Source of the DNA: Ensifer adhaerens
GTDB lineage: Bacteria > Pseudomonadota > Alphaproteobacteria > Rhizobiales > Rhizobiaceae
Assembly (NCBI RefSeq): GCF_020035535.1
Contig: NZ_CP083351.1
Span: 248,001-312,000 of the forward strand
Reading direction: 5' to 3'
Length of the DNA stretch: 64,000 nt
Shown: piece by piece, positions 1 to 64,000 of the stretch
Position numbering within the stretch: the stretch's first letter is position 1
Layout of the letters: every line of letters begins with the position of its first letter
Notes under the pieces: model-generated
The model's input: the letters and a program-made list of their open reading frames with translations, nothing else
What the model was told of the DNA's origin: nothing
The model's database searches: none
Program-made: the position numbers and the translations under genes

Positions 1-35
1 TCTGACGCGCTTCTTTGTCCAAGGTCGTGGTCGCT

Positions 36-112
36 CATCTGGTTTGTGCCAAAAACTTATAACAGCTATGCGCGCCTATCAGTGTTATAATTTTTTGCCA
101 AGATCTTATAAC
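36..112. promoter_or_regulatory. Array of TTATAAC dyads (copy A), probable operator/promoter of a gene left of the window
   Basis: Three 17-bp sites of form TGCCA-N5-TTATAAC lie at 47-63 (plus), 84-100 (minus) and 96-112 (plus). The last two form a 29-bp dyad with arms GTTATAA and TTATAAC sharing a central TGCCA; the first is the right half of a second, degenerate dyad 48 bp upstream. The same architecture, with the same 48-bp spacing and a similar left flank (gcgcttc-tttgtccaag), recurs at 57291-57367 upstream of a minus-strand nucleotidyltransferase gene. By analogy this copy should serve a minus-strand gene starting left of position 1. The binding protein is unknown. Confidence 0.6.
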
Positions 113-483
113 CGCCCGCCGCTATGAGAGTCGCCGAGCGCGGCGGTGCGTCTGACACGGCGCGAGACGGCGCCATGCTGCTTAAACGCCGAAGTCTGGA
201 AAGCGGGAAGCATGCGCGCATCCAATCTACATGCCTTGCATTCCACTGCAATGATCTGCCACTTGAGAGCCTTGGCTTTCAGGAGACTAAGCGCGTCGAG
301 GGGCGGTGAGGAAGCTCGGTTTCAGGTCTGTTGTTTCGTGTTTGTTGGATCGGTGAGGAGGAGGGCCACGAGAACCCGGCCGTAAACCGTTCGCAACATC
401 AGATTATCGACGGACAACAAATACAATGGAAAAATTGGGACCCAAAAAGCGACAACGGGGCCAGTATGTCGAGTAGAAACGGA
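113..483. other. No gene recognised
   Basis: Only short overlapping open frames without a credible ribosome site or recognisable protein. Nothing else is supported here. Confidence 0.5.
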
Positions 484-508
484 AGAGCCCCGTCCCTCCT
501 GCGGCTCT
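484..508 (+). other. Hairpin with anti-Shine-Dalgarno loop
   Basis: A 6-bp stem AGAGCC/GGCTCT closes a 13-nt loop containing CCCTCC, complementary to a Shine-Dalgarno sequence. A weak T-rich tail follows. It lies just upstream of the EcfG promoter at 527 and resembles the loop of the RNA candidate at 558, but no promoter was found for it. It may be a separate RNA or a chance hairpin. Confidence 0.3.
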
Positions 509-526
509 AATTCTTTGATGTCCGCG

Positions 527-551
527 GGAACTTTCGAATGATCTGTTCGTT
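527..551 (+). promoter_or_regulatory. Sigma-EcfG (RpoE2) type promoter
   Basis: GGAAC, 16 bp, CGTT: exact match to the alphaproteobacterial general-stress promoter consensus. The next downstream element is the terminated RNA candidate at 558-630; no open frame with a ribosome site follows. Confidence 0.7.
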
Positions 552-557
552 TCAAAA

Positions 558-630
558 TGCCAATGATCCAGATCCCTCCGGATCAAGGTAGGGCCCCATC
601 AACGCACCCGGCGGAGGTGGGGCCTTTTTG
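558..630 (+). ncRNA. Candidate stress-induced small RNA with anti-SD loop
   Basis: Starts about 7 nt after a perfect EcfG -10 element. The first hairpin has stem GATCC/GGATC (571-584) and loop CTCC, so CCCTCC is exposed. It is followed by an intrinsic terminator: GGCCCCA (592-598) pairs with TGGGGCC (618-624), then TTTTT. A close relative lies at 52482-52562, sharing ATCCCTCC(A/G)GATCAAGGT. Anti-SD loops are typical of alphaproteobacterial RNAs that pair with ribosome binding sites (cuckoo RNA and alpha-r14 type); membership in one of those families is inference. Confidence 0.55.
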
Positions 631-830
631 CGAGGTTCTCCTTGATCCACGATCGCCTGATCGAGCGCCGTCACATGGGTCGTCGGTTCCCGGCGAGAAG
701 AAGTCAGCGCCAAATGCGGCATGGGCGCCATGCGCTGCTTATCGCAGTTGCCGCAGTACCGGTCTGCCGATCGAGGGTGGGGGTCGTCGAGTAAAAATGG
801 CTGCCGATTGCCTGGGAAAAAACGCATACA

Positions 831-1025
831 CTAGACTTGGGGCAGATCCTTAAGAACCATCAGTCGGTTGCCGGGCAACAGCACGATGAACCTGTCCTGT
901 TCGAGTGCATACAAGACCTCCATGATTTCATCCTGCGTAAATCCTGCCGCGGTCAACGGAACGCCGATATCGCGGGAGCGTAGACGATCGATCAATGCGA
1001 TTTCGGTTTCCGCGAATCTATTCAT
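831..1025 (-). CDS. Small conserved-looking hypothetical protein (64 aa)
   Basis: A 64-residue acidic/hydrophobic protein with an ordered, helix-forming composition (MNRFAETEIALIDRLRSRDI at the start) and no membrane segment or signal. The middle (AAGFTQDEIMEVLYALEQDR) looks like a small helical regulator-type fold, but no family can be named. No strong ribosome site precedes the ATG, and no EcfG motif was found at the expected place. It sits alone on the minus strand between the RNA candidate and another small stress-type gene. It could be a spurious frame. Confidence 0.45.
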   Translation of the reverse strand: MNRFAETEIALIDRLRSRDIGVPLTAAGFTQDEIMEVLYALEQDRFIVLLPGNRLMVLKDLPQV

Positions 1026-1402
1026 AGTAGCTTGATAACGCTTTTAGGCGGAATCGTCTCAAATTCCAACTCGATGCGCCTCTATCCTCTAACCGCGGTC
1101 CTCGCAAGCAAATCGGCTTTTGAAGAAAGCCTGTGGTGGCGCGAAATATCACGTCGTTGTTCCGTGGAGCCACCTATTCGAATGCATTCAAGAGTAAGAT
1201 CTCCTTGGTCGCGGGAACGCCAGTCCTCAAGAGATGCGGTACGTCAGTGGCCATCCTGTTAACCCCGAAGGTGGCCGTCCATTGGTCAATTCCAGTCAAA
1301 GCGAGGAAACAGACCAGGACAAGGCGATGATTAACAATCTCAGGCCGTAACAGGACCTCGCGCCGCGTACCGGGTCGCCGTTATGGCCTGCACGGCGAGA
1401 GC
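1026..1402. other. No gene recognised
   Basis: Short overlapping frames only; no promoter, repeat or RNA signal that can be supported. Confidence 0.5.
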
Positions 1403-1861
1403 TTATAAGTCTCCAGGGTTTTGTTTTTCGCCCGCGCTCCTGCCGTCAGAACTCCGAGATCGTTCATCGAAACGCTCTTCCCCTTTGGCGAGCGGACTCC
1501 CTTTCTGGTTTTCGACTCGACGCTCTTCATTTTCCGCACTCTCCCGTAGACCTTGCGCCGATTCAGCGCCTTGTCGCTGGGCCGCGTCGCCTGCATCGCC
1601 ATCTGGCAGTTCCGCGGACTTCGAGATTTGGTCTTCCGATACGACGTTGGCAATGGCCTCACGGCGAATCTTCTCTAAAATCTCGCTTACCTCATCTTCG
1701 TCCCATCCCGCTTCGACAGCGTCGGTCATGAAGTCGACATCGATGTCTTGAGCGGGGCCACTTCGCGCCTGTGCCGAAAGGGTCGATGAGAGGCATTGGT
1801 AACAGTCGGCCACCCGCTCCGCAGTGCCTTTTCCTGTCCTCGGGGATGAAATGTATGCCAT
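1403..1861 (-). CDS. Acidic hypothetical protein, predicted general-stress gene
   Basis: A 152-residue soluble protein of unknown function. The N-terminal half has a DVDFMTDAVEAGWDEDEV segment predicted to be helical; the C-terminal half is low-complexity and highly charged (Glu, Arg, Ser, Gln), likely disordered. No signal peptide or membrane helix. The ATG at 1861 has the purine-rich AAAGGAGG immediately upstream. A GGAAC-N16-GGTT promoter at 1922-1898 would start transcription roughly 30 nt before the start codon, so control by the EcfG sigma factor is likely. No family could be named. Confidence 0.6.
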   Translation of the reverse strand: MAYISSPRTGKGTAERVADCYQCLSSTLSAQARSGPAQDIDVDFMTDAVEAGWDEDEVSEILEKIRREAIANVVSEDQISKSAELPDGDAGDAAQRQGAESAQGLRESAENEERRVENQKGSPLAKGEERFDERSRSSDGRSAGEKQNPGDL

Positions 1862-1897
1862 GGTCCTAGCCTCCTTTGACCAATTGCTGGCTGGAAA

Positions 1898-1922
1898 AAC
1901 CTAATGCCTCGGCAAATGTTCC
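1898..1922 (-). promoter_or_regulatory. Sigma-EcfG type promoter
   Basis: Read on the minus strand: GGAAC, 16 bp, GGTT. It lies about 37 bp upstream of the ATG of the 152-residue gene at 1403-1861. Confidence 0.65.
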
Positions 1923-2261
1923 GCAGACCGTATGTGATATCGGAGTTCGACCCGGGTCGAGGCATGGGCAGGAGAAAGACTGAGCGCTACGCGATCAAGA
2001 CCGGGGTCGGCTACATGAGCCATCCTGAGGCCTGAAAACGGAGGCGTTGTTGGCATCGATCCATTCAAAGAAAAAAATAGGTGAGAGCGGCTATCAAAGG
2101 AAAATCGCCGAAATCTCCGACTTTTGCTGGATCACTTTGGTCTCGATCAGGCCGATCTCGAACATAGGGGCGTCATCTGGCGGGAATGGGTCTCAGTCCA
2201 TTCAATGCTGCGTAGGGCCCGAATAAAGTCTCCTGCACGAGACCGTCGACGCAAGATGTCG
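1923..2261. other. No gene recognised
   Basis: No supported coding region, RNA or repeat. Confidence 0.5.
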
Positions 2262-2759
2262 TCAATAAATCAGCATCTTTATTAGCGCCTCGTAAGAATA
2301 GGGCTTGGGAAGAAAGGAGACGCCGCTGGCAAGATCGAAGGCGCCGAGCATCACGTGTCCTGAGGTCACGATCACCCTGGTTTGCGGAGCAGTCGCTCGA
2401 ACCCGCTGGACAAGGACGAGCCCGTCAACCGAACCCGGCATGTTAATGTCTGTGAAGAGCGCATCAATTTCAGCACTCTGCAATAAGGCCATGGCTTCGT
2501 CGGCACTGCCAGCCTCCAACACCCTGAGGCCCACTCCCTCCAGTGCGTCAACCGTCGCGAAGCGAATAAGAGGGTCGTCCTCAACCACCAGAACAGTTTC
2601 TATCGGTGGCATTGAGCCGGTCGTTTCTGTTTTGGAAAGCAGGTCTCGCTCGGAGACTGCTTGGTTCCAATGCTCGCGATCCCGTCCGTCGGGACATCCT
2701 TCCTGCTGCCATATCTCGTGGGCTCGTCGGCTGATCCAGTTGTATGCATCTTGATCCAT
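2262..2759 (-). CDS. DUF2934-response regulator receiver fusion
   Basis: 165 residues. Residues 4-30 match the DUF2934 motif (tryptophan- and acid-rich helix, ISRRAHEIWQQEG then HW). Residues 53-163 form a CheY-like receiver domain: the acidic pair in VVEDDPLIR, the phospho-acceptor Asp in FTDINMPG, the Thr/Ser in VIVTSGH and the Lys in FLPKPYS. No output domain, so it probably acts as a single-domain signalling protein or phosphate sink. Such stand-alone receivers are common in rhizobial stress regions. Its cognate kinase is not in the neighbourhood. A second receiver-only gene follows on the opposite strand at 3100. Confidence 0.85.
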   Translation of the reverse strand: MDQDAYNWISRRAHEIWQQEGCPDGRDREHWNQAVSERDLLSKTETTGSMPPIETVLVVEDDPLIRFATVDALEGVGLRVLEAGSADEAMALLQSAEIDALFTDINMPGSVDGLVLVQRVRATAPQTRVIVTSGHVMLGAFDLASGVSFLPKPYSYEALIKMLIY

Positions 2760-3099
2760 TTATGCCTCCAGGCCAGTCGTGAGAATGGCGGCTCTGTCGC
2801 TCCATGCAAATTTTGACCAATTTAGGCAGCCGTCCAATGATGAATGTTGAGGCTTCGGGCTGATCAACTTTTCCTCCTTTGAGCTCTGCCTGCCTAACGT
2901 TTGATTTGGCATTGGGTTTCCTCATCTCCTCAGATTGCCGACCCCTACACGGGGCAGCCATCGTTCATATCTTCACAAGGGTATACGCGAGATGGCCTTT
3001 GAAGGTTGGCAGGCGTGCGTTGGCGAACAACGATCACACCCTAATTAAAACAGCGGGTTCCGTGCCTGCCGCTGCAGACACATATGCTGGAGAATATTC
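2760..3099. other. Divergent intergenic region, no gene recognised
   Basis: Separates two divergently transcribed receiver-domain genes and presumably carries both promoters. No EcfG match was found. Short frames here are not convincing. Confidence 0.45.
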
Positions 3100-3471
3100 G
3101 TGACGCCGGGGAGTTGTGCCCTTGTGATGGAAGATGAACCGATAATTGCGCTCGATCTCGAGGAAATTCTAGCCGAGGCAGGATTTGATGAGATCCGCGT
3201 GTTCAGTTCATGCACAGATGCCAACGGCTGGCTCGAGCTAAACACGCCTGAGGTAGGAATCCTCGACCCACAGGTGAGAGACGGTGTGTGCACGTCAGTG
3301 GCTAAGACCCTGGTGGAAAGAGCTGTACCGTTCGTTGTCTATTCTGGGCAATCGGCCGACCTGACGGAAGACGCAGCCGCGATCTTCAGCAAAGGCATTT
3401 TACTTCTCAAGCCGTGCCACCCAGACATGCTCTTGACTGCGCTCGCTAAAAGTGGGCTGCGCGCGGGCTAG
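3100..3471 (+). CDS. Receiver-domain protein (single-domain response regulator)
   Basis: 123 residues from a GTG start. The CheY fold signature is visible: acidic pair in VMEDEP near residue 12, a likely phospho-acceptor Asp in GILDPQVRDG near residue 56, Ser in VVYSGQS and Lys in LLLKPCHP. The sequence around the phospho-site (DPQV instead of the usual DxxxP/MxxxD pattern) is divergent but Asp is kept. No DNA-binding or enzymatic output domain follows. It is divergent from the DUF2934-receiver gene at 2262. The GTG start follows GGAGAATATTC. Confidence 0.7.
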   Translation: MTPGSCALVMEDEPIIALDLEEILAEAGFDEIRVFSSCTDANGWLELNTPEVGILDPQVRDGVCTSVAKTLVERAVPFVVYSGQSADLTEDAAAIFSKGILLLKPCHPDMLLTALAKSGLRAG

Positions 3472-3631
3472 GCGAGGGAGTCTCCTGGTACCTTCAAGCG
3501 CACAGGCGGGGGGCTCTCGCGCAGGTCGCGCACTCTCCCATGGACCCTCCAGGGAGGGACCACTAGGCGATCTGATCTTGCAGAACCGCCAGCCGTTAAT
3601 CGGCGGAAGCCCCCGGCGTCGTCGACTAAGC

Positions 3632-3657
3632 GGAACGTCTTCGCCGGCGGAGGCGTT
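3632..3657 (+). promoter_or_regulatory. Sigma-EcfG type promoter
   Basis: GGAAC, 17 bp, CGTT. Predicted start near 3664, about 28 nt ahead of the ATG at 3692. Confidence 0.6.
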
Positions 3658-3691
3658 ACTCACTTGTTCCCTGCAAATCTGGAGCACGAGA

Positions 3692-4138
3692 ATGCGAGAG
3701 GCTACAAAAATCGGAAAGCGCTCTCCCGGCGAGCGCGGTAGTGAAACGACCTTTGGAAAGTCGATGGAGAGCAAGGCGCAGATCGAAGACGCCGACGTTA
3801 GAGCCAAAGGTGCCGCCGCCGAAACATTGAACATTTACAGATTGGTACCGAACACCACGCCAACCGACCCACGGTGGGGAAATTCGCCATCACACGGGGA
3901 AGTCGTCGTCGCCGCCCGCACGGCGGGTGATGCACGCATCGTCGCAGCGGGGCGAGAACTGGACTTCATGGAAATAGATGCGGCACCCGCAGAGGATGTC
4001 AGCACATCATCCGCCAGCGCATTCCGATCGGAAAAGCTCTATTCGGTCGTGGAACTGGAGAGAGGTCGGACCGATTTGTCCAGGGGTGTTCTCTCGGGAG
4101 AGGTTTCGGTGGGCAACATAAAGCCGACACAGGTGTGA
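3692..4138 (+). CDS. Conserved rhizobial hypothetical protein, predicted general-stress gene
   Basis: 148 residues. The last ~105 (from NIYRLVPNTTPTDPRWGNSP) form a compact conserved-looking domain with SHGEVVVAARTAGDARIVA and a final SGEVSVGNIKPTQV; this resembles a short hypothetical family I associate with rhizobia, where proteins often begin near that NIYRLVP. The first ~44 residues are extra and basic. The ATG at 3692 has GGAG ten bases upstream; later starts (ATG 3764, or a TTG just before NIYRLVP) are possible. The EcfG promoter at 3632 supports stress expression. Function unknown. Confidence 0.65.
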   Translation: MREATKIGKRSPGERGSETTFGKSMESKAQIEDADVRAKGAAAETLNIYRLVPNTTPTDPRWGNSPSHGEVVVAARTAGDARIVAAGRELDFMEIDAAPAEDVSTSSASAFRSEKLYSVVELERGRTDLSRGVLSGEVSVGNIKPTQV

Positions 4139-4297
4139 ACGCTCGCTCGGCCAAAGCCGTATCAGCAAAGGTGAGAGCGCATAATGCTCGCGAGCCGACC
4201 GGTGATCCGGTTGGCCTCTGGTGACCCAAATTTTCGCGCATCGGATTCGCTCCTCCGGCCTGGCAGGAAGCAGGTGAACCGGGCACCCAGATCCTCT

Positions 4298-4322
4298 GGA
4301 ACTTTCGATCGGATGTGGGGTT
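4298..4322 (+). promoter_or_regulatory. Sigma-EcfG type promoter for the DNA ligase gene
   Basis: GGAAC, 16 bp, GGTT, ending 80 bp before the ligase ATG. No other promoter-like element was seen in the gap. Confidence 0.6.
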
Positions 4323-4349
4323 GGCTGCGGGAGGAACGGAGCCAACTCA

Positions 4350-4391
4350 ATGAGTGGGCAACTCTTTCAGACTTTGGCGGATTGGCTGTGA
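4350..4391 (+). CDS. Possible 13-residue leader peptide ahead of the ligase
   Basis: ATG preceded by GGAG eight bases upstream, encoding MSGQLFQTLADWL and ending TGA, 11 nt before the ligase start. It is downstream of the EcfG promoter, so it would be translated from the ligase mRNA. A translational-coupling role is a guess. Confidence 0.3.
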   Translation: MSGQLFQTLADWL

Positions 4392-4402
4392 AGGCGGCGT
4401 GA

Positions 4403-5413
4403 ATGACCAAGGTGGATGTAGAATTTGGCCTCTCGCTCAAAGTAGAGCCGATGGAAGCAAGGCCAGCGGCCGAATTACCGGGCGAGGAAGGTTGGCAATA
4501 CGAACCAAAATGGGATGGTTTCCGTTGCCTGGCATTCAAGCGCGGTAGCAACGTAGATCTAAGAGCAAAGTCGGGAAAGTCTCTTGCAAGGTACTTTCCG
4601 GAGGTGGTCGCCTTTCTGTCCGAACTGTCGGTGCAACGGTTCGTTATTGATGGTGAACTGGTGATCGAGATTGATGGAAGCCTCTCGTTCGACGCTTTAC
4701 AAATGAGGTTGCATCCCGCCAAGAGCCGCGTCCAAAAGCTATCACTCGAAACCCCCGCAAGGCTCGTGGTTTTCGATATGTTGGTGAATCCGGATGGAAC
4801 GCCCATTCTTGACAAGGATTTGCTTGAACGCCGCGCGGCGCTTGAGGACTTTGCACAAGACGCAACAAACCGCGATCGCCTCATGCTATCGCCCACCACG
4901 CGCGATATCGCCCAGGCCGCCGATTGGCTGTCAGCCTCTGGGGGCGACACCGATGGTGTCGTTTGCAAACGGGTGGACGGACGATACATGCCCGGCGAGC
5001 GGGCGATGGTCAAAGTGAAGCGGCTGCGCACGGCCGACTGCGTCGTAGCGGGCTTCCGATATGAGATCGACAGCGAACTGGTTGGCTCTCTGCTGCTCGG
5101 CCTCTACAACGAGAAGGGTGAGCTTGACCACGTAGGTTTCACGTCGACAATCAGCGACAAGGAAAGGCCCGAACTGACGTCGAGGTTAGAAGCATTGCGA
5201 GGAGGATCGGGATTTACTGGCAAGGCGCCGGGCGGGCCAAGTCGATGGAGCACGAAGCGCTCGAAAAATTGGGAGCCTCTCCGGCCGGAACTTGTCGTTG
5301 AGGTCCGTTTCGACCATGTGACGGGTCGTCGTTTCAGGCATGGCACCAAGCTTCTTCGATGGCGCCCGGACAAGAAGGCATCGCAATGTGACTACCGACA
5401 GATGGACAGGTGA
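4403..5413 (+). CDS. ATP-dependent DNA ligase (LigC-like, without LigD extra domains)
   Basis: 336 residues. The adenylation motif I is KWDG with the nucleotidyl Lys at residue 36; GELV and the later VKVKRLRTADC correspond to further nucleotidyltransferase motifs. An OB-fold domain follows (VAGFRYEIDSELVGSLLLGL to the end, with ELVVEVRFDHVTGRRFRHGT). Family proteins seal nicks using ATP and act in repair, often beside non-homologous end joining factors. Length is normal for the single ligase type. It lies 4 kb before LigD, and a GGAAC-N16-GGTT promoter upstream suggests induction in general stress. No Ku gene was found in the window. Confidence 0.9.
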   Translation: MTKVDVEFGLSLKVEPMEARPAAELPGEEGWQYEPKWDGFRCLAFKRGSNVDLRAKSGKSLARYFPEVVAFLSELSVQRFVIDGELVIEIDGSLSFDALQMRLHPAKSRVQKLSLETPARLVVFDMLVNPDGTPILDKDLLERRAALEDFAQDATNRDRLMLSPTTRDIAQAADWLSASGGDTDGVVCKRVDGRYMPGERAMVKVKRLRTADCVVAGFRYEIDSELVGSLLLGLYNEKGELDHVGFTSTISDKERPELTSRLEALRGGSGFTGKAPGGPSRWSTKRSKNWEPLRPELVVEVRFDHVTGRRFRHGTKLLRWRPDKKASQCDYRQMDR

Positions 5414-5596
5414 GGGTGTCGGCTCCGTGAGCAACACCTCCGCCTTACCTGGCACGATCATGCGGCCGAGCGGCAGCCAGGTCCAACCCACACACGCCCT
5501 TATCGTGAGGGTGCGAGACAACTCTCAATTCCACCTCGGGCGGGCGAAAGGCTTCGCTCAGTGGAGCGCACGTCTGTACGGGTGGCGATTGATGCG

Positions 5597-6125
5597 ATGA
5601 TCTACTTCACGAGCCATACGCCTTTTGGCAATTCTCGCGTGCTGCGCATCGACCGCCACCCATTTGCAAATATTCAGGACCACGATACGGCTCTGGTTTC
5701 GAACTGGGACAAGATAGTTTCGCCAGAAGATGTTGTTTGGCATCTTGGAGATTTCGCAGGGAGGCGAACCGCCCTTGCCCAGCAGCTCCTGTCCCAGCTC
5801 AACGGTAGAAAGCAACTTATCATTGGCAACAATGATCCCGCTGAAACCACGTTCGCGAACGGAGGGGGCAAGCGCCGAGCACTACGTAGGATTGAACGCC
5901 ACAGGTGAACTTTTAATCCTCTGCCACTATCCATTTCGCAGCTGGAACCAGATGGGCAAGCGATCGATCAATCTCAACGGTCATTCGCACGCGAAGCTAA
6001 AGCCGATGCTGCGCCGGTTTGATGTCGGTGTCGATCCACGTGCTCTTCGCCCCACAACTCTCGCGCAGATACTGGCGAAAGCCCGTGGTCCATCCCAGCG
6101 AAAGGAGGTAGCCAATGCAGGGTGA
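5597..6125 (+). pseudogene. Decayed metallophosphoesterase, frameshifted
   Basis: The first part (MIYFTSHTPFGNSRVLRI ... VWHLGDF ... LIIGNND) and the second (AEHYVGLNATGELLILCHY ... NLNGHSHAKL) are two halves of one calcineurin-like phosphoesterase in different frames. The frame changes at a run of five G at 5864-5868: one G too many. The metal motif near the N-terminus, normally D-x-H, reads SHTPF, so both ligands are lost; the GD, GNND and GHSH motifs remain. Loss of ligands plus a frameshift argues for real decay, not only a sequencing slip. The 3' end overlaps the AlkB-like gene, suggesting an old operon. Confidence 0.8.
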
Positions 6126-6687
6126 TCTGTTCGGTGACCTGCCATCAAGTCTGCCCGAAGGTTTTAGGTATCGCCGAGACGCCGTCCCACAGGATATGCA
6201 GGATGAGCTTTTACGCGAGATCCCCAAGCTGCTGTTCAAAGCATTCGACTTCCATGGCTTCGAAGGTAAGCGGCGCGTGGTTTCATTCGGCTGGAAATAT
6301 GATTTCGATACAGCCGCGGTAAGGAAAGCAGACGACCTACCCAGCTTCCTGCTTCCGTTGCGAGAGCTTTCGGCCGAATTCGCCGGCCTTTCGTCCGACC
6401 GATTGCAGCAAGCCCTGATCAGCGAATACGGTATCGGCGCGCCGATCGGCTGGCACCGCGATAAGGCTGTATTCGGCGTGGTCGTGGGCATCTCACTCCT
6501 ATCGCCCTGCACCTTCCGCCTTCGGCGGCGGATCGACGATAGTTGGGAGCGGGTCTCAATAATCGTCGAGCCCGGATCAATCTATTTGCTTTCTGGCATC
6601 GCAAGAACGGTCTGGGAGCATTCAATCCCGCCGGTTGATCGGTTGCGCTATTCGATCACATTTAGGGAGCTAATCGGTAAGATATGA
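6115..6687 (+). CDS. AlkB-like Fe(II)/2-oxoglutarate dioxygenase
   Basis: 190 residues. The 2OG-Fe(II) signature is visible: GWHRDK supplies the first His and Asp near residues 104-106, EHSIPP supplies the second His near 168, and RLRYSITFR carries the Arg residues that bind 2-oxoglutarate. The N-terminal GFRYRRDAV and the ISEYGIGAPIGWH stretch fit the AlkB family, which removes alkyl groups from nucleic acid bases. The ATG at 6115 has AAAGGAGG upstream and overlaps the end of the broken phosphoesterase. With the ligase upstream it forms a DNA-repair group. Confidence 0.85.
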   Translation: MQGDLFGDLPSSLPEGFRYRRDAVPQDMQDELLREIPKLLFKAFDFHGFEGKRRVVSFGWKYDFDTAAVRKADDLPSFLLPLRELSAEFAGLSSDRLQQALISEYGIGAPIGWHRDKAVFGVVVGISLLSPCTFRLRRRIDDSWERVSIIVEPGSIYLLSGIARTVWEHSIPPVDRLRYSITFRELIGKI

Positions 6688-7250
6688 AGATATAAAGCTG
6701 CGGCTGGAGCGGAGGACGCTTATCGCGAGCCCGCTGAGGAGCAATGCGCCGCACTCGACTTCCTTGCGTGGGGCGTTTTGCAACGGCATTCTCCTCGCTG
6801 TCTGCATCAACGTGCGCTCGTCCGCTGTGCCGACTATAGGGATGACACGCGGTAAAATCCTGCTGGTAATTCCTGCATCGAGAGGAGGGCAAAAGGTCAA
6901 AAACCGTTGGAAAATCAAATCAGTGCATTTCGGCCGACGCAACTGCCGTTGGCGACCTGTCATGCTCAGTCTCGATGCAACCTGGCCCGGCGTGGCAGTC
7001 CTGAACGCGGCTGTAGAGGGGTATTTTCCTGGCTCTTCTTACTGTGGGAAGTTTGACAGTGATCATCGGAATTACTCGTAGTTAGGAAACGTTGTGCATC
7101 ATTTTCGCCAACGATATTGAAGATCGGCGATTAAGAAGCCGCAACGCCCGACTTGGGCCCGGCGGTTCCGCTTCGGGATAACCTTCATGTCAATTTGGCG
7201 CTCCACCTTCTCCCATTGCAAGCGAGGCCCTGGTTGGCTACCACGCTGGT
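6688..7250. other. No gene recognised
   Basis: A 105-codon plus-strand frame at 6764-7081 has no convincing ribosome site or family likeness. No RNA or repeat seen. Confidence 0.5.
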
Positions 7251-7694
7251 TTAGACTTTGTACCGACCCGAGCTTCGGCCGAAGCGAAGCTCCAGCATCA
7301 AACCTATAAGCCAGCCTCTCACGTCAGAACTTTTGCGGAAATCATCGACGTGCCCGATTGCGTACTCAAGTGTTTGTTCTGACAGTGCAGTTGCTGCCCT
7401 TGGTGAGGCAGTCAGGCTACGCGCCCACGCCGCTAACTCGGGTAGAAAGTCCTGAACTTCCGTCTTGCCGCTCGGCAGCGGCGAATACTCCAGAGCGCGG
7501 CAAGTCTCCGTGAGACGGAGCTCGAGCTCCCACGATCTTCGTGTGCCGCTCATGAACAGGTCAAGGGCATGCCGCGCCAGACACTCGCCTTCTTCACTTC
7601 GACGGTCGATGTTCCGCGCGTTGACGACATTTTCCAAGGCCGTGCAAATAACGATAAAATCATCAGGAAGGACATACCCGGATTGACCCGCCAT
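7251..7694 (-). CDS. Hypothetical alpha-helical protein (147 aa)
   Basis: The ATG at 7694 is preceded by a strong GGAGGAGA ribosome site. The protein is soluble, with alternating hydrophobic and charged residues typical of an all-helical fold, and no signal or membrane helix. The C-terminus (DVRGWLIGLMLELRFGRSSGRYKV) is basic. No family recognised. It stands alone between two gene-free gaps, and no EcfG promoter was found upstream. Confidence 0.6.
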   Translation of the reverse strand: MAGQSGYVLPDDFIVICTALENVVNARNIDRRSEEGECLARHALDLFMSGTRRSWELELRLTETCRALEYSPLPSGKTEVQDFLPELAAWARSLTASPRAATALSEQTLEYAIGHVDDFRKSSDVRGWLIGLMLELRFGRSSGRYKV

Positions 7695-8040
7695 AGCGCA
7701 ATCTCCTCCAGTTGGGGCGAAAGCTCTTATGATCTTCCAGGCGCCGGAGCCCTATTCTTCGCACGGCGATGGGCGGAAGTATGCTCCTAGGGGAGGCGAA
7801 TGGCTATCAGAATGCGAACGCAGCACGGTGAATCGTAGCAGTTCGAGGACTACCTGCGTGGCAGTTCGACGACCGTTATTAAACGCCGGAAATAGCTGGT
7901 CTTTGCCTGCGAGCCTCCGAGATTAGGAGATTCGCAGACAGCAAATTCTTGCGATGGCCGGACGATCTAGATCGTGCATCGCTGCGTGTAGGGGCGCGCC
8001 ACACACCGGGGGCAGTGCGCAGAGCGTGACGTCGAAACTG
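7695..8040. other. No gene recognised
   Basis: Short frames only; no supported site. Confidence 0.5.
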
Positions 8041-8337
8041 CTAGCGGCTACTTCTGGGAACCTCTTCGTCGAACCTTGAATTTTCACGCTCGGGATCATC
8101 TTCGAGGATCTCCTCCTCTGTATCGTCCGGCAGGGCTTCGTCGGGTTCAATGTTGGCCTCATCACGGCTAGGAACGGGCTGAACTCGGCGCTGAGACGAC
8201 GGTTCGTCGGTATCTTGGGAGGCTCCGGACAAGTCCGGCAACGGAATTGGCTCCAGATCCATTTCTGGCGGCCGTGGTTTTGAGATCGGCTTCGGCATCG
8301 GTTCGCCGCTGCCCTTTTTATCTTTCGGATCGCTCAT
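8041..8337 (-). CDS. Proline- and acid-rich small protein, predicted general-stress gene
   Basis: 98 residues, almost certainly disordered: a lysine/glycine start (MSDPKDKKGSGEPMPKPISK), proline-rich middle and Asp/Glu-rich end. The ATG at 8337 has AAAGGAGC upstream; a start 12 codons earlier would place the start too close to the promoter. A GGAAC-N16-GGTT promoter at 8390-8366 gives a start site near 8358. Function unknown; small hydrophilic disordered proteins are frequent EcfG targets in this class. Confidence 0.65.
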   Translation of the reverse strand: MSDPKDKKGSGEPMPKPISKPRPPEMDLEPIPLPDLSGASQDTDEPSSQRRVQPVPSRDEANIEPDEALPDDTEEEILEDDPERENSRFDEEVPRSSR

Positions 8338-8365
8338 TGTTCGGCTCCTTTTCAACGCGAAGGGA

Positions 8366-8390
8366 ACCGGCATTCATCAGTTATGTTCCA
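8366..8390 (-). promoter_or_regulatory. Sigma-EcfG type promoter
   Basis: Minus strand GGAAC, 16 bp, GGTT, 29 bp upstream of the ATG at 8337. Confidence 0.65.
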
Positions 8391-8819
8391 CACCATCTAT
8401 AATTCCAACTATAATTCCAAGCTCGTCGGAGCGATTGGCCAGACTACGACACCGCGCGGCGGCGCTCTGCCGGCCGCTGTCGCGCTCTCCCTCAGGATCG
8501 GTTTTAACTATGCAGACGGGAAACCTTAATCAGTCTTATGGTCGAATTCTTAGCGTGGTGCAGCGGCGCCGCAATCCATCTTCCCGGGCCCTGCGACGGC
8601 TCGCCATCCTCTATGCCTTGCGGGGGATTCTGCTGTCGTGCCGCGTCCATAGCCCCTTCGTCAGCTCGGCTTGTTGGATCTTTTTCCAGCATGCCGAGAA
8701 CCAGGTCATCGATGGTTGCAGAAACCATCAGCCCGCGGCCACAGCGATCCATTGGGACGTGACCGAGACGCAATCGATCATCAGATCATCAACCTCGCCC
8801 CGATGTCGACCCCGTCTAG

Positions 8820-8954
8820 CTCATCAACGCGGGCACCAGCGATGTGGATGGAGATGTGTTGCACATCGTTGACGGTAGCGTGAGCTTGGACAGCGGTGCA
8901 AGCCTGCCACCCTACATCGCGATCGTTGGGGATACGATTGAGCCGTGCACTTGA
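8820..8954 (+). pseudogene. Remnant of an RTX/cadherin-like adhesin 3' end
   Basis: Between an in-frame TAG and a TGA, the frame reads LINAGTSDVDGDVLHIVDGS and then SVSLDSGASLPPYIAIVGD. The DVDGD-x-L pattern is the calcium-binding signature of cadherin-like/VCBS repeats in RTX-type adhesins. No start codon, no upstream continuation in frame. It is directly followed by a fragment of a HlyD-type secretion adaptor, the usual partner, so the two look like the residue of one type I secretion locus. Confidence 0.4.
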
Positions 8955-8968
8955 TGATCTCTCGAGTG

Positions 8969-9145
8969 ATGGCCAAGACGGGAACGATCCGCCGCCAGCT
9001 GTCGCAATTCGGCTGGGCCGTCATTTTCCTGCTTTTTGGTGTGCTTGGTGGCCGGGCCTTGTTCGCTCCGCTCCGTGGCGCGATGGTGGCCAACGGCGTC
9101 GTCAAGGTGCCGAGGCCCGAATGTGATCAATCCCTGTCGCTCTAG
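8969..9145 (+). pseudogene. N-terminal fragment of a HlyD-family membrane fusion protein
   Basis: The frame from ATG 8969 gives a basic start, one hydrophobic helix (WAVIFLLFGVLGGRALFAPL), then GAMVANGVVKVPRPE, matching the start of type I secretion adaptors, where the helix is followed by the first beta strand of the barrel-sandwich domain. The family is about 400-450 residues; here the frame stops after 58. Nothing resembling the rest is downstream. Confidence 0.5.
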
Positions 9146-9465
9146 AAAATGCGCGGCTCGTCACCGCGAGCAAAGGCACCGCAAAAATCGATCCTTCGAT
9201 CATCCCGCGAAGCATTGGGTTGACGTGAGGTCACGATAAGCCTCCGTAATAAAAGATGCCCCTTAAGTCGTTCGGATTCTGAAAGCGCTTGCGAACTAGA
9301 CGACGTCGCAACGTGCGTGATTTGCGTCGCCCAGTGTGTTTCTCCCGGTTCGCGACCGCGTATTCACGAAACTTCCAGCCGTCGAAGGCGTTCTCGTTGC
9401 GTTGATATAAAAATCAGGAGACTGGCAGCGCCGCACCTCCTGCTATGGAAGGCTCCGCAAGACAT
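9146..9465. other. No gene recognised
   Basis: Holds the promoter of ligD presumably, but no EcfG match or other clear promoter was found. Confidence 0.45.
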
Positions 9466-12102
9466 ATGGCCGACAATCTCTCGAAATACCGGGCAAAGCG
9501 CGATTTTCAAAAGACACGCGAACCGAGCGGCGAGGCAAACGTCAAGCCGTCGAACCGGCGACGGTTCGTGATTCAAAAGCACGATGCGAGTCGGCTTCAT
9601 TATGACCTCAGGCTCGAACTTGATGGTGTCTTCAAGTCATGGGCGGTGACCAAGGGGCCGTCGCTTGATCCGCATGACAAGCGGCTGGCCGTTGAAGTCG
9701 AGGATCATCCGCTCGACTACGGCGACTTCGAAGGCACCATTCCCCAAGGTCAATATGGCGGCGGCACAGTGATGCTATGGGACCGCGGCTATTGGGAGCC
9801 GGAGGGCAATACGTCCCCGGGTGAAGCGTTGAGGAAGGGTGAGTTCAAATTCAGCGTTCAAGGCAAACGCCTGCATGGCAGCTTCGTCCTCGTCAGGATG
9901 CGCAACGAGCGCGACGGCGGCAGGCGGACGAATTGGCTTTTGATCAAGCACCATGATGACCATGCGGTTGAGGCGAACGGCTCGGCTATCCTGGAGGAGA
10001 ACGAAACCTCGATCGCCTCGGGCCGCAGCATGCAGCAAATCGCAGAGGGCAAAGGCCGCAGTCCGCGACCGTTCATGATCGCGAATGCGGATGCCAAGGC
10101 AGATGCCGTCTGGGACAGCAAGCAAGGGCTCGCGGCGACCCAGCGCAAGAAGCGATCGCGCACGGGTGCCCCAACCTCTACCGCTGTCGATCTGCCAGAA
10201 TTTGTCGATCCGCAGCTTTGCGACAAGCTTGCTCGGCCGCCCGCTGGCAATGGCTGGCTGCATGAGATCAAGTTCGACGGCTACAGGATTCAGATGCGCG
10301 TGGCAGATGGAGCGGTGACGCTTAAGACACGAAAGGGGTTAGACTGGACCGCGAAATACCCTGAACTCGCAAGAGGCGCTTCCAACCTGCCCGATTGCAT
10401 CATCGATGGCGAGATCTGTGCGCTTGACGAGAGTGGCGCGCCGAATTTCGCCGCACTCCAGGCCGCCCTGTCGGAAGGCAAAACCGGCAATCTGGTCTAC
10501 TTCGCATTCGACCTGCTGTTCGGTGGCGGCGAGGACTTGCGGTCGATGAGGCTGGTCGAGCGCAAGCACCGTCTGAAAAAACTGCTTGCACAAGCGAGCG
10601 ACGATCCCCGTATCCGTTATGTTGAACATTTCGAGTCGGGTGGCGAGGCGGTGCTGCGGTCCGCCTGCAAGCTGCATCTGGAGGGTGTCATCTCCAAGCA
10701 GGTTGACGCACCCTATCAATCGGGCCGCACCGACACCTGGGCGAAGTCGAAATGCCGGGCTGGCCATGAGGTCGTGATCGGCGGGTACGCCAAGACCAAC
10801 GGCAAGTTCCGCTCACTCCTGGTTGGCGTCTACCGTGGCCATCACTTCGTCTATGTCGGCCGTGTCGGAACCGGCTACGGTGCCAGGAAAATCGAAATGC
10901 TGCTTCCGAAACTGAAGGCGCTCGAGACCACCCGATCGCCATTCGTCGGTGAAGGTGCTCCAAAAAAGCAAGCCGAAGTCGTATGGCTCAAGCCGGCGCT
11001 TGTCGCCGAAATCGAATTCGAAGGGTGGACCGCGGACGGTCTGGTCAGACAGGCAGCCTTTAAGGGGCTACGTGAGGACAAGCCGGCGAAAGAAGTTGAG
11101 ACCGAAAAGCCGGCTTCCCCCACCCAGATTGACGCTGCTGAACCTGCCGCGTTGGCCAAACAAAAACCTGCCCACCGCAAAGCCGCCAAGGCGGAGGTCA
11201 TGGGCGTGCTTATCTCCAGTCCGGACAAGCCCCTCTGGCCGGATGCCGGAGACGGTGAACCTGTAACCAAGGAAGAGTTGGCGCGTTATCACGAAGCCGT
11301 CGGCGTCTGGCTTATCGAGCATATCAAAGGCCGGCCGTGCTCTATCATCCGGGCGCCGGACGGGATAGGCGGAGATCAGTTCTTCCAGCGCCATGCCATG
11401 CCCGGCACCTCTAATCTACTCGAACTGGTAAAGATCTTCGGAGACAAGAAGCCTTATCTGCAGATCGATCGGATCGAGGGGCTCGCGGCGATCGCCCAGA
11501 TCGGCGGCGTAGAACTGCATCCGTGGAATTGCATGCCCGGCAAACCGGAAGTGCCTGGCCGGCTGGTGTTTGACCTTGATCCGGGTCCCGACGTGCCCTT
11601 TGCAAGGGTAGTGGCGGCGGCGCGGGAAATGCGCGAGCGCCTTGACGAATTCGGGCTTGTCAGTTTTTGCAAGACGACGGGCGGCAAGGGGCTGCATGTC
11701 GTGACCCCGCTCAAGGCGAACAAACGCAAACCGCTGGCTTGGGCAGAAGCGAAAGGTTTCGCACATGACGTCTGCCAGCAGATGGCCAGCGACAATCCGG
11801 ATCTCTATCTTATCAAGATGACCAAGCGCCTAAGAGGCGGCCGGATTTTTCTTGATTATCTTCGCAACGATCGCATGGCCACCGCCGTGGCGCCGCTTTC
11901 GCCGCGGGCACGACCCGGCGCAACCGTTTCGATGCCGCTGACGTGGGCGCAGGTGAAGTCCGATCTCAATCCGAAGCGATTCACGGTTCGCAGCGTCCCG
12001 CGGCTGCTTGCCAGAACCTCCGCTTGGCATGACTATTGTGATGGCGAACGGCCACTTGAGCAGGCGATCAGGCGCCTCGGAAAAGGGCAACCCTCAGCGT
12101 GA
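9466..12102 (+). CDS. ligD: Multifunctional DNA ligase D (phosphoesterase-ligase-polymerase)
   Basis: 878 residues from ATG 9466. Domain order: 3'-phosphoesterase (about 30-190; [20 protein letters not shown] with the metal-binding His and Asp residues), ATP-dependent ligase (about 240-540; IKFDG with the adenylated Lys near 269, then the OB fold), and primase-polymerase (about 575-870; FDLDPGPDV with the catalytic Asp pair near 704-706, and TGGKGLHVV). This is the full bacterial LigD of non-homologous end joining, which processes and seals double-strand breaks with Ku. The order PE-LIG-POL is the usual one in rhizobia. No Ku gene lies in the window. An upstream ATG at 9445 is possible but the 9466 start gives the normal N-terminus. 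Confidence 0.95.
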
Positions 12103-12132
12103 GCTCGCAACGAAGATTCCAGGCGATGTCAT

Positions 12133-13046
12133 ATGGACGAAGCAACAAAGGAAACAGTCGAACCGCCTCCGCGCGAGGGGACAACGACCGAACTACCGCA
12201 TGACCGGACGACGGTAGAGCGGTTTCGGAAGGCGTTTCCGCGCGCCGGGTGGAGCGACACACTTAATGCCTGGTTTGTGCCCGGGTGCATGGCCGAGAAG
12301 CGCATCGGCCGCTGGCTGGCGAATTGGAGGCTGAAGCGGACAGATATGCCGACGAGAAGGGAAGGGACGCCTTTGCATTCGAGCCTATCGAAAGGCGCTA
12401 CCTTGAAGCGGCGCCAGCGACCTTCGAGATCCGGACATCCTTCTCCCGCACCGTCGTCGATGAAGTCCGCGAAATCCCGCACGCACGCCGGGACGCCGAT
12501 CGCCGCCTCTGGACTGTGCCCTATAGCTCATTTGAAAAACTGCGGCAGCGCTGGCCATCGATCGAGGCAGCCGCCGTGCGGAGCGAGCCGGAAACCCGCC
12601 GCGCAAGGCGCGAAGCGATCAAGGGGACAGAGGAAGACCATGCCTTCAAAGCGAGGGCGAGCGAGCGTCGGCGAAAGCGATATCCGGTCCGCGCGGACGA
12701 TCCGCCGCCCTTCGACCGTGCGATCGCCACACATATCGGGGTTGTATTCTTCACCAGGACCGACGGCGAACTCGCGGAGCCAGCGACGGTCAGCGCGTTC
12801 TACTTTGCTGCAGAGGCTGGAGAGGATTATGTCTGGGCGTCCTGGCGATCGGGCTCGCTGGAAGAGTTGGTCACCACTTGGCCGGCACGCACGCCAGCAG
12901 ATCAGGCAGAAATCAGACGCGGCTGGTGGAAGCCGTCTCTTGAGGAACTGCGGATTGCACGGCGCGACGCCAAATCCAAGCGGCGGGCCAAAGAACGCAG
13001 GAAAAACGACGACCCATCCGGTGGGAGGACAGCAGATAGTGCTTGA
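12133..13046 (+). pseudogene. Frameshifted hypothetical gene downstream of ligD
   Basis: The frame from ATG 12133 reads through FRKAFPRAGWSDTLNAWFVPG and RIGRWLA, then loses sense. The continuation, ELEAEADRYADEKGRDAF onwards to 13046, is in another frame. At 12312-12319 there are two CTGG units; a third unit (4 bp) would restore one frame and the expected RWLAGELEAE. So slippage in a CTGG repeat probably broke the gene. The C-terminal half is rich in Trp, Arg and Glu. I cannot assign a function. It starts 30 bp after ligD and so is co-transcribed with it. Confidence 0.7.
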
Positions 13047-13530
13047 CGAATTTCGAGGCTTGTCTCCGATCGAGCCACGGACACTCGTCGGCCTTTGGAA
13101 AGGGCGCGGCGTACCGGCGGGACATCCGTTCGACGGCGTGTTGGAAAATCTTGGCTGGTTCGGCAAGCGGTTCACACCCAACATGCGCGCCGACGCGTTG
13201 TTGTTTCGGTTCGGCGACCATCGGCTGACCGCCCTCGATCCGAAACTGATACCGCTTCGCGTGGCGCTGCGCTTCCATAAATTTGGGCGGACGCGGATGG
13301 CGCAAAACTTGTTTTCTTGTCTTGAGCGGCGACTGCGGGCAACGGGACCGGTCGCTTCTCTGAAAACCATGCCGTTTGGTGGCGTAGAAAGTGCGGCTAT
13401 GGTTTACGACGACCAGCCCATCGTCGACTATTTTCGGCGAGTCGATGATCGTAGGGTCATGGGTGCGATGACCATCAGGGGCGACGAACGGATCTACTTT
13501 TTCGAACTTGAGCGCGTCGACGAAACTTGA
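13039..13530 (+). CDS. GXWXG/DUF4334 domain protein
   Basis: 163 residues. The N-terminal GLWKGRGVPAGHPFDGVLENL matches the GXWXG motif; the C-terminal part (MVYDDQPIVDYFRRVDDRRV, then GAMTIRGDERIYFFELER) matches DUF4334. The two domains normally occur together in this order in proteins of 160-190 residues of unknown function. A GTG at 13039 follows GGAGG ten bases upstream and overlaps the end of the broken gene before it, so it sits at the end of the ligD transcript. Confidence 0.75.
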   Translation: MLDEFRGLSPIEPRTLVGLWKGRGVPAGHPFDGVLENLGWFGKRFTPNMRADALLFRFGDHRLTALDPKLIPLRVALRFHKFGRTRMAQNLFSCLERRLRATGPVASLKTMPFGGVESAAMVYDDQPIVDYFRRVDDRRVMGAMTIRGDERIYFFELERVDET

Positions 13531-13876
13531 AAGCCGCTCACCCCTCGGTTCATCAACTGTTTCAATGAAGCCCTACCGGGCAGGGCAATGCCCCATCAAC
13601 GCTCATCGGAGGCAAGAGCTTCTCGCCTTTCTCAAAAGCGCGGTATACCTTCCTCGTTCCCCCATCTATTGTGGCGAGATTTAGTAACCGCGCGACGTCC
13701 CGGCTCGGGCTGTGACACGAAACGCAGCAATTTCAATGTCTATCGAACGCTCGGCGGCTTGATGTGATAAGCGGTCCGGATCACTAGCCAGACAAGCTCA
13801 AGCATCCAACGTCCGAGCTTGGACACGGAAAGCCGAGCGTGGTCAAACGCGAATGCTTGGCTCGAAGGGGTGTGCG
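13531..13876. other. Convergent intergenic region, no gene recognised
   Basis: Lies between genes that converge. A short GCCCT/AGGGC hairpin near 13570 lacks a T-run. Nothing else supported. Confidence 0.45.
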
Positions 13877-14923
13877 CTAATAGGTCGACAAGATGCGGTT
13901 GTTCAACACGCCGTTGTAGGTCTTTTTGGTAGAAACTTTGTTCTCCAGCGAGTCGAGGATTTCCTCGCAAAAGTCGACATCGCACAGTTCACGAATGGTC
14001 TGGAGGCCCCCAGGCGTGAAAACATTTATTTCGAGCAGCTTGTCGCCGACGATGTCGAGGCCGACCAGGAACATGCCATCTTCAACGAGCTTCGGGCGCA
14101 GAGTCTCGGCGATAGCCAACATTTCCTTTGTCACATTCGCTCGTTTTGGTGTCCCACGCGCATGAAGGTTGGAACGCACGTCTCCCCTCGCGGGAACGCG
14201 CCTGAATGCAGCGTACACGGTTCCGCGCTTTAACGGTCGTCCGTTCATGAGAAACATTCTGGTGTCACCATCCGACGCTTTTGGAAGGTAAGACTGCGCG
14301 ATAAGATAACCGACCTCGCCGACCGCATCGATGATCTGGTTGAGGTTGGATTCTGTGCTGCTTGCGACCCGGAAAACGTTCTTGCCGCCCGATCCTTGGA
14401 GCGGTTTGATAATCACACCGTCTGAATGGTTGTCGATAAACGACCTGATCTCCTCAATATCCTTGGAAATCAGAGTTGTTGGACGGACGATAGCCGGGAA
14501 GTCCTGGAAATAGAGCTTGTCTTGAGCCAAGGCCAGGCCGCATGGGTCATTGACGACGATCGTGCCTCTTTCTGCCGCGAGCCGACCAAAGTTTGCACCG
14601 GCATGCGCGGCCCAGGGACGGCTATCGGCATCCAGCGCCGGATCGTTCCGTAAGAACAGGACGTCCACCTCTTCAACGTTGATGAGGGTTCGTTCCTGCT
14701 CAGGTCCGGTTAGAGCACGGAGAAGCGTTTCGGGCTTCTTGGGTCGGGCATCGCCAAACTGTGCGGTACGGATCATCAATGCGTCGTCGGGGCTCAAAAT
14801 GAAATCGCCCGGAGTGATGTAACGAACGTCATGGCCGCGAGCGAGGGCGGCAAGTGCCAGCGCTGTTGTCGTATAGGAAGGCTTTTCGGTTTCAATCGCG
14901 TTGACGAGGAAGGCGATGCGCAT
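13877..14923 (-). CDS. Glutathione synthetase-like ATP-grasp ligase
   Basis: 348 residues. The N-terminal MRIAFLVNAIETEKP and VLFLRNDP segments, the ATP-grasp lysines in GVIIKPLQGSGGKNVF and the metal-binding KLLEINVFTPGGL are those of GshB-type enzymes, which join gamma-glutamylcysteine and glycine using ATP. It is a divergent GshB paralogue; the housekeeping copy would be elsewhere. AGGAG lies four to eight bases before the ATG. It starts 46 bp after the stop of the small membrane protein gene at 15218-14970, with no terminator between, so both probably share the EcfG promoter at 15274. Confidence 0.8.
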   Translation of the reverse strand: MRIAFLVNAIETEKPSYTTTALALAALARGHDVRYITPGDFILSPDDALMIRTAQFGDARPKKPETLLRALTGPEQERTLINVEEVDVLFLRNDPALDADSRPWAAHAGANFGRLAAERGTIVVNDPCGLALAQDKLYFQDFPAIVRPTTLISKDIEEIRSFIDNHSDGVIIKPLQGSGGKNVFRVASSTESNLNQIIDAVGEVGYLIAQSYLPKASDGDTRMFLMNGRPLKRGTVYAAFRRVPARGDVRSNLHARGTPKRANVTKEMLAIAETLRPKLVEDGMFLVGLDIVGDKLLEINVFTPGGLQTIRELCDVDFCEEILDSLENKVSTKKTYNGVLNNRILSTY

Positions 14924-14969
14924 AGGAACTCCTGGCTTGAGACAGGGATGAGCCGACGGCAGGGATTAT

Positions 14970-15218
14970 TTATCGCCAGTAGCCCCACTTGCGATCGACC
15001 GATGAGCTTCCCAATACGTACCCGATGGTGAATGCCAGGGCCCCTATAAGTACTGCCAGAGTGGATGCGGTTTGAGGATGTTGTGCTGCCGCAGTAGCGA
15101 CCGCGCTTGTCTCTCGCTTCACTGCATCAGTGGCTGTCTGAGCAACTTTGCGAAAGCCCGCGAGAGGTTCTTCCGGAGTACCGGTAAAGCCCGCCTTTAA
15201 ATTGTCGTCCTTGGCCAT
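14970..15218 (-). CDS. Small membrane stress protein, paralogue of 51246-51482
   Basis: 82 residues from ATG 15218 (GCAGGAGA ribosome site). A hydrophilic helix (FRKVAQTATDAVKRETSAV) is followed by a single membrane helix (LAVLIGALAFTIGYVLG) and SSVDRKWG. The layout resembles DUF883/ElaB-type inner membrane proteins that bind ribosomes or respond to stress, but the similarity is in form only. The gene at 51246 shares HP-x-T, GALAFTIGYV and SVD. A perfect EcfG promoter lies 32 bp upstream; the gene leads a two-gene unit with the GshB-like gene. Confidence 0.75.
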   Translation of the reverse strand: MAKDDNLKAGFTGTPEEPLAGFRKVAQTATDAVKRETSAVATAAAQHPQTASTLAVLIGALAFTIGYVLGSSSVDRKWGYWR

Positions 15219-15249
15219 TGCATGTCTCTCCTGCCGATTTTGGAGGAGA

Positions 15250-15274
15250 AACGGAGGACGGCGCCTTCGGTTCC
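15250..15274 (-). promoter_or_regulatory. Sigma-EcfG type promoter
   Basis: Minus strand GGAAC, 16 bp, CGTT: exact consensus, 32 bp before the ATG of the small membrane protein gene. Confidence 0.7.
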
Positions 15275-16229
15275 GAAGTGCCATGAAGAAAGCCTTCCTG
15301 ATCAATGTTTTGGCGCCCGCGAAGGAGCCGGATCCTCGCCTCTCAAAATCTCGAGGAAAAGCCCTGATGGCGATCGCGCTGTATCCGGCCGCCAGAAATT
15401 TCAACTCATAGAGATGGCGCCAAGCAAGTGAGACAAATATCCACGCGACCGCCCGTAAACTGGGGGTTGCCAGATCGACCACCAGCACTGTCTTGGGGAG
15501 CCTTGGACAGCAGTTTATTTTCCGGCCTTCCTCGTCGATTTCGCGGTTGTCGCCTACTGAGCCCTGGACTTTGTCAGTGCCAAAGGCCGGTCTGGACCAT
15601 GAAGGGACCGATGCTATAACTCTCCTTTCTGAGGGCCAGAAGGGGAATTCGGCCACGGCGTGCTCGCTTGTGCAGGTTTCGATTGTAAAATCTGGAAGTG
15701 GTCAGCTCAGCCTTGGTTTTCAGTTGCGCGTGGATTGCATGACGCTGGCGTGGCCGGGCAGGTGAGGGAGGGATGCTTCATCGCGAATGCTGCGAACCTC
15801 GACCAAAAGGGGCCCCCCGATATCCCTCCCGGCTTGTTTTTCCGCACCTACCGTCCGGTAGATCGCTGACGTTAATTGGCCGCCTTCAGGTAGTCAGGGT
15901 TCGTGAAAACTCGAGCCTACCAGGGGCTTGGCCCAGAGGCTGCATGACCTGGCGTAGCTCCGGCTATTTCAAGAGCTGGGATTGGGCCGCCGCCGGCTTT
16001 GGCCTTCTGCTCGGTAAACCATGCCATGGCTACATGCTGTAAACGCACTGAAGATGTGACTGGCGTTTCGGTGTATTCTCATGCGTCGTTGCTCGGGCTT
16101 GAGCAGCCTCGTGTCCGCGCTTTGCGCGAACCCGGCACTCATTTCGGATCCGATTTTCGAACGCTACCGTCTCCGCATTGAAGGTTCGATGCGGGGAGTT
16201 GGCGCACCCGCAACTCACGTTTCAAACAC
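15275..16229. other. Gene-free stretch of about 0.95 kb
   Basis: Only short, mutually overlapping frames with no credible start or family. No EcfG promoter, tRNA or long repeat seen. It may be decayed coding DNA. Confidence 0.5.
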
Positions 16230-16251
16230 CGAGGCCCGCTTGCGGGCCTCG
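16230..16251. other. Perfect 10-bp hairpin
   Basis: CGAGGCCCGC and its complement separated by TT. No T-run follows, so it is not a clear terminator; it lies 50 bp before the operator of the XRE-cupin gene. Confidence 0.4.
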
Positions 16252-16300
16252 CCTGCAGCCCAAATCAACAACGCGCGCTCTATTTTACTTGCATCAAGTG

Positions 16301-16317
16301 CTTTAGTAAGACTAAAG
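16301..16317. promoter_or_regulatory. Operator CTTTAG-N5-CTAAAG
   Basis: Inverted repeat 34 bp upstream of the XRE-cupin ATG. The same arms and spacer length recur at 17034-17050 before the transporter operon, so the regulator probably binds both. Confidence 0.7.
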
Positions 16318-16350
16318 TTTTCTCAGGCTGGCGCAGTGCGGAAAGACAAC

Positions 16351-16968
16351 ATGAGCTTCAATGATAGGGAGGCGCAACAGGAGGCCCCTGAGCGATCCTC
16401 TCTTTTTCCTCCTGCTATTTCACTCGGGCGTGCGCTTCGAGAGCGGCGCAAGGAGATCGGCAAGACGATGCGGCAGGTTGCGCGCGAGGCTGGCCTCAGT
16501 GAGGGCTTTGTCAGTCAAGTAGAGCGGGGTCTTTCGACGCCCTCCTTGATCTCGCTTTGCAACCTCGCCTCGAGTTTGGAGGCCAGTGTTGAGGCCTTTC
16601 TGCCGCAAGCGCCGCAGCGTACCCACTCCGTGGTCTCGCATGCCAGCGAGCGCCACAACTACACTCTCGAGGCGGAAGAGCGGGTGTACCAACTATTGCA
16701 GCGCGGTTTTCCCGGGGCGCTTCTAAACAGCTGTATCACGCACATGCCTCCCGGATACGTCTCGGATGTGACACGCCACGAGGGCGAAGACTTCCTCTAT
16801 CTCATCGAGGGCGAGATGCTCTACGAGGTCGGCGACCGCAAATATCTACTCACGGCCGGGGACACGTTGCATTTTCTCGCATCGTTGCCGCACCGTGCAC
16901 GCAATGTCGGTCCCGGCGAGGCGCGGGAACTTTGGGTTGGTACAACGCGGATCATACCGGAGCGCTGA
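16351..16968 (+). CDS. XRE-cupin transcriptional regulator
   Basis: 205 residues from ATG 16351. Residues about 25-80 form an XRE helix-turn-helix (ALRERRKEIGKTMRQVAREA, LSEGFVSQVERG); residues about 125-200 form a cupin (DVTRHEGEDFLYLIEGEM, then LTAGDTLHFLASLPHRARN) that likely binds a small ligand. Family members repress or activate catabolic and uptake genes. The shared CTTTAG-N5-CTAAAG sites before this gene and before the ABC operon point to autoregulation plus control of the importer. A longer upstream frame exists but would cover the operator. Confidence 0.9.
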   Translation: MSFNDREAQQEAPERSSLFPPAISLGRALRERRKEIGKTMRQVAREAGLSEGFVSQVERGLSTPSLISLCNLASSLEASVEAFLPQAPQRTHSVVSHASERHNYTLEAEERVYQLLQRGFPGALLNSCITHMPPGYVSDVTRHEGEDFLYLIEGEMLYEVGDRKYLLTAGDTLHFLASLPHRARNVGPGEARELWVGTTRIIPER

Positions 16969-17019
16969 TCGGGGAGAATAGTGGTCAGCATTCAAAATTG
17001 TCACGAGGCCGATTGACAA

Positions 17020-17064
17020 CCGCCCCTCTTGAACTTTAGCCTGACTAAAGTTCAAGAGGGGCGG
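17020..17064. promoter_or_regulatory. 45-bp perfect palindrome, operator of the peptide-transporter operon
   Basis: Two 20-bp arms with no mismatch and a 5-bp centre; the inner part is CTTTAG-N5-CTAAAG as at 16301. TTGACA at 17013-17018 lies just outside, so a bound regulator would cover the promoter. The arms extend about 14 bp beyond what the operator match needs, so the RNA would also fold into a very strong hairpin. Confidence 0.7.
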
Positions 17065-17212
17065 GAGCGGTGGAGGCCGCTCGATTGGGCGCATAGCTTG
17101 GCCGGTGCGGGAACCTTCACAGGACCGGACCGTAAAAGCGGAAGGCTTTTCAAACAACGCAACGTGGGAGCGGGCGGACGCGGGTGAAACCTGCACGCCT
17201 GAAGGAGGAAAA

Positions 17213-18799
17213 ATGCGCGCAAAAAAACTGATCAACGGGGTTGCCCTCGTGCTGGCATTGGCGGCTGGCCAAGCCCTGGCCGAAACGCCGAAGAACACGC
17301 TCGTCGTCGCCGATGCCATCGACGATATCATCACACTTGATCCGGGCGAGGTGTCGGAGGTTGGCGGCGTGCTTGCGGCAAATCAGATCTACCAGCCGCT
17401 TCTGACTGCAGCGACCGACGGTTCCAGCAAGATCATCGGTGTGCTCGCCGAAAGCTGGACGGCGTCGCCGGACGGCAAGAGCCATACCTTCAAGATGCGT
17501 CCGGGCCTGAAGTTTGCCTCCGGCAACCCGGTGACGGCGAGGGATGCGGAATATTCGCTGCGCCGCGTCGTGCAAATGAAGTCGCGCTCTGCCTTCATCC
17601 TCACCCAGTTCGGTTTCACGCCTGAGAACGTCAAGGATCGCATCAAGGCGACTGACGACATGACGCTGGTCATCGAGATCGGTGACACCTATGCGCCGTC
17701 ATTCCTCTACTACTGTCTGTCCTCCTATGTCGGCGGCATCGTCGATTCCAAGCTGGTGCAGGAGCATGAGCTCAATGGCGACTTCGGCAATGCCTGGCTG
17801 AAGGCTGAGAACTCCGCCGGTTCCGGCCCGTACGTGCTGACGCGCTGGGAGCCCAAGCAGTCGATCATGTTGACCCGCAACCCTAACTATACCGGCGAGA
17901 CTGGAGGCCTGGAGCGGATCTTCCTCCAGCACATTCCCGAAAGCGCCACGCAACGCCTGTTGCTCGAAAAGGGCGACATCGACATCGCCAACAAACTCGG
18001 ACCGGATGATTTCGGCGCAATCGAGAAGAACCCGGACGTCGGCTTTGTCGACGGACGTTCTGGAACCATCTACTACATGGGCCTGAACGTCAGGAACGAG
18101 TTCCTGGCCAAACCTAAGGTCGTGCAGGCGCTGAAGTATCTGGTCGACTACCAAGGCATCGCCGACACAATCTCGCGCGGCACGGTGGAAGTCCACCAGA
18201 CGCTGGTGCCGAAGGGCTTCCTCGGAGAAATCGACTACAATCCGTACAAGCTCGATATCGAGAAGGCCAAGGCGCTGTTGGGCGAGGCTGGAATTTCGGG
18301 TGAGTTAACGCTGGATACCGTTGTCTGGAATACGCCGCCCTACACGGATTTCGCCCAGGCGGTCCAGGCGACCATGGCGCAGGCCGGCATCAAGCTGAAC
18401 CTTGAAGTGGTCGACGGTCAGCAGTGGCTGGAACGTTATCGCTCGTCAAATCTCGACATCTGGCTCGGCCTGTGGGGCCCGGACTATCCCGACCCGCACT
18501 CCAACGCCAAAGCCTTTGCCGTGAACAAGCAGGACGCACCGGACGGTTCCGCCGGCCTTGCCGATCGATTTGGCTGGAATGCTGGAAGCCTGTCCCAGGA
18601 TGCGATGGCGGCCGTACGCGAACAGGATACGGACAAGCGACGGGCGACGTATGAAACCCTCCAGAAGGCCCACACCGACACTTCGCCCTTTGTCTACATG
18701 TTCCAGCAGGTCCGAAAGGTCGGCGTGCGCAGTTCGGTCAAGGGTGTCGTCCTCGGGCAGACCTTCGCCGACGACCGCTACTGGAACGTAACCAAGTAG
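17213..18799 (+). CDS. ABC importer periplasmic binding protein, peptide/opine/nickel family
   Basis: 528 residues. A Sec signal peptide (basic MRAKKLI, hydrophobic ALVLALAAGQ, cleavage after ALA) is followed by an SBP_bac_5 protein: ITLDPGEV near residue 45, LAESWTASPDGKSHTFKMRP, and the C-terminal FVYMFQQVRKVGVRSS. The family captures oligopeptides, opines or similar solutes in the periplasm. GAAGGAGG precedes the ATG. It heads a five-gene importer operon (binding protein, two permeases, two ATPases) behind the palindromic operator. The ligand cannot be told from sequence. Confidence 0.92.
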   Translation: MRAKKLINGVALVLALAAGQALAETPKNTLVVADAIDDIITLDPGEVSEVGGVLAANQIYQPLLTAATDGSSKIIGVLAESWTASPDGKSHTFKMRPGLKFASGNPVTARDAEYSLRRVVQMKSRSAFILTQFGFTPENVKDRIKATDDMTLVIEIGDTYAPSFLYYCLSSYVGGIVDSKLVQEHELNGDFGNAWLKAENSAGSGPYVLTRWEPKQSIMLTRNPNYTGETGGLERIFLQHIPESATQRLLLEKGDIDIANKLGPDDFGAIEKNPDVGFVDGRSGTIYYMGLNVRNEFLAKPKVVQALKYLVDYQGIADTISRGTVEVHQTLVPKGFLGEIDYNPYKLDIEKAKALLGEAGISGELTLDTVVWNTPPYTDFAQAVQATMAQAGIKLNLEVVDGQQWLERYRSSNLDIWLGLWGPDYPDPHSNAKAFAVNKQDAPDGSAGLADRFGWNAGSLSQDAMAAVREQDTDKRRATYETLQKAHTDTSPFVYMFQQVRKVGVRSSVKGVVLGQTFADDRYWNVTK

Positions 18800-18885
18800 C
18801 CGTCCGAACCATGCTTCGGACGCGAACGGAGCCCCGGCACCGGTCGCGTCCGAGGTCAATCCCGGTAAAGCAAACGGAGTGGTTC

Positions 18886-19935
18886 GTGCCGGCAGTTCTC
18901 ATCAACCGGGTTCTCGGTGTCACCGGTCGGATCCTCACGCTTCTCCTCACCGTGGGCATCACGCTCATTGGCCTGGTGGCACTCACCTTTTGTATCGGCC
19001 GCGTTGTACCGATCGATCCGGTCCTGTCGGTGGTCGGACAGAAGGCGAGCGAGGAGGTCTATCAGCGCGTCTTCCTCGAAATGGGCCTCGACAAGCCGCT
19101 CTGGCAGCAGTTTATAGCCTATGCCGGAAAGCTCCTGCAGGGCGACTTTGGCACGTCTTTCGTCACCAACCGACCCGTGCTCTTAGACCTCTCCGGCTTC
19201 TTTCCCGCAACCTTGGAGCTTGCGACGCTCGGCCTTCTGGCTGGCACGCTCATCGGCGTGCCGGCGGGCGTGGCGGCTGCCTACTGGCACGACAGATGGC
19301 CCGACTACGTGATCCGCTTCGTCGGCCTCATCGGCTATTCCGTGCCAATCTTCTGGCTTGGACTGGTCGGTCTCTTCGTCTTTTATTCCCGGCTCGACTG
19401 GGTGTCTGGTCCTGGCCAGATCGACGTCTTCTACCAGGGCATCGTCAAATCGGTAACCGGTTCGCTGTTGATCGACTCGTTACTGTCAGGCGAGTGGGAA
19501 GTCTTCGGAAATGCCTTGAGCCATATCGTGCTGCCGGCAGCGCTGCTCGGCTATTATAGCCTCGCCTACATCTCGCGCATGACGCGCTCGATGATGCTCG
19601 ACCAGCTCTCGCGCGAGTACGTGCTGACGGCCCGCCTGAAGGGGGCGACCGAATATCGCGCGGTGATGCTGCATGCACTGCGCAATGCCGCCATTCCGCT
19701 CGTCACGGTGATCGCACTTTCCTATGGCGGTCTCCTGGAAGGCTCCGTGCTTGTCGAGACCGTCTTCGCTTGGCCGGGCATCGGCAACTACATAGCCTCA
19801 TCGCTCTTTAGGGCCGACATCAACGCCGTGCTCGGCGGCACGGTACTGGTTGGCGCCGTGTTCATTCTGCTCAACATGATCTCGGACGTCGTCTACCAGA
19901 TGCTCGATCCGCGCTCCAACCTTCGCCGCCGGTAG
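18886..19935 (+). CDS. ABC importer permease, DppB/OppB type
   Basis: 349 residues from GTG 18886, which has GGAG nearby and puts the first helix close to the N-terminus; an ATG at 18811 would add 25 basic residues and lacks a ribosome site. About six membrane helices are visible. The EAA loop that docks the ATPase is REYVLTARLKGATEYRAVML. The N-terminal GLDKPLWQQFIAYAGKLLQG and DFGTSF stretch is typical of this family. It pairs with the next gene to form the channel. Confidence 0.9.
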   Translation: MPAVLINRVLGVTGRILTLLLTVGITLIGLVALTFCIGRVVPIDPVLSVVGQKASEEVYQRVFLEMGLDKPLWQQFIAYAGKLLQGDFGTSFVTNRPVLLDLSGFFPATLELATLGLLAGTLIGVPAGVAAAYWHDRWPDYVIRFVGLIGYSVPIFWLGLVGLFVFYSRLDWVSGPGQIDVFYQGIVKSVTGSLLIDSLLSGEWEVFGNALSHIVLPAALLGYYSLAYISRMTRSMMLDQLSREYVLTARLKGATEYRAVMLHALRNAAIPLVTVIALSYGGLLEGSVLVETVFAWPGIGNYIASSLFRADINAVLGGTVLVGAVFILLNMISDVVYQMLDPRSNLRRR

Positions 19936-19944
19936 GAGGCTGCC

Positions 19945-20847
19945 ATGACCGCAACAAACCTCACCCACACCAACAGCCGCCGCCAGCTCAGGCGCGCGCG
20001 CCTCGGCGAATTGCAGCGATTTTCTCGCCGCTTCGCCCGCAATCCGCTCGGCATGATCGGCCTTGCCATTCTTGGCCTGCTCGTGCTGAGCGCCGTCGTC
20101 GCGCCAGCTCTCGCGCCGCATGATCCTTACCTGCCCGATCTCGCTCGTCGTCTTTCGCCACCGAGCGGGGAAAACTGGCTCGGCACCGACGAACTGGGAC
20201 GCGATATCTACTCCCGCATCCTTTATGGCGCCCGGCTGACATTACTGATCGTCGGGCTAGTCGTGGCAACGTCAGCGCCCATCGGCCTCGCCATCGGCGC
20301 GGTGGCGGGGACGGCGGGCGGCTGGGTCGACGCGGTGTTCATGCGCATCACCGATGTCTTCCTTGCGGTCCCGAAGCTGCTGCTGGCGCTCGCCTTCGTT
20401 GCCGCGCTCGGCCCCGGCATCGTCAATGCGGCGCTGGCAATTACGCTCACCGCCTGGCCGCCCTATGCGCGGCTGGCGCGGGCCGAAGCCCTCATCGTGA
20501 GAGACAGCGATTATGTCAACGCCGTCAGGCTTGCCGGCGGCTCGCGATTCCGCATCGTCTTGCGCCACATAATCCCAATGTGCCTTTCTTCTGTTATCGT
20601 GCGCATGACGCTCGACATGGCCGGCATTATCCTGACGGCCGCCGGCCTCGGGTTCATCGGCCTCGGCGCGCAGCCGCCGCTGCCGGAATGGGGCGCGATG
20701 ATCTCGACCGGCCGCAAGTTCATCTTCGATCAATGGTGGGTAGCAACGATGCCTGGACTTGCGATCTTCATTGTCAGCCTCGGCTTTAATCTTCTGGGCG
20801 ATGCCATGCGCGACCTGCTCGACCCGCACTTAAGGAGGCGCGCATGA
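19945..20847 (+). CDS. ABC importer permease, DppC/OppC type
   Basis: 300 residues. A basic N-terminus is followed by a first helix (MIGLAILGLLVLSAVVAPAL), the family motif HDPYLPDLARRLSPPS, then GTDELGRDIYSRILYGAR and the EAA-type loop DYVNAVRLAGGSRFRIVLRH. AGGAGG lies upstream of the ATG, 9 bp after the preceding gene. Its stop overlaps the next gene as ATGA, so the products are translationally coupled. Confidence 0.92.
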   Translation: MTATNLTHTNSRRQLRRARLGELQRFSRRFARNPLGMIGLAILGLLVLSAVVAPALAPHDPYLPDLARRLSPPSGENWLGTDELGRDIYSRILYGARLTLLIVGLVVATSAPIGLAIGAVAGTAGGWVDAVFMRITDVFLAVPKLLLALAFVAALGPGIVNAALAITLTAWPPYARLARAEALIVRDSDYVNAVRLAGGSRFRIVLRHIIPMCLSSVIVRMTLDMAGIILTAAGLGFIGLGAQPPLPEWGAMISTGRKFIFDQWWVATMPGLAIFIVSLGFNLLGDAMRDLLDPHLRRRA

Positions 20848-21695
20848 GCGAGACGCTTGTCAACGTGGAAAACTTGCGCATCGCCTTTGCCGGCGAGGGC
20901 GGCACAATGATCGAGGCCGTCAAGGGCGTTTCCTTCCAAGTCGGCCGGGAAAAGCTCGGCATCGTCGGCGAAAGCGGCTCGGGAAAGAGCCTCTCCAGTC
21001 GCGCCCTGATGGGCGTTCTGCCGGAGCATGCGCGCGTCTCGGCGGATGTCATGTCCTTTGCCGGCATCAACCTGCTTACGGCCTCGCCGCGGGTACGTCG
21101 GCAGCTGCGTGGCAATCGCATGGGCATGATCCTGCAGGATCCGAAATTCTCGCTCAACCCGGTCATGCGTGTCGGCAAGCAGATCGCCGAGGCGATCCGG
21201 CTCGGTGCTCGATCGCTGACGCCGGCAAAGGTGCGCCAGAAAGTACTTGACGTCTTGGAGGCGGTGCATATCCGCGCGCCGGAGCGCGTCTACGACCTCT
21301 ATCCACACGAGCTCTCTGGCGGCATGGGCCAGCGGGTGATGATCGCCATGATGGTGGTGCGCGAGCCGGAACTGCTGATCGCTGACGAACCCACCTCCGC
21401 CCTCGACGTCACCGTGCAGTTGCAGGTGCTCGAGATCATGGACGAACTGGTCAGGCGCCGTGGCATGGGTCTTGTCTTCATCAGCCACGACCTCAACCTT
21501 GTCTCGCGTTTCTGCGACCGTGTACTGGTCATGTATGCCGGCCGGATCGTCGAGACGCTGGATGCGCGACGCATGCACGAGGCGGTACATCCCTATACGC
21601 GGGGGCTGCTCGCCTGCCTGCCAGCCATCGATGGGCCGCTGACACCACTGCCAACTCTCGCGCGCGACGCGAGCTGGGGAGAGGCCCGCTTATGA
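20844..21695 (+). CDS. ABC importer ATPase, DppD/OppD type
   Basis: 283 residues. Walker A is GESGSGKS near residue 40, signature LSGGMGQR near 157, Walker B LLIADEP near 177, and the switch His in ISHD near 211. The C-terminal HPYTRGLLACLPAIDGPL is the oligopeptide-ATPase extension, truncated relative to many members that carry a Cys cluster. It energises the importer with the next gene. Confidence 0.92.
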   Translation: MSETLVNVENLRIAFAGEGGTMIEAVKGVSFQVGREKLGIVGESGSGKSLSSRALMGVLPEHARVSADVMSFAGINLLTASPRVRRQLRGNRMGMILQDPKFSLNPVMRVGKQIAEAIRLGARSLTPAKVRQKVLDVLEAVHIRAPERVYDLYPHELSGGMGQRVMIAMMVVREPELLIADEPTSALDVTVQLQVLEIMDELVRRRGMGLVFISHDLNLVSRFCDRVLVMYAGRIVETLDARRMHEAVHPYTRGLLACLPAIDGPLTPLPTLARDASWGEARL

Positions 21696-22462
21696 TCCGC
21701 ATCGACAATCTCAGCGTCCATTTCGGCAGCGCCGTCGCGGTGCAGAACATCAGCCTCTCAGTGGAGAGCGGCGAGAGCTTCGGTCTCGTCGGCGAAAGTG
21801 GCTCGGGCAAATCCACCGTCTTGCGCACAGTCATGGGTCTCAATCGCCATTGGACCGGTGATATCCACATCGCCGACATAGATCTACGCAAGGGAAGGCG
21901 GCGCGACCTCGTGCGCGTGGCGCAGATGGTGTTCCAGGACCCCTATGCCTCGCTGCATCCCCGTTACACGATTGGCCAGGCCATCGCCGAGCCGATGCTG
22001 ATCAACCGCATGTCGGATGTGGATGCCCGCACGGTCGAGTTGCTGGAGATGATCGGGCTGACGGCGGCACACCGGTTCCGCTTCCCGCACGAACTGTCCG
22101 GCGGCCAACGCCAGCGCGTGGCGATCGCCCGCGCACTGTCGCTGTCCCCAACGGTGCTGCTGCTCGACGAGCCGACCTCGGCGCTCGACGTTTCGGTCCA
22201 GGCCGAAATCCTCAATCTCCTGAACCGCCTTCGTCGTCAGCTTAACCTGACCTTTGTCATCGTCAGTCACGACCTCGCGGTCATCTCCTATATGTGCGAT
22301 CGATTGATGGTGATGCAGAACGCCCGCGCAGTCGAAACGCTGACGCGCGCACAATTGCGCGCTGGCGACATGGAACACGACTATACTCGCACACTCTTTC
22401 GGGCGAGCCGTCGCGATCGCATGGGCGCTCCTGCTTCGGCCGAAGCTGGTTGTTGTGGATGA
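21692..22462 (+). CDS. ABC importer ATPase, DppF/OppF type
   Basis: 256 residues. Walker A GESGSGKS near residue 38, Q-loop [10 protein letters not shown], signature LSGGQRQR near 143, Walker B VLLLDEP and switch His in VSHD. ATGA overlap with the preceding ATPase. The C-terminus is short (about 60 residues less than typical DppF), ending ASAEAGCCG, but all catalytic motifs are present. Last gene of the operon; the following operon converges on it. Confidence 0.92.
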
Positions 22463-22651
22463 GCGCTCCGCGGCACTTTTGCCAAAGCTTGTCCAGAATG
22501 TGTGCCGCCGGCGCTGCAATTGCTGCAAATCCTTCGCGCCACGACCGGCCGTCAACTGCGCAGAAGTCGGGATGGTGGGATCATCAGGGCCGCGATCGCT
22601 AATGTATCATCTGGATTGTGCGCTGCGGCCGATCCGTGAGGATGTGCCGCT

Positions 22652-23707
22652 TCATCGCGTCGTACTTTCGCGAACCTGAAGCTCGAAGCCCAAGTCGACG
22701 ATTGGCGATTCAATTGGCCGGCCGGCAAGTCGATCCAGCACCATCTGCACCGAGAGCCGGCCTGTATCATAGCGCGGTGTACGTACGCTTGTGAGCGACG
22801 GGTAGGCGACATGCATCATATCAAGGTCGTTGAAGCCGCAGATTGCCATGCGGTGCGGGACAGCGATACCCGCCCGCTGGCATTCAAACAGTACGCCCAT
22901 CGCAAGGTCGTCATTGTTGCAAAAGACCGCGTCAAGGTCGGCCGCCTTCGCCAGCGCATCGGCGAGCAGCTGCCCGCCGAGTGATACACGCGACGGCGTA
23001 AGAGTGGTGGTTACCAGCTTGGGATCGAAGAGCTGCGCCGCCTCCAGCGCTGAGCGATAGCCGGCCAGTCGGCGCTGCGAGCGTGGATCCATGCGCGCGC
23101 CGATGAAGCCGATCCGCCGGTATCCAGCTTCGATCAAGTGGTTGGTAGCCGTTTTGCCGCCTTCGAAATGGGAAAAGCCGACCAGCATGTCGACCGGAGT
23201 GTCGCCGTGCTCCATGATCTGCACGATTGGGCAATCCGCGCTCTCGAGCAATTTGCGGGTCCTCTCGGTCTGGTCTATGCCGGAGACGATCAGTGCTGAT
23301 GGCCGCTGGCTCAGAAACATGCGGACCAGGCGCTCCTCTTCGCGAGGCGAATAGTGGGTATTGCCCATCTGTATTTGCAGTGGACCGTCGCCGAGCCCGT
23401 CATAAATGCCTCTCACCGTGTCGGCGAAGACGATGTTCGTTAGCGACGGCACGAGAACACCGATCACGTCGGCTCGGGAGGAAGCAAGCGCGCGCGCATT
23501 GGGGTCGGGCGCATAGCCGAGCTGCGTCACCGCCGTATCGATCTCTGCGCGCAGTTCGGCCGAAACTCGGGACGGATCGCGCAGCGCGCGCGACACGGTG
23601 ATCGCGGCAACGCCGGCCAGTTTCGCGACGTCGGCGATCGTCGGCCTGCCACTGCTGCGCCGGCTTGTTTTTCGACCCTGGTCCCTGGAGATAATGTCGT
23701 CCGTCAC
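22652..23707 (-). CDS. LacI-family transcriptional regulator
   Basis: 351 residues. The LacI helix-turn-helix TIADVAKLAGVAAITVSRAL is at about 23-42, with the hinge NARALASSRADVIGVLVPSL; the rest is the periplasmic-binding-protein-like ligand domain ending AICGFNDLD and PSLTSVRTPRYDTGR. It closes the operon with the tautomerase (8 bp away) and gluconolactonase genes. It most likely binds the two palindromes with AGCGCT cores at 24899 and 25027. The GntR/gluconate-type subgroup is likely but the inducer is unproven. Confidence 0.92.
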   Translation of the reverse strand: MTDDIISRDQGRKTSRRSSGRPTIADVAKLAGVAAITVSRALRDPSRVSAELRAEIDTAVTQLGYAPDPNARALASSRADVIGVLVPSLTNIVFADTVRGIYDGLGDGPLQIQMGNTHYSPREEERLVRMFLSQRPSALIVSGIDQTERTRKLLESADCPIVQIMEHGDTPVDMLVGFSHFEGGKTATNHLIEAGYRRIGFIGARMDPRSQRRLAGYRSALEAAQLFDPKLVTTTLTPSRVSLGGQLLADALAKAADLDAVFCNNDDLAMGVLFECQRAGIAVPHRMAICGFNDLDMMHVAYPSLTSVRTPRYDTGRLSVQMVLDRLAGRPIESPIVDLGFELQVRESTTR

Positions 23708-23715
23708 GTCGACTC

Positions 23716-23928
23716 CTAAGCGCTCCGCCTGCGCAGGGTCTCGACATCGGTGCTGCCGATATACCAGTTCCTGGCCTCCACCTCATCGAAGACGACGGAG
23801 ACTTCGCGCTCAGGAAGTCCGGTTGCTTCGGCAATCGCCGCTGCGACCTTGCGACTGACGACAGCCTTCTTGCCGGTAGGGTCATCGGCGAGGGTCTCGC
23901 GCACGATGGTGATGCGCACAAATGGCAT
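23716..23928 (-). CDS. 4-oxalocrotonate tautomerase-family protein
   Basis: 70 residues beginning MPFVRITIV; the Pro after the initiator Met is the catalytic base of the tautomerase superfamily once Met is removed. KAVVSRKVAAAIAEATGLPE and VSVVFDEV follow the family pattern. Length is normal for the 4-OT subgroup, which interconverts enol and keto acids as hexamers. Located 15 bp after the gluconolactonase stop and 8 bp before lacI, so part of a sugar-acid catabolic unit. The exact substrate cannot be said. Confidence 0.85.
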   Translation of the reverse strand: MPFVRITIVRETLADDPTGKKAVVSRKVAAAIAEATGLPEREVSVVFDEVEARNWYIGSTDVETLRRRSA

Positions 23929-23943
23929 GGCTGACCTCCCTGC

Positions 23944-24855
23944 TCAGTATAGTTTTGCGCCGTTGACCATGAGCCGAACCGCATAAAGCGAGCTGGTCGC
24001 GCAGATATAGAGGATGTTTCGTTTAGGCCCGCCGAAGACGCAGTTGGCGGTATTCTCCGGTACCCTTACCTTGCCGAGCAGGGTGCCGTCCGGGTGGTAG
24101 CAGTGGATGCCATCGCGCGCGCTCGTCCAGATCCGTCCCTCGTCGTCCAGACGAAAGCCGTCAAAGAGGCCAGCAGTGCAATCGGCAAAGACGCGCCCGC
24201 CCGAAATTACGCCCGCATCGCTGACATCGAAGACGCGCATATGTGCAGGATGGTCGGGCCCGTGGGTGCGGCCGGTGTCGACGACGTAGAGCTGTCTTTC
24301 GTCAAGGGAAAAGGCAAGGCCGTTCGGTCGCACCATGTCGGTAATGGCGGCGGCGACCTCGCCGGTCGCCGGGTCGACGCGATAGACGTAGCAGGCGCCG
24401 ATCTCGCTTTCGGCCCTGTGACCCTCGTAATCGGACTCGATGCCGTAGGCGGGATCGGTGAACCAGATCGACCCGTCCGACCGCACGACGACGTCGTTTG
24501 GCGAGTTGAGCCGCTTGCCGTTCCAGCGGTCGGCGATGGTGGTGATCCTCCCGTCATGTTCCGTACGGCTTACGCTGCGGCGGCCGTGTTCACAGGTGAC
24601 CAGCCGGCCTTGCCGATCCGTAGTGTTGCCGTTTGAAAAGTTGGACGGCTGGCGAAAGACGCTCACATGCCCGTCGGTCTCGTCATAGCGCAGCATCCGG
24701 TCATTGGGGATGTCCGACCAGACGACATAGCGCCCGCCGGCGAAATAGGCCGGCCCCTCGGCCCAGCGACACCCCGTGTAAAGCTGCTCCACCCGGGCGC
24801 TGTGGTTGACCAGACGGGCAAAGCGCGGGTCCACGATCTCGAAATCCTCGGCCAT
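23944..24855 (-). CDS. SMP-30/gluconolactonase-family lactonase
   Basis: 303 residues with the six-bladed beta-propeller signature: WAEGPAYFAGGRYVVWSDIP (metal-binding Glu near residue 34), RLNSPNDVVV (Asn and Asp ligands near 130), GSIWFTDPAYG, RPNGLAFSLDERQLYVVDT (Asn and Asp) and FDGFRLDDEGRIWTSA. The family hydrolyses sugar lactones to aldonic acids with a divalent metal. First gene of the operon with the tautomerase and LacI regulator. A perfect palindrome at 24899-24914 lies 44 bp upstream of the ATG. Confidence 0.9.
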   Translation of the reverse strand: MAEDFEIVDPRFARLVNHSARVEQLYTGCRWAEGPAYFAGGRYVVWSDIPNDRMLRYDETDGHVSVFRQPSNFSNGNTTDRQGRLVTCEHGRRSVSRTEHDGRITTIADRWNGKRLNSPNDVVVRSDGSIWFTDPAYGIESDYEGHRAESEIGACYVYRVDPATGEVAAAITDMVRPNGLAFSLDERQLYVVDTGRTHGPDHPAHMRVFDVSDAGVISGGRVFADCTAGLFDGFRLDDEGRIWTSARDGIHCYHPDGTLLGKVRVPENTANCVFGGPKRNILYICATSSLYAVRLMVNGAKLY

Positions 24856-24898
24856 GGGGCCTCCTCATGCGACAAAGAAGGTATCTGAGCGTGGCGAT

Positions 24899-24914
24899 AT
24901 GATAGCGCTATCAT
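24899..24914. promoter_or_regulatory. LacI-type operator of the gluconolactonase operon
   Basis: ATGATAGCGCTATCAT, a perfect 16-bp palindrome with the AGCGCT core common to LacI-family operators. Upstream of the minus-strand operon that ends with lacI. Confidence 0.8.
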
Positions 24915-25026
24915 AAAAGAAGGGAATAGCCTTCCTGCTGGAATGCCGAAACGACACTGATTTTGATCTGAAATCTCGGATGTCCGCTGTTTTATAATCC
25001 GCAAATGTTACTTTACAATCGTATGT

Positions 25027-25038
25027 GGTAGCGCTACC
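25027..25038. promoter_or_regulatory. LacI-type operator of the sugar-binding protein gene
   Basis: GGTAGCGCTACC, perfect 12-bp palindrome with the same core as the site at 24899, on the side of the plus-strand sugar-binding gene. Confidence 0.7.
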
Positions 25039-25205
25039 TAATTAAGAGACAGCGGTGTTTTCGGGAGGAGACCAGAGCGCCTCGTCAATGGTGAAAGCAG
25101 GCATCCAGCGTGCCGGTGCCTCAGGAGTTCGTGCCGTTCGGGGGAAAAATTTCCGCCCCGGGCTGGAGAACAAAACAAGTGGCGCGCCAATGGGAGGAAA
25201 TGTCG

Positions 25206-25958
25206 ATGGTGAAGTCACTCGCTGGCGGCATCGTTGCCGCCACTGCCTTTTTCATGCTGGGCTCTGCTGCCTACGCAGATCCGGAAATCGTCTCGGGGCC
25301 TGCGGCTGAGCCGGAATGTTTCGCGCCGTGGTCGGCGGACACCAAGTTCTTCAAGTTTCCAAAAAAGGACGGCCCGTATCGCGTTGCGCTGGCAAACGGC
25401 TACATCGCCAACACCTGGCGCATCCAGATGGTGCAGACCGCCAAGGCCTATGCCGCTCAGCCCGACGTTGCGGCCAAATTGAAGGAGTTCAAGGTCGTTT
25501 CGACGGGTGAGGACGTGCCCGCGCAGATCTCGGCGATCAACAACTTCATCGATTCCGGCTATGACGCCATCGTCGTCAACGCCCAGAACCCGACGGCATT
25601 CGCGCCCGTCATCAAGCGGGCGAAGGAGGCTGGCGTGGTGCTGGTCGCCTTCGACAACATCCTCGACACCGAGGACGCCATCAACGTCAACGTCGACCAG
25701 AAGGGGCTCGGGCAATTGTGGGGCGACTGGCTCGTCAAACATCTGCCTGATGGCGGCAAGGTGCTCGAGGTGCGCGGTGTCGCCGGCACGTCTGTCGATA
25801 CCGACAGACACGACGGGATCCATGAGAAGCTCCAGGCGTCGGGCAAGAACTTCGAGGTCGTTGAGGTCATGGGCAAGTGGGATGACGGCGTTGCCCAGAA
25901 GGTGACTGCGGACGCAATCGCAACCAGCGGTCCCTTTGATGGCATTACTGCCGCCTGA
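25206..25958 (+). pseudogene. Truncated sugar ABC substrate-binding protein
   Basis: 250 residues: signal peptide (IVAATAFFMLGSAAYA), then a Peripla_BP_4-type sugar-binding protein with YRVALANGYIANTWRIQMVQ, FIDSGYDAIVVNAQNP and a central VLEVRGVAGTSVDTDR. Family members have about 320-370 residues; this one stops right after ATSGPFDGITAA, losing the last third of the ligand domain. The ATPase and permease genes that normally follow are absent. The next bases match a different broken gene on the other strand, so a deletion joined two loci. GGGAGG precedes ATG 25206; ATG 25200 is an alternative. Confidence 0.8.
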
Positions 25959-25959
25959 G

Positions 25960-26059
25960 ACGGTCCAAAGCACGCCCGTTCCCGCCCACACCATGCATTC
26001 AACGCATGCCGGCGCGTCAGCGCGAAGCCAGCATCGGTCTCTTGTTCGTCCTTGCGCAT
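25960..26059 (-). pseudogene. 5' fragment of a Tat-exported protein gene, frameshifted
   Basis: An ATG at 26059 with a good AAGGAG site encodes MRKDEQETDAGFALTRRHAL, a twin-arginine start. One base shift later the sequence reads MVWAGTGVLWTVSGG, the expected hydrophobic part of the Tat signal. The gene then ends abruptly at the scar with the truncated sugar-binding gene. The signal resembles those of Tat-exported metallophosphoesterases, but the mature protein is gone so the function is a guess. Confidence 0.5.
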
Positions 26060-26584
26060 TTCCGTTCTCCTTCGAACGTGAGCGTCCGAGTAGGAGACCG
26101 AGAAAGCCCCGCGCTTATTCTGGGCAAGCGCTCACTTTATCGCGAGCCGTGGCGCGGAGACAAGTTTGGCCGCCGGGAAGTGTTCATGCGGCTGTCAACC
26201 GCCTAGCAAAAAGCTCGCCGGCAAACCTGCATGCGGCTCTATGGTTCGAACTGACTTCTGTCAGATGCGGTTCCGCAGCGGCACAGTCCTTCACCGCAAG
26301 GGGACACCGTGTCCTGAAAAAGCAACCGGACGGAGGGTTCGTCGGGCTCGGTATCTCGCCCTTGATCAGGGTGGGCTTCTATGGCGCTCCACTGCCGGAT
26401 CAGCTTCGGGAACCGAGGCGACCGCGTCACGCGACGACATCATCGACATTGTCCGGTCGCTGGCGCGCTCGGGAAGGTGAGTGGCGGTAGGTTGCGTGAT
26501 CGCGACGGAGCTGGATCATAGACAACTGAAACAGCAGCTCTTATATTTAGCGCTTGGTATTACCTCTAACTAAGGACGGTTGCG
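26060..26584. other. No gene recognised
   Basis: Between the deletion scar and the toxin-antitoxin pair. Frames here are short and unconvincing. A GGTATTACC palindrome near 26556 may belong to the toxin-antitoxin promoter. Confidence 0.45.
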
Positions 26585-26863
26585 ATGGCATCCCCAACCT
26601 CGCTCAAGCTCGATGATGAGCTGAAAGGTCGCGTTCAACACTTAGCTGAAATCCGCCGCCGTTCGTCTCACTGGATCATGCGAGAAGCGATTGCGCAATA
26701 CGTCGAGCGAGAAGAGAAGCGAGAAACATTGCGACAGGACACGCTGGACGCGTGGGAGGAATATCAATCGGCGGGCCTCCATGCCACTGCGGCCGAGGTC
26801 GAAAAATGGCTATCCACGTGGGGAACTGACGACGAGAGCGCTGCGCCTGAATGCCACAAATAG
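26585..26863 (+). CDS. Ribbon-helix-helix antitoxin (ParD/CopG-like)
   Basis: 92 residues. The N-terminal TSLKLDDELKGRVQHLAEI and RSSHWIMREAIAQYVEREE form a ribbon-helix-helix DNA-binding domain; the C-terminal half would wrap the toxin. Starts after AAGGA. Overlaps the toxin start by 13 bp, as usual in such operons. Expected to neutralise the downstream ParE-like protein and repress its own promoter. Confidence 0.88.
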   Translation: MASPTSLKLDDELKGRVQHLAEIRRRSSHWIMREAIAQYVEREEKRETLRQDTLDAWEEYQSAGLHATAAEVEKWLSTWGTDDESAAPECHK

Positions 26864-27141
26864 TCTTCTCTTCAGCGGCTGTTCGTGACCTAGAGCGTCT
26901 CCGAAAATACTTGCAGCCCAAAAGCCCTTTGGCTGCCAAGCGAGCGGCTGAAGCCATCCTGAAGGGTGTGCAGGCCCTTGGCGCACATCCAAAAATGGGG
27001 CGCCTTATTGATGATCTGCCGGATCAGTATCGAGAGTGGCTCATTGATTTTGGAGATAGCGGATACATCACGCGTTACCGCATTGATGAGGACGTTTTGA
27101 CAATCCTCGCCGTGCGGCACCAGAAAGAAAGCGGCTTCTGA
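26851..27141 (+). CDS. ParE/RelE-superfamily toxin
   Basis: 96 residues. IVFSSAAVRDLERLRKYL at the start, AAKRAAEAILKGVQAL, GRLIDDLPDQYREWLIDFGD and GYITRYRIDEDVLTILAVRHQKE at the end follow the ParE fold, including the C-terminal VRHxxE-type signature. ParE members poison gyrase; RelE members cut mRNA; the YREWLI and RHQKE features favour ParE. Complete and in frame with its antitoxin, so likely functional. Confidence 0.88.
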   Translation: MPQIVFSSAAVRDLERLRKYLQPKSPLAAKRAAEAILKGVQALGAHPKMGRLIDDLPDQYREWLIDFGDSGYITRYRIDEDVLTILAVRHQKESGF

Positions 27142-27462
27142 GAGTAAGCCGGCGGTTGGACCGCTCATCAGGGAATACCAACAGACTCAGTTGTTCACCT
27201 TATGGCGTCTCGGATCGCGTAATATATCGACCGGAACGCCTATCAGGTCGCCGATGATTGAGGTCATTCCTTGATGCGGGTGATCTGATCCAGTGCTTGG
27301 TAGTGATTGAAGCCCAAGCAGCGCGAATTTTTAACGTGTGCTTTGCGGGTGCTGATTAATCTATTCGAGTTGCGCGGCAGCCCCGGACAAATATTTGGAC
27401 CTGTGCTTCAGAACCACAGGGCGCTCTACCCGTCACAACGGCCGCCCTAAGCGTTCATGAAG
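27142..27462. other. No gene recognised
   Basis: Convergent region between the toxin and rpsU. Nothing supported. Confidence 0.45.
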
Positions 27463-27693
27463 CTATCTACTCTTTTTCGGCTTCGACGGGAGCAGGCCTT
27501 CGCGTTGCATTTGTTTGCGAGCATTCTTGCGCTGGCGGCTCACCGCCTCGGCTTTCTCGCGCGCCCTCTTAACCGAGGGCTTTTCAAAAGCTTCGCGCAT
27601 CCGCATTTCACGAAAAATGCCCTCGCGCTGGAGCTTCTTTTTCAGGACGCGGAGCGCCTGATCGACATTGTTATCGCGTACTAGAACCTGCAT
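27463..27693 (-). CDS. rpsU: 30S ribosomal protein S21
   Basis: 76 residues. [20 protein letters not shown] and [20 protein letters not shown] are diagnostic of alphaproteobacterial S21, followed by the basic [18 protein letters not shown] tail that contacts 16S rRNA near the 3' end. Alphaproteobacteria often carry more than one copy, and a copy on an accessory replicon is known; whether this is the only one cannot be seen here. Since S21 affects initiation on Shine-Dalgarno sequences, its presence in the same window as anti-SD RNAs is noted without implying a link. Confidence 0.97.
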
Positions 27694-27838
27694 TGGCCGC
27701 TCGTAGTTGGAAAAGGTCGCTCAACTTACAAGTTTTCGCGCTGATTCCAAGTTCACAGTTTGCAGAAACTCGAGCCTTCTAAAATGAAAAGCAAGGCGAC
27801 GCTGAAACCGGGTCCTCGAACCATGCCTCGAGTGGAAT

Positions 27839-28633
27839 TCATGCGACCACAATCGGGACTTTGCTCGGTGACGCCTTCACCCGGTTGTAAAGGTCGATGA
27901 CGTCCTGGTTGATCATGCGCACGCATCCGGAAGATGCCTGAGTGCCAATGGTCCACCATTCCGGTGAGCCGTGTACGCGATAGCCAGTATCGTGGCCGTC
28001 CTTGTAGATATAGTGCGCTCGGGCGCCGAGCGGGTTGTCGAGTCCGCCCGGCTGACCGCCCGTCCATTTCACAAGCTCTGGCTTGCGCGCGATCATCTCT
28101 TTGGGCGGCGTCCAAGTCGGCCACTGCTTTGTGTACTGGATCTCGGCGCGACCGCTCCATTCGAAGCCGGCCTTGCCGATGCCTACGCCGTAACGGATCG
28201 CTTCACCGCCTTCCTGCACCCAATAGAGATGCCGCTCGCTGAGCCGCACCACTATGGTGCCCGGCGCCTCTCCGGTTGGATCGATAACGATTTGCCGCCG
28301 GAATTCCGGCTTGACCTTCTGGTATGGGATTGCCGGGATCACGAAACCATTGTCGATCGTCGAGGCATACATCGTGCCGTTGTCGGTGATGTTGCTGTCG
28401 ACGCTGATCGGTGGGATAGCCCCGGTCGACATGTTGTCAACGCCCGCAGGCGACAAACGAGCGGACGGCTCGAGCGGTTCCAGCGATGGGAGTTCAAGCG
28501 CCTGCGAGCAGCCGGAGGCACCAAGTAACGTCATGACACCGAGGCCTGAAAGCACGCTGCGACGGGAGACGACATATCCGGGCTCTAAAATGGTGTCGCC
28601 GGAGGACAGCTTCTGATCTTGCGGCTTACGCAT
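27839..28633 (-). CDS. L,D-transpeptidase (ErfK/YbiS family), lipoprotein
   Basis: 264 residues. A Tat-type signal (SRRSVLSGLGVMTLLGASGC) includes a lipobox with Cys near residue 42. The YkuD catalytic domain occupies about 115-262: IVVRLSERHLYWVQEGGEAI, HGSPEWWTIG, and the active-site ASSGCVRM with Cys near 237. Enzymes of this family cross-link peptidoglycan between L,D residues or attach proteins to it in the periplasm. Length is normal. Monocistronic; the start at 28633 follows GAAGAG. Confidence 0.93.
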   Translation of the reverse strand: MRKPQDQKLSSGDTILEPGYVVSRRSVLSGLGVMTLLGASGCSQALELPSLEPLEPSARLSPAGVDNMSTGAIPPISVDSNITDNGTMYASTIDNGFVIPAIPYQKVKPEFRRQIVIDPTGEAPGTIVVRLSERHLYWVQEGGEAIRYGVGIGKAGFEWSGRAEIQYTKQWPTWTPPKEMIARKPELVKWTGGQPGGLDNPLGARAHYIYKDGHDTGYRVHGSPEWWTIGTQASSGCVRMINQDVIDLYNRVKASPSKVPIVVA

Positions 28634-28997
28634 GCACTCTTCACCCCAAAAGAACGGTCGGCATCATGCCCTCCGGCTGGGCGCATTTTCACAATTTATG
28701 GTTAAGAAGGCGTGAAATGGGCCTGAATGCTGCTTTCTACTTGCAAGTGTAGGGTGGCAGACGCGATGCGATGCATAAGCCAGTTCCTCGTCGCAAGGAC
28801 TGCATTTCTGGTTCTGGGCAGCAATTATGCACTCCATTGAACCCAGGGCGAGCTGCTTGTCCGCGGTTCGAATCCCTTCAAGGCGAGGGATTTAGACGCC
28901 TCATCGCTTCAAAAGGGCGGGCGTGGCGTTTGGATTTCCCTCGCGCCAGCGCCGGTAGCAAGTGGTCGTCCTTGTGGACCATTGTCGGGTCCGGCGA
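28634..28997. other. No gene recognised
   Basis: Contains a GGTTCGAATCCC string like a tRNA T-loop near 28863, but no cloverleaf can be drawn around it. No supported gene. Confidence 0.5.
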
Positions 28998-29561
28998 TCA
29001 TTCGGCACGTTTGCGGCCCGTGATCATCGCGCGGACCAGATTTTCCTTGTGCTCGATGCTGGCGAGCACAACGCCTGCGACGTGCAAGCCAATAAGACCA
29101 AGGGTCAGGTTCGCCAGCAGTTCATGGGTCTCCTCCACCCACGCGACACCCCAATAGGCGTCGGTCGTCATCATATATCCGGTTGCGGCGATGCCGGAGA
29201 TTGAGATGAGAAGAGCTATCACCATCGCGCCTCCGGCCGGGTTGTGGCCAATATAGCGTCTGGCTTTCAGTGCTATGCTGTCCAGAAGAAATCTAACGGT
29301 TGTGACCGGGCTGTATATGAAGTTCGAAAATCGCGCGTGGCGAGTACCGATAAAGCCCCAGATGACGCGAATGACCAGAAGCCCGATGATTACGTATCCC
29401 GCCAGGATATGGGCCTTTTTCCACTCGTCGCCTGTCAGGTAGGAGAAGGAAAACAGTCCGACGACACTCCAGTGGAACACGCGCACGAGCGGGTCCCAGA
29501 CATTGACCGTCGGCGGCGAGCCCGTGCTCGCCGCATCTAGATCCATCGTGCCCATGATCAT
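28998..29561 (-). CDS. Cytochrome b561-type membrane protein
   Basis: 187 residues with four membrane helices. Haem ligands of the Ni-Fe hydrogenase cytochrome b/cytochrome b561 family are visible: VWDPLVRVFHWSVVG (His in helix 1), AHILAGYVIIGLLVIRVIWG (helix 2), ETHELLANLTLGLIGLHVAG (two His, helix 4). Such proteins pass electrons between quinone and a periplasmic partner. The ATG overlaps the stop of the PepSY gene (ATGA), so they are coupled. This PepSY plus b561 pair lies divergent to a second PepSY gene and a two-component system. Confidence 0.9.
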   Translation of the reverse strand: MIMGTMDLDAASTGSPPTVNVWDPLVRVFHWSVVGLFSFSYLTGDEWKKAHILAGYVIIGLLVIRVIWGFIGTRHARFSNFIYSPVTTVRFLLDSIALKARRYIGHNPAGGAMVIALLISISGIAATGYMMTTDAYWGVAWVEETHELLANLTLGLIGLHVAGVVLASIEHKENLVRAMITGRKRAE

Positions 29562-29833
29562 TCGCTTTCGTTGCCGACCGCAGCGCCGGTCTCGGGGTTG
29601 AACACGGTCTCAACCTTGTTGCCCTTGGCGTCGATAGCGTAAACTTCGTAGCAGCTGCCCTCGACTTTCACCCGGCGCACATCGAGGCCCGTGGCTTTGG
29701 CCTTTTCCTTGATGCTGTTCTCGCTAAGCCACTTGTCCTTGGCCGCGCTTGTGCAATTCTGCTCTTCTTCGGCGCGGGCGACGCCTCCAGAGGCGGTGGC
29801 GAGCAGGAGGGTCGCGAGGATGATCATCTTCAT
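29558..29833 (-). CDS. Periplasmic PepSY-domain protein
   Basis: 91 residues. Signal peptide (IILATLLLATASGGVARA), then a PepSY-like domain (WLSENSIKEKAKATGLDVRR and YEVYAIDAKGNKVETVFNPE). Two Cys (NCTSA and SCYEV) may form a disulfide. PepSY domains inhibit proteases or modulate partners; here it is coupled to the b561 gene. The start lies close to the divergent promoter region with the next PepSY gene. Confidence 0.85.
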   Translation of the reverse strand: MKMIILATLLLATASGGVARAEEEQNCTSAAKDKWLSENSIKEKAKATGLDVRRVKVEGSCYEVYAIDAKGNKVETVFNPETGAAVGNESE

Positions 29834-29965
29834 TTGTCTTCTCCATCAGATACCCAGGAGCGGTTCTGCTCTTCTGGTCGACGTCGAACCTATGGCAGGC
29901 AACATGACGACGACCTGATGGAGATTGTCAGGTTCTTGTCATCTGCGATGGGCTATCGGTGTGCG

Positions 29966-30313
29966 ATGTGTTCGTTTCGCATCCTCAGCGTCTTTGCGCT
30001 TCTCCTTCTCGGCCTGCCCCTGCTGCCGGGACCTGCCCGTGCTGACGATGACCGCTCACATGCTGCCGGAGACGACGACGTCCCGTCGCACGATGATCTC
30101 AGCGAGCTTGTCCGGGAGGGCAGAATTCACCCACTGGCCGTTCTGAAGGCGCAAGTCCTGACCAAACTGCCGGGCGAATTGATCGATGTCAGGGTGGAGC
30201 GCGACGACGGCGTTATCATCTATGAATTCCGGATCCTGAGGGAAAGTGGCCGGGTCACCGAAGTGGAGGTGGAAGCCGCCTCGGGCAGGATCGTCGAAAT
30301 CGAGAACGAATGA
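29966..30313 (+). CDS. Periplasmic PepSY-domain protein of a two-component operon
   Basis: 115 residues from ATG 29966, where a signal peptide (MCSFRILSVFALLLLGLPLL, then GPARA) begins; upstream ATGs at 29948 and 29918 would only lengthen the N-region. The mature part is acidic (DDDRSHAAGDDD) followed by a PepSY domain (AQVLTKLPGELIDVRVERDD, YEFRILRESGRVTEVEVEA). The stop overlaps the response regulator start. PepSY proteins are often the first gene of such two-component operons and may tune the kinase. Confidence 0.8.
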   Translation: MCSFRILSVFALLLLGLPLLPGPARADDDRSHAAGDDDVPSHDDLSELVREGRIHPLAVLKAQVLTKLPGELIDVRVERDDGVIIYEFRILRESGRVTEVEVEAASGRIVEIENE

Positions 30314-30975
30314 TGCGTCTGCTGCTTGCCGAAGACGATCCGCTTATCGCCCGTGACGTGGGTGCTCATCTTGCGAAGGCGGGCTTTAATGTCGTGCACG
30401 AGAAGAATGGAGAGGCGGTGTTGTTCGCGGGCGAACATGAGGACTTCGCGGCTGTCATACTCGACCTGGGTTTACCCACGATCGACGGCCTCACCATCCT
30501 GAAGAGGTGGCGTTCTGCCGGCCGAGGCATGCCCGTGATCATCCTGACGGCACGAGGCAACTGGGAGGAGCGCGTGGAGGGCATCAACGCAGGTGCTGAT
30601 GACTATCTCGGCAAGCCCTTCCGTATCGCCGAATTGCTTGCCCGACTGCACGCCGTGCTGCGCAGATATTCCGGCCAAGCGAGCGCAGTCCTGTCCTCTG
30701 GGCCCGTTTCAATCGACACCCGCCATCGTACGGTTGCGATCGACGGGGTGCCCGTGGACGTGACACCCCTGGAATACAAATGTCTCACTGTCCTCATGCA
30801 AAACCGCAGTCGCGCCGTTTCGCAGATGGAGTTAACCGAACAGCTCTACACTCAGGACTTCGAACGGGAGAGCAATTCCGTTGAAGTCCTTATCGGACGA
30901 TTGCGAAAGAAACTCGGGCGGGACGCAATCGTCACGCGCCGGGGCTTCGGCTATCAGATCGCGGCGGACGAGTGA
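30313..30975 (+). CDS. OmpR/PhoP-family response regulator
   Basis: 220 residues. Receiver domain 1-115: LLAEDDPLIA acidic cluster, phospho-acceptor Asp in VILDLGLP near residue 50, Thr in ILTARG, Lys in LGKPF. Winged-helix DNA-binding domain from about 125: VTPLEYKCLTVLMQNRSRAV, NSVEVLIGRLRKKLG, RRGFGYQI. Starts inside the stop of the PepSY gene (an ATG at 30310 is also possible) and ends overlapping the kinase start. Confidence 0.95.
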   Translation: MRLLLAEDDPLIARDVGAHLAKAGFNVVHEKNGEAVLFAGEHEDFAAVILDLGLPTIDGLTILKRWRSAGRGMPVIILTARGNWEERVEGINAGADDYLGKPFRIAELLARLHAVLRRYSGQASAVLSSGPVSIDTRHRTVAIDGVPVDVTPLEYKCLTVLMQNRSRAVSQMELTEQLYTQDFERESNSVEVLIGRLRKKLGRDAIVTRRGFGYQIAADE

Positions 30976-32345
30976 TGAGGTCGCTCCATGGCCGCTTCAT
31001 TCTTACATCCGTGGTCGTCGTCTCGATCTGCCTCGCAGCGGCGTTTTTTGCTCTCGTTCAGATTTTTGCGGAAAGCTACAGTACGCGCCTCCAGAACGAA
31101 TTGACCGGGCACATAAACCGACTGGCTGCCGTCATCCGCTTCTCTGCTGACGGGAAGGTCCAGGTGCCTGAGAATCCTCCGGACAATCGTTTCCTGCTGC
31201 CTTATGGCGGTCTGTATTGGCAGATCGACGATCCAGTCGGGAAAGTTGAGCTGCGGTCGGCCTCGCTATTCGACTACGCCCTGCCGCTGCCGCAGGAGGC
31301 GCACCCGGTCGGCGTCATGCACCTGTATCGCCTCGCTGGTCCGGAGGGAAAGGATGTCCTGGTCCAGGAGCGCGTTCTGTTGTTGGCCGCACCCGAAGGG
31401 AAAAGGCCTGTCCGGATTGCGGCTGCGGTGAATGCGGATGAGGTCGACAACGCACGCGCGGCCTTCGCTCTCGACATCCTGCCCTATGTGGGCGTGCTGG
31501 CCGTGCTGCTGGTCCTCATGTCGATCATCCAGCTCTGGATCGGCCTGAGACCCCTCGACCACATTGGCCGCGACCTCGAGGCGGTGCGTGACCGCAGCGT
31601 TAGGCGCTTGGCAGGTCCATACCCCCGTGAGGTCCAGCCGCTCGTCGATCGGTTGAACAGACTGCTGGAAACCCAGGCCACGGCCATGGACAACGCAAGG
31701 GGCCGGGCCAGCGACCTGGCGCATGGACTGAAGACACCGCTGACTGTCCTCACCAACAATGCCTTGACCCTCCGCGAGAAGGGTGAGATCGAAATCGCTG
31801 ACGAACTCGACCATCTGGCCGATACCATGCTCTCCCATGTCGAGCACGAGCTGGCCCGTGCGCGGCTCACACCGAGCGCGGACCAGCGGAGCGGCGATGC
31901 CGACGTCGCCAGGATCGTCGGCGAGACGATCCGGATGCTTCAGCACACCGAGGCAGGCGAGCGCCTTTCATGGGAGGCCGGCTTGCAGGAGGGCCTGACG
32001 GCGCCGATTGATCCGCATGATTTTCGCGAATTGGTCGGCAACCTTCTCGAAAACGCATCGAAATGGGCCACGAGCCGTGTGGCTGTCACGGCCGTCCGGC
32101 GCGATGGTCTTATCCGGCTTGTGGTCGAGGACGACGGCCCGGGGGTGTCACCCGAGAGACTGCCGGACCTGCTGCGCCGGGGTGTGCGCCTGGATCGCCT
32201 GAAGCCCGGCTCGGGTCTTGGTCTGGCGATCGTATCCGAGATCGCCAATGTCTATAATCTGGCCCTAACCTTGGAGAATAGCGCCGAAGGCGGCTTGCGC
32301 GCGGAAGTCGCCGGTTCCGACCCGCGTCCTTCGCCGGAGACCTGA
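30975..32345 (+). CDS. Sensor histidine kinase, PhoQ-like layout
   Basis: 456 residues. Two membrane helices (ILTSVVVVSICLAAAFFALV near 10-30; YVGVLAVLLVLMSIIQLWIG near 170) enclose a periplasmic sensor of about 140 residues; a HAMP-like stretch follows. The H-box is DLAHGLKTPL with His near 250, N-box NLLENASKWA, G1 DDGPGVSP and G2 GSGLGLAIV. Partner of the regulator that overlaps its 5' end. The signal sensed is not known; the PepSY and b561 neighbours hint at an envelope or redox cue. Confidence 0.95.
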   Translation: MRSLHGRFILTSVVVVSICLAAAFFALVQIFAESYSTRLQNELTGHINRLAAVIRFSADGKVQVPENPPDNRFLLPYGGLYWQIDDPVGKVELRSASLFDYALPLPQEAHPVGVMHLYRLAGPEGKDVLVQERVLLLAAPEGKRPVRIAAAVNADEVDNARAAFALDILPYVGVLAVLLVLMSIIQLWIGLRPLDHIGRDLEAVRDRSVRRLAGPYPREVQPLVDRLNRLLETQATAMDNARGRASDLAHGLKTPLTVLTNNALTLREKGEIEIADELDHLADTMLSHVEHELARARLTPSADQRSGDADVARIVGETIRMLQHTEAGERLSWEAGLQEGLTAPIDPHDFRELVGNLLENASKWATSRVAVTAVRRDGLIRLVVEDDGPGVSPERLPDLLRRGVRLDRLKPGSGLGLAIVSEIANVYNLALTLENSAEGGLRAEVAGSDPRPSPET

Positions 32346-32433
32346 TGTCGCGGAACATCAAAGCGAAGCTGAACTGAAACTTGGCCTTCTGCTTGTTGCG
32401 TCGGCGGATTGCTGCTTGGCTCGGCTCGCACTT

Positions 32434-32915
32434 CGCAGGCCGAACGGATGCCGCGCGATTTATATGGACAATCGCCATCGCTCCGGTTCTGGGGGCCTAC
32501 TTGTCGAGATAATCCGAAGCCTATGGCATGGGGAATGGGCCTGGACCTCGTCACTGCGCTGTCGATGTCGGCTGCACTCATCTTTGGAGAAGCCTTGGCG
32601 GCAACGGTTGTCGCGCTGATGTACACGGGCGGCACATTCCTCGAAAACTTCGCGGAGGGGCGCGCGCCGCGAAAATGCGTGACTTACTCTCCCGCGTGCC
32701 GCGGACCGCGACGCGCTATCTTGACGGCGGCCTGCACGGGGTTCCTATCGACGGCATCCGGTCTGGCGATCGGCTGCCGGTCCGAAAGGGTGATGTCGTC
32801 CCTGTGGACGGGACGGTCGCGAGCGCCCGGGCCTTCCTCCGCACAGACGGCCCCGGCCGAGGCAGATTATTTCACCGGGTTGCGCGATCGGGCTCGTGGT
32901 CGACAGAGCAAGTGA
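32434..32915 (+). pseudogene. Fragment of a heavy-metal P-type ATPase
   Basis: One frame reads LDLVTALSMSAALIFGEALA and TVVALMYTGGTFLENFAEGR; a second frame continues KMRDLLSRVPRTATRYLDGG, IDGIRSGDRLPVRKGDVVPV and DGTVASARAFLRTD. Together these are the helix and actuator-domain part of a ZntA/CadA-like P1B ATPase. The frame shifts near 32670, the TGES motif expected next is not recognisable, and the phosphorylation and nucleotide domains are missing. Clearly a remnant. Confidence 0.8.
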
Positions 32916-32988
32916 AAACCAAGCCGGTTATTCCACGTAAGCTGGGCGCTGCTCGGCTCGACGTCGCATGACCAGCGATCCGCTTCCG

Positions 32989-35900
32989 TCAGAACTGCCT
33001 TCCCGCCCTCACTTTGCCGCCGGCGGCTTTCTCGCCATCGCCTTCGATGTCGAAGAGCAGATCGGCTGAAAGCATCCAGAGGTCGGCCGTTTGAAGCGAG
33101 AAGCCGGCGGTGATCGACCCGAAAAGGCCGGATCCATCCTGGCCTGAATAGCCCGCGGTGACGCCGAGCTTGGGCGTGAGCGCCGATCCGTTGTCCAGCG
33201 TGAAGGAGCGGGCGATTTCAGCGCCGAGGCTGACGCGGAACTGCTGGGCGTCAAAGCCGTCGATCGCTATCTCGTCGCCTGCGTCGTTGCGCACCGAATA
33301 GTCATCCACCTTTTCGTTGAAGTAGACGGCCCTCAGCTTCGGCGTCAGCACCGTGGCGTCGTCGAGCTGCCACTCTCCCGTGATCGCGGTATCGATTATC
33401 CAGCGCGTCGTGTCGAAATCGCCGTTCCAGAACTCGGTATCGATATCGTTGGCCGAACCGCCGTAAAGAAGGCTCGTGTCCCAGAATACACCCTGGCCGA
33501 TTTCGAGCGAGGCATAGGGACCGGCAAGCCAGCCATTGCCCGTCAGTTCCGCATCAGCGTCACTTGGATCGGTCATGCGATCGAAGTGGAACGACAGGCC
33601 GACAAGCGCTCGCTCCGACAGCAGATAGTCGGCGCCGAGATTGAGCATCGCGAAGCTGCCCCACTTGCCGTCGTTCTGGTCCCGCTTGTGTGCGAGGAAG
33701 GTGCCATCGATCCAGATGTTGAAGGGCGGCAAGGCGGTTGCCTCGATGCCATCCGCAGCGTCCCGCGCGGCATCCAACTGCGCAAGGCTGGTCGAGAAAC
33801 TGGCTGTCATGCCCTCCTCGGACGGTGTCATGCGCGCGGTGACCGAATCTGTTGCGTGTTGCATCTGCCGACGCTCGAGAAGGCCGGGAACGTATATGCC
33901 GTTGGCGATCAGGCCCTGCCGCGTCTCGACAAAGCCGCTGACGAGCGCGTTGATATCCTCCGCCACGTCGGTCGCGGCATAGGCGAGATTATAGGTCACT
34001 GTGCCGATGTTCGAAGAGCCAAGCGAACTCGTCAGGCGGAAACCGACCCTGGCCGCGCCGGAAAATGCCGGATTGGGGGTAAACTGCAAGTACCAGCCGA
34101 CCGGCCCGGTGACCGGACCTGCCTGGGCAAGCCGCCCCTGGATGATCGTGGCGGTGCCGGCGTTGGGAGGCTCCACGAAGGCCACGTCGGCGGACGTAAA
34201 CGGTCCCCCGGTCGCGCCGCGATTGAGATAGATGTCAGGTGGGCTCGTGCCGGCGGGCACATTCACCACCTGGTCGGTGACGGTCGCTCCGCGTGAGTTG
34301 ACCGTCATGCTGTAGGTCGCAGAACCGGACGCGCCGTTGTTGTCCTCGACCACCACAGTAAAGGTGTAGTTGCCTTGGCTTGCGGCATCGAGCGGGCCGG
34401 TCAGCTCGCCGGTCGAAACGTTGAGCACCATGCCGCCGGGCAACGCGCCGGATCCGATCCGATAGAGGAGCGGTGCCGCCCCGCCGGTCGCCGTGATCTG
34501 CTGGCGATAGTCCTCGCCGGCCATCGCATCGCCGAGGGGTCCGGGCTGAGGCGTGAAGGTGAAGGCGGCGATCGGCGCCCTGACGGCAAGCGAATAGGTG
34601 GCCGAGCCCGTGGCGCCATAGGCGTCGGTGGCGGTAACGGTGAAGCCGAAGTTGCCCGTTGCCGTGGGCGTGCCGCCGACATGGCCGGTTGTGCCGTCGA
34701 GCGCAAGTCCGGCCGGAAATGCACCTGCCGTCACGGTGTAGGCATAGGGCGCGGTGCCGCCGGATACGGCAAGGGTCTGGGCGTAAACAGTTCCCTTGGT
34801 GCCGTCGGCAAGCGCGCCTGCGCCAGGCGAGAGTACCAGCGTTGGTGCCGTCACCGTGACGGTAACCGTTGCGGCCGATGAGGTTCCGGCAGCATTGGTG
34901 GCAGTATAGGTGAAGCTGTCCGTCCCGGAATAGCCGGGCGCCGGTGTGTAGGTGATGGTCGTGCCAGACGCTGTCGCCGTGCCGTGGGCGGCAGGGTTTG
35001 CAACCGCAACGCTGTCGGCAGCACCTCCGGTGATCGCAAGTGTGATCCCGTTGGCCGTGGAGTTGGCCGCAACCGTGGCCGTGACGGCGTTGGCGACGGG
35101 CAGGACCTGGTCGACGACAAGGGCATAGCTTTGCGTGCCCGTGAAGGGGCCGGTACCGCTCGCCGCGTCGGTGGCGCTGATCGTGATGTTGAAGGTTCCG
35201 ACCTCCGACGGCGTGCCCGAGAGAACGCCAGCGGCGCTGAGGTTGAGGCCCAGTGGAAGCGTGCCGGATGTGACAGAGTAGCTGTAGGGGGCAATGCCGC
35301 CGGATGCCGTCACCGTCTGGCTATAGGCCGCGCCGAAGGTCGCGTTCGGCAGGGTGGACGGTGCAACCGCGATTGCCGGAGCTGCAATCGTCAGGGAATA
35401 GCTCTGCGAGGCTGTGAAGGGTCCTGTCCCGGTTGAGCTGTCGGTCGTCCTGACCGTGAAGGTGAACATGCCGCCTGCGGTCGGCGTGCCGGAAAGAACG
35501 CCGGCCGAACTCATGCTCAGGCCGGCCGGAAGCGCGCCCGTTACTGAGTAGGTATAGGGGCCGGTTCCGCCCGACGCGCCAAAGGACTGGCTGTAGGCAA
35601 GGCCGGTCGTGCCGCCGGGTAGAGCGCCTGCTGGCGGCGACAGAACCATCGTCGGTGTGTCGACGGTCAACGCATAGGCACGCGCGCCCGTATAGGGCCC
35701 GGTCCCTGCGCTGTCGGTGGCGGTGACCGTGAAGTGGTAGGTTCCCCCACCGGTCGGCGTGCCTGAGATGGTGCCATCGGCGGCCAGCGCGAGGCCGTCC
35801 GGGAGTGCGCCTGCGGTGATCCCAAATGTAAATGGGGCAATGCCGCCCGTAGTGCTCACCGTCGCGCTGTACGAAATGCCGTTCGCCGCGTTCGGCAACG

Positions 35901-38730
35901 ATGGGGGATTGATGGTGATGGTCGGCGCGGCAATGCTGATGCTGGCTGCGGCCGTGCCGGTAAAGCTGCCATTTCCTCCCGAACTGTCGGTCGCGGTGAC
36001 CACGACCGTGGCATTGCCCGCCGTCGTCGGCGTGCCGGAGATGACGCCTGCGCTGCTGATCGACAGGCCGGCCGGCAGTCCCGTTGCCGAGAAGTTGGAA
36101 TAGGGAGCGTTACCGCCGCTGACGCTGACGGCGATCCCGCCGCTGTTATAGGCATCGCCCACCGTGCCGGTGGAGGCCGGGAGCGTGACCGAGAAGACGG
36201 GATCGTTCACCGTCACGAAGACCTGGCCGACATTGGACGTGCCGCCCGGGTTGGTCGCGACGTAGTTGAAGGTGTCGGTGCCACGGAAGCCGACTGGCGG
36301 CGTGTAGCTGACGAGGCCGGCGCTATCGATGCTGACCGGGGCGCCATAGGACGAAGCCCCCACCTGATAGCCGGTCGGGTTGTTGGTGGCGTGTGGGGCA
36401 GCACTGAAGGTCGTGGCCGAGGCCGAGCCGGCGTTATAGGTCAACCCGGAGATGGCGAAGGACGAGACAATCGGCGCCGGCGGCAAGACGACCGTCAGCG
36501 TCGCCGTCGCATTGGTGTTGTAGGGACCTGCCCCCAACGAGCTGTCAGTGATGTTGACGCTCACCGTGAAGGTGCCGCTGGCCGTCGGCGTTCCGGTCAC
36601 CACACCGCTGCCGCTATCGACCAGACCCGCGGGCAGCCCGCTGACGCTGTTGACCGTGTAGAGTGCTTTGCCGCCCGAGATCGTCACCGCGGCGTTGCCG
36701 GTGTTGTAGGCCGTGCCGACGGTGGCCGTGGCCGACGGCAGCGTGACCGTAAGGGTCGGATTGCCGATCGTCACGGTGACGGTGGCGGGGCTTGACGTGC
36801 CGCCGAGATTGGTCGCCGTGAAGGTGAAGCTGTCATTGGCATTGCGGTAGCCCACAGGCGGGATGTAGGTCACCTGTCCGCTGCTGTCGACGCTGACCGA
36901 CCCGCCTTGCGCAGTGGTTGAGGAGCCGACCGCGTAGCTCGTTGGATTGTTGCTCACGTGTGTGGACAGGTCGATCGACTGGCTGAAACTGGAGCCGTCG
37001 TTGTAGGGCACGATCGAACCGTGGGTGAAGCTGGTCGCTACAGGTGGCGCTACGTACGTATACTGGTCGGACGCGCTCGTCGCGCTCGTGCCACCGGGCG
37101 TGGCCACGGTGATGTCGTACGTGCCCGCCGAACTGGCCGGCGCCGTCGCCGTGATCTGCGTGTTGCTGTTGATCGTATAGACCGCAGTTGTCGCCCCGAA
37201 CTTCACCGCGCCTGTCGGATTGGCTGCCGCAAACCCGGTGCCGGTGATGGTCACCGTCGTACCGCCTGCCGTGGGGCCTGCCGTTGGCGACGTCGAGGTC
37301 ACGGTCGGTGCGGCAACATAGGTTTATTGGTCAGACGCGCTGGTGGCGCTCGTCCCGCCCGGCGTCGTCACGGTGATGTCATAAGTGCCTGCCGAATTGG
37401 CCGGCGCTGTCGCCGTGATCTGCGTGTTGCTGTTGATCGTATAGGTCGCCGTCGTCGCCCCGAACTTCACTGCCCCGGTGCCGCTCGCAGCCGAGAACCC
37501 GGTGCCGGTGATGGTCACCGTCGTACCACCGCCCGTCGGACCCGAGGTCGGCGACGTCGAGGTCACGGTCGGCGCCGAAACATAGGTGTACTGGTCGTTG
37601 GCACTCGTCGCGCTTGTCCCGCCGGGCGTGGTCACGGTGATGTCATAGGTGCCCGCCGAATTGGCCGGCGCCGTCGCCGTGATCTGCGTGGCGCTGTTGA
37701 TGGTATAGGTCGCGTTTGTTGTGCCGAACTTCACCGCGCCGGTAGCATTCGCAGCGGAAAACCCGGTCCCTGTAATGATGATGGTCGTGCCGCCCCCGGT
37801 CGGACCGGTCGCGGGAGATACCGACGTCACCGTCGGCGCCGCCACATAGGTGTAACCGCCGGTGAGTGTCGCGGTTCCCCCGCTCGTCGTGACGACGACA
37901 TTGACGAAGCCGGCGCTTCTCGCCGGTGCGGTCGCCGTGATCTGGGTCGCACTATTAACAGTATAGCCGGCTGCCGCCGTCCCGCCAAAGGTGACCGCTG
38001 TCGCCCCCGACAGATTGGTACCGGTAATGACGACCGTCGTGCCACCGCCCGTCGGGCCCGACGCCGGCGTCACCGCCGTCAAGGTCGGCGTGGGACCATA
38101 GGTGAAATTGATCGTTGCCGGGGTATCCGAGCGAAAGCTCGGATTGCCGGTATACATGTAGCCGGTAAAGCTGTCCGAACCCGATGGTGGCGCGGTCAGG
38201 AGCTTTATTTGGAGAACGGAGTTGCTTACGTTGAAGGTAAATTCATAATTTCCGCCATTGCTTCCGCTTCTCTGCTCGGCAACGGAAATTCCTGCATCGT
38301 TCGCGCCGAGTCCGTAGCCAGATTGGATATCGACCGTCGGCGAATCGTAGAAGCTGCCGTAGGTGCCGTCCGGCGCAGCCAACTCGCAATCGTTGGTGTT
38401 GATCGTTTTCGTCTGACCGACGAAGGTGAAGGCGACATCCCATGTGCATGCGGCCTGCGCCGCCAGAGCGCTCGCAAGCCAGAGCGATAGCGCTATCGCA
38501 CCGGCACGAACGAACCCGAAGACGCCTGGCAGCACGGCGCCCGATATCGCCTCGCATGCTGCAGACCATGCTTTCAAGCATGATTCTCGGCCGGGCCTCA
38601 ACTTAGAGCCAAGGCCTTTGCACGTCTCAACATCCCATGCCCGCACTTTGTAGTCCCCAACCACATCAACGAAAGAAGAGCTTAGAGAATGCAGGTATCG
38701 AAAGCTGAAAACATCCAGCCTAGATTGCAT
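32989..38730 (-). pseudogene. Giant IPT/TIG and Ig-like autotransporter adhesin, split by one TAA
   Basis: One reading frame of 1,914 codons is interrupted by a single TAA at 37326-37324. In the same place of the neighbouring repeats the codon is TAC (DQYTYV), so the change is Tyr to stop. Order: signal sequence with a long N-region (helix AGAIALSLWLASALAAQA near 76-93), a unique domain, four IPT/TIG repeats, cadherin- and He_PIG-type Ig repeats (GLPAGLSISSAGVISGTPT pattern many times), a linker, and a C-terminal autotransporter barrel ending GRQF from about WIDGTFLAHKRDQNDGKWGS. It would be an outer-membrane adhesin. As read, only an N-terminal fragment without a barrel would be made, unless the stop is read through or is a sequence error. 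Confidence 0.85.
37055..38095. repeat. Tandem repeats encoding IPT/TIG domains (unit about 264 bp)
   Basis: Equivalent strings (gtgatgtc-ta-gtgcc) recur near 37109, 37373 and 37637, a 264-bp period, i.e. 88 residues. The three 5'-most-in-window units are nearly identical; the fourth (around 37860-38095) is diverged and lacks part of the unit. Near-identity implies recent duplication or gene conversion. Confidence 0.8.
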
Positions 38731-39230
38731 TCCTCGCGCAATGCGCGCAGCATCAACTTTTAACTGCGGCTTGAAGCCATAAATTGTTTCCGGCCGGGAT
38801 GCTATGGGTTGCGTCGCATTTTTGCCCCAATTTCACAACCTACCGTTTTGCGGCGGCGAGTTCCTTGGCGCCGATGATCACTGCAGCTTTCATCGGCTCT
38901 TGGTGGATACTGAAAGCGTTGCAAATTAATCCGTGAATCGCGGGCCGTTCTGAAGACTGAAGCGCCTGTCTGTCATGCATATGGATTTTGCGGTTGGAGA
39001 GCATGTCGCCCGCGGCGCATTGGTCGGCGTGCTCGGGCTTTGGTGTCCAGGTTGCGAAGGATTCGACGTCTTGCCGACACGGGACCAAATGGCTGCTAAG
39101 GTCCGGCGAGGGCAGAGTGCGTGCTGCATCTGCAAGTCGAAAATGTGGAAGCCTGTGTGAAATTGTGAGGGCGAGCCTCTTGTTAAGCCTCATCCATAGG
39201 AACCGGGTCACCGAAAGCGAACATCCAGGT
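38731..39230. other. No gene recognised
   Basis: Upstream region of the adhesin and downstream of selD. A minus-strand frame at 38840-39274 has poor composition and overlaps selD. Nothing supported. Confidence 0.45.
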
Positions 39231-40286
39231 CTAGAACACCGACAATCCGGCATCACCATCCACCACTTCCCCAATTACCGCGGCGTCGGAGGCGTGCTTG
39301 CGGAATATCGCGAGTATGTCTGGCGCGGTCGATCGGGAACAGGCGACGAGCAAGCCGCCACTCGTTTGCGGATCGCAAAGCAGCGCCTTGTCGATCGCGC
39401 CCATCTCGCGTGCAAAGGCCACGTCCTGCCCATAGCTTGCCCAGTTCCTCCCGGAGGCGCCGGTGACAAAACCGGCGGCCGCGAGATCGAAAGCGCCTTC
39501 CAGAAGGGGAACGGCGGACCAGTCGATCCGGACCCGGCAGCTCGACCCGCGCGCCATTTCGAGCGCGTGGCCGGCAAGGCCAAAGCCTGTCACGTCGGTC
39601 ATGGCATGCACGCCGGAAAGCCGCGCGAGTTCGGGCCCGGCCGTGTTGAGGCGGGTGGTGCTTTCGATCATGCGGGCATAGCCGGCCTCATCGAGCGCGC
39701 CCTTTTTCAATGCCGCGGAAAAGATGCCAACGCCGAGCGGTTTGCCGAGGATGAGTACGTCGCCCGGAAGGGCGCCGCTGTTGCGCTTCAGATGCGCGGG
39801 ATCGACGAGGCCGATGGCGACGAGACCGTAGATCGGCTCGACGGAATCGATCGTGTGACCGCCGGCGATCGGAATGCCGGCTGCCCGGCAGGCCGCCGCC
39901 CCGCCATCAAGGATGGCGCCGATGGTTTCGGTCGACAGCACGTTGACCGGCATGCCGACGAGCGCCAGCGCAAAGATCGGCGTGCCGCCCATGGCGTAGA
40001 CGTCGCTGATGGCATTGGTCGCGGCGATCCGGCCGAAATCGCGGGGATCGTCGACAACAGGCATGAAGAAGTCTGTGGTGGCGACGACCGCCTGGTGATC
40101 GTTGAGGCGATAGACCGCCGCATCGTCAGACGTTTCGATGCCGACCAGCAGCTCCGGCGGCACAGGCAGCTGGACGCGTCCCCGCAAGATTTCCTGAAGC
40201 ACGCCCGGCGCGATCTTGCAGCCGCAGCCGCCGCCATGGGCAAGTGAGGTCAGGCGAGGCTCGGAGGAGGCGGGCAGGCTGCTCAC
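39231..40286 (-). CDS. selD: Selenide, water dikinase (selenophosphate synthase)
   Basis: 351 residues from GTG 40286, with GAGGGAG eight bases upstream. Makes selenophosphate, the selenium donor for tRNA-Sec, from selenide and ATP. The active-site loop is HGGGCGCK, so the catalytic residue near 19-21 is Cys, not Sec. DDAAVYRL, TTDFFMPVVDDPRDFGRIAA, NAISDVYAMGG and the C-terminal DVTGFGLAGH and DPQTSGGLLVA are family motifs. Longer frames upstream are unlikely. It is divergent from fdoG and supplies the selenium pathway used by the adjacent operon. Confidence 0.96.
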   Translation of the reverse strand: MSSLPASSEPRLTSLAHGGGCGCKIAPGVLQEILRGRVQLPVPPELLVGIETSDDAAVYRLNDHQAVVATTDFFMPVVDDPRDFGRIAATNAISDVYAMGGTPIFALALVGMPVNVLSTETIGAILDGGAAACRAAGIPIAGGHTIDSVEPIYGLVAIGLVDPAHLKRNSGALPGDVLILGKPLGVGIFSAALKKGALDEAGYARMIESTTRLNTAGPELARLSGVHAMTDVTGFGLAGHALEMARGSSCRVRIDWSAVPLLEGAFDLAAAGFVTGASGRNWASYGQDVAFAREMGAIDKALLCDPQTSGGLLVACSRSTAPDILAIFRKHASDAAVIGEVVDGDAGLSVF

Positions 40287-40472
40287 GATTAGAACTCCCT
40301 CGACGCAATGGTATCGCTGGCGGCCTTGCCGGCCACGGACGCGATCATGACCCATCATTTCCGGCAAGGCCATGACTTTTCGTGACAAAAGCCGATCAAA
40401 TCGGCCTTGACACGCCGGCTGCAAGGTTCGACCATTCGTTTCAAGACCGATACGCATGGAAGAGGACCTCCA

Positions 40473-43400
40473 ATGAACATCGATCTTTCCCGCCGCAGTT
40501 TCCTGAAGCTCGCTGGCGCAGGAGCCGCGGCCACCACGATCGGGGCCATGGGCTTCGGAGCGGCCGAGGCCGCAACAGCCGCCCATGTGCGTGCCTTCAA
40601 ACTCGCAAGCACCACCGAGACCCGCAACGTCTGCACCTACTGTTCGGTCGCCTGCGGCATCCTGATGTATTCGAAGGGTGACCTTTCCGCCGGCGAGAAG
40701 GCGGAACTCATCCATATCGAGGGTGATGCCGATCATCCGACCAACCGCGGGACGCTCTGTCCCAAGGGCGCGGCGCTCAAGGACTTCGTGAAGTCCGAGA
40801 CCCGCGCCACGAAGCCACGTCACCGCGCCCCGGGCGCCGACACCTGGCAGGATATCTCCTGGGAAGATGCCTTCGACAAGATTGCCCGGGCGATCAAGGA
40901 CGACCGCGACAAGAACTTCATCGAGAAGAATGCGGCCGGGGTCACCGTCAACCGCTGGACGACGATGGGCTTCCTTGCAGCGTCGGGCGGCACCAACGAG
41001 ACGGGATGGCTGACCTACAAGACCGTCCGGTCCTTAGGCGTCGTCGGCTTCGACAACCAGGCACGCGTCTGACACGGCCCCACGGTAGCCAGTTTGGCTC
41101 CAACATTTGGCCGCGGCGCAATGACGAACGCCTGGACCGACATCAAGAACACCGACCTCGTCATCGTTATGGGTGGCAACGCGGCGGAAGCACATCCCTG
41201 CGGCTTCAAATGGGTGACGGAAGCCAAGCACCATCGCGGCGCCCGGCTGATCGTCGTCGATCCGCGCTTCAACCGCACGGCATCGGTTGCCGATGTCTAC
41301 GCCCCGATCCGTCCTGGCTCCGATATCGCCTTCCTGATGGGTGCGATCCGCTACTGCATCGAAAACGACAGGGTCCAGTGGGATTACGTGAAGAACTATA
41401 CCAACGCGACCTATCTGGTGAACGACGCGTTTGGATGGTCTGATGGTCTCTTTACCGGCTACGACGAGGAAAAACGCGACTACGACCGCACCGCCTGGGA
41501 ATACCAGCTGAACGAGGACGGGACGGTGAAAACCGATCCGACGCTCACCGACCCGCGCTGCGTCTGGAATCTTTTAAAGCAGCATGTCGCGGCCTACACG
41601 CCGGAGTTCGTGGAAAACATCTGCGGCACGCCCAAGGATCGCTACCTGAAGATCTGCGAAATGATCGGTGCGACGTCCGCCCGCGACAAGGTGATGACCT
41701 CGCTCTACGCGCTCGGCTGGACGCAGCATTCGAAAGGCGCCCAGAACATTCGCGGCATGGCGATGCTTCAGCTGATCCTCGGCAATGTCGGCTTGCCCGG
41801 TGGCGGGGTCAACGCGCTTCGCGGCCATTCCAACATCCAGGGGCTGACCGACATCGGCCTGCTTTCCAACTCCCTGCCGGGTTACATGAACCTCGCGACG
41901 GAAAAGGAGACGGATTACACGACCTACATGTCGACGCGCGGCAACAAGCCGCTCGTTCCTGGCCAGACGAGCTACTGGCAGAACACACCCAAATTCATGG
42001 TCAGCTTCCTGAAGGCCATGTGGGGCAGCGCCGCGACACGCGAAAACGACTGGGGCTTCGACTGGTTGCCGAAGCTCGATGTACCCTACTACGACATCCT
42101 CAGAATGTTCGACATGATGAGCCGCGGCGAAGTGAACCTCTACTTCTGCCAAGGCTTCAACCCGCTTCTGTCCTTCCCCAATCGGGCGAAGCTGACCGAG
42201 GGTCTGTCGAAGCTGAAACTGCTCGTGACAATCGACCCGCTGCAGACCGAGACGGCGCATTTCTGGGAAAACCACGGTATCTACAACCAGGTGGATTCCG
42301 CCAAGATCATGACGGAGGTCTTGCAACTCCCCGCGACCTGCTTTGCCGAGGACGAGGGCGCCACTGTCAATTCGGGCCGGTGGCTGCAATGGCACTGGCC
42401 AGGGGCGACACCACCGGGCGATGCCAAGCACGACACCTGGATCATGGCCAACATCTTCCTGCGCGTGCGTGAACTCTACCGCAAGGAAGGCGGGGTCTGT
42501 CCCGAGCCTATCCTGAACCTTGCCTGGGATTACAAGGACCCTTACGAGCCGGAACCGGCCGAGCTAGCCCAGGAGATGAACGGACGGGCGCTCCAAACGC
42601 TCTATGATCCGACCGATCCGACGAAGGTGCTGGTCGAGGCCGGCAAGCTCTTGCCCAACTTCGGCGTGATGCGTGACGACGGCTCCACCATGTCGGGCTG
42701 CTGGATCTATACCGGCTCCTGGACGGAGGACGGCAACATGATGGCCCGGCGCGACAATAGCGATCCGGGCGATGTCGGCACCTTCCTCAAATGGACCTTC
42801 GCCTGGCCGGCCAATCGACGCATCCTCTACAATCGTGCCTCCTGCGACCTTGAGGGCAAGCCCTGGGATCCGGCGCGCAAACTCATCGAATGGAACGGCG
42901 AACGTTGGGCGGGCTTCGATGTGCCCGACATCGCGGTGACGGCAAAGCCCGAGGCAGTGATGCCATTCATCATGACGGCCGAGGGAACCGCCCGTCTCTT
43001 TGCCCGCAAGCTGATGCGGGACGGACCCTTCCCCACACACATGGAGCCATTCGAAAGCCCGGTCGAAAATCCGTTCAACGCCAAGCTTCGCGGCAATCCC
43101 GTCGCGCGCATCTTCCCCGGCGACCTGCAACAGCTGGGCACGAGTGGCGACTTCCCCTTCGTTGCCACGTCCTATCGCCTCACCGAGCATTTCCACTTCT
43201 GGACCAAGCACAGCCGTGTCAACGCCGTGCTGCAGCCGGAATTCTTCGTGGAAATCAGCGAGGAACTGGCGGCCGAGCGAGGCATCACCAAGGGCGGGCG
43301 GGTACGCTTGTGGAGCGCGCGCGGCGAGGTCTGGGCGAAGGCCGTGGTGACGAAGCGCATTCGCCCGCTGATCTGCAACGGCAAACCGGTTCATGTGGTC

Positions 43401-43559
43401 GGCATTCCGCTGCACTGGGGCTTCATGGGAGCGGCCCGCAAGGGCTTCGGCCCCAACAGCCTCACGCCTTTCGTCGGCGACGCCAATATCGACACGCCGG
43501 AGTTCAAGGCCTTTCTGGTCAACATCGAACCGGCGGCGGAAGAAGGAGCTTCGGCATGA
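40473..43559 (+). CDS. fdoG: Formate dehydrogenase catalytic subunit, selenoprotein
   Basis: 1,029 codons with an in-frame UGA at codon 200 (41070-41072) read as selenocysteine. Tat signal [17 protein letters not shown] at the start. Four Cys (54, 57, 61, 96; CTYCSVAC and TLCPKG) bind a 4Fe-4S cluster; the UGA is in the invariant context [18 protein letters not shown], where Sec ligates Mo or W. The rest is a molybdopterin oxidoreductase of normal length for the FdnG/FdoG family, which oxidises formate in the periplasm. An apparent second ATG at 41136 is internal. Genes for FdoH, FdoI, FdhE, SelA and SelB follow directly; selD is divergent. Confidence 0.97.
41070..41120 (+). promoter_or_regulatory. 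UGA-Sec recoding site with bacterial SECIS region
   Basis: The UGA is followed within 40 bases by a short inverted element (GCC-AGTTT-GGC around 41088-41098) in the place where the bacterial SECIS hairpin is found in formate dehydrogenase genes. The downstream protein sequence is conserved, so the hairpin is constrained both as code and as RNA. The exact fold was not calculated. Confidence 0.7.
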
Positions 43560-44542
43560 GCGAACGCGCACCGGAACCGGTAACGGCTGCCGCCAACCCG
43601 CCGCTACAGCCGCTGGCTTCGAACCTTTTGTCGAGCGACGTCATCAAGGTGTCGGCAACCAGCGACGTGCCGACACCCGAACGACAGCTGACCCCGGTTG
43701 CCAAGCTGATCGACGTGTCGAAATGCATCGGCTGCAAGGCCTGCCAGTCCGCCTGTATCGAATGGAACGACACCCATCCGGACCTGGAGGAAAATGTCGG
43801 GGTCTACGAGAACCCGCACGACCTGACGGCTGATATGTTCACGCTGATGCGGTTCAGCGAATACGAGAACCCCGTTACCAACGAGTTCGAATGGTTGATC
43901 CGCAAGGACGGCTGCATGCACTGCGCCGATCCCGGTTGTCTCAAGGCCTGCCCGGCGCCGGGCGCTATCGTGCAATATTCCAACGGCATCGTCGATTTCA
44001 TCTCGGACAACTGCATCGGCTGCGGCTATTGCATCGCCGGCTGCCCCTTCAACATTCCGCGCATTTCGAAGACCGCACATGTGTCGAAGAAATGCACGCT
44101 CTGCTCGGACCGCGTCGCGGTCGGCCAGGGACCAGCCTGCGCCAAGGCCTGCCCGACCAAGGCGATCACTTTCGGGACGAAGGAAGACATGGTCACGCTT
44201 GCCAACGAACGTGTCGAGGACCTGAAGTCGCGCGGCTACGACCACGCCGGCCTCTACGACCCGCAAGGCGTCGGCGGGACGCATGTTATGTACGTGCTGC
44301 ATCATGCCGACCAGCCGTCGCTCTATGCAGGGCTGCCGGAGGATCCGCAGATTTCGCCGGTGGTGCGCGGCTGGAAGGGGCCGGCGAAGACCGTCGGTCT
44401 CGCCGTTGCCGGTCTTGCGGCCGCCGGCGCCGTGCTGCACGGCATCTTCGCCCGTCCGAACGAGGTGACCGCCCATGAAGAAGGCGAGGCGGAGGAACTC
44501 GTCGAGGACCGCAACCGCCCGCAAGGCGGCAGGGAGGCGTGA
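43556..44542 (+). CDS. fdoH: Formate dehydrogenase iron-sulfur subunit
   Basis: 328 residues. Four ferredoxin-type clusters: [11 protein letters not shown] near residue 60, [13 protein letters not shown] near 119, [11 protein letters not shown] near 153 and CTLCSD/CAKAC near 181-197. A C-terminal membrane helix ([20 protein letters not shown]) anchors it to the periplasmic face. Start overlaps the fdoG stop (ATGA). Carries electrons from FdoG to the cytochrome FdoI. The charged tail after the helix is typical. Confidence 0.96.
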
Positions 44543-45231
44543 TGGCTGACAAACGCATCTATTCGGCCCCCGGCGACAGGATCGAGACGAAGCACCCGGT
44601 CACCGTCAATCGCTATCGCGGCTATACGCGTCTCAACCATTGGGTCACCGCCGCCTGTATGATCGTGCTGCTGACTTCGGGCCTTTCCTTCTTCCATCCC
44701 TCGCTGTTTTTCCTGACAGGCCTTTTCGGCGGCGGCCAGATGACGCGGTGGCTGCATCCGATCGTCGGGCTTATCCTCGTCGCAAGCTTCCTCCTCCTGT
44801 TTGCGCAGATGTGGAAGCTCAATCTGCCGCGGCGCGAAGATGTGGAATGGAGCCGCAAGTTCGGCGATCTCCTCCAGGGCAACGAGGAGAGCCTGCCCGA
44901 ACTCGGCAAGTACAATGCCGGGCAGAAGATGGTTTTCTGGGGCATGTCCGGTCTGATCGTCGTGCTCGTGACGACCGGCATCATGATCTGGGAGCAGTAC
45001 TTCCCCGATCTCGTTTCCATTCCCGTTCGCCGCATGGCCGTCGCCGTGCATTCGCTCGCAGCCCTTTTCACGATCCTGATCTTCATCGTCCATGTCTATG
45101 CGGCGATCTGGACGCGCGGCACGATCCGGGCGATGACCCGCGGCACCGTCACTGGCGGCTGGGCGTTTCGCCATCATCGCAAATGGCTGCGCGAACTGGC
45201 TGGACGCCAGGGTTCGGACCCGTCAAAATGA
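44542..45231 (+). CDS. fdoI: Formate dehydrogenase cytochrome b556 subunit
   Basis: 229 residues with four membrane helices (e.g. WVTAACMIVLLTSGLSFFHP, HPIVGLILVASFLLLFAQMW, MVFWGMSGLIVVLVTTGIMI, SLAALFTILIFIVHVYAAIW). Haem-ligand His residues lie in TRLNHW, WLHPIV and the HSLAAL/VHVYA helix. ATG at 44542 overlaps the fdoH stop; a GTG just upstream is also possible. Passes electrons to quinone. Confidence 0.95.
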   Translation: MADKRIYSAPGDRIETKHPVTVNRYRGYTRLNHWVTAACMIVLLTSGLSFFHPSLFFLTGLFGGGQMTRWLHPIVGLILVASFLLLFAQMWKLNLPRREDVEWSRKFGDLLQGNEESLPELGKYNAGQKMVFWGMSGLIVVLVTTGIMIWEQYFPDLVSIPVRRMAVAVHSLAALFTILIFIVHVYAAIWTRGTIRAMTRGTVTGGWAFRHHRKWLRELAGRQGSDPSK

Positions 45232-45333
45232 TCGTCTCCTACAGCGCCGCGCGTCCTGTCAGGCGCGCAACGGTCGCTGTAGCACTCTGAATGCTGCATG
45301 ATCCGGCGTCTCCGCCGGATTGCCGGAGATGCG

Positions 45334-46245
45334 ATGGCTGAAGACGTACAACCCGATCCCTCCCTCATCGGCGGCGTGCCGACACCGCCGCTGGCCTTCC
45401 TGCCAGAGCCGGTCAAACTGTTCCAGACGCGCGCGCGCCGCTTCGCGTTTCTTGCCGAAAGCAATGCGCTTGCGCCTTACCTCACCTTCCTTGCGGCGCT
45501 CTCCAAACTCCAGGCGCGCTTGGCAGTAACCCTTCCGCCCGTGACAGCGCCGTCATCGGCGCGCGTTGCCGAGGCGGCACGCGTTGCGATGCCCCCGATC
45601 GACCGGCTGGCGCTTGTCGATGACCCCGGCCTTTCGGCGACGCTCGACGCGCTCCTTGAAGGCGCTGTCGAGATTTCCATGCCCGACCCCGCCCGGCTAG
45701 CGCTCGATGCGGTGCGAACTGCCGAAGACGGCGACCGACGCTGGCTGCTTGCCAACATCCTTTCCGATCAGGTTCCGGAAGACAGCGCCGCTCCCCATCT
45801 CTTCGTTGCAGCCGCGGTGCAGGCGCACATGGCGCGGCTCGCCGCGACGCTCGATGCGAAAGCGCTTGTCCCTGTCGGACTTGGCGTCTGTCCCGCCTGC
45901 GGCGGCCGGCCGGCAACGTCGTCGGTCGTCGGCACGCAGGGCGCCGAGAACGTGCGCTATGCAGCCTGCGCCTGCTGCGCCACGCAATGGAACGAGGTGC
46001 GGGTAAAGTGCCTCTGTTGCGGTTCGACCAAAGGCATCAGCTATCGTTCGGTCGAGACGTCGGAAGCGACCGTGAAGGCCGAGACCTGCCGGGAATGCCA
46101 TTCCTGGGTCAAGATCTTCTACCAGGTGAAAAACCCGAGCCTGGACCCGATCGCAGACGACGTCGGCAGCCTCGGCCTCGATATCCTGATGAAGGACACC
46201 GAGTTTCGCCGCGGCGGTTTCAACCCCTATCTTGCGGGGTATTGA
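45334..46245 (+). CDS. fdhE: FdhE, formate dehydrogenase maturation protein
   Basis: 303 residues from ATG 45334 (GGAG upstream); a start at 45298 would add 12 basic residues. A zinc-ribbon C-terminal half carries four Cys pairs: CPACGGRPATS, CACCATQW, CLCCGSTKG and CRECHSW. FdhE proteins bind the sulfurtransferase/iron cofactor system and mature formate dehydrogenases before Tat export. It follows fdoI by about 100 bp and overlaps selA by ATGA-type coupling (TTGATG). Confidence 0.93.
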   Translation: MAEDVQPDPSLIGGVPTPPLAFLPEPVKLFQTRARRFAFLAESNALAPYLTFLAALSKLQARLAVTLPPVTAPSSARVAEAARVAMPPIDRLALVDDPGLSATLDALLEGAVEISMPDPARLALDAVRTAEDGDRRWLLANILSDQVPEDSAAPHLFVAAAVQAHMARLAATLDAKALVPVGLGVCPACGGRPATSSVVGTQGAENVRYAACACCATQWNEVRVKCLCCGSTKGISYRSVETSEATVKAETCRECHSWVKIFYQVKNPSLDPIADDVGSLGLDILMKDTEFRRGGFNPYLAGY

Positions 46246-47621
46246 TGCCGGATTATCGCGTGCTTCCCTCGGTCGACCAGATGCTGACCTCGCCAGAGGG
46301 ACTGGCGCTGACGGAAGAACATGGCCGCCTTGCCGTCGTCACCGCCGTCCGCGCCGGGCTTGAGATCGCACGGGAGAAAATCCGTGCGGGCGAGGATGGG
46401 GCAACGCTTGCAGCCGACCTGCCGCGCCGCGTCGCCGAGGAGCTGGCGGCTGCCGCCCGCTCCGCCCTTCGCCCGCTCATAAACCTCACGGGCACCGTGC
46501 TGCACACCAATCTCGGCCGCGCCATCCTGGCCGAAGAAGCCGTCAGCGCCGCAACCGCCGCGATGGCCAACCCGCTGGCGCTGGAGTTCGACCTTGACGG
46601 CGGCGGGCGTGGTCAGCGCGACGACCATCTGCGCGGCTTGCTTCGCGAGCTGACCGGCGCCGAGGACGCCACCATCGTCAACAACAATGCCGCCGCCGTG
46701 CTGATTGCGCTCAATACGCTCGCCGACGGACGCGAGGCGATCGTCTCGCGCGGCGAATTGATCGAAATCGGCGGCGCCTTCCGCATGCCCGACATCATGG
46801 CCCGCGCCGGCGCCAGGCTGGTGGAGGTCGGCACCACCAACCGCACCCATCCGCGTGACTATGAGGGCGCGATCGGGCCTGAGACCGGCGTCATCCTCAA
46901 GGTCCATACCTCCAACTACCGGATCGAAGGGTTTACCGCCGAGGTGCCGGCGCCAAGACTGGCCGAGATTGCCCGCAAGGCCGGTGTGCCGCTCTTGAAC
47001 GACCTCGGCTCGGGCTCACTCATCGATCTCTCGATCTTCGGATTGCGACGCGAGCCCACGGTGGCGGAAGCCGTCGCCGAAGGCGCGGATCTCGTCACGT
47101 TTTCGGGCGACAAGCTCCTCGGCGGGCCCCAGGCGGGCCTCATCGTCGGCCGCCGCGATCTCATCGCCGCCATCAACCGCAACCCGCTGAAACGCGCCGT
47201 TCGCCTCGACAAGATCCGCATCGCCGCGCTTGAAGCGACGCTGAAGCTCTACCGCGATCCCGACCGGCTGAAGGAGCGGCTGCCGACGCTGCGCTTTCTT
47301 TCCCGGTCGCAGGCCGATATCGCCGCACAGGCGGCCCGTCTCGCTCCGGCAATCGATGCGCTGCTCAAGCCGCTCGGCTATTCGGCCGGCACCTGCACGT
47401 GCCAGAGCCAGGTCGGCTCCGGCGCCTTGCCAGTCGATACGATCCCGAGTGCCGGCCTGCGGCTGACAGGCAGCGGCGGCGACGCACCGGAACGGCTTTC
47501 GGCACGGCTTCGCGCCCTGCCGGTCCTGGTCGTTGGCCATATCCGCGATGGCGCGCTGGTCCTCGATTTGCGCTGTCTGGAAAGCGACGAGATGCTCATC
47601 GCGGCCCTGGTGGCACTATGA
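46245..47621 (+). CDS. selA: L-seryl-tRNA(Sec) selenium transferase
   Basis: 458 residues. PLP-fold enzyme converting Ser-tRNA-Sec to Sec-tRNA-Sec with selenophosphate. N-terminal [20 protein letters not shown], core [20 protein letters not shown], the cofactor Lys in [13 protein letters not shown] near residue 288, and C-terminal [18 protein letters not shown]. Length matches the family. Overlaps fdhE and selB. Confidence 0.96.
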
Positions 47622-49522
47622 TCGTCGGAACGGCAGGGCATATCGACCACGGCAAGACGGCGCTGGTGAAGGCTCTGACCGGCACGGATGCCGACCGCCT
47701 TGCCGAGGAGAAAGCCCGCGGCATCACCATCGACCTTGGTTTTGCCTATGCCGATCTCGGCGGCGGTACGGTCACCGGCTTCGTCGACGTGCCGGGTCAC
47801 GAACGGCTGATCCACACCATGCTTGCCGGCGCCGGCGGCATCGATTTCGCGTTGCTGGTGGTCGCCGCCGACGATGGAATGATGCCGCAGACGCGCGAAC
47901 ACCTCGCGATCCTCGACCTGCTCGATATTACCAGAGGTATCGTCGCGCTCACCAAGGCCGATCTCGCCGGGCCTGAGCGGCGCGCGGAGGTGACAGCCGA
48001 AATCCAAGCAACGCTTGCTGGCACCGGTTTGGCAATGGCACCGATCCTTGCCGTCTCCGCCCTTACCGGCGAGGGTATTGAGGCCCTGCGCGCCGGCCTC
48101 GCGGCCGCCGAGGCAGAAACAGCCGCCCGCAACGAAGCCGGCCTGCTGCGCTTTGCCGTCGATCGCAGTTTCACGCTTGCAGGCGCCGGCACGGTGGTGA
48201 CCGGCATGGTGCTCGGCGGCCGTGCGAAGCCCGACGATATGATCATCGTCAGCCCGACCGGGCTGACCGCCCGCATACGCGGCATCCATGCGCAGAACCG
48301 CAAGGCCGCAGAGGGGCTTGCCGGCCAACGTTGCGCGCTGAACCTTGCCGGCGAACGGGTGACGAAGGACGCGATCCGGCGCGGCGACGTGGTTCTCGCG
48401 CCGCCACTGCACGCCCCGACGGACCGGATCGACGCGGAGGTTCGCGTGCTGGCCTCGGAGGCGAAGTCGATCGGCTCCTGGTTTCCCGTTCGCCTGCACA
48501 GCCACGCGGCAGAAGTTGGTGCGCGGATCGTACCTCTTGCCGGCCCGCTCGGTCCCGGAACACAAGGCCTGGTACAGCTGGTCCTCGACCGTCCCATCGC
48601 CGCGACCATCGCCGACCGCTTCGTCCTGCGCGACACCTCGGCCAGCCGGACGATCGGCGGCGGCCGCTTTCTCGACCTGCGCCCGCCGGCGCGAAAGCGA
48701 GGCACGCCGGAGCGCCTGGCCTTGCTTGCCGCCTCTGGCAACGAGGACCCGGCGGTGGCGCTTTCCGCCCTGTCCGATCTCGCGCCGATCGATCTTGCGG
48801 GTTTCCTTCGCGACCGTGGCCTGGGCGAGGACGCCCTTTCCGGGCTCCTGAAGGCCGCCGGGGCGACGACCATCGGCGACCATGCGCTCTCGCGCGCAGC
48901 GGTGGACGGATTGCGGGCGAACCTGACAGACACCCTCGCAGCCTTCCACGCAGAAAACCCCGAGCTTGCCGGCATCGGTCGCGAGCGGCTACGGCTCCTT
49001 CTCAAACCGCGCCTGCCGACGACAAGCTTCCTCGCATTCCTCAAAGACGAAGCGGCTGCAGGTCAAATCGTGCTCGACGGCGCCTTCCTGCGCCTGCCGG
49101 GTCACGAGGTCCGACTGTCGCCGGCGGACGAAGACCTGTGGCAGCGGATCCATCCGCATCTCCTCGACGACAGCCGCTTCCGGCCACCGCGCGTGCGCGA
49201 TTTCACAGTCCTTCTCAATGCAGAGGAGCGCGACATAAGGCGCGTGATGAAACTCGCCCAGCGGCTCGGGCAGACCCACGAGATCGCGCACGACCATTTC
49301 TTCGCCCGCGCGGTCGTGGAGGAGATGGCAGCCATCGTGCTCGAGGTGGCAGCCCAGGCGGACGATGGCTGGTTCACCGCGCCCGACTTTCGCGACCGGG
49401 TGCACAATGGCCGCAAGGTCGCCATCGAAATCCTCGATTTCTACGACCGGCTCGGCCTGACCTTGCGCAGGGGAGATATGCGTCGCATAAATCCCCATCG
49501 CAGCGACCTATTTGCGCGCTGA
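47618..49522 (+). CDS. selB: Selenocysteine-specific elongation factor
   Basis: 634 residues. G domain motifs: [11 protein letters not shown] (G1) near 4-14, [10 protein letters not shown] (G3) near 57 and TKAD (G4) near 113. Domains II-III follow ([20 protein letters not shown]), then four winged helices from about 380 that bind the SECIS RNA, ending near [10 protein letters not shown]. Delivers Sec-tRNA-Sec to the ribosome at UGA. Overlaps selA by four bases and ends the fdo-sel operon. Confidence 0.96.
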
Positions 49523-49780
49523 GGCCGGGTCTTGCCGCCTCGCGCGCAGTATCTCGCAATTGCCTTGGTTCGGCGTCGGCGGAGAGCCTTTGAAGGTGCG
49601 AGGCACCGAGCCGGCCCAATGCCAGCGGCCAGCCGTGGGGCCGCCGGTCTCCTTTCGGATGCGTCCGATGTTGCCGATACCGTCAAAGCCGAGCCAATTG
49701 AAATCCGTTGGTGGGTCGTGCGCGTCCAGTTCGTTCATGGCTTAGGATGTGATTGCGGTCCGGAGAAATTCAAGTCGGGC

Positions 49781-49805
49781 GGAACCTCTTTGCAAATCGC
49801 TGGTT
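49781..49805 (+). promoter_or_regulatory. Sigma-EcfG type promoter
   Basis: GGAAC, 16 bp, GGTT. Start predicted near 49812, the first base of a terminated RNA candidate. It is the first of the promoters packed into 49.8-53 kb. Confidence 0.65.
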
Positions 49806-49811
49806 CGTGGC

Positions 49812-49893
49812 CCGGGCTCTGAGGACTTGCCCAATCAGAGCCCTTCATGACGACGACACCTTGGCCCCGCCCTTCATTGGTCGGGGCCTTTTT
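49812..49893 (+). ncRNA. Candidate EcfG-driven small RNA
   Basis: About 82 nt. A 5' hairpin pairs GGGCTCTG with CAGAGCCC (49819-49848 region); the 3' end is an intrinsic terminator, GGCCCCG (49863-49869) with CGGGGCC (49882-49888) then TTTTT. No open frame with a ribosome site fits. A second promoter follows three bases after the terminator, giving a tandem arrangement. Confidence 0.55.
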
Positions 49894-49895
49894 CT

Positions 49896-49920
49896 GGAAC
49901 TATCTGGCTTCATTTTGGTT
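49896..49920 (+). promoter_or_regulatory. Sigma-EcfG type promoter, immediately after a terminator
   Basis: GGAAC, 16 bp, GGTT, three bases after the T-run of the preceding RNA. Serves the RNA at 49927-50045. Confidence 0.65.
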
Positions 49921-49926
49921 AATTAG

Positions 49927-50045
49927 ATGCCTCTGATCTACACCCCGCTTAATCAGAGGTTTCAGGCTCATCTAACGTCCATATGGATCGAGCCGTGTAT
50001 GGCAAAATGCCGAATGGCCTCGACGATCTGCCGAGGCCATTTTTC
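49927..50045 (+). ncRNA. Candidate EcfG-driven small RNA, second of a tandem pair
   Basis: About 119 nt with three hairpins in a row: CCTCTGAT with AATCAGAGG, GGCTC with GAGCC, and the terminator ATGGCCTCG with CGAGGCCAT followed by TTTT. No credible open frame. The sequence differs from the first RNA of the pair, so the two are not simple duplicates. Confidence 0.55.
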
Positions 50046-50142
50046 GCTAAAATCAGCGGCGCTACGCAAGAAACGCGCAACGTTTCCTGTGGACGGCAGT
50101 TGTGACGCGCCGTCGACCTTCCGTTACTAAGGGCCAACGGTC

Positions 50143-50183
50143 GGGCTCCTGTTCGAGCCTCCTCTGCTATCCAACAGGAGCCC
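50143..50183. other. Strong 11-bp hairpin with CCTCCTC loop
   Basis: GGGCTCCTGTT and its exact complement enclose a 19-nt loop containing CCTCCTC, as in alphaproteobacterial anti-SD RNAs. No EcfG promoter and no T-run lie next to it, so its transcription unit is unknown. Confidence 0.4.
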
Positions 50184-50365
50184 CTCGCGCGGCTGCGACC
50201 TCTCAGGCTCGCTTGTCGCCTTCGGATAAGGGGGTGGGAGTGCTTCGCCAAGAAAGTTGCCTTATCGCGAGGACGCCCTAAATACCGAACGCATTGTTGG
50301 GTGGTTTTAAGGGCGCGTCCCAACGACTGGAAGATAATTCGCGCCCCAAGGCAGGAGGTCGCGCG

Positions 50366-50758
50366 ATGAATTCCACGACCAATCCGAAGGCACTTCTCCC
50401 CCACGAAATGAATGAGGTTGATCGGATCTTCAATGAGATCCTTAGTGAGCAAGGGCTCCTACGCGGTTGTGAGGAAGCAGAAGCGATTGCGGCTCGCATA
50501 CTCGGCCACCACCAGCGAGGCGTTCGAGATGTCGAGACCATAAAGTTCGCGATTGGATTAAGCTTAAGGTCTGGCGCCAAGGAAATCGCAGGGGCGGCCC
50601 GCGAGGCGACGATTTCGATCATGAATGTTGGGGGCGGTCCAGAGAGTCAAATCAGTCCCGAAGTCCTCGAAATGCTTCAGCGCACCTTCGAGCGTGTGTC
50701 CATCTGGTGCAGGATCCCGCGATATGGAAAACGAGCCGCCGGCTCGCGCAATATCTGA
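50366..50758 (+). CDS. Hypothetical protein of the stress-RNA cluster
   Basis: 130 residues. ATG with AGGAGG eight bases upstream. The first 80 residues (LPHEMNEVDRIFNEILSEQG, CEEAEAIAARILGHHQRGVR) are helical and polar; the C-terminal 40 (FERVSIWCRIPRYGKRAAGS) are basic and look less protein-like, so the frame might be extended past the true end by a shift. No family recognised, no membrane segment. Confidence 0.55.
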   Translation: MNSTTNPKALLPHEMNEVDRIFNEILSEQGLLRGCEEAEAIAARILGHHQRGVRDVETIKFAIGLSLRSGAKEIAGAAREATISIMNVGGGPESQISPEVLEMLQRTFERVSIWCRIPRYGKRAAGSRNI

Positions 50759-50938
50759 CCGAGAGCTTTCGAATCGGAAGGTATGATGAAAAAGCGTTGT
50801 CGGAAATCGCGGTGTTGCTTGAGCAGCATCCTGACGATCGCTGTGAAATCTAGTGCCCCGTGCAAAGAGGCTCTCCCGCGGAGGGAAAGCGACCGGCTGC
50901 CGCGCCGCATTTTTTTGGCGCAAAAACACTCTTCCTCA

Positions 50939-50963
50939 GGAACGGACTTCGATCTGTCGCGTT
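50939..50963 (+). promoter_or_regulatory. Sigma-EcfG type promoter
   Basis: GGAAC, 16 bp, CGTT: exact consensus. The -10 ends only nine bases before the ATG at 50973. Confidence 0.7.
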
Positions 50964-50972
50964 TTGTTTCGC

Positions 50973-51167
50973 ATGGAAAATCTACGGCCGACACCCACAG
51001 CAGCCGTCCGGCAATATGCGGACATTTACAGCCTCGAAGAATTCGCAGTCGCCTACGATCTAAGCGCCACACGCGCGAACGACCTGTACCGGCGATTTGG
51101 CCCAACACGCGCGAAGCTCGACACGTTAATGGCGGCGCTTCATCACTTGGCGTCCTGGCGACCATAG
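50973..51167 (+). CDS. DUF3606-like small protein, probably leaderless
   Basis: 64 residues. The core YSLEEFAVAYDLSATRANDL followed by YRRFGPTRAKLDTLM resembles DUF3606 proteins (a short helix-turn-helix-like domain with a final RAKL-D element) found widely in alphaproteobacteria. No ribosome site precedes the ATG, and the EcfG start site should fall within about five bases of it, so the mRNA is expected to be leaderless. A longer frame upstream exists but would cross the promoter. Confidence 0.6.
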   Translation: MENLRPTPTAAVRQYADIYSLEEFAVAYDLSATRANDLYRRFGPTRAKLDTLMAALHHLASWRP

Positions 51168-51245
51168 GTCTTTCCGCAGGTCGATGTCGCGGGCGGCGCC
51201 GACGCCGGTTTTTCTCGTGCGAGGCTCACAAGGAGAAGGCACCCC

Positions 51246-51482
51246 ATGGGCAACGACGATGACGATACCTACACACCGGCAGAAGAGCGCAGCGGCGTAG
51301 GCAAAGCCGCACAGGTCGCGGCGGAAGCTGTAAAGACAGAGGTAAGTGCCGTGGTTGGAGCGGCAGCAGAACATCCGCACACCGTCTCCGCCGTGGGTGT
51401 ACTGTTAGGCGCTCTCGCCTTTACTATCGGCTACGTGGTGGGTCGAAATTCGGTCGACACGAGGCGAGGTTCTAGGTGGTGA
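51246..51482 (+). CDS. Small membrane stress protein, paralogue of 14970-15218
   Basis: 78 residues, AAGGAG before the ATG. An acidic start (MGNDDDDTYTPAEE), a helical segment (KAAQVAAEAVKTEVSAVVGA), one membrane helix (VGVLLGALAFTIGYVVG) and RNSVDTRRG. It shares HP-x-T, GALAFTIGYV and SVD with the 82-residue protein at 15218-14970. No EcfG promoter was found directly upstream; it may be read from the one at 50939. Confidence 0.75.
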   Translation: MGNDDDDTYTPAEERSGVGKAAQVAAEAVKTEVSAVVGAAAEHPHTVSAVGVLLGALAFTIGYVVGRNSVDTRRGSRW

Positions 51483-51545
51483 GCGGACGTGTGTGGCCGA
51501 CAGCCCTCTGTCGGATCCTGCACGAAGGCGCGCCCTAGCCTGAGA

Positions 51546-51569
51546 AAAGAAAAAAGGCCCTCCGGGGCC
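51546..51569 (-). terminator. Possible minus-strand intrinsic terminator
   Basis: On the minus strand a GGCCC/GGGCC hairpin is followed by TTTTTTC. No minus-strand gene is seen to the right within 600 bp other than the CsbD-like one, which ends at 52187, so its transcript could stop here. Confidence 0.4.
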
Positions 51570-51630
51570 AAGTTTTGTGGAGTTTAGGCGGTCGTTAACT
51601 GCCGGTTAGGCCGAAAGTTTCTCGCTTTTC

Positions 51631-51666
51631 GGCCCCATTTGTCGCCTTTTGGGGCCGCTGTTTTGC
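51631..51666 (+). terminator. Hairpin GGCCCCA/TGGGGCC, possible terminator
   Basis: Seven-base-pair stem (51631-51637 with 51650-51656), then GCTGTTTTG. The loop TTTGTCGCCTTT resembles the loop of the terminator at 53010-53037. Likely ends transcription from the 51246 gene before the next promoter. Confidence 0.45.
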
Positions 51667-51670
51667 CCAA

Positions 51671-51695
51671 GGAACCTCTGGCGCCCTCGCGCGTT
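51671..51695 (+). promoter_or_regulatory. Sigma-EcfG type promoter
   Basis: GGAAC, 16 bp, CGTT: exact consensus. The following terminated stretch has no open frame. Confidence 0.65.
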
Positions 51696-51701
51696 TACTG
51701 G

Positions 51702-51820
51702 CCGCCTACGATCTGCCCCCCGCGGATCTAGGCCGAGCTCCATCGATAGTCCCCGGAATGGAGCCGATTGGCTAGCCGTCCTCGGGCCTCGGTCTCCCCC
51801 GGCCGGGGCCGCTTCTTTCT
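51702..51820 (+). ncRNA. Candidate EcfG-driven small RNA with C-rich terminator loop
   Basis: About 118 nt. The terminator pairs GGCCTCGG (51785-51792) with CCGGGGCC (51803-51810; one G-U pair) around the loop TCTCCCCCGG and is followed by CTTCTTTCT. The C-rich loop could pair with G-rich ribosome sites. The next promoter begins at 51848. Confidence 0.45.
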
Positions 51821-51847
51821 AGGTGCTCTGATTTAGCACTCACTCAA

Positions 51848-51872
51848 GGAACACCTCTCGGCCCACCGCGTT
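51848..51872 (+). promoter_or_regulatory. Sigma-EcfG type promoter
   Basis: GGAAC, 16 bp, CGTT: exact consensus, 24 bp before the ATG at 51897. Confidence 0.7.
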
Positions 51873-51896
51873 GGAACTTCATAAGGAGTTCCGGTG

Positions 51897-52169
51897 ATGA
51901 TTTTGATTCCGCCCGATTTTGACTGCCGAGGAGGCGAAGGCTCTGATGCTTCTGGCCTGATCGCTTCCATCAAGTACGCCTTGGCTGCCGAGGCGCCGTT
52001 CGATACACAAGGCCTCTGCTTCAGGGCGCTTGGAAACTGTGTCGTAATCGAGGGTCAAGTTGCCGAGCCCGACGGCGACGAGTTCGTTCGACGCGTGGCT
52101 GAAGATATTGCAGGGCCCGACCGTGTTGTGGTGCGAGTTGGTTGTCCGCGGCGAGCCCCGCAGTCGTGA
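51897..52169 (+). CDS. BON-like small protein, predicted general-stress gene
   Basis: 90 residues. AAGGAG lies before the ATG at 51897 (a GTG at 51894 is also in frame). The core LCFRALGNCVVIEGQVAEPD followed by VRRVAEDIAGPDRVVVRVG fits the beta-alpha-beta pattern of BON domains, which bind phospholipid or anchor stress proteins in the periplasm, but there is no signal peptide, so this may be a cytoplasmic relative. A perfect EcfG promoter precedes it. Confidence 0.6.
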   Translation: MILIPPDFDCRGGEGSDASGLIASIKYALAAEAPFDTQGLCFRALGNCVVIEGQVAEPDGDEFVRRVAEDIAGPDRVVVRVGCPRRAPQS

Positions 52170-52186
52170 AAACGTGCCTACCAGGT

Positions 52187-52345
52187 CTATCGTGAGTACC
52201 AGTTATCAATATCTTTGCGAACCTGGTTTTTCTCCAGGCCGTACCGCTCTTGAATCTTCCCTTCGAGCTGATCACGTCGGCCGGCGATCTCATCGAAACT
52301 CTCGTCGGTTTGCTTCCAGTTACCTTTAACGCGATCTCAGTCCAT
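52187..52345 (-). pseudogene. CsbD-like stress gene with UGA at codon 3
   Basis: 53 codons on the minus strand. ATG at 52345 follows an ideal AAGGAGG. The product would be MD-UGA-DRVKGNWKQTDESFDE, then IAGRRDQLEGKIQERYG and VRKDIDNWYSR. CsbD proteins usually begin MxWxxxxGNWKQ, so the UGA stands where Trp is expected (TGG to TGA). The family's middle segment (about ten residues after NWKQ) is also missing. A GGAAC-N16-GATT promoter lies upstream. Expression would need readthrough or a correct base at codon 3. Nonsense mutation is the simplest reading. Confidence 0.7.
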
Positions 52346-52380
52346 AGTGACCTCCTTGCGCTCCTCTTGTATCTGCCCCA

Positions 52381-52405
52381 AATCCCCACGGCGGAGCTTA
52401 GTTCC
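52381..52405 (-). promoter_or_regulatory. Sigma-EcfG type promoter of the CsbD-like gene
   Basis: Minus strand GGAAC, 16 bp, GATT. The -35 is exact and the TT of the -10 is kept; the start would be about 30 nt before the ATG. Confidence 0.5.
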
Positions 52406-52450
52406 TGGACGGCCCTCGGACCTGGTCTACCTCGATTTTTTTCATTCTGG

Positions 52451-52475
52451 AGAACCTTTCATCCAGATCGGGGTT
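52451..52475 (+). promoter_or_regulatory. Near-consensus sigma-EcfG type promoter
   Basis: AGAAC, 16 bp, GGTT; one mismatch in the -35. It leads into the RNA at 52482, the relative of the one at 558 that has a perfect promoter. Confidence 0.5.
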
Positions 52476-52481
52476 TTAGGT

Positions 52482-52562
52482 CTTGCTGATGATCTCGGAT
52501 CCCTCCAGATCAAGGTGGAGGAGCCCCAAAGCCGTTTCTACTTTGCGATGGGGCTCTTCTTC
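52482..52562 (+). ncRNA. Candidate small RNA with anti-SD loop, relative of 558-630
   Basis: About 80 nt. GATC/GATC pairs around the loop CCTCCA; then GAGCCCCA (52521-52528) pairs with TGGGGCTC (52549-52556) before TTCTTC. It shares the 5' string ATCCCTCC(A/G)GATCAAGGT with the RNA at 558-630, 52 kb away, while the terminators differ, as expected of a diverged RNA pair with a conserved seed. Confidence 0.55.
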
Positions 52563-52614
52563 AAAGCCCTGCTTCTCGGGGATGCACCTCTGAGGTCGTC
52601 ACGGAGGAACACCA

Positions 52615-52881
52615 ATGCCCAAAAGCAAAAAGCGGGTGATGACCCGGAGTGAGGTTCCGGTTTTCGTGAACGAGGTGATCGAGGCAGGCTGCAACATTTG
52701 CGCCGTGGGTCACGACAGTTACGTGATCGGCGACATTGCAGACCAAGACAGGGCGAAAGACGAAATCGACAGAATAGCGGAGAAGTACGGCGACCGTGAC
52801 CCTTTGAAGTGGCAGATTGTCGCCTATCTCTGGTCGATCGGCCGATACATAGAGCTGGCGTCGGAAGCCACGCGGCACTGA
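52615..52881 (+). CDS. Small hypothetical protein (88 aa)
   Basis: CGGAGG nine bases before the ATG. Sequence: basic start (MPKSKKRVMTRSEVPVFVNE), then VIEAGCNICAVGHDSYVIGD and EIDRIAEKYGDRDPLKWQIV, ending in a helical IGRYIELASEA. Two Cys in GCNIC could bind metal but have no partners. Soluble, no signal. Located right after the RNA terminator, so either read through from it or from its own unseen promoter. Unknown family. Confidence 0.65.
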   Translation: MPKSKKRVMTRSEVPVFVNEVIEAGCNICAVGHDSYVIGDIADQDRAKDEIDRIAEKYGDRDPLKWQIVAYLWSIGRYIELASEATRH

Positions 52882-52926
52882 CAGGAGGCTGGTAAGGCGA
52901 AGGATGTGAAAATCAAAAGCCAGCAC

Positions 52927-52951
52927 GGAACCATTTGACGAGCGAGCGGTT
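52927..52951 (+). promoter_or_regulatory. Sigma-EcfG type promoter
   Basis: GGAAC, 16 bp, GGTT. Start near 52958. Confidence 0.65.
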
Positions 52952-52957
52952 AAAAAG

Positions 52958-53044
52958 TGGGGCTCCCGCGTTTCTCGTTTCCGCTAGGGTCCCCGCGCAC
53001 ATACCTTTCATGGCCCCTTGGTCGCCTTTGGGGCCATTTCTTTT
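52958..53044 (+). ncRNA. Candidate EcfG-driven small RNA
   Basis: About 87 nt. Starts with an A-run; GGGG and CCCC blocks (52969 and 52991 regions) can pair. The terminator is ATGGCCCC (53010-53017) with GGGGCCAT (53030-53037), then TTCTTTT. No open frame with a ribosome site. Confidence 0.55.
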
Positions 53045-53488
53045 AGCGCCGCAGGCAACTGCCCTCGCGCTGGCCCGCTTCGATCCGTTGCAGTATCTCC
53101 CGCAGACGCGGCTATCGACTGAAAGACTGTTTAGCGTGTTCTCCACAGCGCATCGAGGTGGCAGCCTCGGCCGCCTGCTTCTCGACGCCAGTTATGCGGA
53201 GCTCGTGGTTGTCGAGCCCCGTGTATGGGCGGCATAGTCATCGTCGGCGGCGTTGACGTTGTCGGCAATTTCATGGTCGCCGCGGGCGACGTTGCCAGGC
53301 CTTCAGCGGCGAAGTGAAATGCTCCTTGTCGAGATCAGAGGTTCGATAGGCGCCGGCACTGCAAATGCGCGATGATACGCGGCATTTACATCGGCTGGAG
53401 CCATTCCAGCGGTAGGCGATAGCTCATCTTGAAAATTCCTTTGAGTGGACCAGGTTGTGGGGGGCTCCGAAAACAACGGGAGGCAGCA
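53045..53488. other. No gene recognised
   Basis: Short frames only. The sequence is GC-rich and simple in places (GTCGTCGGCGGCGTTGACG) but not a defined repeat. Confidence 0.45.
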
Positions 53489-53728
53489 GTGGATCACTCC
53501 GACGGCTTTGAGATCCGGTGCCAAGCATGTGGCGCCCGAGAGCACCTGACGTTCTCAGAAATGGAGATGCGAGATCACGTTCAGTGCCGGGTCTACGGGA
53601 CAGTCCGTAACATGCGCAAGGAAGACATCCTGGAGACTTGCCGTGACGCAGTTAGGTTGACGGGCGGGGGCTATGAAGATTTCATGGGTGAGAATTCGCG
53701 TCCGCAAGGCAACCCTAAATTAACTTGA
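53489..53728 (+). CDS. Possible zinc-ribbon-like small protein
   Basis: 79 residues from GTG 53489, with GGGAGG upstream. FEIRCQACGAREHLTFSEME followed by HVQCRVYGTVRN suggests a zinc ribbon in which the second Cys pair has become C-x-x-G (CRVYG), losing one ligand. The gene ends 55 bp before a strong terminator. It may be a decaying copy of a larger family. Confidence in coding is moderate. Confidence 0.5.
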   Translation: MDHSDGFEIRCQACGAREHLTFSEMEMRDHVQCRVYGTVRNMRKEDILETCRDAVRLTGGGYEDFMGENSRPQGNPKLT

Positions 53729-53780
53729 TGGAATGCAATTTACGGTCGGTCGCCATTGTCCCTGCACTCACAACTGGCAC

Positions 53781-53816
53781 CCAAAACCGCAGCGCCCACC
53801 CACGGCTGCGGTTTTG
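53781..53816. terminator. Bidirectional intrinsic terminator
   Basis: Ten-base-pair stem AAAACCGCAG (53783-53792) with CTGCGGTTTT (53806-53815); A- and T-runs on both sides allow termination in either direction. Confidence 0.65.
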
Positions 53817-54063
53817 CCAATTGGTCAGTTCGCCGCCCAAAAAAAGTCCCTGCCGGTCCACCGGCAGAGGTTGGTTCGGTATGCCGGATCGCTTGAGAAG
53901 CGTTCGTAGCGCGCAAGCTCGAAAGACGATCCTGCAGAGAGAATAAGGTCGCAATACCTTGAAACAAGGCAACTCAATAGATGATGCCAGGGCGTTCCTG
54001 CCTCACGCACACGTTTCACGAAAGCGAAACTGCCTACGCTCAATTGAGTGACAGAGGCGAGTT

Positions 54064-54249
54064 ATGATCCCAGACGAGATTACCAGGAAAGCGTGGAGCC
54101 TTGCAGCCCGTCACCTTGCGCGCGGGCAACGCGACCCGACCAAGATGGTTGCTGAGGCTATTTCCCTGGAACGGCAACGATGTTTGGAAATCGCCACTGA
54201 ATGTTGCGGCGAAAACAGCGACGTCGCTCGGGAGATACGGGAACGGTGA
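54064..54249 (+). CDS. Small hypothetical protein (61 aa)
   Basis: MIPDEITRKAWSLAARHLAR at the start; the rest (KMVAEAISLERQRCLEIATE) is helical and acidic, with two Cys in ECCGEN. GAGGCGAG precedes the ATG. Short soluble proteins of this form are common beside phage or stress genes in rhizobia. No family can be named. Confidence 0.5.
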   Translation: MIPDEITRKAWSLAARHLARGQRDPTKMVAEAISLERQRCLEIATECCGENSDVAREIRER

Positions 54250-54311
54250 AAATAGCGATGGCCAGACGGGCCGCCTCGATGTTAGATGCGGGTAAGCTGC
54301 GAGAGAGCCCG

Positions 54312-54416
54312 ATGAACGGACAAACGAAGCGCACCCGGGACCTGGTACTCATCGTTGTCGTGACTGGCGTCGCCCTTATAGTGGTTGCGGGCGCTTTGCT
54401 TTTTTTCGTCATTTGA
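54312..54416 (+). CDS. Small single-helix membrane protein (34 aa)
   Basis: ATG 54312 after GAGAG. Basic start (MNGQTKRTRDL) then one membrane helix (VLIVVVTGVALIVVAGALLF). A start at 54246 (GTG) would add 22 polar residues. Tiny bitopic proteins of this kind often have regulatory roles, but nothing can be assigned. Confidence 0.5.
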   Translation: MNGQTKRTRDLVLIVVVTGVALIVVAGALLFFVI

Positions 54417-54723
54417 CGAGTGGCGCGCGGTTCGTCGGCAACCTTGTCATCGGCCCCCTTCCGGTCGGGTGCCAACGTTTCCACTTTAGACTAGGCGTGC
54501 CTAGGCGTTGATTTCCTGAGCTATCAGGATCGCGGTCGCTGCCCACCGAAGCGGCGCGCACTTCCGGTCCCATTCGTGCGCATCGTTACGGCGGTAGTCG
54601 GACCAACCCGCACCTTGTAGGTTACCGGCTGGTCGTGTTCGGGGCATCGACAAACTCTATTGCCATGCCCTCACAATAGCCCCCGGTCCCGACGACCTTG
54701 CCCATTGCCTGAAACGCACTCGC
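54417..54723. other. No gene recognised
   Basis: Upstream of the recombinase remnant; the missing N-terminal part of the recombinase is not present here. Confidence 0.45.
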
Positions 54724-55432
54724 TTGGCCTACCAAGCTTTGACTTGGGAATTGATAGCGAAGAATCCTGCAGTTTTGAGTAAGGCTCCGAAGCAGGAGCG
54801 CAAGCCGATGCTGGCGTACGATGCCTCTCAGACAGCAAAGTTGCTGCAGGTCGAGGGAAAGCGCATCCATATTCCGGTGCCGTTGGCGGTAATGTGCGGC
54901 TTGAAACCAGGAGACATCGCAGCACTTCGGTGGAATCATATTGACTGGGCCGGCGCGCGCGCCGCTATTATCGAGAGTGTAGAGCAGACCGTCGAAGGCG
55001 TTCACTACAAGGAGCCGAAGTCTGGCCGGAGCCGCGCAGTTGATCTGTCACCATCTGTTATCCTCAAGGCACATCGGGCTAGACAGGCAGAAGGCTTACT
55101 CGCAATCGGCATCAGAAGCGCTGAAGACATGTTCATCGTGAGTGACCATGAAGGCGCCCCAGCCGCGGGCACTGACAGACGCATGGCTACGCTTGCTGGA
55201 AGGGCTGGACCTCCCGCGCATCCGTTTCCATGATCTCCGCCACACTCACGCCGCCCAACTCCTATCTGCTGGGGGTGCATCCAAGATCGCTAGCGAACGC
55301 TTGGGGCACTCGATCGGCATTACCCTCGACCTCTACTCACACGTGATGCCGGGAATGCAGGCGAATGCCGCGGTACAGATTGACGAAATGATCCGCCGTG
55401 CGGTAGGGGATTCTAGCGAGAGCAAAGGGTAG
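54724..55432 (+). pseudogene. Broken tyrosine recombinase beside selC
   Basis: The first frame (GLKPGDIAALRWNHIDW with the catalytic Arg; KSGRSRAVDLSP) and the second (LPRIRFHDLRHTHAAQLL with HxxR; ERLGHSIGITLDLYSH with the Tyr) belong to one phage-type integrase. The frame changes near 55145-55165, where one frame reads DHEGAPAAG and the other APQPRALTDAW. The N-terminal arm-binding and core-binding domains are missing. It ends about 70 bp before tRNA-Sec, a common integration target, but lies on the 5' side of the tRNA, not the usual 3' side. Confidence 0.8.
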
Positions 55433-55500
55433 CAAACCGGTAGGAAAAGGCTCCTCGGAACATTGTCGGTTTGGAAGAAATGACAATGAAATCAAAAACT

Positions 55501-55596
55501 GGAAGGGAATCGTCTCCGGTGGGACGGCCGGACTTCAAATCCGGTTGGGGCAGCGAGCCTGTCCCGGGTGGGTTCGACCCCCACTCCCCTCCGCCA
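55501..55596 (+). tRNA. selC: tRNA-Sec (UCA anticodon)
   Basis: 96 nt including an encoded GCCA end. The anticodon TCA is at 55535-55537 in the loop CTTCAAA on a GCCGGA/TCCGGT-type stem; a long extra arm follows (TTGGGGCAGCGAGCCTGTCCC) and the T loop is GTTCGAC. The 8-bp acceptor stem pairs GGAAGGGA with TCCCCTCC with one A-C mismatch. The sequence follows the bacterial selC pattern closely. Required with selA, selB and selD for FdoG. Its position, 6 kb from selB beyond the stress-RNA cluster and the recombinase remnant, is unusual. Confidence 0.95.
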
Positions 55597-56112
55597 TCGA
55601 CTGGTGTGTGCAGGACGTCCAAGCTAAGATCGTTTTTTTTCGAACTAGGCTAAGTGTAGCGCGTAAGTCACTCCATCGGCCGCTGAACGCGCATCTCGCA
55701 GAGTCCTGCGCAGAAACCTAGGGACGACACTTTGAATCACCATTGAACATACAAGTTGGTAACAGCGGAGGGAGGCAAGCCACGCCATCGTTCCCGATCT
55801 CCCTCTGACCACAATTTCGGCCACTGGCTCTTCACGTGTTAACGATCAACGAGTTTCGGGGAGAGGGCTTCGATCCGCATCGCGAGGCTATTGCCGTGAT
55901 CATTGGCGATCGTCCCGCGATGGTTGTTGTTCGGAACCGGGCTTTGGTCACACGGCATGGCCACAGCCGTCGCCCAGGGTGGCCCGCTCCACGGAAGGCT
56001 GACAACGCGCGCCGGGACGCTGTTCATGTCAAGGAGAGATCGGAGGCCGTTGCTGGGACCCGGGCGATGCCGACGGCTGTTGTCGGCGCAAAGGGGGGCG
56101 TGGCCGCAGAGC
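55597..56112. other. No gene recognised
   Basis: Region 3' of tRNA-Sec. An open frame at 55836-56396 runs antisense into the nucleotidyltransferase gene and has no family likeness. No repeat of the tRNA 3' end was noticed. Confidence 0.45.
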
Positions 56113-57207
56113 TCATTTGGAGCGATCATCAGCTCTCAACTTCTCCAGGTCAGGCATCTTCGATCCGAGCGCCTTATCGAGTGCCTTCACACCTTTGGCT
56201 GACAGCCTCAAGAGGCCGTTGCAAAGGCCTTCCTTCCAAGAATCGCCGCGATCCCACGCCTCCGCCCAAGCATCGACCAATTCGTATTCGTGGCGGGTCT
56301 CCACCAGGGCTTCGAATAGTAAGGAGGCCTGCACCAGATCCTTGTCCGATTTCACGCGTCCTAGCGTGTCAGGGAGCCTTCTGGAGGCTACGATAAGCTT
56401 ATGGACGGCATACCGCTCGGGAGCCGGGACTAGGACGTTCACGCCTTCGCGGAAGAGAAGCACCGTGCGGACAGGCTCGTAGATCAGGAAGTCGAGGAAC
56501 CTGAGGTTTTCTGCCGACGCGCCGCCGAGGGCGGGCATGGGAGACGGCTTGCCCGTGTATTCGTCCGATCCCCGGTTTCCAGTCAGGAACTCCACTCGGT
56601 AGCCCCTCGCGTTCTGAAAGGCGACCACCTTGGCTTTGTCCGCCTGGTGTGGCACGGCTCGGAAATTGGGATCGACCGACTGGAGGATATTTAGAACGGG
56701 CGGAAGGCTGTCCTGCACCCCGGCCGAGATCGCGAAGTCCTGAGCGAAATCCGCGTCGCCCGTCTGCATCGCAGACGAGGGCAGTCGGACGCCTAGCATC
56801 CCCGCATAGGTGCTGAATGCTACTGACCCAATCAGGACCGCACGGAGCCGGAACAATCCGGCGTCGGCAAGCGCCTTCGTAATATCGCCGGCGAAGGTGT
56901 CGGGACCGGGGAGACCGGCACGACGCAGAGTGCTTACCATGCGCCTCCGCTCCCGGAGATCGTCCTTGATCTCCTTGTGTGCCTTCACCCGTGCCGTGAT
57001 CTCTTCGTCACTTTCTGGACCGACATAATTTCGCTTGTATTTGCCCTGTCCATCTGGGAGATCAAAATACCAGTAATTACGATCCTTGACTGTTACGGTC
57101 ACGAACCACCCTTCCATCGGAAAGTCTGCCAAAAACTGACCGTCGAGCGTCCGCTGCGTCAGCTCGGCGAACATCGTCCGATAGCTGATGTCGATCTCTC
57201 TCATCAT
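56113..57207 (-). CDS. Nucleotidyltransferase-fold protein (NTP_transf_8-like)
   Basis: 364 residues. The nucleotidyltransferase signature is LIGSVAFSTYAG (Gly-Ser near 127-128) followed by GDADFAQDF (Asp near 151 and 153); a third acidic residue may be in the YRVEFLTGN stretch. This matches NTP_transf_8, a family of unknown role related to MNT/AbiEii-type folds. The N-terminal 100 residues carry a DRNYWYFDLPDG element and a charged helix. GAAAGG precedes the ATG pair. The gene has an array of TTATAAC dyads 85-160 bp upstream, also found at the left edge of the window. Confidence 0.8.
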   Translation of the reverse strand: MMREIDISYRTMFAELTQRTLDGQFLADFPMEGWFVTVTVKDRNYWYFDLPDGQGKYKRNYVGPESDEEITARVKAHKEIKDDLRERRRMVSTLRRAGLPGPDTFAGDITKALADAGLFRLRAVLIGSVAFSTYAGMLGVRLPSSAMQTGDADFAQDFAISAGVQDSLPPVLNILQSVDPNFRAVPHQADKAKVVAFQNARGYRVEFLTGNRGSDEYTGKPSPMPALGGASAENLRFLDFLIYEPVRTVLLFREGVNVLVPAPERYAVHKLIVASRRLPDTLGRVKSDKDLVQASLLFEALVETRHEYELVDAWAEAWDRGDSWKEGLCNGLLRLSAKGVKALDKALGSKMPDLEKLRADDRSK

Positions 57208-57290
57208 TGGCCTTTCGTCCTTTTGAAAGCGCCGAAAGGCGTGTCGATCAGCCTGTCGTGCGCTTCCCTTTGTCCAAGCATTTTGGTCGC

Positions 57291-57367
57291 GTTATAATTT
57301 TATGCCACGAACTTATAGCGGTCCTCGTGCCTGTCAATGTTATATGTTTTTGGCAGAAACTTATAAC
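57291..57367. promoter_or_regulatory. Array of TTATAAC dyads (copy B)
   Basis: Two 29-bp dyads, 57291-57319 and 57339-57367, spaced 48 bp centre to centre. Each has outward GTTATA(A/T) and TTATA(A/G)C arms with a shared central TGCCA or TGGCA. Both lie upstream of the minus-strand nucleotidyltransferase gene and probably include its promoter. Copy A at 36-112 has the same plan. Confidence 0.65.
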
Positions 57368-58205
57368 ATTCGCCGAGGGTCGCCAACGTGGCTGCCGACG
57401 GCTGGGCCAGCCACCACCTCGGCACCGCTGGCGACGAGATCCGCTTCGTGACAAAACGCTTTCAGCAGGGGCCGATCCCAGGCCGCGCTAGGTCAGGGAA
57501 CGGCGACCTTGCTGGGGTTTCGACGAATACGCTTGTTCGGCTCTAGCGGGTCAATCCGGATCCTGGCCTCGCCGACTATTTGGGGCGAGCGTGCCCCAGG
57601 CTAATTCACTGACCGCGCCTGAATTGATACCCGCGGCAACGCCGGATCGGCTCGCGACGGTCCCCGATCAAGGCCCTGGTTGATTGGTTTTTTACCGCTT
57701 GCTGTAGATTGTGCTCGCGGATTGGCGGATGCCGGAAGATGACAATGGAGGAGAAGGAATTGGATCCCGCTGGCAACATACGTGATGGGAAAGGCGGGCT
57801 TTGCAGCAACGCTCTGTAGCAACAATTTGTATAGCGCGACCCGTGACAACCATCTAGGGATGACGTTGCACGCTTGACTTGCGTTTGCTGCCTCGCAGGC
57901 TGAGCGAAGGTTCGTCGGTTGTAGGAGTGCTTGCAGCAACCCAGACATAGCGGCGCTTGCGAATTTGGGGCGGCCTTCGGGGGAAGGCAGACGGGGAGCC
58001 TATGATATTGACGATGGTTAGCGAGGCTTGGCAACTAAGCCGAGAATCCGACCAGTCGGATTCTCAAATTGCCAACAGGATAGTGCCCCGGTCATGGCCC
58101 AGTGCGGGCAATGAAGTTTCAAAGTTCTCCAACATTGTGCGCCCAAACAAGCCGACGATCGCTAGGACGCCAGTCGTCGGCTGGCCGGCGGATTTGAGGC
58201 GCTCG
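57368..58205. other. Gene-free stretch of about 0.84 kb
   Basis: Only short, mutually overlapping frames. No EcfG promoter, tRNA or clear repeat seen. Confidence 0.5.
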
Positions 58206-58862
58206 TCACGGGACTGGCGGCTCACGGTGGAACGTGAGGTGGACAGTCCCGCTCTCGGCCGTTTCAGACTTGACTGTGTAGCCGGCTTCCAAACCGCGTA
58301 GGTCGTCCCAGAGGCGTATACCCCGCCCCAGCAGGATTGGGGTGATTGCGATATGCAGGCGGTCCACAAGCCCAGCCTTCAGATAGTCGCGAACCGTCGT
58401 CGGCCCGCCACCTATCCGTACATCCTTGCCGTTCGCGGCAGTGACGGCCTGCTGCAGTACATCAACCCGGTCTGCAGCGAGGAAATGGAACGTGGTACCT
58501 CCAGCCATCTCGATGGAAGGCCGCGGTGTGTGCGTCAGGACAAAGACCGGGCAGTGGAATGGCGGCTCGTCGCCCCACCAACCTTTCCAGTTCGGATCAT
58601 CGGCAAAGTTGTGTAGCCCGAACATGCCGGCCCCGATGATTTCGGCGCCTATGTTCGCGAAGTAGTCCTCGGCATACGCGTCATCCACGCCGGTGGTGCC
58701 TTGGCCACTGATGTCCTTGAGCACACGCTCCCGGAACGTTTTTGTGGCGACATAGGCACTGACAAGGCGCGACCAGTCGGAGCCGAAGGGGTTCTCCGGC
58801 GTCTGGTCCGTCGTTGTTGCGAAACCATCGAGCGAGAGGAGAAGATCGGCGCGAACCGCCAC
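58206..58862 (-). CDS. RibD C-terminal/dihydrofolate reductase-like protein
   Basis: 218 residues from GTG 58862, which has GGGAG upstream and leaves the operator free; an ATG at 58898 would put the operator inside codons 2-6. VRADLLLSLDGFATT, the NADPH-site-like DVRIGGGPTTVRDYL and the late IAITPILLGRGIRLWDDL are those of the RibD_C family of small reductases, not of folate DHFR proper. Divergent from an ArsR-type gene and likely under its control. Substrate unknown. Confidence 0.85.
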   Translation of the reverse strand: MAVRADLLLSLDGFATTTDQTPENPFGSDWSRLVSAYVATKTFRERVLKDISGQGTTGVDDAYAEDYFANIGAEIIGAGMFGLHNFADDPNWKGWWGDEPPFHCPVFVLTHTPRPSIEMAGGTTFHFLAADRVDVLQQAVTAANGKDVRIGGGPTTVRDYLKAGLVDRLHIAITPILLGRGIRLWDDLRGLEAGYTVKSETAESGTVHLTFHREPPVP

Positions 58863-58881
58863 TGGAGTGCTCCCAAAAACT

Positions 58882-58929
58882 AAGGTAGATGCCTTCATAA
58901 TCGCGGAGAAACACTAAGGCAAGTGCCTT
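58882..58929. promoter_or_regulatory. Paired ArsR-type operators
   Basis: Two inverted repeats, AAGGTA-GA-TGCCTT (58882-58895) and AAGGCA-AG-TGCCTT (58916-58929), 34 bp apart, about three helical turns. They lie in the divergent promoter region between the reductase and ArsR genes. Confidence 0.7.
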
Positions 58930-58970
58930 TTTATTCTTGACCGACACGCGCGGCCGCTTTACCGAGCTAT

Positions 58971-59321
58971 ATGCCCTATCACACGACCCCACTTGATCTC
59001 GCCTTTTACGCCCTCAGCGATCCGACCCGCCGCGCAGTGGTGTCTCGGTTGGTCGAGGGCGAGCTGCCGGTGACAGCCCTGGCTGAGCCTTTCGACATGG
59101 CGCTGCCCTCCTTCGCCCAGCATCTCAAGGTGTTAGAGGAGTGCGGATTGATCGCCAGCGAGAAGCGCGGGCGCAGCCGTTGGTGCCGACTGGAGCGGGC
59201 GCGCTTCGCCGAGGCGGCAAACTGGATGGAAGCGGAACGCCGACGCTGGGGCGAGCGGCTTGATCGACTGGAATCGTATTTGGACATGGCGGAAGAGAAC
59301 GATGATGGAAAAGCTGTTTGA
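58971..59321 (+). CDS. ArsR-family transcriptional repressor
   Basis: 116 residues, a single winged helix: LDLAFYALSDPTRRAVVSRL, DMALPSFAQHLKVLEECGLI as recognition helix, and SRWCRLERARFAEAANW. No metal-binding Cys pair typical of ArsR proper, so it belongs to the subgroup paired with AHSA1 proteins. Its end overlaps the start of the AHSA1 gene. It probably binds the repeats at 58882-58929 and controls the divergent reductase. Confidence 0.92.
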   Translation: MPYHTTPLDLAFYALSDPTRRAVVSRLVEGELPVTALAEPFDMALPSFAQHLKVLEECGLIASEKRGRSRWCRLERARFAEAANWMEAERRRWGERLDRLESYLDMAEENDDGKAV

Positions 59322-59784
59322 AACCTGGGCGCACGACCGAGAGATCGTGCTGGTCAAGGTGCTGAAGCACCCGCGGCCAAAGGTCTTCGCCGCCTGGATG
59401 GACCCTGACGCGCTGGCACAGTGGTATGGCCCGGATGGACTTAGCATTGAGAACCACGAAGTCGATATTCGCGAGGGCGGGAAATGGCGCTTCGACATGG
59501 TGGGCGTATTCGAAGGCAAGAAGCAGCGCTTCCCCAATCTCATGCGCTTCTTGAAGATCGTACCGAACGAACTGATTGTGGTGGACCATGGTACCCCGGA
59601 CCCCAATGACCCGCAGCGCTTCTTTATGACGATCACCTTCGATGAACAGACCGACGGCAAGACCGTGCTGACGATGCGCCAGCTTCACCCAAGCCGCGAA
59701 CGTCGCCAAGTGGTCGTCGGTTTTGGCGCGGTTGAGTATGGATTGCAGACGCTGGACGGCCTCGCCAGGTGGCTCGATGGCTGA
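59302..59784 (+). CDS. SRPBCC/AHSA1-domain protein
   Basis: 160 residues (ATG 59302; ATG 59305 also possible; GGAAG upstream). VLKHPRPKVFAAWMDPDALA, QWYGPDGLSIENHEVDIREG, GKWRFDM and the final VGFGAVEYGLQTLDGLARWL are standard for AHSA1-like START-fold proteins, which bind hydrophobic ligands. Overlaps the arsR gene by 20 bp, the usual ArsR-AHSA1 pair. Confidence 0.92.
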   Translation: MMEKLFETWAHDREIVLVKVLKHPRPKVFAAWMDPDALAQWYGPDGLSIENHEVDIREGGKWRFDMVGVFEGKKQRFPNLMRFLKIVPNELIVVDHGTPDPNDPQRFFMTITFDEQTDGKTVLTMRQLHPSRERRQVVVGFGAVEYGLQTLDGLARWLDG

Positions 59785-60212
59785 ACGCGAGACAACGCAT
59801 CGGGATGCTCGGGAAACTTCCTGCGAAAACTTGCATCGTCGATTCTGATTTTGAATGCCGCATAGAGCGATCCAAGCGACGGCGCCGCCGCGATCTCTTG
59901 CCGCGAACATTTTCAAACCGGGAAATTGTCTGCGGTCGACGGGCTATCGGAGGCGGCCATGGTCGAGACCCTGAAGTCGCGAGCGGGACGCCGCTCGACG
60001 ATCGTCATAAGCCTCCATCGCAGCACCATATCGTTATGACGAAGTCGTCATCCTTGGTGGGGGGGCAGGTTAAAAGCCAGGCACCTTTCGCCGACGTTGC
60101 CAGCTTGACCATGGACCAGCTTTATGAGCGCTGGTCCGGCGGCGTTGATTCCCGGTAGAAGGGGCCGAGTACCGAAGTACCGCGCCCGGAGCCAAGCTTC
60201 TCGGTCTATCGT
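59785..60212. other. No gene recognised
   Basis: A continuing frame to 60158 has poor composition. Convergent spacing region before the large regulator gene. Confidence 0.45.
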
Positions 60213-62228
60213 TCAGGTATCCAGCCCAACCAGGACCGCCGCTTCGCGGTATTGGCCAATGACCTCGGGCGTGAAGTGGAAGGCGTCGAGGAAATTGTCC
60301 GTTCGGTAGTCCGGGTTTTGAAGCCGGATTTTGGCTGCAAAGCTACGAGCCTCACTGATGCGCCCGGCGAGTGCGAGGCAATGGGCGGCGATCGCGAGGA
60401 TGTGGACATGCGCGTTCGGACGGGCGGCTGCCTTGACCGCCCAGGTTGCCGCCTCCTCAAAGGCGCCCAGGCGGATGAGGGCAATAGCGCGGGTTCCGAG
60501 CATACCAAAGAGTAGGGGATCATAGGGGCTCAAGAGCCGCGAATGATCGGACGCAGCGATCGCTGCGTTGGGGTCGCCGGACTGGGAGTGCACGAAGGCG
60601 AGCGCATAGTGGCCAAGGGCGAAATTGGGGCTGAGATGGACCGAGTGCTCCAGTTCGCGCAACGCCTGGTCGTTGTCTCCGGTCAGCCAGAGGGCACGCC
60701 CCATCGACCAGTGCGCGGCGGGGTTCTGGTCGTCGACCAACAGGCTCTGCCCGGCGGCTTTGAGCGCGCGCCGGATCTCGCCGTCGCGGTCACCCCAACG
60801 CTGGAAGGCTCTTTGCCAGTGCGTGAAGGAGAGGCCCGCATGGGCGCGCGAGAATGTCGGATCGAGGCGGGTCGACAGCCGGAAGAATTCGGCGGCGCGC
60901 TCGTTTTCCTCGGCGGTGAAGCGAAACATGTGCCATAGGCCGCGATGATAGGCCTCCCAGGCGTCGAGCGAATCCGGATGTTTCAGGATCGCGCGGTTGC
61001 GTTCTTCGTTCTCGATTTCGGCCGCAATCGACGACACGATGCTGTTGCTGATCTCGTCGACGACGGCAAAGCGCTCGGCCGAGCGCGCCTCGAACTGCTC
61101 GGTCCACACGATGCGGGCGGTGGCTGCCTCGGCGACCTCCACGGTCACTCCGACCCCGAGTTCGTGCTGTTCCAGGAAGCCGGTGGCGACATAATCGACG
61201 CCGAGCCGACGGCCGAGTTCCGGCAGTTCGAGGCTCTCGCCGGCAATGGCAAAGACGGAACCTCGGGCAATAACGAAAAGACTGCGCAGGCGCGCCAGCT
61301 TGCTGATGATGTCATGCGCGACCGCGCTGCCGAGATCGTGCCGGCCCGTCGGGTCCGCGACAAGCTCGCGAAACGGCATGATGGCGATCGAGGCGCGGCG
61401 CGAGACCGTCATGTGGGCGGGCTGGGGGGGGCTGCCAACACCGTCAGAAACGATGACGACCGCCGGTTGCCGTGGCTGGGGCCGAAGGCGTTCCCATGCC
61501 TCTTGGATCGGTGCGAAGTCCTCGCCCTCATCGGCAAAGAGGCGTGCTGCCGTATCGAGATGCCGGGCGCAGGCATCGCTCATCCGCCGGTGGGAGAGTT
61601 CCGCTAGAAAGCGGATGTTTGCGTCTGTGTCGAGCGGGGCGAGGTCGAGCCATTGCCGGGCTGCCGGCAAGCCGTCCTCTTTGCCGATGGGTGTTCTTTT
61701 GCCGATTTCTGCTGCGATCTCCAGCGCGTACAGGCGAAACTCGCTCCTCACCGATGTCAGCCAGTGCTCGAAGGCAGGGCTGTTGTCGATCTCGACGCCT
61801 TCGAGCAGATCGCCTCCGCACCGCCCCGCGATCGTTCGCAATACCTCCAGATTAAGGTTTCGGACACCGCGCCGCCTTGCTTCCAGCAGGTAGCGCACGT
61901 CGACGTCACAGCCTTCGAGATCAAGTGAAATCCGGTCGTCGGCTGTGATCACGCGCTTGCGGCCATCCGTCTCCATGAGCGAGCGGATCTTGCTCAGGCT
62001 CCAGCGCAATTCACCGCGCGGATCGCTCGGCACTTGCCAAAGCAGATCGCAGAGCCGCTGGCGGGGAACCGAACCGGGCGTTACGGCCAGATAGGCGAGC
62101 AGTGCGCGCACCTTGCGCGACGGCGGTAGCGGCACGGCCACCCCGCGGCGCACGAGTTTCATCGGCCCGAGGAGCCGCAGTTCCAGCTCCTTTGCCGAAA
62201 AAACCACGTCCGGGCCATCCGTTCCCAT
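60213..62228 (-). CDS. Winged-helix/TPR regulator of the SARP-adenylate-cyclase-like kind
   Basis: 671 residues from ATG 62228 (GGGAG upstream; a GTG at 62252 is possible). Residues about 15-110 form a winged helix (LRLLGPMKLVRRGVAVPLPP, RGELRWSLSKIRSLM); about 120-250 a BTAD-like helical domain; about 280-420 a FlgO/TolB-N-like domain (IAIMPFRELVADPTGRHDLG, LGVDYVATGFLEQHE); the rest TPR-like helices. Such proteins in rhizobia regulate transcription in response to unknown cues. Divergent from cysK by about 80 bp; a CCCACGTGGG palindrome at the start may be its own operator. Confidence 0.85.
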   Translation of the reverse strand: MGTDGPDVVFSAKELELRLLGPMKLVRRGVAVPLPPSRKVRALLAYLAVTPGSVPRQRLCDLLWQVPSDPRGELRWSLSKIRSLMETDGRKRVITADDRISLDLEGCDVDVRYLLEARRRGVRNLNLEVLRTIAGRCGGDLLEGVEIDNSPAFEHWLTSVRSEFRLYALEIAAEIGKRTPIGKEDGLPAARQWLDLAPLDTDANIRFLAELSHRRMSDACARHLDTAARLFADEGEDFAPIQEAWERLRPQPRQPAVVIVSDGVGSPPQPAHMTVSRRASIAIMPFRELVADPTGRHDLGSAVAHDIISKLARLRSLFVIARGSVFAIAGESLELPELGRRLGVDYVATGFLEQHELGVGVTVEVAEAATARIVWTEQFEARSAERFAVVDEISNSIVSSIAAEIENEERNRAILKHPDSLDAWEAYHRGLWHMFRFTAEENERAAEFFRLSTRLDPTFSRAHAGLSFTHWQRAFQRWGDRDGEIRRALKAAGQSLLVDDQNPAAHWSMGRALWLTGDNDQALRELEHSVHLSPNFALGHYALAFVHSQSGDPNAAIAASDHSRLLSPYDPLLFGMLGTRAIALIRLGAFEEAATWAVKAAARPNAHVHILAIAAHCLALAGRISEARSFAAKIRLQNPDYRTDNFLDAFHFTPEVIGQYREAAVLVGLDT

Positions 62229-62308
62229 GCGCACTCCCACGTGGGCTCCCACGCCGGCACTTTAGCATCCCTTGCCGAACCTAGCATCCGGAAGAGTGAG
62301 AGGACGCA

Positions 62309-63397
62309 ATGGCTACCAATTCAGGACTGAGAACCACGAACGGCCGCGGGCGGCTTTTCGACAGCGTGCTGGAGACGATAGGCGACACGCCGGCGATCCG
62401 TATCAACAATCTCGGCGTCGGCAACGCGACCATCTATGTCAAGGCGGAGTACTTTAATCCGGCTTCGTCGGTGAAGGACAGGCTCGCGGTTGCGATCATC
62501 GAGGAGGCCGAGCGCAGCGGCAAGCTGAAGCCCGGACAAACCGTGGTCGAGGCCACCAGCGGTAACACCGGCATCGGACTGGCGATGGTCTGTGCACAAA
62601 AAGGTTACCCGCTCGTCGTCACGATGGCCGATAGCTTCTCCGTCGAGCGCCGCCGGCTGATGCGCATGCTCGGCGCCAAGGTCGTGCTGACGCCGCGCGC
62701 CGAAAAGGGCCTGGGCATGTATCGCAAGGCGGTGGAGCTTGCCGAGAAGAACGGATGGTTCCTCGCCCGGCAGTTCGAGACCACAGCCAACGCTGCGATC
62801 CACGAGGCGACGACCGGACGGGAGATTGTCAACGACTTCGCCGGCTCCCGCCTGGATTACTTCGTCACAGGCTACGGTACCGGCGGCACGGTCGTCGGCG
62901 TATCCCGCGTGCTGCGCCGCGAACGGCCCGAGACGAAGATCGTGCTTGCCGAGCCCGCCAACGCGCAATTGCTCGGCAGCGGCCATGTGCAGCAGCGGGG
63001 AGCAGGAGGTGCGCCGGCGGTCAGCCATCCAGCCTTCGAGCCGCATCCAATCCAGGGATGGACACCGGACTTCATCCCTGACGTCCTGCAGGAGGCGGTC
63101 GACAACCGCTACTATGACGAGCTTGTCCCGATTGCCGGCCCGAAAGCGATGGAATGGGCCAAGGCGCTTGCTCAGAAAGAGGGCATCTTCACGGGCGTTT
63201 CGGGCGGGGCAACCTTCGGCGTTGCGCGCCAGATCGCGGAGCATGCGCCGGCCGGCTCGGTGATACTCTGCATGCTGCCCGACACTGGGGAGCGCTATCT
63301 GTCGACGCCGCTCTTCGAAACGATCCCGGCTGACATGGATGACGAGGAGATGGAGTTGTCGCGATCCACGCCCGCCTTCCAGCTGGCGGCAGAATAG
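62309..63397 (+). CDS. Cysteine synthase-family enzyme
   Basis: 362 residues. PLP Lys in NPASSVKDRLA near residue 56, substrate loop EATSGNTGIGLA near 89, phosphate loop GYGTGGTVVGVSRVL, and FTGVSGGATFGVA. This is the O-acetylserine sulfhydrylase fold. The QGWTPDFIPDVL stretch and the extension of about 40 residues at the C-terminus fit the cysK branch. Followed 12 bp later by a PLP decarboxylase gene and divergent to the large regulator, so it may belong to a small specialised pathway and not to housekeeping cysteine synthesis. Confidence 0.9.
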   Translation: MATNSGLRTTNGRGRLFDSVLETIGDTPAIRINNLGVGNATIYVKAEYFNPASSVKDRLAVAIIEEAERSGKLKPGQTVVEATSGNTGIGLAMVCAQKGYPLVVTMADSFSVERRRLMRMLGAKVVLTPRAEKGLGMYRKAVELAEKNGWFLARQFETTANAAIHEATTGREIVNDFAGSRLDYFVTGYGTGGTVVGVSRVLRRERPETKIVLAEPANAQLLGSGHVQQRGAGGAPAVSHPAFEPHPIQGWTPDFIPDVLQEAVDNRYYDELVPIAGPKAMEWAKALAQKEGIFTGVSGGATFGVARQIAEHAPAGSVILCMLPDTGERYLSTPLFETIPADMDDEEMELSRSTPAFQLAAE

Positions 63398-63408
63398 AGG
63401 AAAAGGCG

Positions 63409-64000
63409 ATGGAAGCGCAATTGTCCGCTGCGAGTGAGGGGGCGCACAAGCAGCCGGAAGTTCTTGCAACTCCGGAAACTCTCGACCCCGCGGACTGGTC
63501 GTCCGTTGCGGCACTCGCCCACCGGATTGTCGACGATGCCGTCGACCATCTCGGCCGCGTGCGCGAGCGTCCGGTCTGGCAACCGCTGCCCGACGAGATC
63601 GAAGCGCTGTACCGGGCGCCTCTCCCGGATCGGCCGACGCCGCTCGAAGACGTCTACAGGCAGGTGAAGGACACGGTGCTCGCCTATCCGATGGGCAACA
63701 TCCATCCACGGTTCTGGTCCTGGTACATGGGTTCCGGCAACTTCACCGGGGCGCTCGGCGACTTCCTCGCAGCGATCCAGGGGTCCAATCTCGGGGGCGG
63801 CCGCCATGCCGCCGCCCTCGTTGACCAGCAGGTCGTCGGCTGGCTCCGCGACATGATCGGCTTGCCCGAGGCGGCGAGCGGTACGCTGGTAAGCGGCGGT
63901 TCTGTGGCCAATCTGGTTGGGCTGACGGTTGCCCGCAACGTCATGGCAGGGATTGATCTGCGCGAAGAGGGTGTCGCAGCCCTGAAGCAGCCAATGCGTT
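63409..64000 (+). CDS. Group II PLP-dependent decarboxylase, 5' part
   Basis: Starts at ATG 63409 (GAGGAAAAGG upstream) and runs off the window with 197 codons. LAYPMGNIHPRFWSWYMGSG, NLGGGRHAAALVDQQVVGWL, MIGLPEAASGTLVSGGSVAN match the N-terminal part of aromatic-L-amino-acid/glutamate/diaminobutyrate decarboxylases. The PLP Lys would lie further on. Same operon as the cysteine synthase. The substrate cannot be told. Confidence 0.88.
   Translation, partial: MEAQLSAASEGAHKQPEVLATPETLDPADWSSVAALAHRIVDDAVDHLGRVRERPVWQPLPDEIEALYRAPLPDRPTPLEDVYRQVKDTVLAYPMGNIHPRFWSWYMGSGNFTGALGDFLAAIQGSNLGGGRHAAALVDQQVVGWLRDMIGLPEAASGTLVSGGSVANLVGLTVARNVMAGIDLREEGVAALKQPMR

Follow-up and report, generated by a model that had tools for sequence, protein, structure and literature searches.

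The window analysed here, a 64,000-nucleotide stretch of DNA, carries a cluster of promoters, predicted small RNAs and small genes on a plasmid (replicon C3) of the soil bacterium Ensifer adhaerens. The cluster lies within an insertion between selB and tRNA-Sec (Table 1): by blastn, E. adhaerens Casida A (L202) is collinear as far as the stop codon of selB, and the match picks up again with the tRNA. The site is empty, with the same junction, in three E. adhaerens strains (Casida A, M8 and Corn53), and Shinella sp. PSBB067 has a 47-nt gap at the corresponding junction. Close to the right border, the frame at 55142-55432 matches Pfam Phage_integrase (E 9.8e-8) and is annotated as a recombinase; the overlapping frame before it is tied to the integrase solely by aligning in line with the integrase piece, as it likewise does in L201. 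No word of at least 10 nt, direct or inverted, is common to the two flanking stretches compared. The precise insertion and the relatives with an empty site support the view that the cluster region is an accessory island.

Table 1. Positions, within the window, of the insertion and the features discussed in the text.
Feature	Position	Strand	Description
Insertion with cluster	49525..55500	.	5.98 kb; borders +/- ~2 nt
Promoter P1	49781..49805	+	GGAAC-N16-GGTT
RNA1 (predicted)	49811..49893	+	hairpin 49814-49843; terminator hairpin 49863-49888; z -3.66
Promoter P2	49896..49920	+	GGAAC-N16-GGTT
RNA2 (predicted)	49926..50048	+	hairpin with loop containing ACACCCCGC; second hairpin; terminator 50012-50042; z -4.88
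orf130	50366..50758	+	small protein; no Pfam family
Promoter of orf64	50939..50963	+	exact EcfG-type site
orf64	50973..51167	+	small protein; window's copy without a Pfam family; aligned with relatives
orf78	51246..51482	+	small protein; hydrophobic stretch (from translation); nothing above Pfam cut-off
Promoter P3	51671..51695	+	GGAAC-N16-CGTT
RNA3 (predicted)	51701..51820	+	three hairpins (CCCCC and AUAGUCCC in loops) and a terminator; Ensifer family member; z -1.83
Promoter of orf91	51848..51872	+	exact EcfG-type site
orf91	51894..52169	+	small protein, weakly BON-like
CsbD-like pseudogene	52187..52345	-	codon 3 is an in-frame TGA; in relatives, annotated as CsbD family protein
Promoter of CsbD-like frame	52381..52405	-	GGAAC-N16-GATT, starting at 52405
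Promoter P4 (before RNA4)	52451..52475	+	AGAAC-N16-GGTT, one mismatch
RNA4 (predicted)	52482..52566	+	GATC-arm hairpin, CCCUCC at tip (partly paired in predicted fold); terminator 52517-52560; z -3.48
orf88	52615..52881	+	small protein; its family has numerous copies in the genus
Promoter P5	52927..52951	+	GGAAC-N16-GGTT
RNA5 (predicted)	52957..53044	+	single hairpin; GGCCCC terminator 53010-53037; z -2.50
Tyrosine integrase remnant	54724..55432	+	frames 55142-55432 and, before it, overlapping 54724-55233
tRNA-Sec	55500..55596	+	right border of the insertion

EcfG-type promoters and small genes of the insertion

Promoters of the EcfG regulon take the form GGAAC, a spacer of 16-17 and (C/G)(G/A)TT. 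Seven sites between 49781 and 52951 have this form exactly (GGAAC-N16-[CG][GA]TT), all with a spacer of 16; an earlier, sequence-only reading had counted eight matches to GGAAC-N16-nnTT, but the eighth, P4, begins AGAAC and is one mismatch off. Other spacings from 12 to 20 give no match in 49500-54500, and a spacing of 21 gives one. Across the 8.13-Mb genome, GGAAC-N16-SGTT occurs 220 times against 160 for the reversed pattern, so most genome-wide matches are background; the 3171 bp of the cluster nevertheless hold six such strict sites against 0.086 expected from genome-wide density, and when 220 sites were placed at random 500 times, no stretch of this size received more than four. The clustering proposed in the earlier reading is thus borne out. 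Patterns that join a promoter to a terminator gave 39 matches in 16 genomes against 7 when reversed, and 21 against 9; the genome studied here has 11 such matches, four of them in the cluster.

Several of the small genes are themselves linked to these promoters. An EcfG-type site lies 20-23 nt upstream of orf91 in all seven copies and 5-71 nt upstream of orf64 in six of seven matches, the window's own included in both counts. By contrast, none of 19 tblastn matches to orf130 (own and partial ones included) has one within 200 nt upstream, and among the 36 tblastn matches to orf88 in the fetched loci, a count that takes in the window's own match as well as partial and split ones, only four do. 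A crude N/S ratio of 0.10-0.32 (six comparisons) places orf91, as judged from its alignments, under purifying selection; for orf88, aligned with its relatives, the ratio is 0.30-0.43 (six comparisons). The stress-gene families first suggested for these frames survive unevenly: DUF3606 was found in neither Pfam nor NCBIfam searches; BON is matched by two of seven orf91 relatives (best E 0.017) but not by the window's copy; and the CsbD label agrees with the annotation of relatives, although the window's frame is broken.

Predicted RNAs and their relatives

As the sequence-only reading proposed, five promoters (P1-P5) lead into foldable, terminator-ended predicted RNAs, here of 83-123 nt with z-scores from -1.83 to -4.88. 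Terminator-like sites number 16 on both strands of 48500-54500 against 6.8 in shuffles; the scan lists those of RNA3 and RNA5, and the terminators of RNA1, RNA2 and RNA4 rest on predicted folds. The distance from promoter to terminator, once offered as an argument for its regularity, is not very regular (~57, 91, 89, 41 and 58 nt for RNA1 to RNA5). No open frame of at least 40 codons, the only size listed, falls inside any of the RNAs, as had been claimed, but RNAs of this length could hardly contain one and several such frames run across them. Runs of at least four consecutive unpaired C occur in 33 of 51 RNAs against 11.9 in mononucleotide shuffles, the 51 having been gathered by promoter and GGCC terminator rather than at random. 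Taken together, several cluster promoters appear to drive small regulatory RNAs.

RNA3 is the best conserved of the five, though its z-score makes its fold by itself unexceptional. It belongs to an Ensifer C-loop family described by two covariance models, scoring 40.8 bits with R1, from whose seed it is absent, and 117.7 bits with R2, which was trained on it. Among 16 genomes of the genus, R2 finds the family in nine and R1 in eleven, with up to 17 diverged copies per genome that score at least 30 bits, many of which are clustered on accessory replicons. Elsewhere in 199 genomes of the wider bacterial family it is weakly matched, R1 finding five places beyond the genus, all with weak scores; these counts are lower bounds, obtained under stricter filters and with three genomes of the genus among those drawn.

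Linkage of this family to the promoter can be judged from 71 places in the genus found with models that contain no promoter, 70 of which were checked. GGAAC-N16-NGTT stands near the start in 21 of 21 seeds, which is no test because the seeds were picked by promoter, and in 18 of 49 non-seed matches; other spacings from 12 to 20 give 0-3 each. Without nine matches already known from pattern searches, the promoter is present in 9 of 40 at spacing 16 against 0-3 at the others, and in eight of those nine its position is identical, 29-31 nt before the start of the match. A count over a narrower stretch, with match starts that are off at some places, gave 15 of 49 non-seeds and 20 of 21 seeds. In the remaining 31 of 49, some of them scoring 66-75 bits, a perfect promoter at spacing 16 is missing, and weak covariance matches may be false.

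Pairing in the family is retained through double changes: 18 of 24 pairs have compensatory changes, in 63 cells against 17.6 when shuffled, in an alignment fitted to the model. A five-sequence alignment of the RNA3 subfamily contains no compensatory change; that of subfamily A has 12 compensatory cells against 4.9, yet 46 in 500 shuffles have at least as many pairs. When 12 RNAs were aligned jointly, the first hairpin fell out of register, and the subfamilies were then treated separately; for the RNAs with a single hairpin (type C) the alignment was too poor for modelling.

RNA4 scores weakly with the C-loop models (11.9 bits) and has a family of its own, with four relatives making five members. 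At the position of P4 these relatives all read GGAAC, with a spacing of 16 in three and 17 in one. Their CCCUCC loop is not an independent finding because the search pattern required it; when the loop was left free, nine loci matched and CCCUCC occurred in the same five (L162, L185 and L187 were read as short rows, two of them covered by L051 and L141). The other RNAs have at best faint ties to the C-loop models. RNA2 scores 20.6 bits with R1 and 24.6 with R2; RNA5, whose loop is C-poor, reaches only 13.2 bits with R1. RNA1 has a match of 30.9 bits that is misregistered, the R2 match beginning upstream of the promoter, and none of the candidates scored across 60 other genomes is related to it at the DNA level. 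A conserved 5' hairpin was found for neither RNA1 nor RNA5, and both are weakly supported as small RNAs. Conservation of the hairpins in relatives, one of the two conditions on which the earlier reading had staked its proposal, holds for RNA3 and RNA4 and weakly for RNA2, but not for RNA1 and RNA5.

Comparison with described RNAs

Rfam holds a model of alpha-r14, which with NfeR1 forms one family with RFMSmelA075 and RFMSmelA099. At the gathering score neither the cluster nor 16 related loci match any Rfam family, alpha-r14 included; permissive E-values on the cluster yielded chance-like families only, mostly from eukaryotes and viruses. The Ensifer C-loop family and its clusters were found neither in Rfam nor by literature search, and at least two of the cluster RNAs appear to belong to repeated families missing from Rfam. 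RFMSmelA075 and RFMSmelA099 (PMC3927594) and alpha-r14 with NfeR1 (PMC7143759) are described as multi-copy RNAs with at least three hairpins, whose stems vary while their anti-Shine-Dalgarno loops are conserved. Multiple copies, multiple hairpins, variable stems and anti-Shine-Dalgarno loops are common to both sets, but the RFMSmelA075 loops are given as CCUCCUCCC (PMC3927594) where the tips here read CCCCC, UCCC or CCCUCC, and the NfeR1 promoter is given as sigma-70 (PMC7143759) where those here are EcfG-type. The pattern of CCUCCUCCC in every loop is absent from the loops read here.

The closest likeness is to GsrN of Caulobacter, described as an RNA of ~100 nt with an EcfG-type promoter, an exposed C-rich 5' loop and a terminator, which acts on katG mRNA by pairing with its G-rich start (PMC5869019). 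Compared through that description rather than through the GsrN sequence, RNA2 and RNA3 share the promoter and the exposed C-rich 5' loop; RNA4 does so in part (a UCCC loop in its fold), RNA1 has CCC, and RNA5 lacks such a loop. As described, GsrN is a single gene that in most of its family, though not in C. crescentus, lies close to the core stress locus (PMC5869019), whereas here many diverged copies are clustered on accessory DNA. That position, usual for GsrN though not strict, is not shared by the cluster: NepR scores above cut-off at two places in the same genome, both on C1, and the cluster lies on C3.

In S. meliloti, RpoE2 motifs are reported upstream of 23 sRNAs, with microarray support for eight (PMC3616915). 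One of its RNAs, SmelB008, is listed with an RpoE2 promoter (PMC7143759) and resembles the RNAs here in its UCCCCC loop and terminator hairpin. EcfG-linked small RNAs as a class are known from GsrN and these RpoE2-linked sRNAs; the family described here is absent from Rfam. Under strict filters, in a search of pSymA and pSymB, R1 matches nothing on pSymA and two places on pSymB, both weakly: one of 19.5 bits that has a perfect promoter and one of 16.4 bits that lacks it. SmelB126, the multi-copy RpoE2 sRNA of that species, shares the promoter but otherwise looks unrelated.

A probable stress-controlled set of C-loop RNAs and the alternatives

We consider it probable, at roughly 0.7, that the cluster encodes general-stress small RNAs that act through C-rich loops on G-rich mRNA leaders in the manner of GsrN. 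The insertion would then be an accessory cluster of general-stress genes. The PhyR-NepR partner switch releases EcfG under stress; in the model we infer, the switch of the host chromosome would free EcfG, RNA polymerase would start at P1-P5 to make short terminator-ended RNAs, and orf64 and orf91 mRNAs would arise from their own EcfG-type promoters. The C-rich tips (CCCC(C), CCCUCC), displayed on stable hairpins, would base-pair with several mRNAs, at G-rich leaders or Shine-Dalgarno sites, and so tune their translation, as GsrN does. Transcription, dependence on EcfG, pairing and targets belong to this model; computation shows the promoters and their linkage, the folds, the insertion and, for RNA3 and RNA4, conservation and membership in a family.

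The hairpins could instead be mainly 5' leaders or attenuators, in which a terminator on an EcfG-started transcript decides expression of orf88, orf91 or orf130. RNA4 does end ~50 nt upstream of orf88, which has promoters 172-174 nt upstream in L134, L142 and L162, and RNA3 precedes orf91, as family matches do in L207, L208 and L210. Yet orf91 has its own nearby promoter in every copy, further promoter-RNA units separate the RNA4 relative from orf88 in L162, 32 of 36 orf88 matches are without such a promoter within 200 nt, and in G009 an RNA lies downstream of orf91 (as does a weak one, of 25.4 bits, in G005); we regard this explanation as unlikely. Palindromic repeats without a regulatory role, beside which the promoter match would be incidental, would account for the many hairpin-rich copies, for copy numbers that are uneven between species (with 30 bits as the lower limit, the largest contig has none in G000 and G009, though three in G001) and for the many matches without a promoter; stem pairing kept by double changes in diverged copies and promoter linkage at one spacing and one position make this very unlikely. 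Least probable are short mRNAs for unannotated peptides: frames of at least 40 codons overlap the RNAs but extend past them at one or other end, and frame-breaking gaps outnumber other gaps in the RNA alignments by 571:133 and 45:10 (all sequence pairs).

The tight run of EcfG-type promoters and predicted small RNAs within the insertion suggests that acquired DNA adds RNA regulators to the stress response. More tentatively, and at somewhat less than even odds, Ensifer plasmids may carry a mobile, modular stress repertoire in which EcfG promoter-RNA-terminator and promoter-small gene cassettes recombine into clusters, so that horizontally acquired C-loop riboregulators, an amplified and diversified GsrN, are plugged into the chromosomal general stress response. 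The EcfG-dedicated island proposed at the outset as an unrecognised unit is indeed an accessory insertion without an Rfam family, but the genus has several such recombined clusters, and this one is not a single dedicated unit. If the wider reading holds, the genus would show how a chromosomal stress response is rewired by plasmids through RNA; EcfG-linked C-loop RNAs have so far been described mostly singly, and a family defined by promoter, fold and loop offers a testable entry to the role of rhizobial RpoE2-linked sRNAs. LhrC of Listeria, as described, is likewise a multi-copy stress-induced sRNA (PMC4132741), but in another organism and under another regulator, and serves as an analogy only. 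Elsewhere in the host (L211), an RNA preceded by a promoter and showing the loops AGCCCCCA and ACUCCCCGA lies ~1.4 kb from a NepR gene, matching the arrangement given for Rhizobiaceae in the GsrN description (PMC5869019).

Clustering of EcfG-type promoters

When the whole window was scanned for EcfG-type (general stress) promoters with the pattern GGAAC-Nx-[CG][GA]TT at spacings of 12 to 21, a spacing of 16 returned 14 matches and each other spacing 0-3; between 49500 and 54500, seven matches have a spacing of 16 and one a spacing of 21. The sequence-only reading had counted eight GGAAC-N16 promoters in this cluster; seven are exact, but the eighth, which precedes RNA4, reads AGAAC. Genome-wide, the SGTT form of the motif matches 220 times versus 160 for the reversed pattern, so that single matches mean little. 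Unlike these, the six SGTT-form sites found in the 3171 bp of the cluster are meaningful: 0.086 would be expected, and more than four in such a stretch was never reached in 500 random placements of sites. Elsewhere in the window, two overlapping EcfG-type motifs lie on opposite strands at 8363-8389.

Coordinates of RNAs and associated features (window positions unless another locus is named)
Feature	Position	Strand	Remarks
RNA1	49811-49893	+	
RNA2	49926-50048	+	
RNA3	51701-51820	+	
RNA4	52482-52566	+	
RNA5	52957-53044	+	
EcfG promoter-RNA unit, RNA4 type	527-640	+	CCCUCC tip; ~49 kb from cluster, same plasmid
CsbD-like frame	52187-52345	-	EcfG-type promoter; in-frame TGA at codon 3; genome has tRNA-Sec
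Insertion between selB and tRNA-Sec	49525-55500		5.98 kb; from comparison with empty sites
GsrN-like RNA	locus L211, 3024 downwards; replicon C1 near 2.81 Mb	-	loops AGCCCCCA and ACUCCCCGA; near NepR gene

Folds and conservation of the RNAs

A 5' hairpin followed by a terminator is predicted for each of the five candidate small RNAs of the cluster, RNA1 to RNA5 (fold z-scores -1.8 to -4.9). Searching 16 Ensifer-genus genomes for the promoter joined to a GGCCYC...RGGCC terminator gave 39 places for the long form of the pattern versus 7 when reversed, and 21 versus 9 for the short form; the own genome holds 7 + 4 matches, four of them being RNA1, RNA2, RNA3 and RNA5. Among 51 distinct RNAs gathered by script from fetched loci, 33 carry at least four unpaired C in a row, versus 11.9 in mononucleotide shuffles. 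Subfamily A (16 members, none in the cluster) has three hairpins with loops CCCCC and CCCUCC, subfamily B consists of RNA3 and its relatives, RNA1, RNA5 and others are single-hairpin forms, and RNA4 belongs to a further type. One locus fetched from a relative (L162, 1471-2260) places four EcfG-type promoter-RNA units of differing types in tandem within ~800 nt, followed by a copy of the small frame orf88; two of its four promoters have a spacing of 17.

Subfamily A (16 sequences) supplied the covariance model R1, and subfamily B (5 sequences) the model R2. At E 0.01 or better, R1 matches 11 and R2 matches 9 of the 16 genus genomes, and together they mark 71 distinct places, 53 at 30 bits or more. 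In a survey of 199 family genomes, evenly drawn and strictly filtered, R2 matched two, both of the genus Ensifer, and R1 seven, five of these weakly (25.6-30.2 bits) and outside the genus. RNA3 is matched by R1 at 40.8 bits although it lies outside the training set, which suggests that subfamilies A and B are related, although the two have the terminator in common.

Promoter linkage was counted at 70 of the 71 places, one at a contig edge being excluded. Of the seeds, 21/21 have a perfect GGAAC-N16-NGTT close to their start, as do 18/49 non-seeds (20/21 and 15/49 in a narrower first count); at any one of the other spacings between 12 and 20, the non-seeds give 0-3 matches. Among the 40 non-seeds that promoter-pattern searches had missed, 9 have the promoter, versus 0-3 at other spacings, and eight of these promoters lie 29-31 nt before the model match. 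Compensatory changes affect 18 of 24 pairs among 26 aligned R2 matches (63 cells, compared with 17.6 after shuffling and 6-12 in slid controls), in an alignment that was fitted to the structure and in which the RNA1 row is out of register, lying across the RNA1 promoter. The subfamily A seed alignment shows 12 compensatory cells versus 4.9 and 5 pairs versus 3.2; the five-sequence subfamily B seed shows none.

Model scores are lower for RNA2 (20.6 bits with R1, 24.6 with R2), RNA5 (13.2 bits) and RNA4 (11.9 bits). The DNA spanning RNA1 and RNA2 (49740-50291) had no match in 60 other genomes among the at most four candidates scored per genome. Support for RNA4 is its own five-member family: RNA4, a second copy in the window and three in relatives. 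This family was first found with a pattern that required CCCUCC and did not require a promoter; when any loop sequence was allowed, the pattern matched nine loci, CCCUCC occurring in the same five. GGAAC lies upstream of all four relatives of RNA4 (spacing 16 in three, 17 in one). The fold predicted for RNA4 leaves half of CCCUCC unpaired.

The selB/tRNA-Sec insertion and its small genes

The selB stop codon is directly joined to tRNA-Sec in E. adhaerens Casida A, M8 and Corn53, and the gap is 47 nt in Shinella sp. PSBB067. A search for repeats flanking the insertion found none. An integrase remnant has its end adjoining the tRNA in the window. Ensifer sp. PDNC004 has a comparable remnant ahead of tRNA-Sec, and selB is absent from the 18 kb inspected there. 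The window's replicon, C3, accounts for 0.74 Mb of an 8.13-Mb genome in three contigs, and 49530-55600 recurs without a difference on plasmid p1 of E. adhaerens W2-A. From selB to tRNA-Sec, the PLSDB table lists an integrase and six hypothetical proteins; it is silent on the cluster RNAs because its format omits RNA genes and pseudogenes. Relatives carry the same modules in other orders and places. The selenocysteine locus itself is plasmid-borne, with SECIS_3 (41067-41125) and tRNA-Sec (55500-55596) identified by Rfam alongside fdhE, selA and selB; beside the tRNA, 56113-57207 (- strand) is annotated as a GSU2403-family nucleotidyltransferase-fold protein.

None of the small frames scanned between the RNAs received a confident family name from Pfam or NCBIfam. 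Counting matches with own copies included, an EcfG promoter lies 20-23 nt upstream of orf91 in 7/7 and 5-71 nt upstream of orf64 in 6/7, and accompanies 4/12 CsbD-like frames, 4/36 orf88 and 0/19 orf130 matches. Nonsynonymous/synonymous ratios are low for orf91 (0.10-0.32) and orf88 (0.30-0.43), as crude uncorrected counts over six comparisons each. The CsbD-like frame of the cluster is most likely a pseudogene.

Relation to known stress RNAs

EcfG-linked small RNAs are already known as a class: PMC3616915 reports RpoE2 motifs at 23 S. meliloti sRNAs, eight with microarray support. Rfam gives no family for the cluster RNAs or in 16 related loci, and a brief search of open-licence literature found no description of the Ensifer RNA family or of such clusters.

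PMC5869019 describes pairing of a C-rich loop of Caulobacter GsrN with the G-rich katG leader, and GsrN-like RNAs close to the stress locus in Rhizobiaceae; according to PMC7143759, the alpha-r14 member NfeR1 uses anti-Shine-Dalgarno loops to silence mRNAs. We infer that the cluster RNAs, putatively transcribed under EcfG, may act likewise, in which case they would pair with mRNAs as GsrN and NfeR1 do. The host genome has two copies of NepR, part of the PhyR-NepR-EcfG partner switch, and an RNA that has a promoter in front, two C-rich loops and a terminator is encoded ~1.4 kb from one of them, in a position like that which PMC5869019 gives for Rhizobiaceae GsrN-like RNAs. Neither R1 nor R2 matches this RNA, and its kinship with the clustered RNAs is therefore one of architecture alone. 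R1 also scores weakly (19.5 bits) on S. meliloti pSymB (1402634-1402731, - strand), at a place that a perfect EcfG promoter immediately precedes and that may correspond to an already known RpoE2 sRNA.
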